Position numbers and translations under genes: made by a program. The notes beneath the pieces are model-generated. The model did not search any database and was not told the DNA's origin. It saw only the letters and a program-made list of their open reading frames with translations. From the NCBI GenBank assembly GCA_902803495.1, contig CADCPY010000052.1, positions 1-35,737 of the forward strand: a stretch of DNA of 35,737 bases, given 5' to 3'. This document shows positions 1 through 35,737 of the stretch, in pieces. Each line of letters starts with the position of its first letter. Position 1 is the stretch's first letter. The DNA is from an uncultured Erysipelotrichaceae bacterium. GTDB taxonomy: Bacteria > Bacillota_I > Bacilli_A > Erysipelotrichales > Erysipelotrichaceae.

Positions 1-2
1 TT

Positions 3-1502
3 GCGAAGGATAAAGTCTCTGTGATTTCCTCCAGCAAGTACAACCCGGCCGGCGCCGTGGCACGCGTCAAAGGAGAACTTCTGAACGGCGGAAACAGAGT
101 CGGCATCAATTATGTCACTTACTCGCAAACAGGTCTCAACGTGGCCGGATACGGCTACCAGAGAGGCATTGCGTCCAGAGATAACGGCGACATTGCCCAT
201 GAGCTGGTATTACGCAATGTGGACAGCGGCAAGGAATATACGTATGCACTAAGCAATACGGCCTTTAACACCAATGAAAACGTGGCGGAGATGGCGTATG
301 AAATGACGGGCTTTGAAGGCAAGGGCATCCAGATCGACAACATCGAAGCCGGAACATACGAAATCTTATTGCGTGTGAAGTATCCGCGCTTAGCGTATTA
401 CTTCGATACGGATATCACTGCCAATGCACCGGATACTTCCGGATTGGGCGGCAGCGTGAAATTCAAGAATGAAAACGGAAACCTGTTCCTGACGATCGGT
501 ACGACAGTCAAGGAAAATCAGAAGACAACAGGTTCCATTAAAGCCATCAACTGGGATACAGAGTCCAACAAGCTGCATATCGTCGGAACGGCGGTTATCC
601 AGGGTATTGACCATACGGCCAAAGACCGCATCACAAGAGAACTTGTCATCTACGATGTGAACTCCGATTTCGAAAAGGTCTATGAGCTGTCCGTGAATTC
701 CCACAACGACGGAATTGAAGGCTCCTACGAATACATCCTGATGGACAGCGCCAACTATCTGTATGCCTGGTATGAAAACTACCTCGACTTAAGCGATCTG
801 CCGGACGGCGATTACCGCGCATTGATCCGGATGAGCGTCAATGACGGCAACGGAACCATCTACAGCGGAAGCACAACGCTTTCCCAGACACAGATTGGTT
901 ACGTCCCGGACCGCTACGCCCTGGATTCCGACGGCGACGGCGCTAAGGATAAAGCTGTCAGCATTGACAAGGTGATCCGTGAGCTTTCGGTCTACGAGAT
1001 CAATGTCTCCACACTGGACGGCAGCTTGATCGATCAGGCCGTCAGCGTCAGAAAGCCGACGCACCGCAATACCAACTACTCGCTGTTTGAGATGAGCATC
1101 TCCGATGATAACAAGCTGTATCTGAACGGATATGTCTATCTCTACGGGGTGAACCATACAGCGGACAATCCTCCGGTCTACAAACTGTTCTTCGTCAAGG
1201 ACGGCAAGCTGGTCCGGGAGGAAACCATGACGGTCAATGAAGGCTTATACGACATTGACTCCATGCTGGTGAATTCCGAATACTCCTACAAGATGAGCTG
1301 GTTCGAACATACAACGGATCTCAGCACTCTCGAAAAGGGCACATACGAGCTCTACGTCAGTGAGGATATTTCGGACGGAACCAACAGCTACCACGAATTC
1401 TTCCAGCTCTACGATTCCTATCAGGAGCATGCCAAGAAAGTCAATAACTTTGAAGTTGCGGAAACAAGCGGCAACGGCAGAATCAGTCTCATTGTTTCCT
1501 AG
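3..1502 (+). CDS. Large extracellular repeat protein, 3' part (5' end outside window)
   Basis: The reading frame is open to the window edge, so the true start lies upstream and the GTG at 21 is not the start. The visible 499 residues hold three diverged copies of a domain of about 150-180 residues. Each copy has a strand of the type LxxxG followed by a turn (HTA in copies 2 and 3), a W-(Y/F)-E motif and a closing DLS-x-L-x-x-G-x-Y-x-L segment. This looks like an all-beta Ig-like module. An acidic loop near nucleotides 925-950 (DSDGDGAKD) resembles a calcium-binding EF/thrombospondin-3 loop. There is no transmembrane segment or LPxTG sorting signal at the C-terminus. I do not recognise the family; a secreted or surface role is inferred from composition. 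The PASTA protein gene follows after 12 bp, so the two are probably co-transcribed. Confidence 0.75.
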   Translation, partial: AKDKVSVISSSKYNPAGAVARVKGELLNGGNRVGINYVTYSQTGLNVAGYGYQRGIASRDNGDIAHELVLRNVDSGKEYTYALSNTAFNTNENVAEMAYEMTGFEGKGIQIDNIEAGTYEILLRVKYPRLAYYFDTDITANAPDTSGLGGSVKFKNENGNLFLTIGTTVKENQKTTGSIKAINWDTESNKLHIVGTAVIQGIDHTAKDRITRELVIYDVNSDFEKVYELSVNSHNDGIEGSYEYILMDSANYLYAWYENYLDLSDLPDGDYRALIRMSVNDGNGTIYSGSTTLSQTQIGYVPDRYALDSDGDGAKDKAVSIDKVIRELSVYEINVSTLDGSLIDQAVSVRKPTHRNTNYSLFEMSISDDNKLYLNGYVYLYGVNHTADNPPVYKLFFVKDGKLVREETMTVNEGLYDIDSMLVNSEYSYKMSWFEHTTDLSTLEKGTYELYVSEDISDGTNSYHEFFQLYDSYQEHAKKVNNFEVAETSGNGRISLIVS

Positions 1503-1514
1503 AAAGGTGTCATT

Positions 1515-3470
1515 ATGCGGGATAAAACGAATTTAATGATTAAAATTATGATCGGTGTGCTTGCCGTTGCGGCAGCGGCACTGGTCGCAATGATCTTCCT
1601 CTTCCCGGAAAAACAGATCATCGTTCCGGATTTCTCCACCAGCATGGAGGCGGACGTTGTGAAGTGGGCCAGTGAAAACAAAGTGGAAGTCGCATATGAA
1701 AACCAGTACAGTGAGACGGTGGAAAAGAAATATGTCATTTCCCAGTCCATTGCCAAGGATACTGAACTCAAGAAAGACGACAAACTGAAAGTTGTCATCT
1801 CCATGGGCAGCGATCCGAATCTGGAAGTGGAGCTTCCGGACTTCACGAATCTGACATTCAAGGAAATCGAAGAGTTCGTCAAGCAGGCCAAACTGCAGGA
1901 CGTCTCCTACGAATATGAGAATTCCGACACCGTAAAGGAAGGCGGATTCATCTCCCTGAATACCACGGAAAAGAAAGTCAAACGTTCCGACATGCTGATC
2001 TTCAAGATCTCGCTCGGTGCGAAGAAAGAAGAAAAGACCTTAATTGAAGTCCCGGACTTCTCCGGCTACACCCGGAATGAAGCATCCTCCTGGGGCAATG
2101 CCAATAAGATCTCCGTCAAGTTCTCCTACGTTTCCTCCAATACGGTGGAAAAGGGAGACTTAGTCAAGCAGTCGGTGGCACCGAAGAGCATGATTGAAGA
2201 ATCTTCCTCCATCGTTCTGACTTACTCCCTGGGCAAACCGGTGGAAGCCCGTGACTTTACCGGCAAGAAGAAAGTGGATGTCCTCAACTGGCTTGAGGAG
2301 ATCGACGACAGAGTAAAGGTCAGCTTTGAAGAAACTTACTCCGATACGGTGGAAAAGAACGTTGTTATTTCTTCCTCCCCGAAAGAGGGAACACTGAATG
2401 ACGGCTCCACGATCCGCGTTACCATCTCCTTAGGCAAACCGGAAATCGATGACTATGTCGGCAAGAACTACGAAGGCTTACAGAATGCCGTTAAGGATAT
2501 CAACAGCAAGGGCGGTAAGATCACACTGAATCTGACTTCCCAGGAAAGCGATACGTATTCCAAAGATTTGGTGATCTCTCAGAGCGCCAAGGGACCTGTT
2601 GCCACGGATGCGACGATCAATGCCGTTTACTCCACGGGGAAATACGTGGTGGTCGGTGACTTCAGCACAGTGGATCAGTTACTGGAATTCTGCATCACTA
2701 ACGGTTTGAACCATAAGATCGGTTCCTACCGCTACTCCGATTCCATCGCAAAGGGCGGACTGGTCTCCTATGACCACAAGGGTGAGAAAGTAGTGGAAGG
2801 ATCAACCATCACATACGTGGAATCCCTGGGAACTTATACGGTTGGTAATTTCGTCGGGAAATCGCGTGCTGCTCTGGAGGAAGAGCTGAACAATGCGAAG
2901 AATCAGGGTGCTCCGGCATATACGATTGAGGAAACTCAGGCATATGACAATTCCACCAATCAGCCGGCAGGCGTTATCTTCAAGCAGGAAGTCAGCGGAA
3001 CAACAGTTAAGATCACGGTCTCCAAGGGACAGTCGGTCGTTGTTTCCGATTACATCGGTAAATACAGATCCGATGTGGAAGGCAGTGCTTCCTTGAGAGG
3101 CCTGAATGTGAAGTGGGTGAGCGGCGGATACGACGACAGTCATGTGGCAGGGGAAATCATTGCCCAGTCGATTGCCGGCGGTACGGAAGTCGCAGCCGGA
3201 ACGGAAATCACCATCACGTATTCCGAAGGAAAGAAACCGGAGGAACAGACAGGGACGGTACCGGATTTTGCGGATATGTATAAAAACGGTGATACGGACG
3301 CAACGACGATCGTCAGCCAGATTGAAAACTATCTGTCCAATCAGGGCTTCACGAATTTCAAGGTCTCCTTGGGAGACTTCGGCGGAACCAAAAACACAGT
3401 CGCCTATCAGAACGTGAAGGGAAGAGGTCTCGCACTCAGTACGGAGATCATCATCAACGTTCAGCAATAA
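1515..3470 (+). CDS. Membrane-anchored protein of about nine PASTA-like repeats, no kinase domain
   Basis: 651 residues. Residues 8-30 form one hydrophobic N-terminal segment, predicted to anchor the protein with the rest outside the cell. From residue 35 to the end I count nine PASTA-like units of about 62-70 residues. Each starts with a PDF/GDF/DYxG-type motif, has a central S-D-T-V-x-K-G or similar turn, and ends in a strand such as VxISxG. PASTA domains normally sit behind Ser/Thr kinases (PknB/PrkC) or PBP2x and bind muropeptides or peptidoglycan. Here there is no kinase or transpeptidase domain. The start is ATG 1515 behind AAAGGTG. A terminator follows at once. A cell-wall binding or sensing role is inferred from the domain family; the partner is unknown. 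Confidence 0.85.
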   Translation: MRDKTNLMIKIMIGVLAVAAAALVAMIFLFPEKQIIVPDFSTSMEADVVKWASENKVEVAYENQYSETVEKKYVISQSIAKDTELKKDDKLKVVISMGSDPNLEVELPDFTNLTFKEIEEFVKQAKLQDVSYEYENSDTVKEGGFISLNTTEKKVKRSDMLIFKISLGAKKEEKTLIEVPDFSGYTRNEASSWGNANKISVKFSYVSSNTVEKGDLVKQSVAPKSMIEESSSIVLTYSLGKPVEARDFTGKKKVDVLNWLEEIDDRVKVSFEETYSDTVEKNVVISSSPKEGTLNDGSTIRVTISLGKPEIDDYVGKNYEGLQNAVKDINSKGGKITLNLTSQESDTYSKDLVISQSAKGPVATDATINAVYSTGKYVVVGDFSTVDQLLEFCITNGLNHKIGSYRYSDSIAKGGLVSYDHKGEKVVEGSTITYVESLGTYTVGNFVGKSRAALEEELNNAKNQGAPAYTIEETQAYDNSTNQPAGVIFKQEVSGTTVKITVSKGQSVVVSDYIGKYRSDVEGSASLRGLNVKWVSGGYDDSHVAGEIIAQSIAGGTEVAAGTEITITYSEGKKPEEQTGTVPDFADMYKNGDTDATTIVSQIENYLSNQGFTNFKVSLGDFGGTKNTVAYQNVKGRGLALSTEIIINVQQ

Positions 3471-3477
3471 CAAAATC

Positions 3478-3515
3478 AAACTGCATTGGATCCTAGTGAC
3501 CAATGCAGTTTTTTT
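3478..3515 (+). terminator. Rho-independent terminator after the PASTA gene
   Basis: A 12-bp perfect stem (AAACTGCATTGG at 3478-3489 with its complement at 3500-3511), a 10-nt loop and a run of T to 3515. It begins 7 bp after the PASTA stop codon. Confidence 0.92.
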
Positions 3516-3604
3516 GTATTTTCTATAAAAGTGTGATTTCACCTTTTTTTGAGCCCGGAATTGGTAAGTGGTAATTATCCTGTGTTTATTATATTAACGG
3601 ATTA

Positions 3605-3690
3605 TTGTCGAACATACTCGGCAAAAATATGTGTATTTTGTCGAACACACTCGACAAAAAAGAGACAAAATTGTCTAACATATTCGACAA
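3605..3690. repeat. Three 20-bp dyads at exact 33-bp spacing (operator or iteron-like array)
   Basis: Copies start at 3605, 3638 and 3671, each 20 bp. The best copy is 3638-3657, TTGTCGA-N6-TCGACAA, a perfect 7-bp inverted repeat. Copy 1 has one change in the right arm (TCGGCAA); copy 3 has one in the left arm (TTGTCTA). All three are followed by AAAA. The 33-bp step is close to three helical turns, so the sites lie on nearly the same face of the DNA. A further dyad, AGACAA-AA-TTGTCT, overlaps copy 3 at 3663-3676. TTGTCGAA matches the published Spo0A-box core (TGTCGAA), and CGAACATA resembles half of a Gram-positive LexA box. Neither assignment is secure. Confidence 0.75.
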
Positions 3691-3710
3691 AATTAAAAAA
3701 TATAGAATAA

Positions 3711-3809
3711 GAATCCAGAAATGTGTTTTATGACGGACAGATTAACGGATCGAACGACAATGCAAGATACATTGTAAAAGATGTGGAACTTGTATCCGTG
3801 AATCATTAG
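3711..3809 (+). pseudogene. Possible remnant of the C-terminal end of a lost gene
   Basis: After a stop at 3708-3710 the frame is open to TAG 3807-3809 and gives about 32 residues with a protein-like composition (for example DGQINGSNDNARYIVKDVEL). The only usable start is GTG 3723, without a ribosome binding site. It reads like the last strand of a larger beta-rich protein. No parent family is recognised. It may also be chance. Confidence 0.25.
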
Positions 3810-3831
3810 CAAAACGCAAAAGAAACACAAC

Positions 3832-3860
3832 AATACCCGGGGAGGATTTCCCCGGGTATT
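3832..3860 (-). terminator. Strong hairpin after the SRAP gene, probable terminator
   Basis: An 11-bp perfect GC-rich stem (AATACCCGGGG at 3832-3842 with 3850-3860) and a 7-nt loop, 16 bp past the SRAP stop. Minus-strand sequence beyond it is T-rich but interrupted (TGTTGTGTTTC), so termination on that strand is likely but not textbook. Confidence 0.65.
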
Positions 3861-3876
3861 TGTGTCTTTGGGCTGC

Positions 3877-4380
3877 TCAGCTGTTCCGTGAGAGAAACTC
3901 GATGGCCTGCTCTTTATTCATGATGACAGGCATGCGGCTGTGAATCGGTTTCAGGCGTTCTGAGGCGTCTTTGGTGATGATGCAATAATGATTCGTTCCG
4001 TCGATATTCCGGTAAATGGCGCCCAGATACAGCGCCTCATTCTCGCTTGAGGAGATGTAGTGCTTCTTGCGGTTAGAATCCCACTCGTAGAAGCCGGAAA
4101 CGGGGACCACGCATCTGCGCTTCTGGAAATCGTCGGCATAGAAGTAGGAGTGCAGATTTTCGCTGCGGGCATTGATGATGAGCTTTTCCTTGAAAGGGTA
4201 GCCCCAGATCATCAGCTCCGGATACAGCTCGCCGTTTTTCAGCGTCAGGATGACACCGAGATTGCTGGGGAAGATCTCACCGACCGGAAAATCCGGGTTG
4301 GAATAGCGGAGGCGGACCTCTTCAATGATTTTCTTGATTTCCTTGTTTTTATTATCAAACAGCTGATATCTTCCGCACAT
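3877..4380 (-). CDS. SRAP / YedK-HMCES family protein (abasic-site DNA-protein crosslinker)
   Basis: 167 residues with every hallmark of the SOS-response-associated peptidase fold: Cys2 exposed after Met removal, N70 in NARSE, E99 in the GFYEW motif, and H147 in HSRMPVI. Known members (YedK, HMCES) form a thiazolidine crosslink between Cys2 and abasic sites in single-stranded DNA, shielding them. The protein is shorter than YedK (about 220 aa), mainly through trimmed loops. It starts 1 bp after the stop of the upstream 82-aa gene, so the two form one minus-strand operon. That operon's promoter carries the TTGAA-N5-TTCAA palindrome next to a LexA/HdiR-like repressor gene, which suggests DNA-damage control. 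Confidence 0.93.
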   Translation of the reverse strand: MCGRYQLFDNKNKEIKKIIEEVRLRYSNPDFPVGEIFPSNLGVILTLKNGELYPELMIWGYPFKEKLIINARSENLHSYFYADDFQKRRCVVPVSGFYEWDSNRKKHYISSSENEALYLGAIYRNIDGTNHYCIITKDASERLKPIHSRMPVIMNKEQAIEFLSRNS

Positions 4381-4381
4381 G

Positions 4382-4630
4382 TTACGACCTGCTTTCTACA
4401 AACCACCGCTCGTTCTCATAGTAAAGGGCTCTTTTATACCCGTTGATCATACAGGTATATTGTAACCGATTCTGTCCCTTTGCGGCATCGGAAGGATACT
4501 TGATGTTCAGAACCTTTTCGATGGCGTACTTGCGCTTAGCGTCCCACAGAATAAAAAGAGGCTTCAGATTGCCGTTTTTGTACTGTACCGAGACTACATC
4601 CACGTAAGTTCTGCGCATGTTCCATACCAT
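4382..4630 (-). CDS. Small conserved-looking protein of the putative SOS operon
   Basis: 82 residues from ATG 4630, or 78 from ATG 4618 (MRRTYVDVV). GGGAGG touches the first ATG (spacing 0) and lies 12 nt before the second, so neither spacing is ideal and the start is undecided. The sequence is basic and aromatic, with VDVVSVQYKNG, a LFILWD segment and a C-terminal ENERWFVE. It looks like a small beta-barrel-type fold and has no signal peptide. From memory, small proteins of this kind occur beside Y-family polymerases and SRAP genes in Firmicutes; I cannot confirm that here. It lies first in an operon with the SRAP gene. Function unknown. Confidence 0.75.
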   Translation of the reverse strand: MVWNMRRTYVDVVSVQYKNGNLKPLFILWDAKRKYAIEKVLNIKYPSDAAKGQNRLQYTCMINGYKRALYYENERWFVESRS

Positions 4631-4645
4631 CCTCCCTATGATTCC

Positions 4646-4674
4646 AGTATACTTGAAAATAATTCAATTTACAA
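4646..4674 (-). promoter_or_regulatory. Promoter of the 82-aa gene / SRAP operon
   Basis: Minus strand: -35 TTGTAA (4674-4669), 17-bp spacer, -10 TATACT (4651-4646). The start of transcription would fall near 4640, leaving a short leader containing GGGAGG. The spacer is almost exactly filled by the palindrome at 4653-4667. Confidence 0.65.
4653..4667. promoter_or_regulatory. Candidate SOS-type operator TTGAA-N5-TTCAA
   Basis: TTGAA (4653-4657), AATAA, TTCAA (4663-4667), lying between the -10 and -35 of the SRAP operon promoter and about 90 bp upstream of the XRE-S24 repressor gene. Read on the minus strand it is TTGAATTATTTTCAA, which matches the recA site (32085-32099) at 13 of 15 positions. 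Additional half-sites lie at 4682 (TTGAAC) and 4705 (TTGAAA). Confidence 0.6.
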
Positions 4675-4704
4675 CGTTAACTTGAACAAAAATAAAGTGT
4701 TTCA

Positions 4705-4734
4705 TTGAAATGCCTCTTTTTCCTATGGTAAGAT
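4705..4734 (+). promoter_or_regulatory. Possible promoter of the repressor-yqeG operon
   Basis: TTGAAA (4705-4710), 18-bp spacer, TAAGAT (4729-4734). The start site would then lie very close to the GGAGG at 4741-4745, giving an unusually short leader, so another promoter slightly upstream (for example with TTGAAC at 4682) remains possible. Confidence 0.4.
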
Positions 4735-4754
4735 TAATCTGGAGGTATGGAGCA

Positions 4755-5357
4755 ATGTTATTTAACAAGAATCAGAGATATTTGCGTCGTAAATTCAAGA
4801 TCGGACAGGATCAGCTGGCAGAAATGCTGGGATACAAGTCCTTTACCACCATTCAGAAGTGGGAAGACGGCACCAGTGTGCCTCCGTATAAGGTGCTGGA
4901 AAAGCTTTCTGCCATCTATGAGGTGGAAGTGGAAGATCTCATGTCCAAGGATCTGACTGTGACGCCTGCTCAGATTCCCGTGCTCGGTACGGTCCGCGGC
5001 GGTGCTCCGATCTATGCCGAAGAGCAGATCAAGGAGTACGAACCGCTTTCCGGCATCTCCGGCGATCCGGAGGAATACTTCTGCCTGGATGTGGTCGGGG
5101 ACTCCATGAAGAATGCCCGCATCATGCCGGGCGACCGCCTCTTTGTGCATAAGCAGGATACGCTGCAGAACCGGGAGATCGGTGTTGTGCTGATTGGGGA
5201 AGAAGCCACGGTCAAGCGCGTGATCTTTGATAACAACCGGCTCATCTTAATGCCGGAGAACGAAGAATACGATCCGATTATTCTCTCGGAGAAGGACCAG
5301 GAAGAAAAAGGCGTGAAAATATTGGGAAAAGTCGTATATAATAAAATACGTTATTAA
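4755..5357 (+). CDS. XRE-S24 repressor, LexA/HdiR-like (self-cleaving type)
   Basis: 200 residues from ATG 4755, chosen because GGAGG lies 9 nt upstream; the longer frame from 4710 has no ribosome binding site. Residues 8-60 form an XRE-type helix-turn-helix (QDQLAEMLGYKSFTTIQKWE). Residues 75-200 form an S24/LexA peptidase domain with the Ser-Lys dyad S117 (VGDSM) and K154 (ATVKR). The cleavage-site region reads VRGGAP, so the scissile Ala-Gly of LexA is Gly82-Gly83 here. Lactococcal HdiR has the same architecture and is cleaved after DNA damage with RecA's help. The gene faces a SRAP operon across a palindromic operator and leads the yqeG operon. SOS repressor function is inferred from family and context. 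Confidence 0.88.
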   Translation: MLFNKNQRYLRRKFKIGQDQLAEMLGYKSFTTIQKWEDGTSVPPYKVLEKLSAIYEVEVEDLMSKDLTVTPAQIPVLGTVRGGAPIYAEEQIKEYEPLSGISGDPEEYFCLDVVGDSMKNARIMPGDRLFVHKQDTLQNREIGVVLIGEEATVKRVIFDNNRLILMPENEEYDPIILSEKDQEEKGVKILGKVVYNKIRY

Positions 5358-5359
5358 TT

Positions 5360-5884
5360 ATGTTAGAACTCTTTGTACCGGACTTGTTTATTGAAAACTA
5401 TAAGGTGCTCTCCATCGATGCACTGCAAAATGCGGGAATCAAGCTGCTTGTCATTGACATTGACAATACTCTGGTTCCTTTTGATGTGGAAAAACCGGAC
5501 TGGGAAGCCATGGATTTCCTGATGCGGCTCAAAGCCAGCAAGGTCACTCCGGTGATTGTTTCCAATAACCATGAGCCGCGGGTGCGGAAGTTTCTGGAAG
5601 ATACGGGCATTGCCTATTACTATGAAAGCAGGAAACCGTTAAAGACCACCTACATGAAGGTGGTAAAGGATTTTAGAGTAAAAGCGGAAGAAGTCGCAAC
5701 GATCGGGGACCAGCTGATGACGGATGTCTTCGGGGCCAACCGCTGCGGGTTCTATACGATCTTAACGCGGCCGTTAGTACGGCGGGATATCTTCTCCACC
5801 AAGATCAACCGTATCTTGGAGAAGGGAATGTTCTATATTTTGAAAAAGAAAGGTTTATTTGACAGGGACAGCTATGAAATGTAA
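5360..5884 (+). CDS. yqeG: YqeG family HAD (subclass IIIA) phosphatase
   Basis: 174 residues. HAD motifs are clear: D33-x-D35 in DIDNTL, the motif II Ser in VSNN, the Lys in KPLK, and GDQLMTD as motif III. YqeG proteins of Firmicutes are HAD phosphatases of unsettled physiological substrate, nearly always next to the GTPase gene yqeH. The start lies 2 bp after the repressor stop without a good Shine-Dalgarno, which suggests translational coupling. Its 3' end overlaps yqeH by 11 bp. Confidence 0.93.
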   Translation: MLELFVPDLFIENYKVLSIDALQNAGIKLLVIDIDNTLVPFDVEKPDWEAMDFLMRLKASKVTPVIVSNNHEPRVRKFLEDTGIAYYYESRKPLKTTYMKVVKDFRVKAEEVATIGDQLMTDVFGANRCGFYTILTRPLVRRDIFSTKINRILEKGMFYILKKKGLFDRDSYEM

Positions 5885-6923
5885 AGGATGCGGCGTGGAA
5901 TTACAGTATGAAGATCCGAAGAAGATCGGCTATTCACCCAAAGCGGATGCGCTTTACTGTCAGAGATGTTATCAACTGACGCATTACGGAAAGCTGTCCT
6001 ATTCCTTTAAGGAAGACGTGCGCTCCGGCTCGCTGTTTCAGAAGATCGCTTCGCTGAATGCCTTGATCGTATGGATTGTGGATCTTTACGATCTGGAAAG
6101 CGGCTTCCGTCAGGACATCACGGAGTTCTTCCGTGACAGGGATGTTCTGATGGTCTGCACGAAGCGGGATCTCTTACCGGAGAGCGTCGGACAGGAAAAA
6201 CTGGCGAAATATCTGAAGATGCGCTTAGCGGACAAGAAAGTGTCCGTGAAAGGAATCGTTGTTATCGGAGAGCACGGCTATGACGGAAAAGAGGAAGTCC
6301 TTTACGCCATTGACATGCTTCGGAAAGACAGGGATGTGGTATTGGTCGGAACAACCAATGCCGGCAAGTCCACCGTTTTGAAGAATGTCTTCGGAATGGA
6401 TGACGTGACCATCTCCCGCTATCCGGGAACCACGATGGATCTGATTGAAATGCCGCAAAAAGAGTATACGCTATACGATACGCCGGGCTTCAACCAGGAA
6501 AACAGTATTCAGATTCTGGCGGACGATAAGGATATGGACTACATCGTCCCGAAAAAGAAAGTCAAACCGCAGACCTTCCAGCTCAAAAGCGACCAGTCGC
6601 TGGCAGTGGGAGGCATCATGCGAATCGATATTGTCGGCGGAAGCAGCACGTCCGCAACCTGCTATTTTGCGGAGAAGCTGCCGATCCACCGCGGCAAGAT
6701 CAGCGATGCGGACCGTTTATGGAAGGAGCACTTCGGAAAGCTGCTCGTCCCGACGGTGAATTCCACTTATTTTACTAAGAAAACCGAATATAAAAAGAGA
6801 TATGCAAAGACTGACCTGGTTATCGTCGGATTGGGTTGGATCTGTGTCAGCGGAGATTATGAGAAGATCGTCATCTCCGGATGCGACGAAGCAGAAGTTG
6901 TCATTAGAAAGGCGATGATTTAA
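5874..6923 (+). CDS. yqeH: Ribosome biogenesis GTPase YqeH (circularly permuted)
   Basis: 349 residues from ATG 5874; the TTG at 5859 has no support. It starts with a treble-clef zinc finger (C3, C6, C29, C32). The GTPase motifs then appear in permuted order: the G4-like TKRD at 96-99 first, then G1 GTTNAGKST at about 159-167 and G3 DTPG at about 202. A C-terminal nucleic-acid-binding region follows. YqeH acts in assembly of the 30S subunit. It overlaps yqeG by 11 bp and is followed by yhbY after 2 bp. Confidence 0.95.
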   Translation: MKCKGCGVELQYEDPKKIGYSPKADALYCQRCYQLTHYGKLSYSFKEDVRSGSLFQKIASLNALIVWIVDLYDLESGFRQDITEFFRDRDVLMVCTKRDLLPESVGQEKLAKYLKMRLADKKVSVKGIVVIGEHGYDGKEEVLYAIDMLRKDRDVVLVGTTNAGKSTVLKNVFGMDDVTISRYPGTTMDLIEMPQKEYTLYDTPGFNQENSIQILADDKDMDYIVPKKKVKPQTFQLKSDQSLAVGGIMRIDIVGGSSTSATCYFAEKLPIHRGKISDADRLWKEHFGKLLVPTVNSTYFTKKTEYKKRYAKTDLVIVGLGWICVSGDYEKIVISGCDEAEVVIRKAMI

Positions 6924-6925
6924 AG

Positions 6926-7216
6926 ATGTTAACAGGAAAGCAGAAAAGTTATTTACGCGGACTGATGAATACGGAAAAAGCGGTCTTCCAGATCGGAAAA
7001 GACGGCATTACGGAGAATCTGGTGATCTCTGTCAGCGATTATCTCGAAGCGCATGAGATCGTCAAGTTCAGTTTACTGAAAAGCTGCGACGCGGAATTAC
7101 GGGAGGTAGCCTTTGATCTGGCTTCCGCAACCCGTTCCGAAATCGTTCAGCTGATCGGTAGAACGGGTATTTTATACCGTCCGAGCAAAGAGAGAAAGAT
7201 CCATTTTCCGAAATAA
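6926..7216 (+). CDS. yhbY: YhbY-type CRM-domain RNA-binding protein
   Basis: 96 residues covering one CRM (YhbY) domain. Visible are the N-terminal LTGKQKSYLR, the GKDGITENL loop with the conserved basic surface, the EIVKFSLL strand, and a C-terminal GRTGILYR segment. YhbY associates with the large ribosomal subunit precursor in E. coli. It sits 2 bp after yqeH and 1 bp before the yqeK-like gene, as in the B. subtilis yqe operon, except that aroE between yqeH and yhbY is absent here. Confidence 0.94.
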   Translation: MLTGKQKSYLRGLMNTEKAVFQIGKDGITENLVISVSDYLEAHEIVKFSLLKSCDAELREVAFDLASATRSEIVQLIGRTGILYRPSKERKIHFPK

Positions 7217-7217
7217 G

Positions 7218-8009
7218 ATGAATAAGGCATACGTACGCGGTACATTCGATCCTTTTACACTAAAGGATCTTGATATTTTGAAGGAATATCTCGCCAAGGG
7301 ATATGATTTCATTGCGGTTTTGCTTATCGATGGCGAAAAATGTGAGGAGCGCAGGGCAATGGCAGGTCTTCTTCTGACTTCTCCTGAGATTCAGCTCAGT
7401 GAAGAAGCCGAAGGGGAAGAAATCGTTGACGAGCGTCTTGACCAGGGGCTTTTGGGAAAAGACTTTCTTTCCTTAAGCGCAGAGCAGGTCGACTATGCCG
7501 TAAAGCACTGTCTCTACGTGGCGGAGCTGGCGAAACGGACACTCAGCGACTACCGCTACCATCATGTTTCCTGCGTGGCGGATCTCGCTGCGGCTTTGGC
7601 AGAGCATTACGGTTTGCCGTACTATAAGGGCTATGCGGCGGGCTATCTGCATGATATTACCAAAGAGTGGGACAAAACGTACCATAAAGAATACATTGCG
7701 GCAAAGTGCCCGGAATATTTAGAGGAGAATGAAAAGAAATACCATCAGTATTCCGCAAGGATCTTTGCGAAAGAGAATCTCAGGATTACGGATGAGGATA
7801 TCCTGGATGCCATCGGCAACCATGTCAACGGCACCAGCGAGAAACTGCTGAGTAAAATCGTGTTCTGCTCGGATAAGATCGATGATTCCAGAGGCTTTGA
7901 CAATACGGAGATCAAAGCGCTCTGTTTTGAAGATTTGCCAAAGGCGTATGAGGTGATCAAGGAGCGCCAGAGGCAGCATTTACTGAAGAAAGGGATAGTG
8001 CATGAGTGA
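7218..8009 (+). CDS. yqeK: YqeK-type HD hydrolase with an eroded NadD domain at the N-terminus
   Basis: 263 residues. The C-terminal part (about 100-263) is a YqeK HD domain with RYHHVSCVADLAAALA, YLHD, DILDAIGNHVNG and FCSDKIDDSRGF. YqeK cleaves Ap4A symmetrically to two ADP. The N-terminal part starts like a nucleotidyltransferase (VRGTFDPF), but the HxGH motif is replaced by TLKD, no ISSTxxR motif is seen, and only about 90 residues remain of the usual roughly 190. A segment SAEQVDYAVKHCLYV resembles the last helix of NadD. I read this as a NadD-YqeK fusion whose NadD half has been internally deleted and is probably inactive. Starts 1 bp after yhbY and overlaps rsfS by 8 bp. Confidence 0.85.
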   Translation: MNKAYVRGTFDPFTLKDLDILKEYLAKGYDFIAVLLIDGEKCEERRAMAGLLLTSPEIQLSEEAEGEEIVDERLDQGLLGKDFLSLSAEQVDYAVKHCLYVAELAKRTLSDYRYHHVSCVADLAAALAEHYGLPYYKGYAAGYLHDITKEWDKTYHKEYIAAKCPEYLEENEKKYHQYSARIFAKENLRITDEDILDAIGNHVNGTSEKLLSKIVFCSDKIDDSRGFDNTEIKALCFEDLPKAYEVIKERQRQHLLKKGIVHE

Positions 8010-8346
8010 TTTACTGAAAACAGCCGTAAAGGCACTGGATGAGAAAAAGGCGGAGAACATCGTAGTGATGGACTTCCGCAGAGTTTCGCCATTGGCGGAC
8101 TATTTTGTCATCTCGCACGCGGATAACTTCCGGAAACTGGCCGCCATTGCCGATAATGTGGTGGACCGGCTGGAAGAAGCGGGCTATCCGGTCAAAAGCG
8201 TGGAAGGGGATGAGTCTTCCAACTGGATCCTCATCGATGCCTACGATGTTGTTGTTCATGTCTTTTTAAAGGAAGACCGGGTGTTCTACGGTCTGGAAAA
8301 ACTGTGGATGGACGTTCCGAGGATGGATGTCAATGAGCTCCTATAA
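8002..8346 (+). CDS. rsfS: Ribosomal silencing factor RsfS
   Basis: 114 residues, full family length. The conserved ADYFVISHADNFRKLAAIAD core, the EGDESSNWILIDA segment and VVHVF are all present. RsfS binds uL14 on the 50S subunit and blocks subunit joining in starvation. It overlaps both neighbours, in the same order as B. subtilis yqeK-yqeL-yqeM. Confidence 0.96.
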   Translation: MSDLLKTAVKALDEKKAENIVVMDFRRVSPLADYFVISHADNFRKLAAIADNVVDRLEEAGYPVKSVEGDESSNWILIDAYDVVVHVFLKEDRVFYGLEKLWMDVPRMDVNELL

Positions 8347-9040
8347 TATCTTAGCGGAATATTACGACGAGCTGATCATCGATCCCGACGGAGTGAAGCA
8401 GTGGGCGGACTTTACGGAAGCCCATTTAACAAAAGAAGGCAGGGTACTGGAACTGGCCAGCGGCAGCGGGGCCATTTCCGAAGCCTTAATGGAGCGGGGA
8501 TACGATCTGACGCTGAGTGATCTTTCGGAAGAGATGCTGAAGCGGGCCAAAGAGAAATTCCCGAATAAAGATGACATTTACGTACTGGACATGCGCGAGC
8601 TGAATCTGAAGGATAAGTACGACGGAATCCTCTGTTACAACGATTCCATCAACTACCTGACGGAAGAGGAAGAAATCAAGGCATGTTTCAAAGGTGTATA
8701 TGAAGCCCTGAAACAGGGCGGTACGTTCCTCTTTGATGCCCATACAACGGAACGGCTGGAAGAATTCCGCGAAGAGTATGTGGAAGAAGGAGAGATCAAA
8801 GACGCGCAGTATCAGTGGAGCATCCTCTCCGAAGAGGATTACCTGACGCATCACCTGACCTTCTGGATCAAGGATGAGACATATATGGAAGAACACGTGC
8901 AGCGCATCTATCCGCTTTCCTTTCTGAAGGACTGCCTAAAGGAAGCCGGATTTACGGTTTGCGTCTATACGGATTTTATTGAGAAAGAAACAGTACCGGG
9001 CGAAAAGTGGTATTTCGTCGCCCGGAAACAGGAGGATTAG
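8327..9040 (+). CDS. yqeM: YqeM-type SAM-dependent methyltransferase
   Basis: Up to 237 residues. The class I methyltransferase motif I is LELASGSGAISEAL, motif II is LTLSDLSEEML, and motif IV is YDGILCYNDSINYL. The substrate is unknown; the family is regularly linked to rsfS. The start may be ATG 8327 or ATG 8333; GAGG at 8319-8322 is 4 or 10 nt away, so neither is clearly better. Overlaps rsfS by up to 20 bp. Confidence 0.9.
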   Translation: MSMSSYNILAEYYDELIIDPDGVKQWADFTEAHLTKEGRVLELASGSGAISEALMERGYDLTLSDLSEEMLKRAKEKFPNKDDIYVLDMRELNLKDKYDGILCYNDSINYLTEEEEIKACFKGVYEALKQGGTFLFDAHTTERLEEFREEYVEEGEIKDAQYQWSILSEEDYLTHHLTFWIKDETYMEEHVQRIYPLSFLKDCLKEAGFTVCVYTDFIEKETVPGEKWYFVARKQED

Positions 9041-9043
9041 TTT

Positions 9044-9706
9044 ATGCTGGGTATCGTCTGTGCCATGGAGCGGGAAATCAGAGAAGTTCTGAAACACTGT
9101 ACAAATGTGCATACGGAACAAAAATACAATAAGACATTCCACCGGGGTGTATTAAACAATACGGAAGTCGTGGCGGTACAAAGCGGCATCGGCAAGGTCA
9201 CTGCGGCCATCACCACGGCGATTCTGTGCGAGAACTACCATCCGGACTACGTGATCAATGTCGGTATCGCCGGCGGATTAACGGAAGATCTCGGCGTACT
9301 GGACTGCGTTCTGGCTCAAAAGATCGATCAGTGGGACTACGATTCCCGGGCGCTGGGCGATCCGAGAGGGTACGACCTCAGTGAGAGAACGTGTTATGCC
9401 TCCGAAATCCTTAACAAAAAAATGTACAGTGCCATTCCGGAAGCCCGAATCGGGGCCATGGTGAGCGGAGATGCCTTCGTTTCGACGGAAGAGCAGAAAA
9501 ATGTCATAGCGGAATTCTTCCCGGAAGCCATTGCCTGCGACATGGAAGGGGCTGCCATTGCCTTGAGTGCCAGAGAGCACGGCGTGCCGTTTGCGATCTT
9601 ACGCACTATCTCCGACAGCGGCTCGGAAGTATCCTACAACGAGCTGTGCGAGATCGCCTCGAAGAAGGCCGGGGAATGCATTGCCAAGGTGTGCGAAAAT
9701 CTGTAA
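9044..9706 (+). CDS. mtnN: 5'-methylthioadenosine / S-adenosylhomocysteine nucleosidase
   Basis: 220 residues, typical of MTAN/Pfs. The N-terminal GIVCAMEREI, the INVGIAGGL phosphate/ribose loop, E168 in CDMEGAAIA and the catalytic D191 in TISDSGS are all seen. The enzyme removes adenine from MTA and SAH, recycling methylation by-products and feeding AI-2 formation if LuxS is present. AGGAGG lies ahead of ATG 9044, 3 bp after yqeM. It is the last gene of the repressor-yqeG operon, closed by a terminator. Confidence 0.95.
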   Translation: MLGIVCAMEREIREVLKHCTNVHTEQKYNKTFHRGVLNNTEVVAVQSGIGKVTAAITTAILCENYHPDYVINVGIAGGLTEDLGVLDCVLAQKIDQWDYDSRALGDPRGYDLSERTCYASEILNKKMYSAIPEARIGAMVSGDAFVSTEEQKNVIAEFFPEAIACDMEGAAIALSAREHGVPFAILRTISDSGSEVSYNELCEIASKKAGECIAKVCENL

Positions 9707-9734
9707 AGCTCATTTTGAGCTTTTTTCTTTTTTT
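9706..9734 (+). terminator. Terminator of the yqeG-mtnN operon
   Basis: AAGCTCA-TTT-TGAGCTT (9706-9722) followed by a long T-rich run to 9734. The stem begins at the last base of the mtnN stop codon. Confidence 0.9.
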
Positions 9735-9797
9735 GAAAAGAATTTGGGGAATCCAACACTATTTAAAGCGAATAAAGTGTACAATAATAAGAGAAGC

Positions 9798-9827
9798 ATG
9801 GATAAAAGAATATATTGGAGGGGTTAG
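9798..9827 (+). CDS. Possible 9-residue leader peptide before the pyrophosphatase gene
   Basis: ATG 9798 to TAG 9825-9827 encodes MDKRIYWRG. Its codons TGG-AGG-GGT contain the Shine-Dalgarno (GGAGGGG) of the next gene, whose ATG is 3 bp after the stop. Translation of the leader would cover that site. The leader's own binding site is weak (GAGAAG). May be chance. Confidence 0.25.
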   Translation: MDKRIYWRG

Positions 9828-9830
9828 CTT

Positions 9831-11471
9831 ATGAGTGCAGATACGCAGGTCTATGTAACAGGTCATATCAATCCGGACACGGATTCGATTGCTTCTGCCA
9901 TTGCCTACGCTTTCTTCAAGCGGTCCACGGGCGTACGCGCCGTGCCATGTCGCTTAGGAAAGCTGAATGTGGAAACCAAATATCTGTTGGAACGCTTCGG
10001 TTTTGAAGAGCCGATGTTATTAATGGACGCCAGAAAACGTCTGAATGAGATCGATCTGGATGAACCGTTTGCGATCAGCGACAGCTCCTCCATTCAGGAT
10101 ACGCTGCAGCTGATGGCCAAAAACCGCCAGACCAACTTCGGCGTGGTGGATGACGAGAAGAAACTGGTCGGCATCGTCAGCAAGTCCGATTTGGCTTCGG
10201 TCGGGTTAGGCGATACGGCGCTGGGCATTGAACTCTTGCGTCAGACACCGATCAGCTACATTGCCAAAGCCGTTAACGGAACGCTCGTCTACGACGATCC
10301 GGAAGCCCATATCAACGGCAAGGTCTCCATCATTGCCATCACGCAGAAACATCTCGAACTCTATGAGGTCAAAGACCGTATTGTTATTTTGGGTGACGAT
10401 CCGGAATCGCAGATTGAATTAATCAGGCGCGGCGCCGGTGCCATTATCTTAGTCTGGACAAAGGAAGTCCGCGATGACGTTCTGGAAGTTGCCAAAGAGT
10501 ACCACTGCCCGATCATTTTAAGCGGACACGGCTCCATGAACACCTCCCGTTACATCTACTTCGCGCCTCCTGTCTCCTTAGTGATGAGCCACAGGATGAT
10601 CACTTTCCGCGAAGATGAATTTGTGGAAGATGCCGGCAAGCGGATGGCAAACTACCGCTACCGGGCGTTCCCGGTGCTGGATGCGGAAGGACATCTGGTC
10701 GGGTATGTCAGCCGTTACCACGTCTTAAACTATCACAACAAGAAGATCATCATGGTGGACCACAACGAATTCTCACAATCCGTCAAGTCCATTGAAAAGG
10801 CGCAGTTACTGGAAGTGTTGGACCACCACAGAATCGCCGACTTTGCGACGAATCTGCCGGTGCAGTTTAGAAATGAGATCGTCGGCTCCACGGCTACGAT
10901 CGTTTCCAAGATCTTCCGGGAAAACCAGATCCCGGTACCGCCAAACTATGCGGGATTATTACTGGGAGCCATTCTTTCGGATACACTCATGTTTGAATCT
11001 CCGACCACCACACCGTTAGACCATGAATGCGCCAATATGCTGGCAGCCATTGCCAATCTGGATATTGAGGAGTTCGGTCAGGAAATGTTCCGCGCCGCCA
11101 GTGAAGCGGAGGATGTTTCCATGAAGGAGCGCCTCACCCAGGATATCAAGTACTTCGATATCCACGGCTGCAAGACGATGGTTTCGCAGATCATCGTAGC
11201 CGAAACGGAACCTTATCTCGACAGGGAACTCGAAATCATGCATGCGGTGGAGAGCTTAAGCAAGAAGAAGAGTCTCGACCTCTGCGTCCTGTCACTGACG
11301 GGCATTATCGACCGCGGCTCGCGGTTCTATGCGGCCGGCGAAAAGGCCAAGTGGGTCACGGAAGCCTTCCCGAACAAGGAAGGGGAAGAGCATTCCCTGC
11401 AGGACGGCATTCTTTCCAGAAAGCAGCAGATCGTTCCGATCTTAACGGACATCATTGCCAAATATGCCTAA
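9831..11471 (+). CDS. CBS-DRTGG-containing Mn-dependent inorganic pyrophosphatase (family II)
   Basis: 546 residues. The N-terminal DHH domain has GHINPDTDS. A CBS pair interrupted by a DRTGG domain follows (about 75-300; for example NFGVVDDEKKLVGIVSKSDL and FPVLDAEGHLVGYVSRYHV). The rest of the DHH catalytic domain comes next (VDHNEFSQS, LDHHRIAD), then a C-terminal DHHA2 domain. The family hydrolyses pyrophosphate with Mn2+ or Co2+. CBS-DRTGG forms are inhibited by AMP/ADP and activated by diadenosine polyphosphates such as Ap4A. That fits with the yqeK Ap4A hydrolase 2 kb upstream. A -10-like TACAAT lies at 9779-9784; the terminator before it makes this a separate unit. Confidence 0.94.
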   Translation: MSADTQVYVTGHINPDTDSIASAIAYAFFKRSTGVRAVPCRLGKLNVETKYLLERFGFEEPMLLMDARKRLNEIDLDEPFAISDSSSIQDTLQLMAKNRQTNFGVVDDEKKLVGIVSKSDLASVGLGDTALGIELLRQTPISYIAKAVNGTLVYDDPEAHINGKVSIIAITQKHLELYEVKDRIVILGDDPESQIELIRRGAGAIILVWTKEVRDDVLEVAKEYHCPIILSGHGSMNTSRYIYFAPPVSLVMSHRMITFREDEFVEDAGKRMANYRYRAFPVLDAEGHLVGYVSRYHVLNYHNKKIIMVDHNEFSQSVKSIEKAQLLEVLDHHRIADFATNLPVQFRNEIVGSTATIVSKIFRENQIPVPPNYAGLLLGAILSDTLMFESPTTTPLDHECANMLAAIANLDIEEFGQEMFRAASEAEDVSMKERLTQDIKYFDIHGCKTMVSQIIVAETEPYLDRELEIMHAVESLSKKKSLDLCVLSLTGIIDRGSRFYAAGEKAKWVTEAFPNKEGEEHSLQDGILSRKQQIVPILTDIIAKYA

Positions 11472-11475
11472 AACG

Positions 11476-11509
11476 AAGCAGTCTCATAGTTGAGACTGCT
11501 TTTCTTTTT
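11476..11509 (+). terminator. Terminator of the pyrophosphatase gene
   Basis: An 11-bp stem AAGCAGTCTCA (11476-11486) with 11491-11501, a TAGT loop, then a T-rich tail. Confidence 0.92.
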
Positions 11510-11521
11510 CATCATAAGAAA

Positions 11522-11547
11522 AGAGCATTTCGTTTATGAAATGCTCT
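11522..11547. terminator. Hairpin between convergent genes, probably bidirectional
   Basis: AGAGCATTTC (11522-11531), 6-nt loop, perfect complement 11538-11547. GTTTTTC follows on the plus strand and TTTCTTATG on the minus strand. It lies 6 bp past the stop of the minus-strand gene. Confidence 0.75.
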
Positions 11548-11553
11548 GTTTTT

Positions 11554-12090
11554 CTAGTCGATCGGCTGGTCGATGCGCTCTTCCTTTTCGTAGTCGCCGT
11601 GCCAGATGCCGTTTTCATACATCCAGTCCTTTAAGTCGGAGGAAGTCATCGGGTTGTCCTTGTCCCATGAGAGCTTGCTGAGGATAACCATCTTCTTCTC
11701 CACATTCTGTACGGCCACAAATGCCGGAATGTATTCCACGCCCCAGACGCTGGTGCGGTAGTGCATCGTGTCCGGAGCTTCCTTGAAGTCCACCATCTTG
11801 ATGTCATCAAAGGAATCCTCTTCCAGCTCCTCCAATAACGGCTTCATGACGTAATCCCTCACATACATGGTGTCGGCGGAATCCGGATCGCAAAGCCAGA
11901 AGAAATGGATCTCGCCGTCTCTGAGCACATATTCCTCCGCGTTGGCGTAGGTCAGATTCAGAGCGTCCGATGAGATCGGTTTTTTATCGACAGGCGTGAT
12001 TTCCTTCGGGGAAAAATAGGCGTGCAGCAGCACACCGGTCAGAATGAAGGCAATCGCCAGAACTACTAACTGCGTGATCTTGGTCTTCAT
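11554..12090 (-). CDS. Membrane-anchored thioredoxin-like protein lacking CxxC
   Basis: 178 residues. Residues 7-26 are one hydrophobic segment (LVVLAIAFILTGVLLHAYF), so an N-terminal anchor with an extracytoplasmic domain is likely. The domain has a thioredoxin-like outline: strand EIHFFWLC where the active-site CxxC would sit (here a single Cys in CDPDS), then IKMVDF, and YIPAFVAV in the position of the cis-Pro loop. With one Cys it would not be an ordinary disulfide oxidoreductase. It resembles bacteriocin-transport-accessory-type proteins in outline only. GGAG lies 7 nt upstream of ATG 12090. Divergent from dnaD. Confidence 0.65.
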   Translation of the reverse strand: MKTKITQLVVLAIAFILTGVLLHAYFSPKEITPVDKKPISSDALNLTYANAEEYVLRDGEIHFFWLCDPDSADTMYVRDYVMKPLLEELEEDSFDDIKMVDFKEAPDTMHYRTSVWGVEYIPAFVAVQNVEKKMVILSKLSWDKDNPMTSSDLKDWMYENGIWHGDYEKEERIDQPID

Positions 12091-12181
12091 AAATCTCCTT
12101 CGTGCTTACTACTCTACCACCTTTCACCCGCAAGTGCAAACCTTCTGATTTCCCTGCGCATAGGGATTCTCTTTACATTCA

Positions 12182-12190
12182 TGGTATAAT
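12182..12190 (+). promoter_or_regulatory. Extended -10 promoter of dnaD-nth
   Basis: TGG-TATAAT (TG 12182-12183, TATAAT 12185-12190), a perfect -10 with the TGn extension; no good -35 at the usual distance. It lies 25 bp before the dnaD start. Confidence 0.65.
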
Positions 12191-12215
12191 GAAAGGGAAG
12201 AAAGGCGGTGAAACA

Positions 12216-12719
12216 ATGGAAAAATGGTGGAATGAAACCTTCTTTAACCGCAGGAACTGGATTCTGGAAAACTATCAGAATCTGAATCTGACTGCCGCGG
12301 AGGGACTGATTCTTTTAACGGTGGACTACATGAATGAATTCGGGAAGGAGTTTACCATTCAGACATTGGCAGACAAGCTGCATTTGGATGTGAAAACGGT
12401 GGACCAGACGATCTCGTTACTGGCGACCAAGGGCTATTTGAAGATTGCTTCCGACGGCAAGCGGATCCGCTTTCTGATCGACGGAGTCTTCGATTCCCCG
12501 AAGGTCTCCTTTACCAAGCTATCCTCCATTTTTGAGATCTTTGAAGAGGAGATGGGACGCACCTTAAACCAGAATGAGCTCCGTGAGATCAATGAGTGGC
12601 TGGAGAAATACAAGGAGGAAGATATCCTGTATTCCCTCCGTCAGGCTTCAATCTACGGTAAGAAGAATTTCGGATATATCCGCACGATTCTCGAAAGCAA
12701 GGGGAAATCCTCGACATGA
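12216..12719 (+). CDS. dnaD: DnaD-like replication initiation protein
   Basis: 167 residues from ATG 12216, behind AAAGGCGG; the longer frame from 12102 would place the promoter inside the gene. Residues 1-95 form the winged-helix N-terminal domain (EGLILLTVDYMNEFGKEF, then a turn VKTVDQTISLLATKGYLKI). Residues about 105-160 form the DnaD/DnaB2 domain, ending with the YGKKNFGYIRTIL motif that contributes to DNA binding. DnaD acts in helicase loading with DnaA, DnaB and DnaI in Firmicutes. It overlaps nth by 4 bp (ATGA), matching the B. subtilis dnaD-nth pair. Confidence 0.92.
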   Translation: MEKWWNETFFNRRNWILENYQNLNLTAAEGLILLTVDYMNEFGKEFTIQTLADKLHLDVKTVDQTISLLATKGYLKIASDGKRIRFLIDGVFDSPKVSFTKLSSIFEIFEEEMGRTLNQNELREINEWLEKYKEEDILYSLRQASIYGKKNFGYIRTILESKGKSST

Positions 12720-13345
12720 CGCCGCAGGAGATCTACGAGAACCTGTATGAACTCTTCCCGGACGCTCAATGTGAACTGATTCATCAGAATGCCTTTGAGA
12801 TGGCCATTGCGGTGCTTCTGAGCGCGCAGACCACGGATAAAAGTGTCAATAAGGTTACACCGGCGCTTTTTGCGCGCTACCCAAATGCCAAAGCCTTGTC
12901 CGAGGCGGACGTGACGGAAGTGGAAGGAATCCTGCATTCGCTGGGACTTTACCGCAATAAGGCGAGAAACATCATCCGCTTAGCCAATGAGCTGCTCGAA
13001 AACTTTAACGGGGAAATGCCGCAGACCCGGGAAAAACTCATGACATTGAGCGGAATCGGCCGCAAGAGCGCTAACGTCATTCTGATCGAATGTTTTGATA
13101 CGCCGGCTATTCCTGTGGATACCCATGTGGAACGCGTCTGTAAGCGCCTGAAACTGGCGAAGGAAGCGGACAGCGTGCTGGATGTGGAACGCAAGCTGGC
13201 CAGAAAGTACCCGAAGGAGCAGTGGCGCAAGATGCACCACATGCTGATCTTCTTCGGCAGATACCGCTGCAAGAGCCAGCACCCACTCTGTGAGGGATGT
13301 CCGTTTGCCGCGTTCTGCCGCTATCAGAAAGAAAAGGCAAAATAA
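12716..13345 (+). CDS. nth: Endonuclease III (DNA glycosylase/AP lyase)
   Basis: 209 residues. The helix-hairpin-helix is LSGIGRKSANVIL with catalytic K117; D135 lies in VDTHVERV. The C-terminal [4Fe-4S] ligands have the pattern C-x6-C-x2-C-x5-C (CKSQHPLCEGCPFAAFC). It removes oxidised pyrimidines in base excision repair. In B. subtilis the next genes are ypoC, ponA and recU; here ponA and recU lie 9 kb away on the other strand, so the block has been rearranged. Confidence 0.96.
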   Translation: MTPQEIYENLYELFPDAQCELIHQNAFEMAIAVLLSAQTTDKSVNKVTPALFARYPNAKALSEADVTEVEGILHSLGLYRNKARNIIRLANELLENFNGEMPQTREKLMTLSGIGRKSANVILIECFDTPAIPVDTHVERVCKRLKLAKEADSVLDVERKLARKYPKEQWRKMHHMLIFFGRYRCKSQHPLCEGCPFAAFCRYQKEKAK

Positions 13346-13374
13346 AACCGATCGTCGACAGAAGACAGTCGGTT
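13346..13374 (+). terminator. Weak hairpin after nth
   Basis: AACCGATCGTC (13346-13356) can pair with GACAGTCGGTT (13364-13374) with two mismatched positions. There is no T-run, so termination is doubtful. A -10-like TATCAT/CATAAT follows at about 13375-13384. Confidence 0.3.
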
Positions 13375-13408
13375 ATATCATAATTTCAAAAGATTAAGGA
13401 GAAACACA

Positions 13409-14227
13409 ATGAGAAAGATAATGAAGACGTTACTGATCCTGCTTCTGGGACTCAGTATGGCTGCCTGCAGCAATACACCGACGCCGTCTCCGGAACCGAC
13501 TCCAACACCGGAGCCGACACCGTCCGAAGATGACGGACCAAGCGGGTCGAAGGCTTCCGATTACTACGGCACTTACATGCTGGTCGATGTCGCGGGCAGT
13601 AAACTTGATACCTATGGGGAATACGTCCGTCGCTCGACCCGGGCAAAAATAAGAGCAGAGGGGACGGCAGGAGAGTTTCATGTCGGAGACAGTACGTATC
13701 TGCTCAGTGGCGGCACGGAATATCCGTTAACGGTCGTAATCGACGGCAACAAGGCCGGCCTGGTTGCGGAAGGCGAAAATAAGAGAAATGTGGATAATGT
13801 GTTCGGTGCCGATGCCACCATGGAATTTGAATATGACACGATCAAAGTCTGTACGCCGAACGAGGAGTATATCTTCCGCTACCAGTACACTTCTCCGGAT
13901 TATAACGAAAAGCAGCATTACGGCAAATATCAGATCGTCCTGGCCTCCGAATACGGCGAAGACAAGACATTTGAAGATGCTTCGAAATTCTGGGGTGATG
14001 TCTGGGATGAAGAGAGATACTGGATCGAATTCGGTGAAACTTCCAAGGTCCGTTTTGCGGAGATCAATAACGGGGAAGAAACGGAAATTCAGGTGGATTA
14101 TCAGGGCGGATATATTTCCTATACAAATACCGTAACGGGAGAAACGGACTATATCGCCGCGGACTTCTCCGGAGGCGGTGCCGTGATCCTCTTTACCAGA
14201 AATTACATCACGCGCTTTGTCAAATAA
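13409..14227 (+). CDS. Predicted lipoprotein, function unknown
   Basis: 272 residues. A type II signal peptide ends in the lipobox LSMAAC, with the lipidated Cys at about residue 20. A Pro-Thr-rich spacer follows (residues 23-40, repeats of PTPEP) like those used to cross the wall. The mature domain is beta-rich and acidic, starting YYGTYMLVDVAGSKLD; two related stretches (YYGTYMLV and YGKYQIVL) may mark two lipocalin-like halves. AAGGAG precedes ATG 13409. I do not recognise the family. The PBP in this window carries a similar Pro-Thr-rich tail. Confidence 0.8.
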   Translation: MRKIMKTLLILLLGLSMAACSNTPTPSPEPTPTPEPTPSEDDGPSGSKASDYYGTYMLVDVAGSKLDTYGEYVRRSTRAKIRAEGTAGEFHVGDSTYLLSGGTEYPLTVVIDGNKAGLVAEGENKRNVDNVFGADATMEFEYDTIKVCTPNEEYIFRYQYTSPDYNEKQHYGKYQIVLASEYGEDKTFEDASKFWGDVWDEERYWIEFGETSKVRFAEINNGEETEIQVDYQGGYISYTNTVTGETDYIAADFSGGGAVILFTRNYITRFVK

Positions 14228-14240
14228 GTCAGGGACAAAC

Positions 14241-14270
14241 AAAAGGCTGTATCGTAGGATGCAGCCTTTT
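14241..14270. terminator. Terminator between convergent lipoprotein and MORN-AAA genes
   Basis: A 13-bp stem with one G-U pair (14241-14253 with 14258-14270) and a GTAG loop; AAAA and TTTT ends allow use in both directions. Confidence 0.8.
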
Positions 14271-14279
14271 GATTTTGTT

Positions 14280-16772
14280 CTATAAGTCTTCTTCGGTAAT
14301 GGAGAGAATCTCATCATTGCTGAGAGAGTAGAGGTCCAGCGAATTGATGCGGGCGTTGTGGGCATTGATCACGCTGTCGCAGAGATTGCGGACACCGCGG
14401 GCATTGCCGAAGTCCTTTTTCTGCATTTCTTTCTGCATCCGCTCCGCCAGCTTCTCTTCCGGATAGCGTAAGAGATAGCCGCGCTTTTTCATATCGAAGC
14501 GGAAGATCTGCAGAAGTTCCTCCAGTGTATAATCCGGGAACTCAATGATGCGGCTTAAACGGGAGCGCAGACCCGGGTTGGTATCCAGGAATTCTTCCAT
14601 TTCCCTGGTGTAGCCGGCCAGAATGACGGCTAAGTTATCCCGGTTGTTTTCAATCTCACTGACGAGCGTGTTGACGGCTTCGACGCCGAAGGAGTCATTG
14701 GAGTTAAGCACCAGAGAGTAGGCTTCATCGATAAAGAGAATGCCGCCCAGACTCTTCCGTACGACTTCCTTGACTTTTATGGCGGTTTCGCCCTGATACC
14801 GTCCGACGAGATCCGCTCGAACGCATTCCACAAACACATCCGGCCGCTTCAGTAAGCCGAGGTGGAAGTAGATCTTGCTGAGCAGGCGGGCGACCGTCGT
14901 TTTGCCGGTACCCGGATTGCCGGTGAAGACCAGATTGAGCGGGATGGAGTTCTGGGCAATGGCCAGACCGCGCCGCTTGGATTCGTTCTGGATCTTGATG
15001 GACTGCACCATGGAGTTGACCGCATCCTTGACCGACTGCAAACCGATCAGGTTGTTCAGCTCCTGCATGGTCGAATCCAGGGTGGAAAGATCCGTCTGGA
15101 CATCGCCGAAGTCCTTGCCGATCAGGATCTGCAGATCGTCCACGTTGAGATTGTCAATATCCTCGCTTAAGCGCAGCGCCTGCTTCTCAATGGCTTCATC
15201 GAGCAGTCTGCGCGCAAAGCGGGCATTATCGAAGGTGTCGTCGACTTTTTCCTTGCGGATGCGGGAGAGAATGATGTCTCTTGCTTCCGACTTGATCTTT
15301 AACTGGCGGCTCTGCGCCATGGAGACTAAGATATCGAGCAGTTCCTCCGCAGAGTAGTCGTCAATATTGATCTTATGGTCAAAACGGGAAGCCAGTCCCG
15401 GATTGGCATTGCGGACCATGTCGTTCATCTCGTTGGCGTATCCTGCCAGAATCACGCAGTATTCGCCGCGGTGATCTTCCATATCTTTAAGTAAGGTATC
15501 AATGGCTTCTTTTCCGAAGTCCTTTTCGTTGTCTTTTTTATAAAGGGTATAGGCTTCATCGATGAAGAGGGTACCGCCGCGGGCACTCTCGATGACTTCC
15601 GAGGTCTGGATGGCCGTCTGTCCGATATACTGTCCGACGAGTCGGGAACGGTCCACCTCCACAAAGGTGTCGCTCTTCAGAATATTCATCTGATACAGCA
15701 TCTTGCCGATGATGCGGGCCACGGTCGTTTTCCCTGTGCCCGGATTGCCGGTGATGATGAAGTAGTAACCCTGCCTGCCGGAGGATAACCCCAGCGTCAA
15801 CTGACGCATGGAGTCGATCTTGAAGCGTTTGTACATGGTATCCAGCTGCTTTTTGACCGGATCCATGCCGATGATTCCCCGGAAGAAGTCCGCCATCAGC
15901 GGGGAGTAGCCGCTGTTATCCTGACGGGTGATATGCAGATAGCCGTCATTGATGTTTTCCTCTGCTTCTTCCGTAACCGTTGCATTGCTTTTGAATGTGC
16001 TGTCCTTGATTTCGTTTCCGAAACGGTCCTTATGCAGAATGACGGAGACAAGCTCGTCATTGCGGAAGTCGCAGATCTTTTTGCTGCCGTCCGGATAGCT
16101 GACCTTGAAGATGCCTTCGCGCTTTCCGGCAACCCAGCTGCCTTCCTGTACCTCACCGTTCGCCAGTGTCAGTTTGGCCTGTCCCTGCCGGGTAAAGGTT
16201 CTGTTGATACTGGGCAGATCTCCCTCATAGAGGGAATTCTGCAGATAGGCAGGCTGATAGTTGGGACCGTAGTGAGCAACACAGTGAATCTCAAAGTCCT
16301 TGCCATGGACCCTGGTTTCAATCACGGTACCGGTGTCGACGATGTGCAGTTTGTAATAGCCCTCTCTCTTCCCGTTGACAAAGTCGATTTCCTCTTCGCT
16401 GATAAGCGTGTCATGATCAAAATATCCGACATTGAAACGGCCGTGTCTGTCGTCGTTTGTCCAGTTGCCGACATCTACCGTATCCACTACCCCCTCGGAA
16501 TTGTACCAGCGGGTCGTCACGATACCTTGGCGCTGATTGTGAACCCAGTTTCCGTCACTTTCTCCCAAAGGAGAACCGTCCTCATTGAAAAAACGTCCGA
16601 TGCCTTTTCCGTGCCATTCTCCGTTAAGAAAATCACCTTCATAAATCCTGTGATCAGCGTAAACCAGCTTTCCTTTCCCGGTAATGCTGTTATTGCGGTA
16701 TTCCCCGTCGTAATAGGCACCGTCATCCCAGGTAATATGAACCGTCCCGTCCGGATTTCTGATAAATGACAT
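14280..16772 (-). CDS. MORN-repeat protein with two CbxX/CfqX-type AAA+ ATPase domains
   Basis: 830 residues. Residues 1 to about 245 carry seven or eight MORN-like units (for example YEGDFLNGEWHGKGIGRF and EGSWVAGKREGIFKVSYPDG). Two AAA+ domains of the CbxX/CfqX (CbbX, SpoVK, EccA) type follow. Domain 1 has Walker A GNPGTGKTT near residue 344 and Walker B TLFIDEAYTL. Domain 2 has Walker A GNPGTGKTT near 620 and Walker B ILFIDEAYSL. Each has a GYxxEM(N/E) segment, an NPGL(A/R)SR arginine-finger motif and a C-terminal lid. Both ATPase sites look intact. Relatives remodel Rubisco or serve type VII secretion; neither partner is in this window. GGGGG lies 9 nt before ATG 16772. Single gene with terminators on both sides. 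Function unknown. Confidence 0.9.
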   Translation of the reverse strand: MSFIRNPDGTVHITWDDGAYYDGEYRNNSITGKGKLVYADHRIYEGDFLNGEWHGKGIGRFFNEDGSPLGESDGNWVHNQRQGIVTTRWYNSEGVVDTVDVGNWTNDDRHGRFNVGYFDHDTLISEEEIDFVNGKREGYYKLHIVDTGTVIETRVHGKDFEIHCVAHYGPNYQPAYLQNSLYEGDLPSINRTFTRQGQAKLTLANGEVQEGSWVAGKREGIFKVSYPDGSKKICDFRNDELVSVILHKDRFGNEIKDSTFKSNATVTEEAEENINDGYLHITRQDNSGYSPLMADFFRGIIGMDPVKKQLDTMYKRFKIDSMRQLTLGLSSGRQGYYFIITGNPGTGKTTVARIIGKMLYQMNILKSDTFVEVDRSRLVGQYIGQTAIQTSEVIESARGGTLFIDEAYTLYKKDNEKDFGKEAIDTLLKDMEDHRGEYCVILAGYANEMNDMVRNANPGLASRFDHKINIDDYSAEELLDILVSMAQSRQLKIKSEARDIILSRIRKEKVDDTFDNARFARRLLDEAIEKQALRLSEDIDNLNVDDLQILIGKDFGDVQTDLSTLDSTMQELNNLIGLQSVKDAVNSMVQSIKIQNESKRRGLAIAQNSIPLNLVFTGNPGTGKTTVARLLSKIYFHLGLLKRPDVFVECVRADLVGRYQGETAIKVKEVVRKSLGGILFIDEAYSLVLNSNDSFGVEAVNTLVSEIENNRDNLAVILAGYTREMEEFLDTNPGLRSRLSRIIEFPDYTLEELLQIFRFDMKKRGYLLRYPEEKLAERMQKEMQKKDFGNARGVRNLCDSVINAHNARINSLDLYSLSNDEILSITEEDL

Positions 16773-16841
16773 AGGCGTATCCCCCTTCGTACTTCACTCT
16801 ATATTGTAACAAGGTTTTCCCGTAAATGGGGCAGGGAATAT

Positions 16842-16868
16842 AAAAAAGGGGACGGATTTTCCGTCCCC
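16842..16868 (-). terminator. Terminator of the flavoprotein gene
   Basis: GGGGACGG (16848-16855) with CCGTCCCC (16861-16868); on the minus strand the stem is followed by TTTTTT (16847-16842). Confidence 0.93.
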
Positions 16869-16885
16869 TGGGGAGAGGGGTTATT

Positions 16886-18286
16886 TTAGAAGAAACGTTC
16901 CACCAAATCCTTGGAGGCAGCGCAGGTGTCTTCCATATCGCCGAAGGAGATGATCTCACCGGCGTAGAAGGTGTTCTGCTTGCCCTGCATGGCTTCGAGC
17001 TTGTCATACCAGCCGTCCGCGTAGTCTTTCGGAGAGACGTGCGGGCAGTAGTAGGTTTCCTGCTCATAGAGGCGTTCTTCGACCGGGAAGCCGCACAGTT
17101 CCATATCCTTTACCATCGTATTGATCGTATAGTCATACGGGACGTCTTTGGATCCCATGTGGTTGCGCAGGGCATAGACCGTGGACGGGCAGTTGGCACC
17201 GAGGTCTTCCCAGCGGTGGTAGTAGACCATGGCGTGGCCCAGGCGCTGATATGTCATATTGTCAAAGATGTAGCCGGAAATGGTCGGACCTTTGTCGGCA
17301 GGGAACTTGGCAATAAAGTCAACGTATTTTTCATGGATGATCTTGCTGAAGAGTTCCTTTTCCTCTTCACGGGCATCCGCGTAGTTGGCGAAGTAGTCAA
17401 GCGGTGTCGTCACAATCAGCTTGTCGAATTCTTCCGTTCTCTCGCCGTCTTTATCCTTTATGGTAACTAAAACCTTGCCTTCCGGACGTTCCACTTTCAC
17501 GACTTCCGTGTTCAGCTTTGCCGGGTGCAGAAGTTTCTTATTGGCGGCTTCGTAGATGGACTGCGTGCCGTCTTTCCATGTCCATAAGCGCATGTTGATG
17601 AATTCAATGGCCGTAGTTGTATCGAGATATTTCATGACGTAGGCGGCCGGAATCTCGTCGAAATAGCCGTAGCCGAACGATGTGTATGGGCCGATCCAGA
17701 TCTTCATGACTTCTTCGACACCGTTTAAGCGGCAGAACTGATCGAACGGAAGGGCGAGGTCCTTTAAGTTCGGATTGACGCCTTCGATGTGCTCCAGCGC
17801 GTTTCCGACTTCCTTGGAGAGTCCGGAGTAACGTCCCTGAGCAACACCTCTGTGACCGTAGCAGTCATAGCCTTTGTACTTGGTGTTCATGATCTTGACC
17901 AGTTTTTTCATCTGGCTCTTCAGTTTCAATAGATTCAGGGTCTTTTTAACGGAGAAGTCCTTCTTGATATCAAACGGGAAGATCTCCTTACCGGAGGAAT
18001 CACGGTACATCCGGCGCATGTTCGGGCCGTCATCGTGACCCACACCGCCGAAGAGTTCGACTTCGTGCACGGCATGGTAGGTGATGGCACCCATGATCGC
18101 ACCAGTTTCAAACGAGCGTTCTTCTCCGTTGACTTTGAGTTTCGGAGAATAGGACTTACCGCCGATCTTGTTCAGCTTTTCGTAGATAACATAGTTTTCG
18201 TAACCTTTTTTCTGAAGGTACATGGCAGCAGAAATCCCTGCAGGACCGCCACCGATAATGCAGATTCGTTCCTTTAAGTCAGGCAT
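16886..18286 (-). CDS. FAD-dependent oxidoreductase, polyunsaturated fatty acid isomerase (PAI) type
   Basis: 466 residues from ATG 18286 (AGAAGGAAA upstream); the frame extends further but over the promoter. The N-terminus is a Rossmann FAD site (IIGGGPAGISAAMYLQKKGY, then YEKLNKIGGKSYSP). From memory the protein is similar along its whole length to the Cutibacterium acnes linoleate isomerase PAI. Shared stretches include ETGAIMG, LPFDQFCRLNG, a GYGYFDEIPAAYVMKYLD block, LWTWKDGTQ, PTISGY, GHAMVYYHRW and AMQGKQNTFYAGEIISFG. PAI converts linoleic acid to trans-10,cis-12 conjugated linoleic acid. The substrate here is not proven. It has its own promoter and terminator. Confidence 0.85.
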   Translation of the reverse strand: MPDLKERICIIGGGPAGISAAMYLQKKGYENYVIYEKLNKIGGKSYSPKLKVNGEERSFETGAIMGAITYHAVHEVELFGGVGHDDGPNMRRMYRDSSGKEIFPFDIKKDFSVKKTLNLLKLKSQMKKLVKIMNTKYKGYDCYGHRGVAQGRYSGLSKEVGNALEHIEGVNPNLKDLALPFDQFCRLNGVEEVMKIWIGPYTSFGYGYFDEIPAAYVMKYLDTTTAIEFINMRLWTWKDGTQSIYEAANKKLLHPAKLNTEVVKVERPEGKVLVTIKDKDGERTEEFDKLIVTTPLDYFANYADAREEEKELFSKIIHEKYVDFIAKFPADKGPTISGYIFDNMTYQRLGHAMVYYHRWEDLGANCPSTVYALRNHMGSKDVPYDYTINTMVKDMELCGFPVEERLYEQETYYCPHVSPKDYADGWYDKLEAMQGKQNTFYAGEIISFGDMEDTCAASKDLVERFF

Positions 18287-18319
18287 ATGATGATATTTCC
18301 TTCTTTCTTGCTTGTTAGA

Positions 18320-18348
18320 ATTATAACAAACTTTTCCCGTTCTCTCAA
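18320..18348 (-). promoter_or_regulatory. Strong promoter of the flavoprotein gene
   Basis: Minus strand: -35 TTGAGA (18348-18343), 17-bp spacer, -10 TATAAT (18325-18320), with a TGT extension before the -10. Confidence 0.85.
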
Positions 18349-18400
18349 TTCTTCGCAGGGGACAAATTTGTGAAGTTTTCAAGCGGCGTAACAAGCGTAC

Positions 18401-18425
18401 AAAAAAAGAAAGCCGATTGGCTTTC
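18401..18425 (-). terminator. Terminator of msrA
   Basis: GAAAGCC (18408-18414), GATT loop, GGCTTTC (18419-18425); the minus-strand tail is TTTTTTT (18407-18401). It starts 3 bp after the msrA stop. Confidence 0.93.
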
Positions 18426-18427
18426 GT

Positions 18428-18934
18428 TTAGCGCTGATTGAGTTTTCTGACCGCTTCGAATTCTTCCTTGCGCACATGGCAGTAGCCCTCCGGATTTTTA
18501 ATGAGGTAATCCTGATGGTACTCCTCGGCTTCGTAAAAGTTTTTGAGCGGCTTCAGTTCCACGCAGAAGAGGGGATATTCCGTCTTCTTTTTCTCAAAGT
18601 AGGCAGAGATGGTCGGCAGATCGCTTTCTTCCGTATAGTAGACACCGGTCTGATACTGGCTGCCGATATCGTGCCCCTGACGGTTCTTCACGGTCGGATC
18701 GACGCAGAGGAAGTAGGCATCCAAAAGGGTAGTGAGCGGAATGAGTGAATCGTCATATGTGACCTCCACCGTTTCCCGAAACCCCGTGGTATCCGTGCAG
18801 ACCTCTTTGTAGGTCGGATTTAAGGTGTTTCCGTTGGCGTAACCGACGCGGGTGGTAAGAACACCGTCCAAGAGCTGAAAGACGCGCTGTGTGCCCCAGA
18901 AACAGCCTCCGGCAAAATAGATGACTTTCTTCAT
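18428..18934 (-). CDS. msrA: Peptide methionine sulfoxide reductase MsrA
   Basis: 168 residues from ATG 18934, chosen because GGAGG is 7 nt upstream; the in-frame ATG at 18940 nearly touches it. The catalytic GGCFWG motif has Cys11. The family blocks GYANG, GHDIGSQYQTGVYY, EAEEYHQDYL and a C-terminal GYCHV are seen. The enzyme repairs methionine-S-sulfoxide using thioredoxin. A -10 box TATAAT (18962-18957, minus) lies between the ATPase terminator and the gene, so msrA is probably a separate transcription unit. No MsrB domain is fused or adjacent. Confidence 0.95.
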   Translation of the reverse strand: MKKVIYFAGGCFWGTQRVFQLLDGVLTTRVGYANGNTLNPTYKEVCTDTTGFRETVEVTYDDSLIPLTTLLDAYFLCVDPTVKNRQGHDIGSQYQTGVYYTEESDLPTISAYFEKKKTEYPLFCVELKPLKNFYEAEEYHQDYLIKNPEGYCHVRKEEFEAVRKLNQR

Positions 18935-18970
18935 GTGCATTCCTCCGTTTTTCATCATTATACGCTTGCG

Positions 18971-19007
18971 AAAAGAAAAAAGAAAAGGCAATGCATCGCA
19001 TTGCCTT
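18971..19007 (-). terminator. Terminator of the P-type ATPase gene
   Basis: AAGGCAATGC (18985-18994), ATC loop, GCATTGCCTT (18998-19007); the minus strand continues with a T-rich tract to 18971. It starts 8 bp past the stop. Confidence 0.92.
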
Positions 19008-19014
19008 GTTGGTA

Positions 19015-21693
19015 TTATTCGTGTTTTCCGAACTTTCTTGTGCACCACTTGAAGATTTCCAGAACCGGGATGACGCTGAAGGCTAAGCCTAAGGCAATCA
19101 GCAGTTCCTTGACGGAAATGGAAGTGAATCCGAAGAGGTTCGTGAAGAACGGGACATAAATGACCACTAATGTGAGCAGGAATGTCAGTGCCAGAGCACC
19201 GACCAGCCACCAGTTGAATGTCTTTAAGCCGAGGAGGCTGCCACGCTGTGTCCGCATGGAGCAGGCGTGGAACATTTCAACGAAGTTACATGTCAAAAAG
19301 GCCATTGTCATACCGTCATTGGAAGCACGCAGAGCAAATTCGCCTGTTTCCAGATATTCACCCAGGAAGTAGGAAGTGATGATCAGAGCTGCCATGAAGA
19401 TACCCTGGCAGATCATGTCGACACCGGCACCGTTGGCGAAGACGGATTCGTTGGAACTTCTCGGTTTCCGCTTCATGATGTCGTTTTCGGCTTTTTCCAT
19501 ACCCAGTGCAAGACCCGGAGCGGAGTCCGTAACCATGTTGACCCATAAGAGGTGAGCAGGGGTTAAGATCTCAATGCCCATCGCGCTGGCGAAGAAGACG
19601 ACTAAGACTTCAGACATGTTGGTGGAGAGCTGGAACTGTAAGACCTTACGGACGTTGTCGTAGATCTTACGGCCTTCTTCCACGGCGTTGACGATCGTAG
19701 CGAAGTTGTCATCGGCAAGGACCATGTCGGAGACACCCTTGGTGACATCCGTACCTGTGATACCCATACCGACACCGATATCGGCTGCCTTGATACTCGG
19801 AGCATCGTTGACGCCGTCACCGGTCATGGCGACGATGTAGTTCTGGCTCTTTAATAAGCGGACGATACGGCTCTTATGTTCCGGCTGAACACGGGCGAAT
19901 ACGCTGACCGTTTTCAGCTTTTCAATCAGTTCCTCATCGGAAAGCTTGTCCAGATCGCTGCCGATCATGGCCTGCTCCGCATCCGTGATGATACCCAGAT
20001 CCTTACCGATGGCCACGGCAGTGTCCTTGTGGTCACCTGTGATCATGATCGGGCGGATACCGGCTTCACGGCATTCCTGAATGGCGCTGTAGACTTCCGG
20101 ACGGCACGGGTCGATCATTCCGACGAAGCCGACGAATGTCAGATCGTTTTCCAGAGTGGAAGCGTCGAAGTCTTTCGGCAGTTTGTCATAGGTGCGGTAG
20201 GCTAAGCCTAAGACACGCAGTGCGCGGTCCGCGAAGGACTTGGCATTCTTATAAACGGATTCCTTGAATTCATCATTCATCGGAACCACTTTACCGTCTT
20301 TGTTGATGAAGTGTGTACAGTGATCCAGAACGAGCTCCGTTGCACCCTTGGTGTACTGGGTGTAGCCATTTGCTTCCTTATGGACCGTGGACATCATCTT
20401 ACGCATGGAGTCAAACGGTGCTTCTCCGACACGCGGTTCGCTCTGATCGAGGTCATAGCTCGGCATGCCTTTCTTGTAAGCAAAGTTGACAAGTGCGACT
20501 TCTGTCGGTTCGCCGGTTGCTTCCGTGGCACCGTTTTCGATCTTGGCGTCGGAGCATAATGCCATGCCCTTGGCCAGTAATGTTTCATCCGGTGTGCAAG
20601 TGTCAACAACCGTCATCTTGTTCTGTGTCAGAGTACCTGTCTTATCGGAACAGATGATCTGTGTACAGCCTAATGTTTCAACGGCAGTCAGTTTACGGAT
20701 GAGGGCATTCCGCTTGCTCATGGCCGTGACGCCGATGGAAAGGATAATGGTAACAACAGCCGGTAAGCCTTCTGGAATGGCGGCAACCGCTAAGGCAACT
20801 GCCATGATGAAGGTATCCAGCGTGATTTCGAATAAGCCGGCTCCGGACGGATGGATGATTTCACGTACCACGCCGAATGCGAAGACGAAGACGCAGATGC
20901 CGATGACGAGTTTCGTTAAGACCTTGCTTAATTCACCCATCTTCTTCTGCAGCGGTGTCTGTTCATCTTCTGCCTGGCTCAGAGCTGCGGCAATCTTGCC
21001 CATCTCTGTGTCCATGCCTGTTGCGACAACAACAGCCTTGCCACGTCCGTAGACGATGGTGCTGCCGCTGTATAACATATTGGTACGGTCACCTAACGGG
21101 ATATCCAGAACGTTTTCCTGAAGCATCAGGATGTCCATGACTTTATTGACCGGAACGCTTTCCCCTGTTAATGCAGCTTCTTCCACCTTCATGGAATAGC
21201 TTTCCAGAATACGGCAGTCGGCCGGAACGGCATCGCCTGCTTCAAAGTTCAGAACGTCACCGACAACCAGATCTTCACTCTTCAAGACGATCTGCTGTCC
21301 GTCACGCATGACCTTGCTGGTGGCAGCTGTCATTTCTTTCAGGGCATCGATGGCTTCTTCGGCTTTGTTTTCCTGAACAACGCCTAAGATCGTATTGACG
21401 ATGACAACGAAGAGAATGATGATGAGGTCTGCATAGGACTCGTGAGCATTCAGCATAATGTTCTGATACAGTGTAGTCAAAGCACTGATGAATGCGCTGG
21501 CTAAAAGCATGATGATCATCGGGTCGCTTAAGGAAGCGAAGAATTTCTCGATCATTGTGCTCTTTTTGCCTTCCGCCAGTTTGTTCTTGCCGTTTTCGGC
21601 TAAACGCTTGGCAGCTTCGGCAGAGCTCAGACCTTCGTGAGAACTTTTAACTTCCGAAAGTGTGTCGTCCACATTCTTTAAATAGTAGTTCAT
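19015..21693 (-). CDS. P-type cation (Ca2+/Mn2+) ATPase, P2 type
   Basis: 892 residues from ATG 21693; the longer frame would run through the riboswitch terminator. An N-terminal actuator extension (EGLSSAEAAKRLAENGKN) is followed by paired transmembrane helices and the TGES loop. TM4 carries PEGLPAVVTI; the phosphorylation site is D350 in CSDKTGT. The nucleotide domain includes KGATE and ITGDH, then the MTGDGVNDAP hinge. TM6 reads NMVTDSAPGLALG, as in bacterial Ca2+ exporters (CaxP, LMCA1, YoaB). Four further helices end the protein. The yybP-ykoY riboswitch in its leader argues for induction by Mn2+, hence Mn2+ (perhaps also Ca2+) efflux. Confidence 0.94.
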   Translation of the reverse strand: MNYYLKNVDDTLSEVKSSHEGLSSAEAAKRLAENGKNKLAEGKKSTMIEKFFASLSDPMIIMLLASAFISALTTLYQNIMLNAHESYADLIIILFVVIVNTILGVVQENKAEEAIDALKEMTAATSKVMRDGQQIVLKSEDLVVGDVLNFEAGDAVPADCRILESYSMKVEEAALTGESVPVNKVMDILMLQENVLDIPLGDRTNMLYSGSTIVYGRGKAVVVATGMDTEMGKIAAALSQAEDEQTPLQKKMGELSKVLTKLVIGICVFVFAFGVVREIIHPSGAGLFEITLDTFIMAVALAVAAIPEGLPAVVTIILSIGVTAMSKRNALIRKLTAVETLGCTQIICSDKTGTLTQNKMTVVDTCTPDETLLAKGMALCSDAKIENGATEATGEPTEVALVNFAYKKGMPSYDLDQSEPRVGEAPFDSMRKMMSTVHKEANGYTQYTKGATELVLDHCTHFINKDGKVVPMNDEFKESVYKNAKSFADRALRVLGLAYRTYDKLPKDFDASTLENDLTFVGFVGMIDPCRPEVYSAIQECREAGIRPIMITGDHKDTAVAIGKDLGIITDAEQAMIGSDLDKLSDEELIEKLKTVSVFARVQPEHKSRIVRLLKSQNYIVAMTGDGVNDAPSIKAADIGVGMGITGTDVTKGVSDMVLADDNFATIVNAVEEGRKIYDNVRKVLQFQLSTNMSEVLVVFFASAMGIEILTPAHLLWVNMVTDSAPGLALGMEKAENDIMKRKPRSSNESVFANGAGVDMICQGIFMAALIITSYFLGEYLETGEFALRASNDGMTMAFLTCNFVEMFHACSMRTQRGSLLGLKTFNWWLVGALALTFLLTLVVIYVPFFTNLFGFTSISVKELLIALGLAFSVIPVLEIFKWCTRKFGKHE

Positions 21694-21722
21694 ACTCTTT
21701 CTGATTTCTCCTTCTATTATAT

Positions 21723-21877
21723 AAAAAAACTCAAACATCCATGCTTGAGCCACCTTTACTATATGGGTTCTCAGCACAGAAAAATCTGTACCGAGTCTCG
21801 TTAATTAAGATTTGCCAGGATAAATTCCAGTGCTGTTGACAAATCACACATTATTCTGTGCCAACTACTCCCTCAGC
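21723..21877 (-). promoter_or_regulatory. yybP-ykoY (Mn2+) riboswitch with terminator platform
   Basis: Minus-strand RNA. P1 pairs GCUGAG (21877-21872) with CUCGGU (21795-21790). Conserved yybP-ykoY elements occur in order: GGGAGUAG directly after P1, GUCAACAGCAC, CUGGCAA, and CGAGAC before the closing strand. Downstream is an intrinsic terminator: CUCAAGCAU-GG-AUGUUUGAG (21749-21730) plus UUUUUUU (to 21723). UGUGCUGAG upstream of it can pair with CUCAAGCA to break the terminator, while UCUGUGCUGAG can instead pair with CUCGGUACAGA, the 3' side of P1. Ligand-stabilised P1 would free the antiterminator, giving an ON switch. The ATPase start lies 30 nt after the T-run. Confidence 0.85.
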
Positions 21878-21886
21878 AACGACTAT

Positions 21887-21915
21887 ATGGTATCGAAAAG
21901 CAGGGGAAAAGTCAA
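21887..21915 (-). promoter_or_regulatory. Promoter of the riboswitch-ATPase transcript
   Basis: Minus strand: -35 TTGACT (21915-21910), 17-bp spacer, -10 TACCAT (21892-21887). Transcription would start at about 21880, exactly at the riboswitch. Confidence 0.75.
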
Positions 21916-21942
21916 TATAACAGGGGAGTTTTCACAAATTAG

Positions 21943-21976
21943 AAAACCTGTCAGATTCGTGTTTCTGACAGGTTTT
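21943..21976 (-). terminator. Terminator of the recU-ponA operon
   Basis: A 13-bp perfect stem (AAAACCTGTCAGA, 21943-21955, with 21964-21976); on the minus strand the stem ends in TTTT followed by CTAATTTG. It separates ponA from the riboswitch promoter. Confidence 0.9.
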
Positions 21977-21995
21977 TTACTGCTTTCTTTGCGGC

Positions 21996-24900
21996 TTATC
22001 CTTCCGGTGTCGGATCCGGAGTCGGCTGCGGTGTCGGGTCCGGTGTCGGTTCCGGCGTTGCAGCGATGCTGACATCCACTCCGTTGACAAATACGGAGAG
22101 GTGGATGGTTTCGCCAGGGGCCTTGCCGTTGACCTTATCGATCTGGGCATCGCCCGGATAGTTGGCGCCGACCGTGATTCCGTAATTGCCAAGTTCTGTG
22201 ACCAGCTGTCCGAATGTCGTCGGGATGACGTAGTCGACATCTGCATAGAAGACGAATTCGATTGGGCGGTACAGGTAGGCATACGGATATGTCTGACCTA
22301 ACTTGATATCGGACGGATTGACGCTGGCCAGAGATCCGACTGTCTGGTTAATGTTGGTGATCGGTGTGGTACGAATCGACCATTCACTGAATCCCAGAGA
22401 ACCTTTCTGGCTTTCAATCTCATTGCGGCTTGTGCCGAGTGTGACATCGTCCGCTTTGTAGTAGTATTCGATGACGGCTGTGGAAGTGTTCAGTTCCGAA
22501 ATCGGGAGATCCACTCTTGTGAAGAGGTCTGCCGGAGTTGTGGTAGCGGACTTGATGGCGCCTTCCTGCTGGGTGTTCGGATCCGTGATTGGGATGCCTT
22601 TCAGCTGCCAGCCGAGATTGTACTGACTCTTGAATTTGGAGATCGCATCGATATTCGTCAGATTCTGCTTCGTCATATCGATGGACAGATCAATCTTTGC
22701 CACGACACGGTTGCTTTCGCCGCCGCCTGTTTCAAAGGCGTAGAAGCCGGCAATATCGGCATTTCCTGTTGTCGGAAGCGGAATGGTGATCTGCGTTTTT
22801 TCCGTATCGCTCTGAATCACCTGACCGTCCGGTAACTGTGCCTTGTACTTCACTGCTCCGAAGACCCAGGTCGGATCGTAGAGCTTTGTGCATGTGACAA
22901 CTCTGCTGCTGTACGGTACCGGTACTTCATAGTTGCCGTCCGAGACGATCAGCTGTGTCGGATCCGGATAGGTTGTCCAGTTCAGATCCAGTGTGATGTT
23001 GCCGTTTTCAATCTTGACAACGTTGGCAGTGAACTGCGGTAAGGCCGCAAGCTGCGGAGCCTCCAGAGCTTTTAAGGAATAGTTCTTCTTGTTGATTAAA
23101 CCGCTGACGATAAGATCCGGATTCATGCCTTCGACCGGTGCCGTGTAAGGGTAGAGGCCCTTGACATGGGTGATACCGACGATGTCGCTCGGACGCTGGA
23201 CATTTTCCGGCTTGTGATCTTCCGCTAAGGCATCCAGCAGTAAGCTGTTGATGTTACCCGGAATGTTCAGAGCACTCTTCTTGCTGGAGTAGTAGCACTC
23301 TTCGTTAATGGCCATGTCGTAACCGCACCAGACGGCTGTCGTGTACTCACCGCTGGAAGCGATCATCCATTTATCCTTGGAAACACCGGCCGGGATACCG
23401 ATATCGACGAAGCTGTCGTCGTAGTTGGTTGTTCCCGTCTTGGCGTAGACTTCATAGGAGCGGTCTAAGAGCTGCATGTAGTTCTGGTAGTTGTGGGAAA
23501 CGTTCTGTTCCATCAAACGGCTGACCAGGTAGGCACTCTCTTCGGAGAGGACCTTCACGGACGGGTAGGATGTTTCATACGGTTCCGTTCCGTCTAAGAA
23601 CTCGATACGGCTGACCGTGTGCGGCTGGACATAGTAGCCGCCGTTGCACATAGCACCGTGCGCGGCAGCCATCTGCTTGACCGTGACTTCGAAGGAAGAT
23701 CCGCCGATGGAGTAACCCAGGTCGAAGGTATCCGTGGTGATATCCGTGAATCCCAGGGAATTCAGATATTCAACAATACGCGGCGTACCGACCGTGTCGA
23801 CGACTTCCAGAAGTGTGTTGTATGCCGGTACGTTTAAAGAAGCACCGATGGCATACGGTAATAAGACTTCGCCTTTGTAAGTACGGGAGAAGTTATTCAG
23901 AACAATATTGGTTCCGCGGTAGGCAACCGGTTCGTCTTTGATCATATGCTGCGTGGACCATCCGAGATACTCGAAGGCCAATGCATAGGAGAGGAACGGT
24001 TTGACGGAGGAACCCGGCTGCTTCTTCATGTCACTGACACGGGAGAAGCCTTTGGCAGCGATCGTACCGCGTCCGCCGCCGACACCGAGAATGGCGCCGG
24101 TGTGGTTATCCACGGAAACGATGGCACACTGCATTAAATCGTCCGGCCATTCGACCTTGGTTTCACCGTTCTGGATCGCCTCGATCGTATCCTGGACCGT
24201 CGGATTCATATAAGTATAGATACGCATGGAAACCGTGTACGGGTCTTTGCCTGTCAGTTCCATGACTTCATCGACAACTTCATTGATGTAGGCCTGATAC
24301 TTCTGGGAGGAATCCGTTGTGACTCCGACCAGCTGATCGGCCAGGCTGATGGATTTGGCCAGTTCACATTCCTCTTTGGAGATGTAACCGTGCAGAGCCA
24401 TCAGGTTCAGAACAACATTTCTTCGGTTTTCGGCAGCTTCGTAGTGACGGTAGGCATTGAAATCGCCCGGGGCGTTGACAACGCCGGCCAGATAGGCGCT
24501 TTCGGAAAGCGTCAGCTCACTGACATCCTTGCCGAAGTAGTACTGTGCGGCACCTTTAATACCACGGGTTGTGGAGGCACCAAAGTTGATGCGGTTGATG
24601 TAGAGCTCGAAGATCCGCTTCTTGTTGATCTCCTGCTCGGCCTTGATGGCCAGGTAGATCTGCTGGATCTTGTAGTCGATGCTCTTGGTACGGGTCTTGG
24701 CCGTGGCATCATCCGTGAAGTAGACGTTACGGATGAGCTGCATGGAAAGGGTGGAGGCACCTTCGGAGAAGACGATCCGTCTCTGACGGATGGTTTCCTT
24801 CAGGTTGACCAGCATGGCTTTCGCAAATCGCGGCAGGTCGAAGCCGTTATGTTCAAAGAAACGGGAGTCTTCGACGGCGACCATGGCATCGATGAAGTTC

Positions 24901-25196
24901 TGCGGGATCTCATCGTAGGAGGCGTTTTCCCGATTGACGACACCGACGTCGGCAATGACTTCCCCGTTGGTGTCAAAGATCTTCGTGCTTTCCGTGTTGC
25001 GGAAGTCATCGATGTTGAACTGCGGGGATTCCTTGATGGCCCGATTGATGTAAAGAAGGGCAACGATTCCCACGGCGATACATGCCACTAAAAAGACGAC
25101 CATCAGAGTGGCGAGCACATTCTTTACATTTACTTTTTTCTTTTTCTTCCCTGTCGCTGTTTTCTTTACTTCAGCGGCATTTTCGTTCTTTTTCAT
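21996..25196 (-). CDS. ponA: Class A penicillin-binding protein (PBP1A type)
   Basis: 1066 residues. A Lys-rich cytoplasmic tail (to about 25) and one transmembrane helix (about 27-50) come first. The GT51 glycosyltransferase domain has the catalytic EDSRFFEHNGFD motif, then GASTLSMQLIRN and KRIFELYIN. The transpeptidase domain has S396-x-x-K399 (GSSVKPF), SLN in ASLNVP, and KTG at about 586. After the catalytic core comes an unusually long C-terminal extension of roughly 350-400 beta-rich residues, ending in a Pro-Thr/Asp tail (TPEPTPDPTPQPTPDPTPEG). The enzyme polymerises and crosslinks peptidoglycan. Its ATG overlaps the recU stop by 4 bp; recU-ponA coupling is a Firmicutes hallmark. Confidence 0.96.
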   Translation of the reverse strand: MKKNENAAEVKKTATGKKKKKVNVKNVLATLMVVFLVACIAVGIVALLYINRAIKESPQFNIDDFRNTESTKIFDTNGEVIADVGVVNRENASYDEIPQNFIDAMVAVEDSRFFEHNGFDLPRFAKAMLVNLKETIRQRRIVFSEGASTLSMQLIRNVYFTDDATAKTRTKSIDYKIQQIYLAIKAEQEINKKRIFELYINRINFGASTTRGIKGAAQYYFGKDVSELTLSESAYLAGVVNAPGDFNAYRHYEAAENRRNVVLNLMALHGYISKEECELAKSISLADQLVGVTTDSSQKYQAYINEVVDEVMELTGKDPYTVSMRIYTYMNPTVQDTIEAIQNGETKVEWPDDLMQCAIVSVDNHTGAILGVGGGRGTIAAKGFSRVSDMKKQPGSSVKPFLSYALAFEYLGWSTQHMIKDEPVAYRGTNIVLNNFSRTYKGEVLLPYAIGASLNVPAYNTLLEVVDTVGTPRIVEYLNSLGFTDITTDTFDLGYSIGGSSFEVTVKQMAAAHGAMCNGGYYVQPHTVSRIEFLDGTEPYETSYPSVKVLSEESAYLVSRLMEQNVSHNYQNYMQLLDRSYEVYAKTGTTNYDDSFVDIGIPAGVSKDKWMIASSGEYTTAVWCGYDMAINEECYYSSKKSALNIPGNINSLLLDALAEDHKPENVQRPSDIVGITHVKGLYPYTAPVEGMNPDLIVSGLINKKNYSLKALEAPQLAALPQFTANVVKIENGNITLDLNWTTYPDPTQLIVSDGNYEVPVPYSSRVVTCTKLYDPTWVFGAVKYKAQLPDGQVIQSDTEKTQITIPLPTTGNADIAGFYAFETGGGESNRVVAKIDLSIDMTKQNLTNIDAISKFKSQYNLGWQLKGIPITDPNTQQEGAIKSATTTPADLFTRVDLPISELNTSTAVIEYYYKADDVTLGTSRNEIESQKGSLGFSEWSIRTTPITNINQTVGSLASVNPSDIKLGQTYPYAYLYRPIEFVFYADVDYVIPTTFGQLVTELGNYGITVGANYPGDAQIDKVNGKAPGETIHLSVFVNGVDVSIAATPEPTPDPTPQPTPDPTPEG

Positions 25197-25771
25197 TTAA
25201 ATTCTCCTTCCTGGATCATCTTCTCGATTACCGAGAGATAGTCAACAGGTGCAAATAATTTGTATGGAGCAAGTTTCCCGTGTTCCATAAACCAGCTGTG
25301 CGGCAAAGACTTCTTTCCGCTTTTGACTTCCGCAATCATGTCGGAAGCCCTGACGATGAAGTTCTGGTCAAAGTGCGTGAAGCGCACGATGACAAAGGCG
25401 ATGGCCTTCTGCTCGATCACGTTGGCGAGATGGCTCAGCTGGTGCGGGTGGATCAGCTTTAAGACAAAGGAGGTCCTGGAATGGGTCTCCTTCGCTTCGA
25501 AGTCCAGCGGATAGCCGTTATAGACTCCGTTGTAGTCCGTCGTGGACGGCGTACGGTAATAGGCTTCGGTGATACGGGCCGTCTGACGGCTCTTGTAGTC
25601 AACCGTAACTACCTGGATCGGGGTAGGTTTCTTATAGACAACGGCTTTTTTGCTTTCAAGGTAATAGCGGTTGGAAGTGTTGATGTCATCTTCCAAGCTC
25701 ATGCCCCGCTTACCGTAGTTGGTTGTCTTTACTGCATCGGCAGCTTTCTTCCCGTTGGGATAGTTTACCAT
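25193..25771 (-). CDS. recU: Holliday junction resolvase RecU
   Basis: 192 residues from ATG 25771, with GGAGGT 9 nt upstream. RecU signatures are NYGKRGMSLEDDINTSN near the N-terminus, PTPIQVV, a nuclease core with GYPLDFEAKET (catalytic D, E and K), and HPHQLSHL. RecU cuts Holliday junctions in Firmicutes, and its gene is normally followed by the class A PBP gene, as here. Confidence 0.95.
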   Translation of the reverse strand: MVNYPNGKKAADAVKTTNYGKRGMSLEDDINTSNRYYLESKKAVVYKKPTPIQVVTVDYKSRQTARITEAYYRTPSTTDYNGVYNGYPLDFEAKETHSRTSFVLKLIHPHQLSHLANVIEQKAIAFVIVRFTHFDQNFIVRASDMIAEVKSGKKSLPHSWFMEHGKLAPYKLFAPVDYLSVIEKMIQEGEFK

Positions 25772-25790
25772 ATCTTCACCACCTCCATAT

Positions 25791-25819
25791 ATTATAAACA
25801 ATTTGTCGGGTAAAGTAAA
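25791..25819 (-). promoter_or_regulatory. Promoter of recU-ponA
   Basis: Minus strand: -35 TTTACT (25819-25814), 17-bp spacer, -10 TATAAT (25796-25791). Confidence 0.7.
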
Positions 25820-25898
25820 AGAACCGTGTTTTCATCTAATTTTGTGCGGATGCGGGAAAATCGTGCTATCATTAGAATAAGATATAAGGGTGAATTGT

Positions 25899-26213
25899 AT
25901 GGCAGAGTTAAACTTAAGTGCAAGACAGATTTACGATCAGAAATTCGATGTGGAATTCAAAGGCTATTCCGCAGAAGAAGTTGATAAATTTTTGGATATG
26001 GTAATCGTTGACTACCAGTCCTTCGAAAGAGAACTCAGCGAACTTAAAAACAAAGTGACTTCGCTGGAACAGAAGAACGCGACTTTAAAAACTTACATTA
26101 TCGAACTCGAAGGAAAATGTAACAGCTTAAAGGAGCAGGCCCCGGTCAGCAGTTCGGACATTCTCAAACGTCTAAGCCGTTTGGAAGAGCTGGTCGGCAA
26201 TAAAGAACAGTAA
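25899..26213 (+). CDS. gpsB: Cell division protein GpsB (DivIVA family)
   Basis: 104 residues from ATG 25899 (AAGGGTG upstream); the GTG at 25890 is unlikely. The N-terminal DivIVA/GpsB domain reads LSARQIYDQKFDVEFKGYSAEEVDKFLDMVI and is followed by a coiled coil (about 40-75) and a short C-terminal helix. GpsB links class A PBPs and the division machinery; in B. subtilis it shuttles PBP1, whose ponA gene is divergently placed next door here. The stop codon lies inside the first helix of the RNase P RNA. Confidence 0.93.
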   Translation: MAELNLSARQIYDQKFDVEFKGYSAEEVDKFLDMVIVDYQSFERELSELKNKVTSLEQKNATLKTYIIELEGKCNSLKEQAPVSSSDILKRLSRLEELVGNKEQ

Positions 26214-26560
26214 CGTGGAGGCAGCCGCTGCCGCTTAGCGGTAGAGGAAAGTCCATGCTCGCACTGTCTGCGATGACAGTAGTGTTTGCGTTAGCTGAAC
26301 AAATAAGGCTAAGATGGCCGCGTGCCAGACGGCGGATGAACACCTAAGGCGAAAGCTATGGTAGTAGTCTATAAAAGTGCCACAGTGACGAAGTCTGCTG
26401 AGAAATCAGTAGAGTGGAACGAGGTAAACCCCGCAAGCGAGAAACCCAAATTTGGTAGGGGAATCCGGATGCCCGAACCTGAAGGGATACGGGACGCGAA
26501 AGCGTAGATAAATGACTGCCACCCGGTAACGGGGACAGAACATGGCTTATGAAACGTTAT
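26210..26560 (+). ncRNA. rnpB: RNase P RNA, type B
   Basis: Conserved blocks occur in order: GAGGAAAGTCCATGCTCGCA, GTAGTGTTTGCG, AAAGTGCCACAGTGACGAAG, GTGGAACGAGGTAAACCCC, GCGAGAAACCCAAATTTGGT, ATAAATGACTGCC and ACAGAACATGGCTTAT. This is the Bacillus-type RNA. The ends are set by P1, where GTAACGT (26210-26216) pairs with ACGTTAT (26554-26560). About 351 nt, slightly short for the type. It follows gpsB without a gap, as gpsB-rnpB do in B. subtilis. No own promoter is evident. Confidence 0.96.
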
Positions 26561-26600
26561 TTATAAACCGTTTTCAAACTCACATTAGAAAACGCAAAGT

Positions 26601-26629
26601 AAAACCGGAGCGAGCGATCCGGTTTTTTT
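26601..26629 (+). terminator. Terminator of rnpB
   Basis: AAAACCGGA (26601-26609), 8-nt loop, TCCGGTTTT (26618-26626) and a T-run to 26629. Confidence 0.9.
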
Positions 26630-26637
26630 GTTGGAAT

Positions 26638-26660
26638 AAAAAAACACCGCGGTGCGGTGT
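26638..26660 (-). terminator. Terminator of the small membrane protein gene
   Basis: ACACCGC-GGT-GCGGTGT (26644-26660), followed on the minus strand by a run of T (26644-26638). The stem includes the last base of the stop codon. Confidence 0.88.
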
Positions 26661-27064
26661 CAGGATTTCATCATTGTTTTGGCAGCGGAAGCAACCGTGC
26701 TGACGCTTTCCACCAATTTCTGATTGCTGGACTTTTTGGCGGATCGGCCGATGGCCGCCGTGGCGATTCCCTTAATGGAGACGTCATGTTTCTTGCGGTT
26801 CCCCGTTAAGACAAGGAAGATCGTGGCAAGCGCTGCCGGCAGGGCAGTATTTTCTGCCGCAAACGGCTTCTTCGCTTCCTCCAGCTGTCCTTTCATGCCG
26901 TCGGTTTTCTCCTTGATGACATTGACCTTGCCCATGATACCGCCGACATCCTTCAGTAGATCCACAAGGGTAACTAAAAGCCACACGAGAACAAGAATGA
27001 CTCCTGCGGAAAGGGCCCAGAGGCCGTAGGTCGAGATTTGATTGACGATATCAAGGAATTTCAT
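26660..27064 (-). CDS. Small membrane protein, function unknown
   Basis: 134 residues. Residues about 12-36 form a transmembrane helix (GLWALSAGVILVLVWLLVTLVDLL). A charged, possibly coiled-coil stretch follows (NVIKEKTDGMKGQLEEAKKP), then a second short hydrophobic segment (LPAALATIFLVLTG) and a basic, Ser/Ala-rich tail. The outline recalls DUF948/YtxH-like proteins, but I do not see a decisive match. There is no Shine-Dalgarno; an extended -10 lies so close to the ATG that the transcript may be leaderless. Confidence 0.7.
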   Translation of the reverse strand: MKFLDIVNQISTYGLWALSAGVILVLVWLLVTLVDLLKDVGGIMGKVNVIKEKTDGMKGQLEEAKKPFAAENTALPAALATIFLVLTGNRKKHDVSIKGIATAAIGRSAKKSSNQKLVESVSTVASAAKTMMKS

Positions 27065-27071
27065 TACAGAT

Positions 27072-27080
27072 ATTGTAACA
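27072..27080 (-). promoter_or_regulatory. Extended -10 box giving a possibly leaderless mRNA
   Basis: Minus strand: TGT-TACAAT (27080-27072). The -10 ends 7 nt before ATG 27064, so initiation would fall at or within a base or two of the start codon. No clear -35. Confidence 0.5.
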
Positions 27081-27162
27081 TATTCTCTTTTGTTTTCCTA
27101 TCGGAATCAAATGGGAGAACTCCCTCTTTTCTCTGTGATAAAATGAAACCAAGAGGAAGACT

Positions 27163-27342
27163 ATGAAACATCATCTGATCTATATCTTTGTTTACGGACT
27201 CTCCGGCTGGGGCAGCTACGACAGGCAGTGTGACCATATGGCACTGCAGGGAGGCCTGACGCATAAGAGCGAAGTCCTTCCTTATTATTTAAAGGCGCTG
27301 GAAATGATGGAAGCGCTGAAAGAGAGAGGAGAGAGTGAGTGA
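27163..27342 (+). CDS. 59-residue hypothetical protein coupled to the aldo/keto reductase
   Basis: ATG 27163 to TGA 27340-27342. GAGGAAG lies about 4 nt upstream and an extended -10 (TGA-TAAAAT, 27136-27144) lies ahead of it. The sequence starts MKHHLIYIFVYGLSGWGSYD and ends in a charged helix with EMMEALKERGE. Its stop overlaps the next ATG (TGATG), typical of translational coupling. No known family recognised; it may be a real small protein or serve as a leader. Confidence 0.6.
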   Translation: MKHHLIYIFVYGLSGWGSYDRQCDHMALQGGLTHKSEVLPYYLKALEMMEALKERGESE

Positions 27343-28523
27343 TGCAGTATCGTAAAGATAAATACGGAGAAGAACTGTCCGTTTTGGGCTACGGGTGCAT
27401 GCGCTTTACGACCAAAGGCGGCAAGATCGACTTGGAGAAGACGGAACAGGAAATTCTCGAAGCATATCATCAGGGTGTGAACTATTACGACACGGCCTAT
27501 ATCTATCCGGGCAGCGAAGCGGCTTTAGGTGAGATTTTGCACAGAAACAGTCTTCGTGAGAAGGTGAATATTGCGACCAAACTTCCGCAGTATATGATCA
27601 ATTCCGCTGCGGCACTGGACAGATACTTCAATGAAGAACTCTCAAGACTGCAGACGGACTATGTGGATTACTATCTGATGCATCATTTAACGGACATTGT
27701 GCAGTGGGAAAAACTGAAGAGTCTCGGCATTGAAGAGTGGATCAAAGAGAAGAAAGCCAAAGGCGCCATCCGCAACATCGGATTCTCCTATCACGGCAAT
27801 ACGGAGATGTTTTTAAAGATCTTAAACGACTATGACTGGGACTTCTGCCAGATCCAGTACAACTATCTCGATGAAAACACCCAGGCCGGCAGGGAAGGCT
27901 TACTGGCCGCGGAAGCGAAGGGGATTCCGGTTGTGATCATGGAACCGCTGCGCGGCGGGAAACTGGTGAACATGTTGCCGGAGAGCGCCAAAAAGATGAT
28001 CAAAGAGGAAAGTAATTATACTCCGGCGGAGCTCGGATTAAAGTGGCTCTACGATCAGAGCGGCGTCACAGTCGTTTTATCCGGCATGAATTCCCTAGAT
28101 ATGGTCAAAGAGAACTGTAAAACCGCTTCGGAAAGCCTCGCAGGATCATTGAGCGAAAAAGACAGGAATCTGATCGCCCGGGTGATTCAGGAAATCAAAA
28201 AAACCGAAAAGGTCGGCTGCACGGGCTGCCGGTACTGCATGCCGTGCGTGAAGGGCATCGATATCCCGGGCATCTTCCGGGCATATAATACGATGTATTC
28301 CGAAAACAAGTCCTCCGGCAGATTCCAGTATGCGCAGGCGGTGGCACTCAGAACTGACGCGGCCTTTGCCTCGGAGTGCATCAAGTGCGGCAAGTGCGAG
28401 AAACACTGCCCGCAGAATATCCCGATAAGAGAGAAACTGCAGGAAGCCGATAAGGCCCTGCGTCCGCTTCCGTATAAGATCGGAATCGCTCTGGCGCGCA
28501 AGTTCCTATTAAGGAAAAAGTAA
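27342..28523 (+). CDS. Aldo/keto reductase with C-terminal 2[4Fe-4S] ferredoxin domain
   Basis: 393 residues from ATG 27342; the GTG at 27339 is not needed. Residues 1-275 form an AKR barrel with the tetrad D50, Y55, K80 and H114/H115 (YYLMHH). Residues about 290-370 carry two clusters of cysteines: CTGCRYCMPC, with GIDIP after it, and CIKCGKCEKHC followed by PQNIPI, which fits two [4Fe-4S] clusters. This architecture is common in anaerobes; substrates are mostly unknown. A NADPH- or ferredoxin-linked carbonyl reduction is inferred from the family. Confidence 0.92.
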   Translation: MQYRKDKYGEELSVLGYGCMRFTTKGGKIDLEKTEQEILEAYHQGVNYYDTAYIYPGSEAALGEILHRNSLREKVNIATKLPQYMINSAAALDRYFNEELSRLQTDYVDYYLMHHLTDIVQWEKLKSLGIEEWIKEKKAKGAIRNIGFSYHGNTEMFLKILNDYDWDFCQIQYNYLDENTQAGREGLLAAEAKGIPVVIMEPLRGGKLVNMLPESAKKMIKEESNYTPAELGLKWLYDQSGVTVVLSGMNSLDMVKENCKTASESLAGSLSEKDRNLIARVIQEIKKTEKVGCTGCRYCMPCVKGIDIPGIFRAYNTMYSENKSSGRFQYAQAVALRTDAAFASECIKCGKCEKHCPQNIPIREKLQEADKALRPLPYKIGIALARKFLLRKK

Positions 28524-28548
28524 GCTGAAGCGCTTTTTATCAATTATT

Positions 28549-28578
28549 CATGGTGTAATCCATGGAAATCAATATAAT
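28549..28578 (+). promoter_or_regulatory. -10 box with an adjoining dyad before the winged-helix gene
   Basis: TATAAT at 28573-28578. Directly upstream, at the -35 position, is the dyad CATGG-N6-CCATG (28549-28564). No good -35 hexamer, so an activator or autoregulated promoter is possible. Confidence 0.45.
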
Positions 28579-28602
28579 GAAAATAGAAAGAGGGTAATTT
28601 TT

Positions 28603-28782
28603 ATGACAGAAAGAGAAGCCGTTCTGGCAGTATTCGAAAGTGCAACGGAGCCGCTCAATGCGACCACGGTCGCGAAGTTAAGCGGTCTGGACAAAAAAGC
28701 GGTCGACAAGGTCTTCACGCAGCTGAAAAAAGAAGAAGTGATCGTTTCTCCTGTCCGCTGCAAATGGGAATTAAAGAAATAA
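28603..28782 (+). CDS. 59-residue winged-helix protein
   Basis: ATG 28603 (AGAGGG upstream) to TAA 28780-28782. The protein reads as one small winged helix: helix TEREAVLAVFESAT, helix NATTVAKLSGLD, recognition helix KKAVDKVFTQLKKEE, then a beta wing VIVSPVRCKWELKK. It has the layout of compact archaeal/Firmicutes wHTH regulators. It lies alone between its own promoter and a hairpin. Target unknown; autoregulation through the upstream dyad is a guess. Confidence 0.8.
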   Translation: MTEREAVLAVFESATEPLNATTVAKLSGLDKKAVDKVFTQLKKEEVIVSPVRCKWELKK

Positions 28783-28789
28783 TTAGCTG

Positions 28790-28813
28790 AGAACCGGTCA
28801 TTCCGGTTTTCTT
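28790..28813 (+). terminator. Hairpin with T-rich tail after the winged-helix gene
   Basis: AGAACCGG with CCGGTTTT (one G-U pair) around a TCATT loop, then CTTT. The next start codon is only 13 bp further, so it may attenuate instead of fully terminating. Confidence 0.65.
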
Positions 28814-28825
28814 TGTGGAGAAGTT

Positions 28826-30007
28826 ATGTGGAACAATTACCGTATTCTGTTTTTTCTGAAGATCTTCAAAAGCGTCCTCATGAGTTTTGTGGACTCTTTT
28901 CTCATCCTCTATTTTCTGGATGTGTCCGATAAGAACATTCTGCCATTGGGAATCTATAAGCTGGTGGCAGTCATTGCCATCTACATCACGATCTTCGCGG
29001 TAAGAAACATCAACAAGACGTCCAAACGGGTCTACATCCTGCGGGCGGGCATCATCATGGACTTTCTGTACTTTGCGACGCTGATCGCCCTAAAGGAAAA
29101 AGTCATCGACTACATCTATCTGGTCGGTCTTCTTTACGGAGTGGAAGAGGGGCTGTACTACTCGGTCTTTAACGTACTGGAAAGCGACGGCATCCAAATT
29201 GAGGAGCGCTCGCGCTACATGGGGACTTACTCCGCGACCCAGTCCGTTCTCTCCATGGTCTTCCCGATCTTCTTCGGGACGCTGATCCGGGCCCAGGGCT
29301 TTCTGCGCTGCCTCTTTGTCGTACTGGTCATTGTGGCATTACGGATCGTGTTATCCTTCTATTTCCGTGATAACAACATCCCGCCGACAAAGGAATACCG
29401 CGCCGGGCAGTTCAAGGACATCATGCGTCAGGACAAACGGATCCAGCTTGTGATGCGGGAGACATTCTTTGAAGGAATGACGATTTCGGAAGGGGCATTC
29501 TCCTACATCGTGATGATCTATATCGCCCGCGTCTTTTCGGATTCCTTCTCTCTGGGCATCTTCACAAGCATCTTTGCGGTGGTATCCACGCTTTGCGCCG
29601 TGCTCTTTGCCCGCGTACTAAAACCGAAATACTACCTCAGCGTGATCAAAGTCACTTCCGCTCTGGCTTTAATCACCATGTGTCTGATGCTGATTCGAAC
29701 CAATGCCTTTACCATCATCACCTTCAAGTTCTTCTATACGGTCATGGTGGGGTTAGTCGGACTGATCAATATGACAAGCATTGGCAACGTCAGCAATCTA
29801 CCCGCACTGCGGGAATACAAAGTGGAATACTATCTGGCCAATGAGAAGGCTTTGGTGATCGGACGCGTCATCAGCAATTTGATCTTCATCATTATGGCCT
29901 ATCTGGATTCTGGTATAATAATTGTGGCTTTCGTGCTCTTCTTAGCGCTGTACGCGCTGAGTTCGGCACAGATGGAAAAGGAAATCAGGAAAGGGGAAAC
30001 TGCATGA
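28826..30007 (+). CDS. MFS transporter
   Basis: 393 residues with about 11-12 hydrophobic helices and a central hydrophilic loop (about 185-205, DNNIPPTKEYRAGQFKDIMR), the usual 6+6 MFS layout. The loop between helices 2 and 3 is basic (VRNINKTSKRVY). No substrate-specific motif is recognised. GGAGAAG precedes ATG 28826. It overlaps the HAD gene by 4 bp (ATGA). Confidence 0.85.
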   Translation: MWNNYRILFFLKIFKSVLMSFVDSFLILYFLDVSDKNILPLGIYKLVAVIAIYITIFAVRNINKTSKRVYILRAGIIMDFLYFATLIALKEKVIDYIYLVGLLYGVEEGLYYSVFNVLESDGIQIEERSRYMGTYSATQSVLSMVFPIFFGTLIRAQGFLRCLFVVLVIVALRIVLSFYFRDNNIPPTKEYRAGQFKDIMRQDKRIQLVMRETFFEGMTISEGAFSYIVMIYIARVFSDSFSLGIFTSIFAVVSTLCAVLFARVLKPKYYLSVIKVTSALALITMCLMLIRTNAFTIITFKFFYTVMVGLVGLINMTSIGNVSNLPALREYKVEYYLANEKALVIGRVISNLIFIIMAYLDSGIIIVAFVLFLALYALSSAQMEKEIRKGETA

Positions 30008-30594
30008 GAATCGGAATTGATATTGACGGCTGTCTGACCAACGAAGACGATTACCGTCTGGCCTACGTTTATAAATACTGTCTGGAAAAGGGAATTCAGC
30101 GGCCGGACGAGCCGTACTGGTACGAGTTCAAGGCTTCCTTCTGGAACCATGAACTCGAAGAGGATTACCGCAAGTACTATCATGAAAACTACATGAAGCA
30201 TATCGAACCGCGCTACGGAGCGAAGGAAGTGTTGGCCAAACTGCAGGAAGAAGGGCATGAAATCATCCTGATCACCGGCAGATATCCGGGCTTTGAAGAC
30301 AGTGAGCGGGGCAAGCGGTGCCGCGACATTACCGAAGAGTGGCTCAGAGTGAATGAGATTCCGCATGACTCCCTTGTTTTCACCTCGTTTCCGAAGATCC
30401 AATACATCTGCGATCAGAGAGTGGACATTATGGTGGAGGATTTTGACGAGACGCTGAAGGACTGCGTGAAGCATTTCCCGACCTTCTGTTACGATAACCG
30501 CTACAACATGGGGCTGGAGCTCGAGAATATGACCCGCTTTTATTCCTGGTACGATTTTTACGGGCTCTTCCATCAGATGTACGATACAAAATGA
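30004..30594 (+). CDS. HAD-family 5'(3')-deoxyribonucleotidase-like protein (NT5C type)
   Basis: 196 residues. Motif I is GIDIDGCLT (D6, D8), motif II is ILITGR, the Lys lies in FPKIQYICD, and motif III is DIMVEDF. The pattern resembles the NT5C/YorS group of HAD phosphatases, which dephosphorylate (deoxy)nucleotides. Translationally coupled to the MFS gene, so a joint role in handling a nucleoside or phosphorylated compound is possible but unproven. Confidence 0.85.
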   Translation: MRIGIDIDGCLTNEDDYRLAYVYKYCLEKGIQRPDEPYWYEFKASFWNHELEEDYRKYYHENYMKHIEPRYGAKEVLAKLQEEGHEIILITGRYPGFEDSERGKRCRDITEEWLRVNEIPHDSLVFTSFPKIQYICDQRVDIMVEDFDETLKDCVKHFPTFCYDNRYNMGLELENMTRFYSWYDFYGLFHQMYDTK

Positions 30595-30627
30595 TGAAGA
30601 GATTTTCATCTCTTGAGGACGTTTCCT

Positions 30628-30636
30628 TGTTATAAT
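30628..30636 (+). promoter_or_regulatory. Extended -10 promoter of rodZ-pgsA
   Basis: TGT-TATAAT (30628-30636), perfect -10 hexamer with TGn extension; TTGAGG lies only 12 bp upstream, too close to serve as -35. Confidence 0.65.
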
Positions 30637-30659
30637 AGGAGGGGAAGGTCCTTTTTATT

Positions 30660-32084
30660 ATGAAAAAACTGGGGGAAAAACTGAAGAAAAAAAGAGAGGA
30701 AAAGCATTTGAGCCTGGAGGAAGTCTCCGCTCAGACGCAGATCACTCTGGGGTGCTTAAACGCCATTGAAAACGGCGACAGTTCCCATTTCCATGACGAT
30801 TTCTCCTATCTTCCTTATTATTTAAGACAGTACGGCAAGCTGTTGGGAATCCCGGAGAGGGAAATGGAAAGCGAGATCAAGCGGCTCAAAGGGGACATTG
30901 CGTCCGTTTCGGAAAAAGAGCTGTTTGAGAAAAGCGACAAAACAAACGGAGAGAAGGAAACGAAGAAGAAGTTCGATTTCCGTCACTTCACTCTGATCTG
31001 TACCATCCTGATTCTGGCCGCACTGATCCTTTACGTACTGATCCGCTACGTCTTCCCGTCCTTCCGCATTATCGATCCGCCGGAAGATGCGGTGGTGCCG
31101 GAAGTGACACCGCACGAGGAGTATGTGATCAGCACGGCAGTGCCGGAAATTGTGAAAGCCGGCAAGAAGGATTACAATATCTACGGATGGGAAGCGGACA
31201 AGGCCATTGAGATCCGCATGGATGTGTTCAGCGATGAGACATACATCGGACATGCCATTCAAAACGATGAGGAGATCAATGATCCGGAAAACCGCATCTA
31301 TTCCGCAAATGAAAGCGCGAAGTTTTATTATGTGGTGCAAAATGAGGATGTGCTCGTTCTGCATCTGTCCAAAATGGGCGAAAACCGCATCTATCTGAAC
31401 GGTGCGGAGCTGCCGATCGACGAAGAGAGCCGCAGCGACGACGGCGGGGTGCACCTGACCCTGCATGTTCTCACAAAGGAGGAAACGAATATGAACTTAC
31501 CTAACAGATTAACCATTGTACGTATGGTACTGATCCCTCTGATCGTACTGATCTATATCTTCCCGTATGCACAGTTCGGGATCAACCTCGGCGTGATCAA
31601 TATCGCCTTTGTCTCGCTTCCGGTCAAGAACATCATCATCATGGTGCTCTTCTGCCTGGCATCCTTCACGGACTTTCTGGACGGCTATATCGCCCGGAAG
31701 TACAACATGGTCACCACCTTCGGAAAATTCATGGATCCGATTGCCGACAAACTCCTAGTCAACACGTTATTCATCTTACTGGCCTGCGACGGCATCATTC
31801 CGTTTGTGCCGGTACTCGTCATGATCTGGCGTGATACGATCGTGGACGCCATCCGCATGATGGCCTCGGACAAGGGCAGAGTCATGTCGGCCGGCATGCT
31901 GGGCAAACTGAAGACGTTCTTACAGATGTTTACGATCATCTTCACACTGCTCTGCAACCTGCCGTTTGAGATCTATCAGTTCCCGTTCAGCACGTTCCTG
32001 CTCTGGTTCGCAACATTCATCTCCGTTGCGGGCGGCATCAGTTATTTCCTGCAGGCCAAGGATATCATCCTGGAAACCAAGTAG
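30660..32084 (+). CDS. RodZ-like protein fused in frame to PgsA
   Basis: 474 residues without a stop. Residues 1-75 are a RodZ-type HTH_25 domain (KLKKKREEKHLSLEEVSAQT, then YLPYYLRQYGKLLGI). A charged linker, one transmembrane helix (about 109-129, CTILILAALILYVLIRYVF) and a RodZ-like extracytoplasmic beta domain (to 277) follow. Residues 278-474 are a complete phosphatidylglycerophosphate synthase. In B. subtilis rodZ (ymfM) and pgsA are separate neighbours. The junction holds AAAGGAGG 8 nt before the pgsA ATG (31491), so free PgsA can also be made. RodZ supports MreB-directed elongation. Either a true fusion with two products or a lost stop codon. Confidence 0.85.
   Translation: MKKLGEKLKKKREEKHLSLEEVSAQTQITLGCLNAIENGDSSHFHDDFSYLPYYLRQYGKLLGIPEREMESEIKRLKGDIASVSEKELFEKSDKTNGEKETKKKFDFRHFTLICTILILAALILYVLIRYVFPSFRIIDPPEDAVVPEVTPHEEYVISTAVPEIVKAGKKDYNIYGWEADKAIEIRMDVFSDETYIGHAIQNDEEINDPENRIYSANESAKFYYVVQNEDVLVLHLSKMGENRIYLNGAELPIDEESRSDDGGVHLTLHVLTKEETNMNLPNRLTIVRMVLIPLIVLIYIFPYAQFGINLGVINIAFVSLPVKNIIIMVLFCLASFTDFLDGYIARKYNMVTTFGKFMDPIADKLLVNTLFILLACDGIIPFVPVLVMIWRDTIVDAIRMMASDKGRVMSAGMLGKLKTFLQMFTIIFTLLCNLPFEIYQFPFSTFLLWFATFISVAGGISYFLQAKDIILETK
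31491..32084 (+). CDS. pgsA: PgsA, CDP-diacylglycerol-glycerol-3-phosphate 3-phosphatidyltransferase (internal start)
   Basis: 197 residues from ATG 31491, preceded by AAAGGAGG (31475-31482) at 8 nt, the best Shine-Dalgarno in this region. It starts MNLPNRLTIVRMVLIPLIVL, the usual PgsA N-terminus. It carries the complete CDP-alcohol phosphotransferase motif D-G-x2-A-R-x8-G-x3-D-x3-D, from DGYIAR to MDPIADK (first Asp at residue 64 of this numbering). Four to five further hydrophobic helices follow. It makes phosphatidylglycerophosphate in the membrane. The frame is shared with the RodZ fusion. Confidence 0.88.
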   Translation: MNLPNRLTIVRMVLIPLIVLIYIFPYAQFGINLGVINIAFVSLPVKNIIIMVLFCLASFTDFLDGYIARKYNMVTTFGKFMDPIADKLLVNTLFILLACDGIIPFVPVLVMIWRDTIVDAIRMMASDKGRVMSAGMLGKLKTFLQMFTIIFTLLCNLPFEIYQFPFSTFLLWFATFISVAGGISYFLQAKDIILETK

Positions 32085-32099
32085 TTGAATTTTATTCAA
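32085..32099. promoter_or_regulatory. Candidate SOS-type operator at recA, TTGAA-N5-TTCAA
   Basis: TTGAA (32085-32089), TTTTA, TTCAA (32095-32099). The left arm forms the -35 hexamer TTGAAT of recA, so a bound repressor would block the promoter. It matches the SRAP operon site at 13 of 15 positions. Confidence 0.6.
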
Positions 32100-32113
32100 G
32101 AAAAAGGTAGAAT
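32085..32113 (+). promoter_or_regulatory. recA promoter
   Basis: -35 TTGAAT (32085-32090), 17-bp spacer, -10 TAGAAT (32108-32113). It begins right after the pgsA stop codon, so recA can be transcribed independently of rodZ-pgsA. Confidence 0.75.
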
Positions 32114-32159
32114 GATTACAGAATAAGAGATTTCCGAAGTTAGGAGGAAAAAACATACT

Positions 32160-33167
32160 ATGGCAGACAAAAACAACGATGCTTTACTGGCCGAGGCCAT
32201 AAAGCAGATTGAAAAGCAATATGGAAAAGGTTCCGTCATGAAACTGGGGGACCGTGCGGGAGTGGACGTTGATTCCATCTCTTCCGGTTCTTTGGCCATT
32301 GACTACGCACTCGGTATCGGCGGATATCCGAAGGGCAGAATCATTGAAATCTACGGACCGGAATCTTCCGGTAAGACAACACTTGCGCTGCATGCCATCG
32401 CCGAAGTGCAGAAAAAAGGCGGCAAGGCAGCCTTCATCGATGCGGAAAACGCCATCGACCCGCTCTATGCCAAGGCACTGGGCGTGGATATCGACGAGCT
32501 GATCCTCTCCCAGCCGGACAGCGGGGAGCAGGCACTGGAAATTGCTGAACTTTTAATTAAGAGCGGCGCAATCGACTTAATCGTCATCGACTCCGTTGCG
32601 GCACTCGTACCGCAGGCGGAACTGGACGGCGAGATGAGCGACTCCTCCATCGGCTTACAGGCCAGATTAATGTCCAAGGCGATGCGGAAACTGGCAGGCG
32701 TGATGAACCGTACCGACTGTACGGCCATCTTCATCAACCAGCTGCGTGAAAAGATCGGCGTCATGTTCGGCAATCCGGAAACAACCAGCGGCGGCAGAGC
32801 CCTGAAGTTCTACGCATCCGTACGAATTGATGTCCGAAAGAGCGAAGCCATCAAGAGCGGCACGGATATCGTCGGTAACAAGGTCAACGTCAAAGTGGTG
32901 AAGAACAAGGTTGCTCCGCCATTCAAGACAGCGCAGATCGAGATCATCTACGGCGAAGGCATTTCCAAGCTGGGTGAGATCATCGATCTGGCCGTGAACT
33001 ACGACATCCTGCAGAAGAGCGGTGCCTGGTTCAGCTACAACGGCGAAAAGATCGGCCAGGGCAGAGAGGCGGTCAGAGCCTACTTAAAGAGCAATGAAGC
33101 CCTCGCAAATGAGCTCGAAGCCAAGATCCGCGCCAAGATGTACGGCAAAGAGGAAGAAGCCGCATAA
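32160..33167 (+). CDS. recA: Recombinase RecA
   Basis: 335 residues. Walker A is GPESSGKT at 66-73 and Walker B is [10 protein letters not shown]; the L2 loop has [23 protein letters not shown]. The C-terminus is short and acidic (KEEEAA). RecA forms filaments on single-stranded DNA for recombination and triggers self-cleavage of LexA-type repressors. One oddity is N97 in IDAENAIDP, where most bacterial RecA proteins have His (IDAEHALDP). GGAGG lies upstream of ATG 32160. Promoter with palindrome ahead; terminator behind. Confidence 0.98.
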
Positions 33168-33179
33168 ACATGATTTGAG

Positions 33180-33206
33180 AACTCCGGGAAAACCCCGGAG
33201 TTTTTT
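33180..33206 (+). terminator. Terminator of recA
   Basis: AACTCCGGG (33180-33188) with CCCGGAGTT (33194-33202), then T to 33206. Confidence 0.93.
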
Positions 33207-33210
33207 ACGT

Positions 33211-33239
33211 TTTCACGTGAAATTTTGTATCTATAGATA
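33211..33239. promoter_or_regulatory. Two perfect 12-bp palindromes upstream of the rny promoter
   Basis: TTTCACGTGAAA at 33211-33222 and TATCTATAGATA at 33228-33239. The second ends one base before the -35 of rny. They may be protein binding sites; no regulator is known. Confidence 0.4.
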
Positions 33240-33240
33240 A

Positions 33241-33269
33241 TTGTTTAAATCCCTTAAATGGGGTAGAAT
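33241..33269 (+). promoter_or_regulatory. Promoter of rny
   Basis: -35 TTGTTT (33241-33246), 17-bp spacer, -10 TAGAAT (33264-33269). Confidence 0.7.
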
Positions 33270-33304
33270 ATACTACAGAGTGATACTCTAGACAGGAGAT
33301 GTGT

Positions 33305-34855
33305 ATGGAATTTAAATATATCGTCTTGTCTGGTATAGTTGGTTTACTTTTCGGTGCCGTCTTGTATTACGTCCTGGGCACCATCGGCTTAAACAAAGCG
33401 AAACAGAACGCGGCGCAGATTGAAAAAGAAGCGCGCGAGAAAGCGGAAAACACTGCCAAAGAAGCCGCAATGAACGCAAAAATGCAGGCTTACGAATTAA
33501 AGTTAGCTGCAGAAAAAGAAATAAAAGATAAAAAAGCTGAACTTCAGAAACATGAAACAAAGTTACTGCGTAGAGAAGACACTCTGAATTTTAGAGATGA
33601 AACTTTAACGGGTAAAGAGAAACAGGTTGAAGAAAAAGAACGTAAATTAACTGATAAATTAAATGTACTAGACAAAAAAGAACAGGAACTGAATGCCAAG
33701 ATCGATTCTCAGGTCGCCGAGTTGGAGCGAGTAGCTTCCATGACGACGGAAGAAGCGAAGAAAGAACTGATGGAAGCTGTTGAAAAACGTACGGCAAACG
33801 AAATCGCCGCTTACATCAGGGATCAGGAAGAAGAAGCGAAGGCCAAAGCCAGTGAGAAAGCAAGAAACATCATCGGCTTAGCCATTCAGAGATATGCACA
33901 GGAGGAAACGCAGGATAAAACAGTCAGTGTCGTCCCGCTTCCGTCCGAAGAGATGAAGGGCCGCATTATCGGTAGAGAAGGCCGGAACATCAAAGCAATC
34001 GAACAGGCTACGGGCGTCGACCTCATCATCGACGACACACCGGAAACCATCACGGTCAGCTGCTTTGACCCGATCCGCCGTGAAGTTGCCCGTCAGGCTC
34101 TGGAAAACCTGATCAAAGACGGCAGAATTCATCCGGGAAGAATCGAAGACGTTGTCAAGAAAGTACGGAACGAGCTGGATGAAACGATCCGCAAAGCCGG
34201 AGAAGATGCAGTCTTCAAACTCGGGATCGGCCGTATGGACCGTGAAATGATCAACATGGTCGGCCGTCTGAAATACCGTTACAGCTACGGTCAGAACGTT
34301 CTGGACCACTCCATTGAAGTTGCTAATCTCGCAGGCATGATGGCTGCGGAGCTGGGACTCAATCAGGGTCTTGCCAAACGTGCCGGCTTACTGCATGATA
34401 TCGGTAAGGCAGTGGACTTCGAACAGGAAGGCAGCCACGTCGAACTGGGTGTCAAACTGGCTAAGAAACACGGCGAAAACGATGTTGTTCTCAATGCGAT
34501 TGCTTCCCACCACGGCGATACGGAAGCCACCAGCCTGATTGCCAATCTGGTTGCGGCAGCCGATACGCTGAGCGCCGCCCGTCCGGGTGCCAGATACGAA
34601 TCGATGGAAAACTACATCGAACGTCTGGAAAAACTGGAAAAGATTGCCAACAGCTTCGAAGGAATTGACAAGACATACGCGATTCAGGCAGGACGTGAGA
34701 TTCGTGTTATGGCCATTCCGGAACAGCTGGATGACGCCGCATGCCACAGAGTGGCACGTGAGATCCGTGACAAGATCGAAGCCGAGATGACGTATCCTGG
34801 CCAGATCAAAGTCACAGTCATCCGTGAGACAAGAGCTCAGGAAACCGCAAAATAA
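33305..34855 (+). CDS. rny: Ribonuclease Y
   Basis: 516 residues from ATG 33305, six bases after CAGGAG; the in-frame ATG at 33299 touches it. An N-terminal transmembrane helix (about 4-26) is followed by a long charged coiled coil (about 30-190). A KH domain has [18 protein letters not shown]. An HD hydrolase domain has HD at 364-365 (LLHDIGKA) and ASHHGD. RNase Y is the membrane-bound endonuclease that starts mRNA decay in many Firmicutes. Codons in the coiled-coil region are more AT-rich than elsewhere, probably from Lys/Glu content. Own promoter and terminator. Confidence 0.97.
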
Positions 34856-34862
34856 ACACAGA

Positions 34863-34892
34863 AAGTCCAACCCGAAACGGTTGGGCTTTTTC
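34863..34892 (+). terminator. Terminator of rny
   Basis: AAGTCCAACC (34863-34872) with GGTTGGGCTT (34879-34888), one G-U pair, then T-rich tail. Confidence 0.9.
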
Positions 34893-34916
34893 TTAATTCT
34901 GCCTTTTTCGGAAACA

Positions 34917-34944
34917 TTGTTTTTTGAGAAGAATATGCTATAAT
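34917..34944 (+). promoter_or_regulatory. Promoter of the ferredoxin gene
   Basis: -35 TTGTTT (34917-34922), 16-bp spacer, -10 TATAAT (34939-34944), with TGC extension. Confidence 0.75.
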
Positions 34945-34976
34945 ATGAATGCTATGAATAAAGGAGGTATTTTGAA

Positions 34977-35153
34977 ATGCCAGCACATGTAAATAAAAGT
35001 AATTGTTTAGGATGCGGAGCTTGCACAGCTGTTTGCCCGACAGGAGCTGTTGCCCTTGGTGATGACGGCTTAGCAGAAGTCAATGAAGATTTATGCATTG
35101 ACTGCGGTGCATGCACAGGCGCTTGTCCGGTAGAAACAATTGAATTATCATAA
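34977..35153 (+). CDS. 2[4Fe-4S] ferredoxin
   Basis: 58 residues. Two classical clusters: C10-x2-C13-x2-C16-x3-C20-P and C40-x2-C43-x2-C46-x3-C50-P. It is the small clostridial-type ferredoxin, an electron carrier of anaerobic metabolism. AAAGGAGG lies 9 nt before ATG 34977. Monocistronic, with a strong promoter and terminator, which suggests high expression. It could serve the Fe-S aldo/keto reductase or the radical-SAM MiaB next door, but nothing in the sequence ties it to one partner. Confidence 0.96.
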   Translation: MPAHVNKSNCLGCGACTAVCPTGAVALGDDGLAEVNEDLCIDCGACTGACPVETIELS

Positions 35154-35178
35154 ACCAAGCAAGCCGCTTGGTTTTTTT
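35152..35178 (+). terminator. Terminator of the ferredoxin gene
   Basis: AAACCAAGC (35152-35160), AAGCC loop, GCTTGGTTT (35166-35174), T to 35178; the stem uses the last two bases of the stop codon. Confidence 0.92.
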
Positions 35179-35192
35179 GAGATGAGGAATCT

Positions 35193-35737
35193 ATGAGCGA
35201 AAAAATCAAACCTTCTTTGAAAGACGCACGTGTGCGTACGAAAAAACCGTCCTTGATTCAGCGTAATCTCTTCTCACTCTCCGAGAGTGAAAGAATGCTG
35301 GGGCAGGGTCTTTTTGCCATGGTGATCACCTACGGCTGCCAGGCCAATGAACGCGATACGGAGACGATTCTCGGTATCCTGCGTGCCATGGGCTATCAGA
35401 TCGTGGAAGACGAATCGATGGCGGACCTCGTGCTTCTGAACACCTGTGCCATCCGTCAGAATGCGGAAGACCGGGCGTTTGGCGAGCTGGGCTACCTCAA
35501 GCAGTATAAAAACAAGAATAAAAACATGGTCATCGGCTTATGCGGCTGCATGGCCCAGGAAGAATCCGTGGTGGAAAAGCTGGAGAAGAGCTATCCGTAT
35601 GTGGACCTCGTCTTCGGTACCCATAACATCCACCGCTTACCGCAGCTTTTAAGCAGTCTGTATGCCAAGCGGAAAAACGTCGTGGAAGTCTACTCCTCGG
35701 AAGGGGAAGTCATTGAAGATCTGCCGGCGGAACGCAA
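35193..35737 (+). CDS. miaB: tRNA-2-methylthio-N6-dimethylallyladenosine synthase MiaB, 5' part
   Basis: The first 181 codons are in the window; the gene runs off the end. The N-terminal methylthiotransferase (UPF0004) domain is complete in outline: TYGCQANERDTE (C49), LLNTCAIRQNAEDRAFGELG (C85), GLCGCMAQEE (C117/C119), and FGTHNIHRLP, which is typical of MiaB. These cysteines bind the auxiliary [4Fe-4S] cluster; the radical-SAM CxxxCxxC motif lies beyond the window. A leading stretch of about 40 residues before the domain fits Firmicutes MiaB. Confidence 0.94.
   Translation, partial: MSEKIKPSLKDARVRTKKPSLIQRNLFSLSESERMLGQGLFAMVITYGCQANERDTETILGILRAMGYQIVEDESMADLVLLNTCAIRQNAEDRAFGELGYLKQYKNKNKNMVIGLCGCMAQEESVVEKLEKSYPYVDLVFGTHNIHRLPQLLSSLYAKRKNVVEVYSSEGEVIEDLPAER

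Follow-up and report, generated by a model that had tools for sequence, protein, structure and literature searches.

The stretch of DNA analysed here (the window) comprises the 35,737 nt of contig CADCPY010000052.1 (positions 1 to 35,737, forward strand; assembly GCA_902803495.1), and derives from an uncultured representative of the Erysipelotrichaceae (GTDB: Bacillota_I; Bacilli_A; Erysipelotrichales; Erysipelotrichaceae), a family of gut bacteria. The corresponding genome is a fragmented bin of 1.84 Mb in 195 contigs, 91.7% complete and with 5.5% contamination. In the window, the gene of an XRE-S24 repressor faces divergently an operon in which a SRAP gene sits behind the gene of an 82-aa protein, and recA is found on the same contig (Table 1). 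Homologs of the 82-aa protein adjoin SRAP and Y-family polymerase genes across the Erysipelotrichaceae, making it a candidate for a new damage-response factor, while SRAP genes have already been tied to SOS cassettes by gene neighbourhood (PMC3765255).

Table 1. Genes, predicted promoters and operators considered in the window.
Feature	Position	Strand	Basis or remark
SRAP (YedK/HMCES-type) protein	3877..4380	-	PF02586
82-aa protein, first gene of the SRAP operon	4382..4630	-	no Pfam or NCBIfam family
SRAP-operon promoter (predicted), TTGTAA-17-TATACT	4646..4674	-	consensus match only; 82-aa/SRAP operon
Operator O1, ACTTGAAAATAATTCAATT	4651..4669		13/14 of ACTTGAA-N5-TTCAAGT; core 4653-4667
Operator O2, ACTTGAACAAAAATAAAGT	4680..4698		12/14; 29 bp from O1
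Repressor promoter (predicted), TTGAAA-18-TAAGAT	4705..4734	+	consensus match only
XRE (HTH_3)-Peptidase_S24 repressor, 200 aa	4755..5357	+	Pfam domains; scissile Gly82-Gly83, dyad Ser117/Lys154
recA operator, AGTTGAATTTTATTCAAGA	32083..32101		12/14; core 32085-32099
recA promoter (predicted), TTGAAT-17-TAGAAT	32085..32113	+	consensus match only; -35 within operator
recA	32160..33167	+	profile matches

The initial annotation had described two copies of a palindrome, TTGAA-N5-TTCAA, 13 of 15 bases being identical when they are oriented alike, and the window scan bore this out: the motif occurs exactly twice, as the cores of O1 and of the recA operator, against 0.10 copies expected from dinucleotide shuffles, and none of 100 shuffles of the window reached two. 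This motif is a real core, but the conserved operator emerging from the upstream regions of relatives is longer, namely ACTTGAA-N5-TTCAAGT. When the window was scanned with the longer consensus the best 14-base scores were 13, 12 and 12, followed by 10, and they included a weaker copy missing from the initial annotation, O2, whose exact distance from O1 is common among the repressor loci of relatives. The positions claimed for the two palindromes with respect to the promoters also held, since the first fills the 17-bp spacer between the predicted -35 and -10 of the SRAP operon, and the second contains the predicted -35 of recA, in a promoter lying about 60 bp before the gene.

Two further features were observed in the window. 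Between a PASTA-like gene and the end of the SRAP operon, at 3605-3690, a 20-bp palindrome (TTGTCGAACACACTCGACAA or a near copy of it) occurs three times with an exact spacing of 33 bp (0.02 expected by chance), which has the appearance of an operator array serving another regulator; the half TTGTCGAA presumably resembles a Spo0A box. A bacterial class B RNase P RNA lies at 26213-26554 (Rfam RF00011, 273 bits).

The repressor and the search for LexA

The repressor carries the Pfam domains HTH_3 and Peptidase_S24 and no PF01726 LexA winged helix, and its best NCBIfam match, lexA (TIGR00498), covers residues 71-194 only, with 95.4 bits against a cut-off of 110.95. It is the only Peptidase_S24 protein above cut-off in the window's genome, the one weaker match lying in a 185-aa protein, read as a signal peptidase, whose gene is located two genes after an apparent trmD. 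Across 146 Erysipelotrichaceae genomes, matches to the LexA DNA-binding domain were all weak (≤31 bits) and fell mostly in frames whose length does not suit a LexA, and the family is therefore read from its sequences as being without canonical LexA. A canonical LexA elsewhere, which the initial annotation had named as evidence against its own reading, was thus found neither in the window's genome nor in the Erysipelotrichaceae.

From the 84,980 species genomes scanned, 80 repressor orthologs were retained, nearly all labelled as Erysipelotrichaceae, Erysipelotrichia or genera of Erysipelotrichaceae, with a few labelled only "Firmicutes", "Bacillota" or "uncultured bacterium"; cultured hosts among them are Holdemania filiformis, H. 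massiliensis and Anaerorhabdus furcosa. All 80 repressor sequences (window included) keep Ser117, Lys154 and the P1' Gly unchanged, along with the recognition-helix residues SFTT-QKWE. The scissile P1 residue is instead variable (G in 41, A in 34, T in 4 and C in 1), and with a Gly at this position the protein of the window, Gly-Gly, departs from the Ala/Cys-Gly rule of characterised S24 repressors (PMC8565304). The AlphaFold model of the repressor (pLDDT 84.7) finds its best structural matches in LexA, including LexA on RecA filaments, and its fold also matches UmuD and cI. The nearest phage repressors are 38-39% identical to the repressor of the window, which is consistent with a phage origin; that of Staphylococcus phage 2638A (NC_007051) shares 38.5% identity over 97% of the protein and the same domain order, but it is a prophage switch and no operator of this type was found upstream of its gene (best score 8/12).

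Operators in the window's genome and in relatives

The upstream regions of the repressor genes (n = 81, window included) contain a site scoring at least 11/12 in 71 cases and at least 10/12 in all of them, while 179 permuted half-sites applied to the same 81 regions gave means of 0.19 and 0.97, respectively. The logo of these sites reads ACTTGAA-WWWWW-TTCAAGT, and the usual pattern in relatives consists of two operators, mostly 28-31 bp apart; such sites at the repressor's own promoter point to autoregulation. Sequence patterns identified the divergent partner as a Y-family polymerase at no fewer than 48 of 80 loci and assigned it to the 82-aa/SRAP type at 15; 16 loci were unclassified or cut off. 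Because many loci present the divergent polymerase followed by the 82-aa and SRAP genes, the window appears to carry the cassette of its relatives minus the polymerase. Exact CTTGAA-N5-TTCAAG matches inside coding sequences of other genomes, which are many, were left out of the counts.

The initial annotation had proposed a whole-genome search for further targets of the short motif. In pattern searches of the window's genome, TTGAA-N5-TTCAA gave four exact sites, a weak signal near background, and the signal is in the longer operator and its conservation rather than in the 10-base motif alone. The longer operator did match further damage-gene promoters: CTTGAA-N5-TTCAAG with at most one mismatch occurs in six places, of which four are SOS-type promoters, those of SRAP/S24, recA, uvrA and a UmuC/DinB-type polymerase, so that the random scatter which would have spoken against a regulon was not observed. 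The uvrA site lies 92 bp before the gene on contig C18, and the polymerase site just before a truncated gene starting MLEDRVYACIDLKSFYASVECVERGLDP on contig C89, read from its sequence as a UmuC/DinB-type Y-family polymerase; both contigs were placed in the window's genome by binning. Of the remaining two sites, one falls within dnaX and the other at the edge of a contig (C60:108), the latter being put down to chance. A reversed-pattern control matched seven places as compared to six for the operator, i.e., the site total is not above the control, and it is therefore the placement of the sites, not their number, that is informative. By a rough hand estimate, which assumes about 15 SOS-type genes with a promoter of 150 bp each, six random sites would give 0.007 matches at SOS-type promoters, perhaps 0.04 when AT-richness is considered, against the four seen.

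Another locus of the window's genome (L154, contig C188) holds a Y-family polymerase that is truncated by the start of the contig and has an in-frame TGA; a near-identical N-terminus is encoded on C89 behind the operator. The small protein encoded after the C188 polymerase resembles YolD in our reading.

Of the 30 genomes with the repressor, 9 carry a site scoring at least 11/12 no more than 1250 bp from recA (permuted mean 0.12), and no such site was detected in the 12 Erysipelotrichaceae genomes where no repressor ortholog was found. Within 200 bp of uvrA a site occurs in 7 of 28 genomes (permuted mean 0.02), and in two more the operator stands before a small gene that immediately precedes uvrA. 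The counts at recA and uvrA are not fully independent, since several of the genomes involved are closely related to one another. In the repressor tree, genomes with recA and uvrA sites are spread over several distinct lineages. Conservation, which the initial annotation had expected upstream of recA, was thus encountered in part: the operator is present at the repressor gene in nearly all relatives, and in eight of them before pgsA, ahead of recA with or without cinA in between, but the position directly at recA seen in the window is not shared, no conserved operator having been found within 400 bp directly at the recA promoter of relatives. A recA relative was not found in three genomes that have the repressor (G018, G173 and G176), G018 being listed as 98% complete.

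Palindromes of this kind might be produced by AT-rich promoters alone, and the near-background count of the bare motif in the window's genome would agree with such an origin, as would the location of two of its four exact matches inside the dnaX coding sequence and a tRNA-Ala gene, both put down to chance. Nevertheless, permuted half-sites reach a mean of 0.19 regions where the operator reaches 71 of 81, and the sites track the repressor gene, being absent at recA in the 12 genomes without a detected ortholog; a chance origin of the operator, ruled out by the shuffles and the permuted half-site controls, is scarcely credible.

It could also be supposed that the repressor is a local switch, controlling itself and the divergent polymerase/SRAP cassette as do HdiR in Streptococcus uberis (PMC8565304) and FddR in Francisella (PMC13148647), the matches at recA and uvrA being coincidental. 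In many relatives the operators are confined to the repressor/polymerase promoter, and most relatives are devoid of sites at recA (21 of 30) and at uvrA (19 or 21 of 28). The excess of sites at both genes over permuted motifs, the lack of recA sites where no repressor ortholog was found, and the match of both recA and uvrA in the window's own genome argue nonetheless for a broader role, and we regard a purely local switch as quite improbable. The sharing of one operator by recA, excision repair and translesion polymerase genes points, at the level of sequence, to an SOS-like regulon.

Membership of this putative regulon differs between species. In A. furcosa, uvrB and an HhH-GPD glycosylase gene are likewise preceded by the operator, as are a second polymerase and DUF5131 in H. 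filiformis; mraZ with an upstream site is a lead to a possible target. In two related genomes (G084 and G135; loci L128 and L129) a RhuM/Fic-domain gene that follows an adhE-like gene has a near-perfect or perfect operator 117 bp upstream of it, and may be a further target. One perfect site in A. furcosa adjoins another XRE gene, as might be expected if a different regulator bound ACTTGAA-N5-TTCAAGT and the S24 gene were merely one of its targets. The site at the promoter of the S24 gene in 71 of 81 regions, an arrangement typical of phage-type repressors that regulate themselves, and the finding of recA sites only in genomes with the S24 gene make a different regulator very unlikely.

Proposed mechanism and comparison with known systems

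Taken together, the operators, their placement with respect to genes and predicted promoters, their conservation and their presence together with the repressor, and the intact dyad of the S24 domain suggest that an HdiR-like phage-derived S24 repressor very probably runs an SOS regulon through ACTTGAA-N5-TTCAAGT in the LexA-less Erysipelotrichaceae. The initial annotation had inferred a small SOS-like regulon run by the XRE-S24 protein; the sites, their conservation and the lack of LexA support the regulon, but it is not necessarily small. Given that no standard LexA is found and that a phage-type repressor and operator stand before damage genes, the SOS response was apparently reassembled under the control of another switch.

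In the undamaged cell, repressor dimers bound to O1 and O2 would block the divergent SRAP and repressor promoters, and the repressor would also cover the recA -35 and the operators of uvrA and of the UmuC/DinB-type polymerase. Upon damage, RecA filaments would trigger self-cleavage of the repressor at Gly82-Gly83 by Ser117/Lys154, and the cleaved repressor would leave the DNA, with induction of the SOS genes and of the repressor gene itself. Binding, RecA-triggered cleavage and damage induction are inferred here, and self-cleavage followed by derepression appears the likeliest mechanism because of the invariant residues and the LexA-like AlphaFold model. The Gly found at P1 in the protein of the window and in roughly half of the orthologs might rather indicate that the regulon is governed by the S24 repressor but that a signal other than RecA removes it (heat, a Clp or COG2856-type protease, or an antirepressor). 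Invariance of Ser117, Lys154 and the P1' Gly in 80 of 80 sequences would be unexpected after loss of self-cleavage, orthologs with the usual Ala-Gly or Cys-Gly have the same operator, and the operator targets are DNA-damage genes; a switch of this type is therefore considered unlikely.

The proposed RecA-responsive regulon has several counterparts. As compared to canonical LexA (PF01726 + PF00717; TIGR00498), the repressor shares the C-terminal S24 domain, the Ser-Lys dyad and the kind of targets, but its N-terminus is a cro/cI-type HTH_3 instead of a winged helix and its operator differs. HdiR of the Streptococcaceae (L. lactis, S. thermophilus and S. uberis) is likewise an XRE-S24 repressor of phage type from a group of Bacillota that have no LexA; it regulates its own gene and umuC-type polymerases, together with cinA-recA in S. 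thermophilus (PMC8565304). Compared by description only, the regulon of the Erysipelotrichaceae, a different family, would differ in reaching also SRAP, uvrA and uvrB. The non-canonical LexA described as restricted to Bacteroidetes combines a phage-like S24 repressor and a cI-type N-terminal domain with a classical SOS regulon, and its palindromes, GGA-N5-TCC and CTAA-N5-TTAG, have the same fixed spacer of 5 (PMC8565304) but different half-sites. FddR of Francisella is an autoregulated, phage-like S24 repressor whose gene diverges from that of its target (DinB in some species) and which has been proposed as the seed of a growing SOS network (PMC13148647), whereas its operator is GTG-N11-CAC and its regulon is much smaller, without recA or uvrA. 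In the open-licence literature searched, no regulator of the SOS response was encountered for Erysipelotrichaceae. As far as this literature goes, the family, its operator and the graded content of the regulon are new, while the mode of action would be that of HdiR, Bacteroidetes LexA and FddR.

In a wider reading, to which we give about an even chance, the Erysipelotrichaceae as a whole use the phage-derived repressor and ACTTGAA-N5-TTCAAGT in place of LexA, and living species represent successive stages of SOS rebuilding, from a divergent polymerase/SRAP switch only to the addition of uvrA, of pgsA-recA or recA itself, and of uvrB, the glycosylase and DUF5131, these gains being separate in different lineages. 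Since the content of the regulon differs among related species, stepwise regrowth of an SOS response from a repressor-polymerase seed (PMC13148647) becomes directly testable. If the proposed regulon is true, another phage-type repressor takes over the work of LexA and a SRAP/HMCES-type protein comes under SOS-like control, and the finding would name a regulator, its operator and testable targets for the family, including its cultured gut species H. filiformis, H. massiliensis and A. furcosa.
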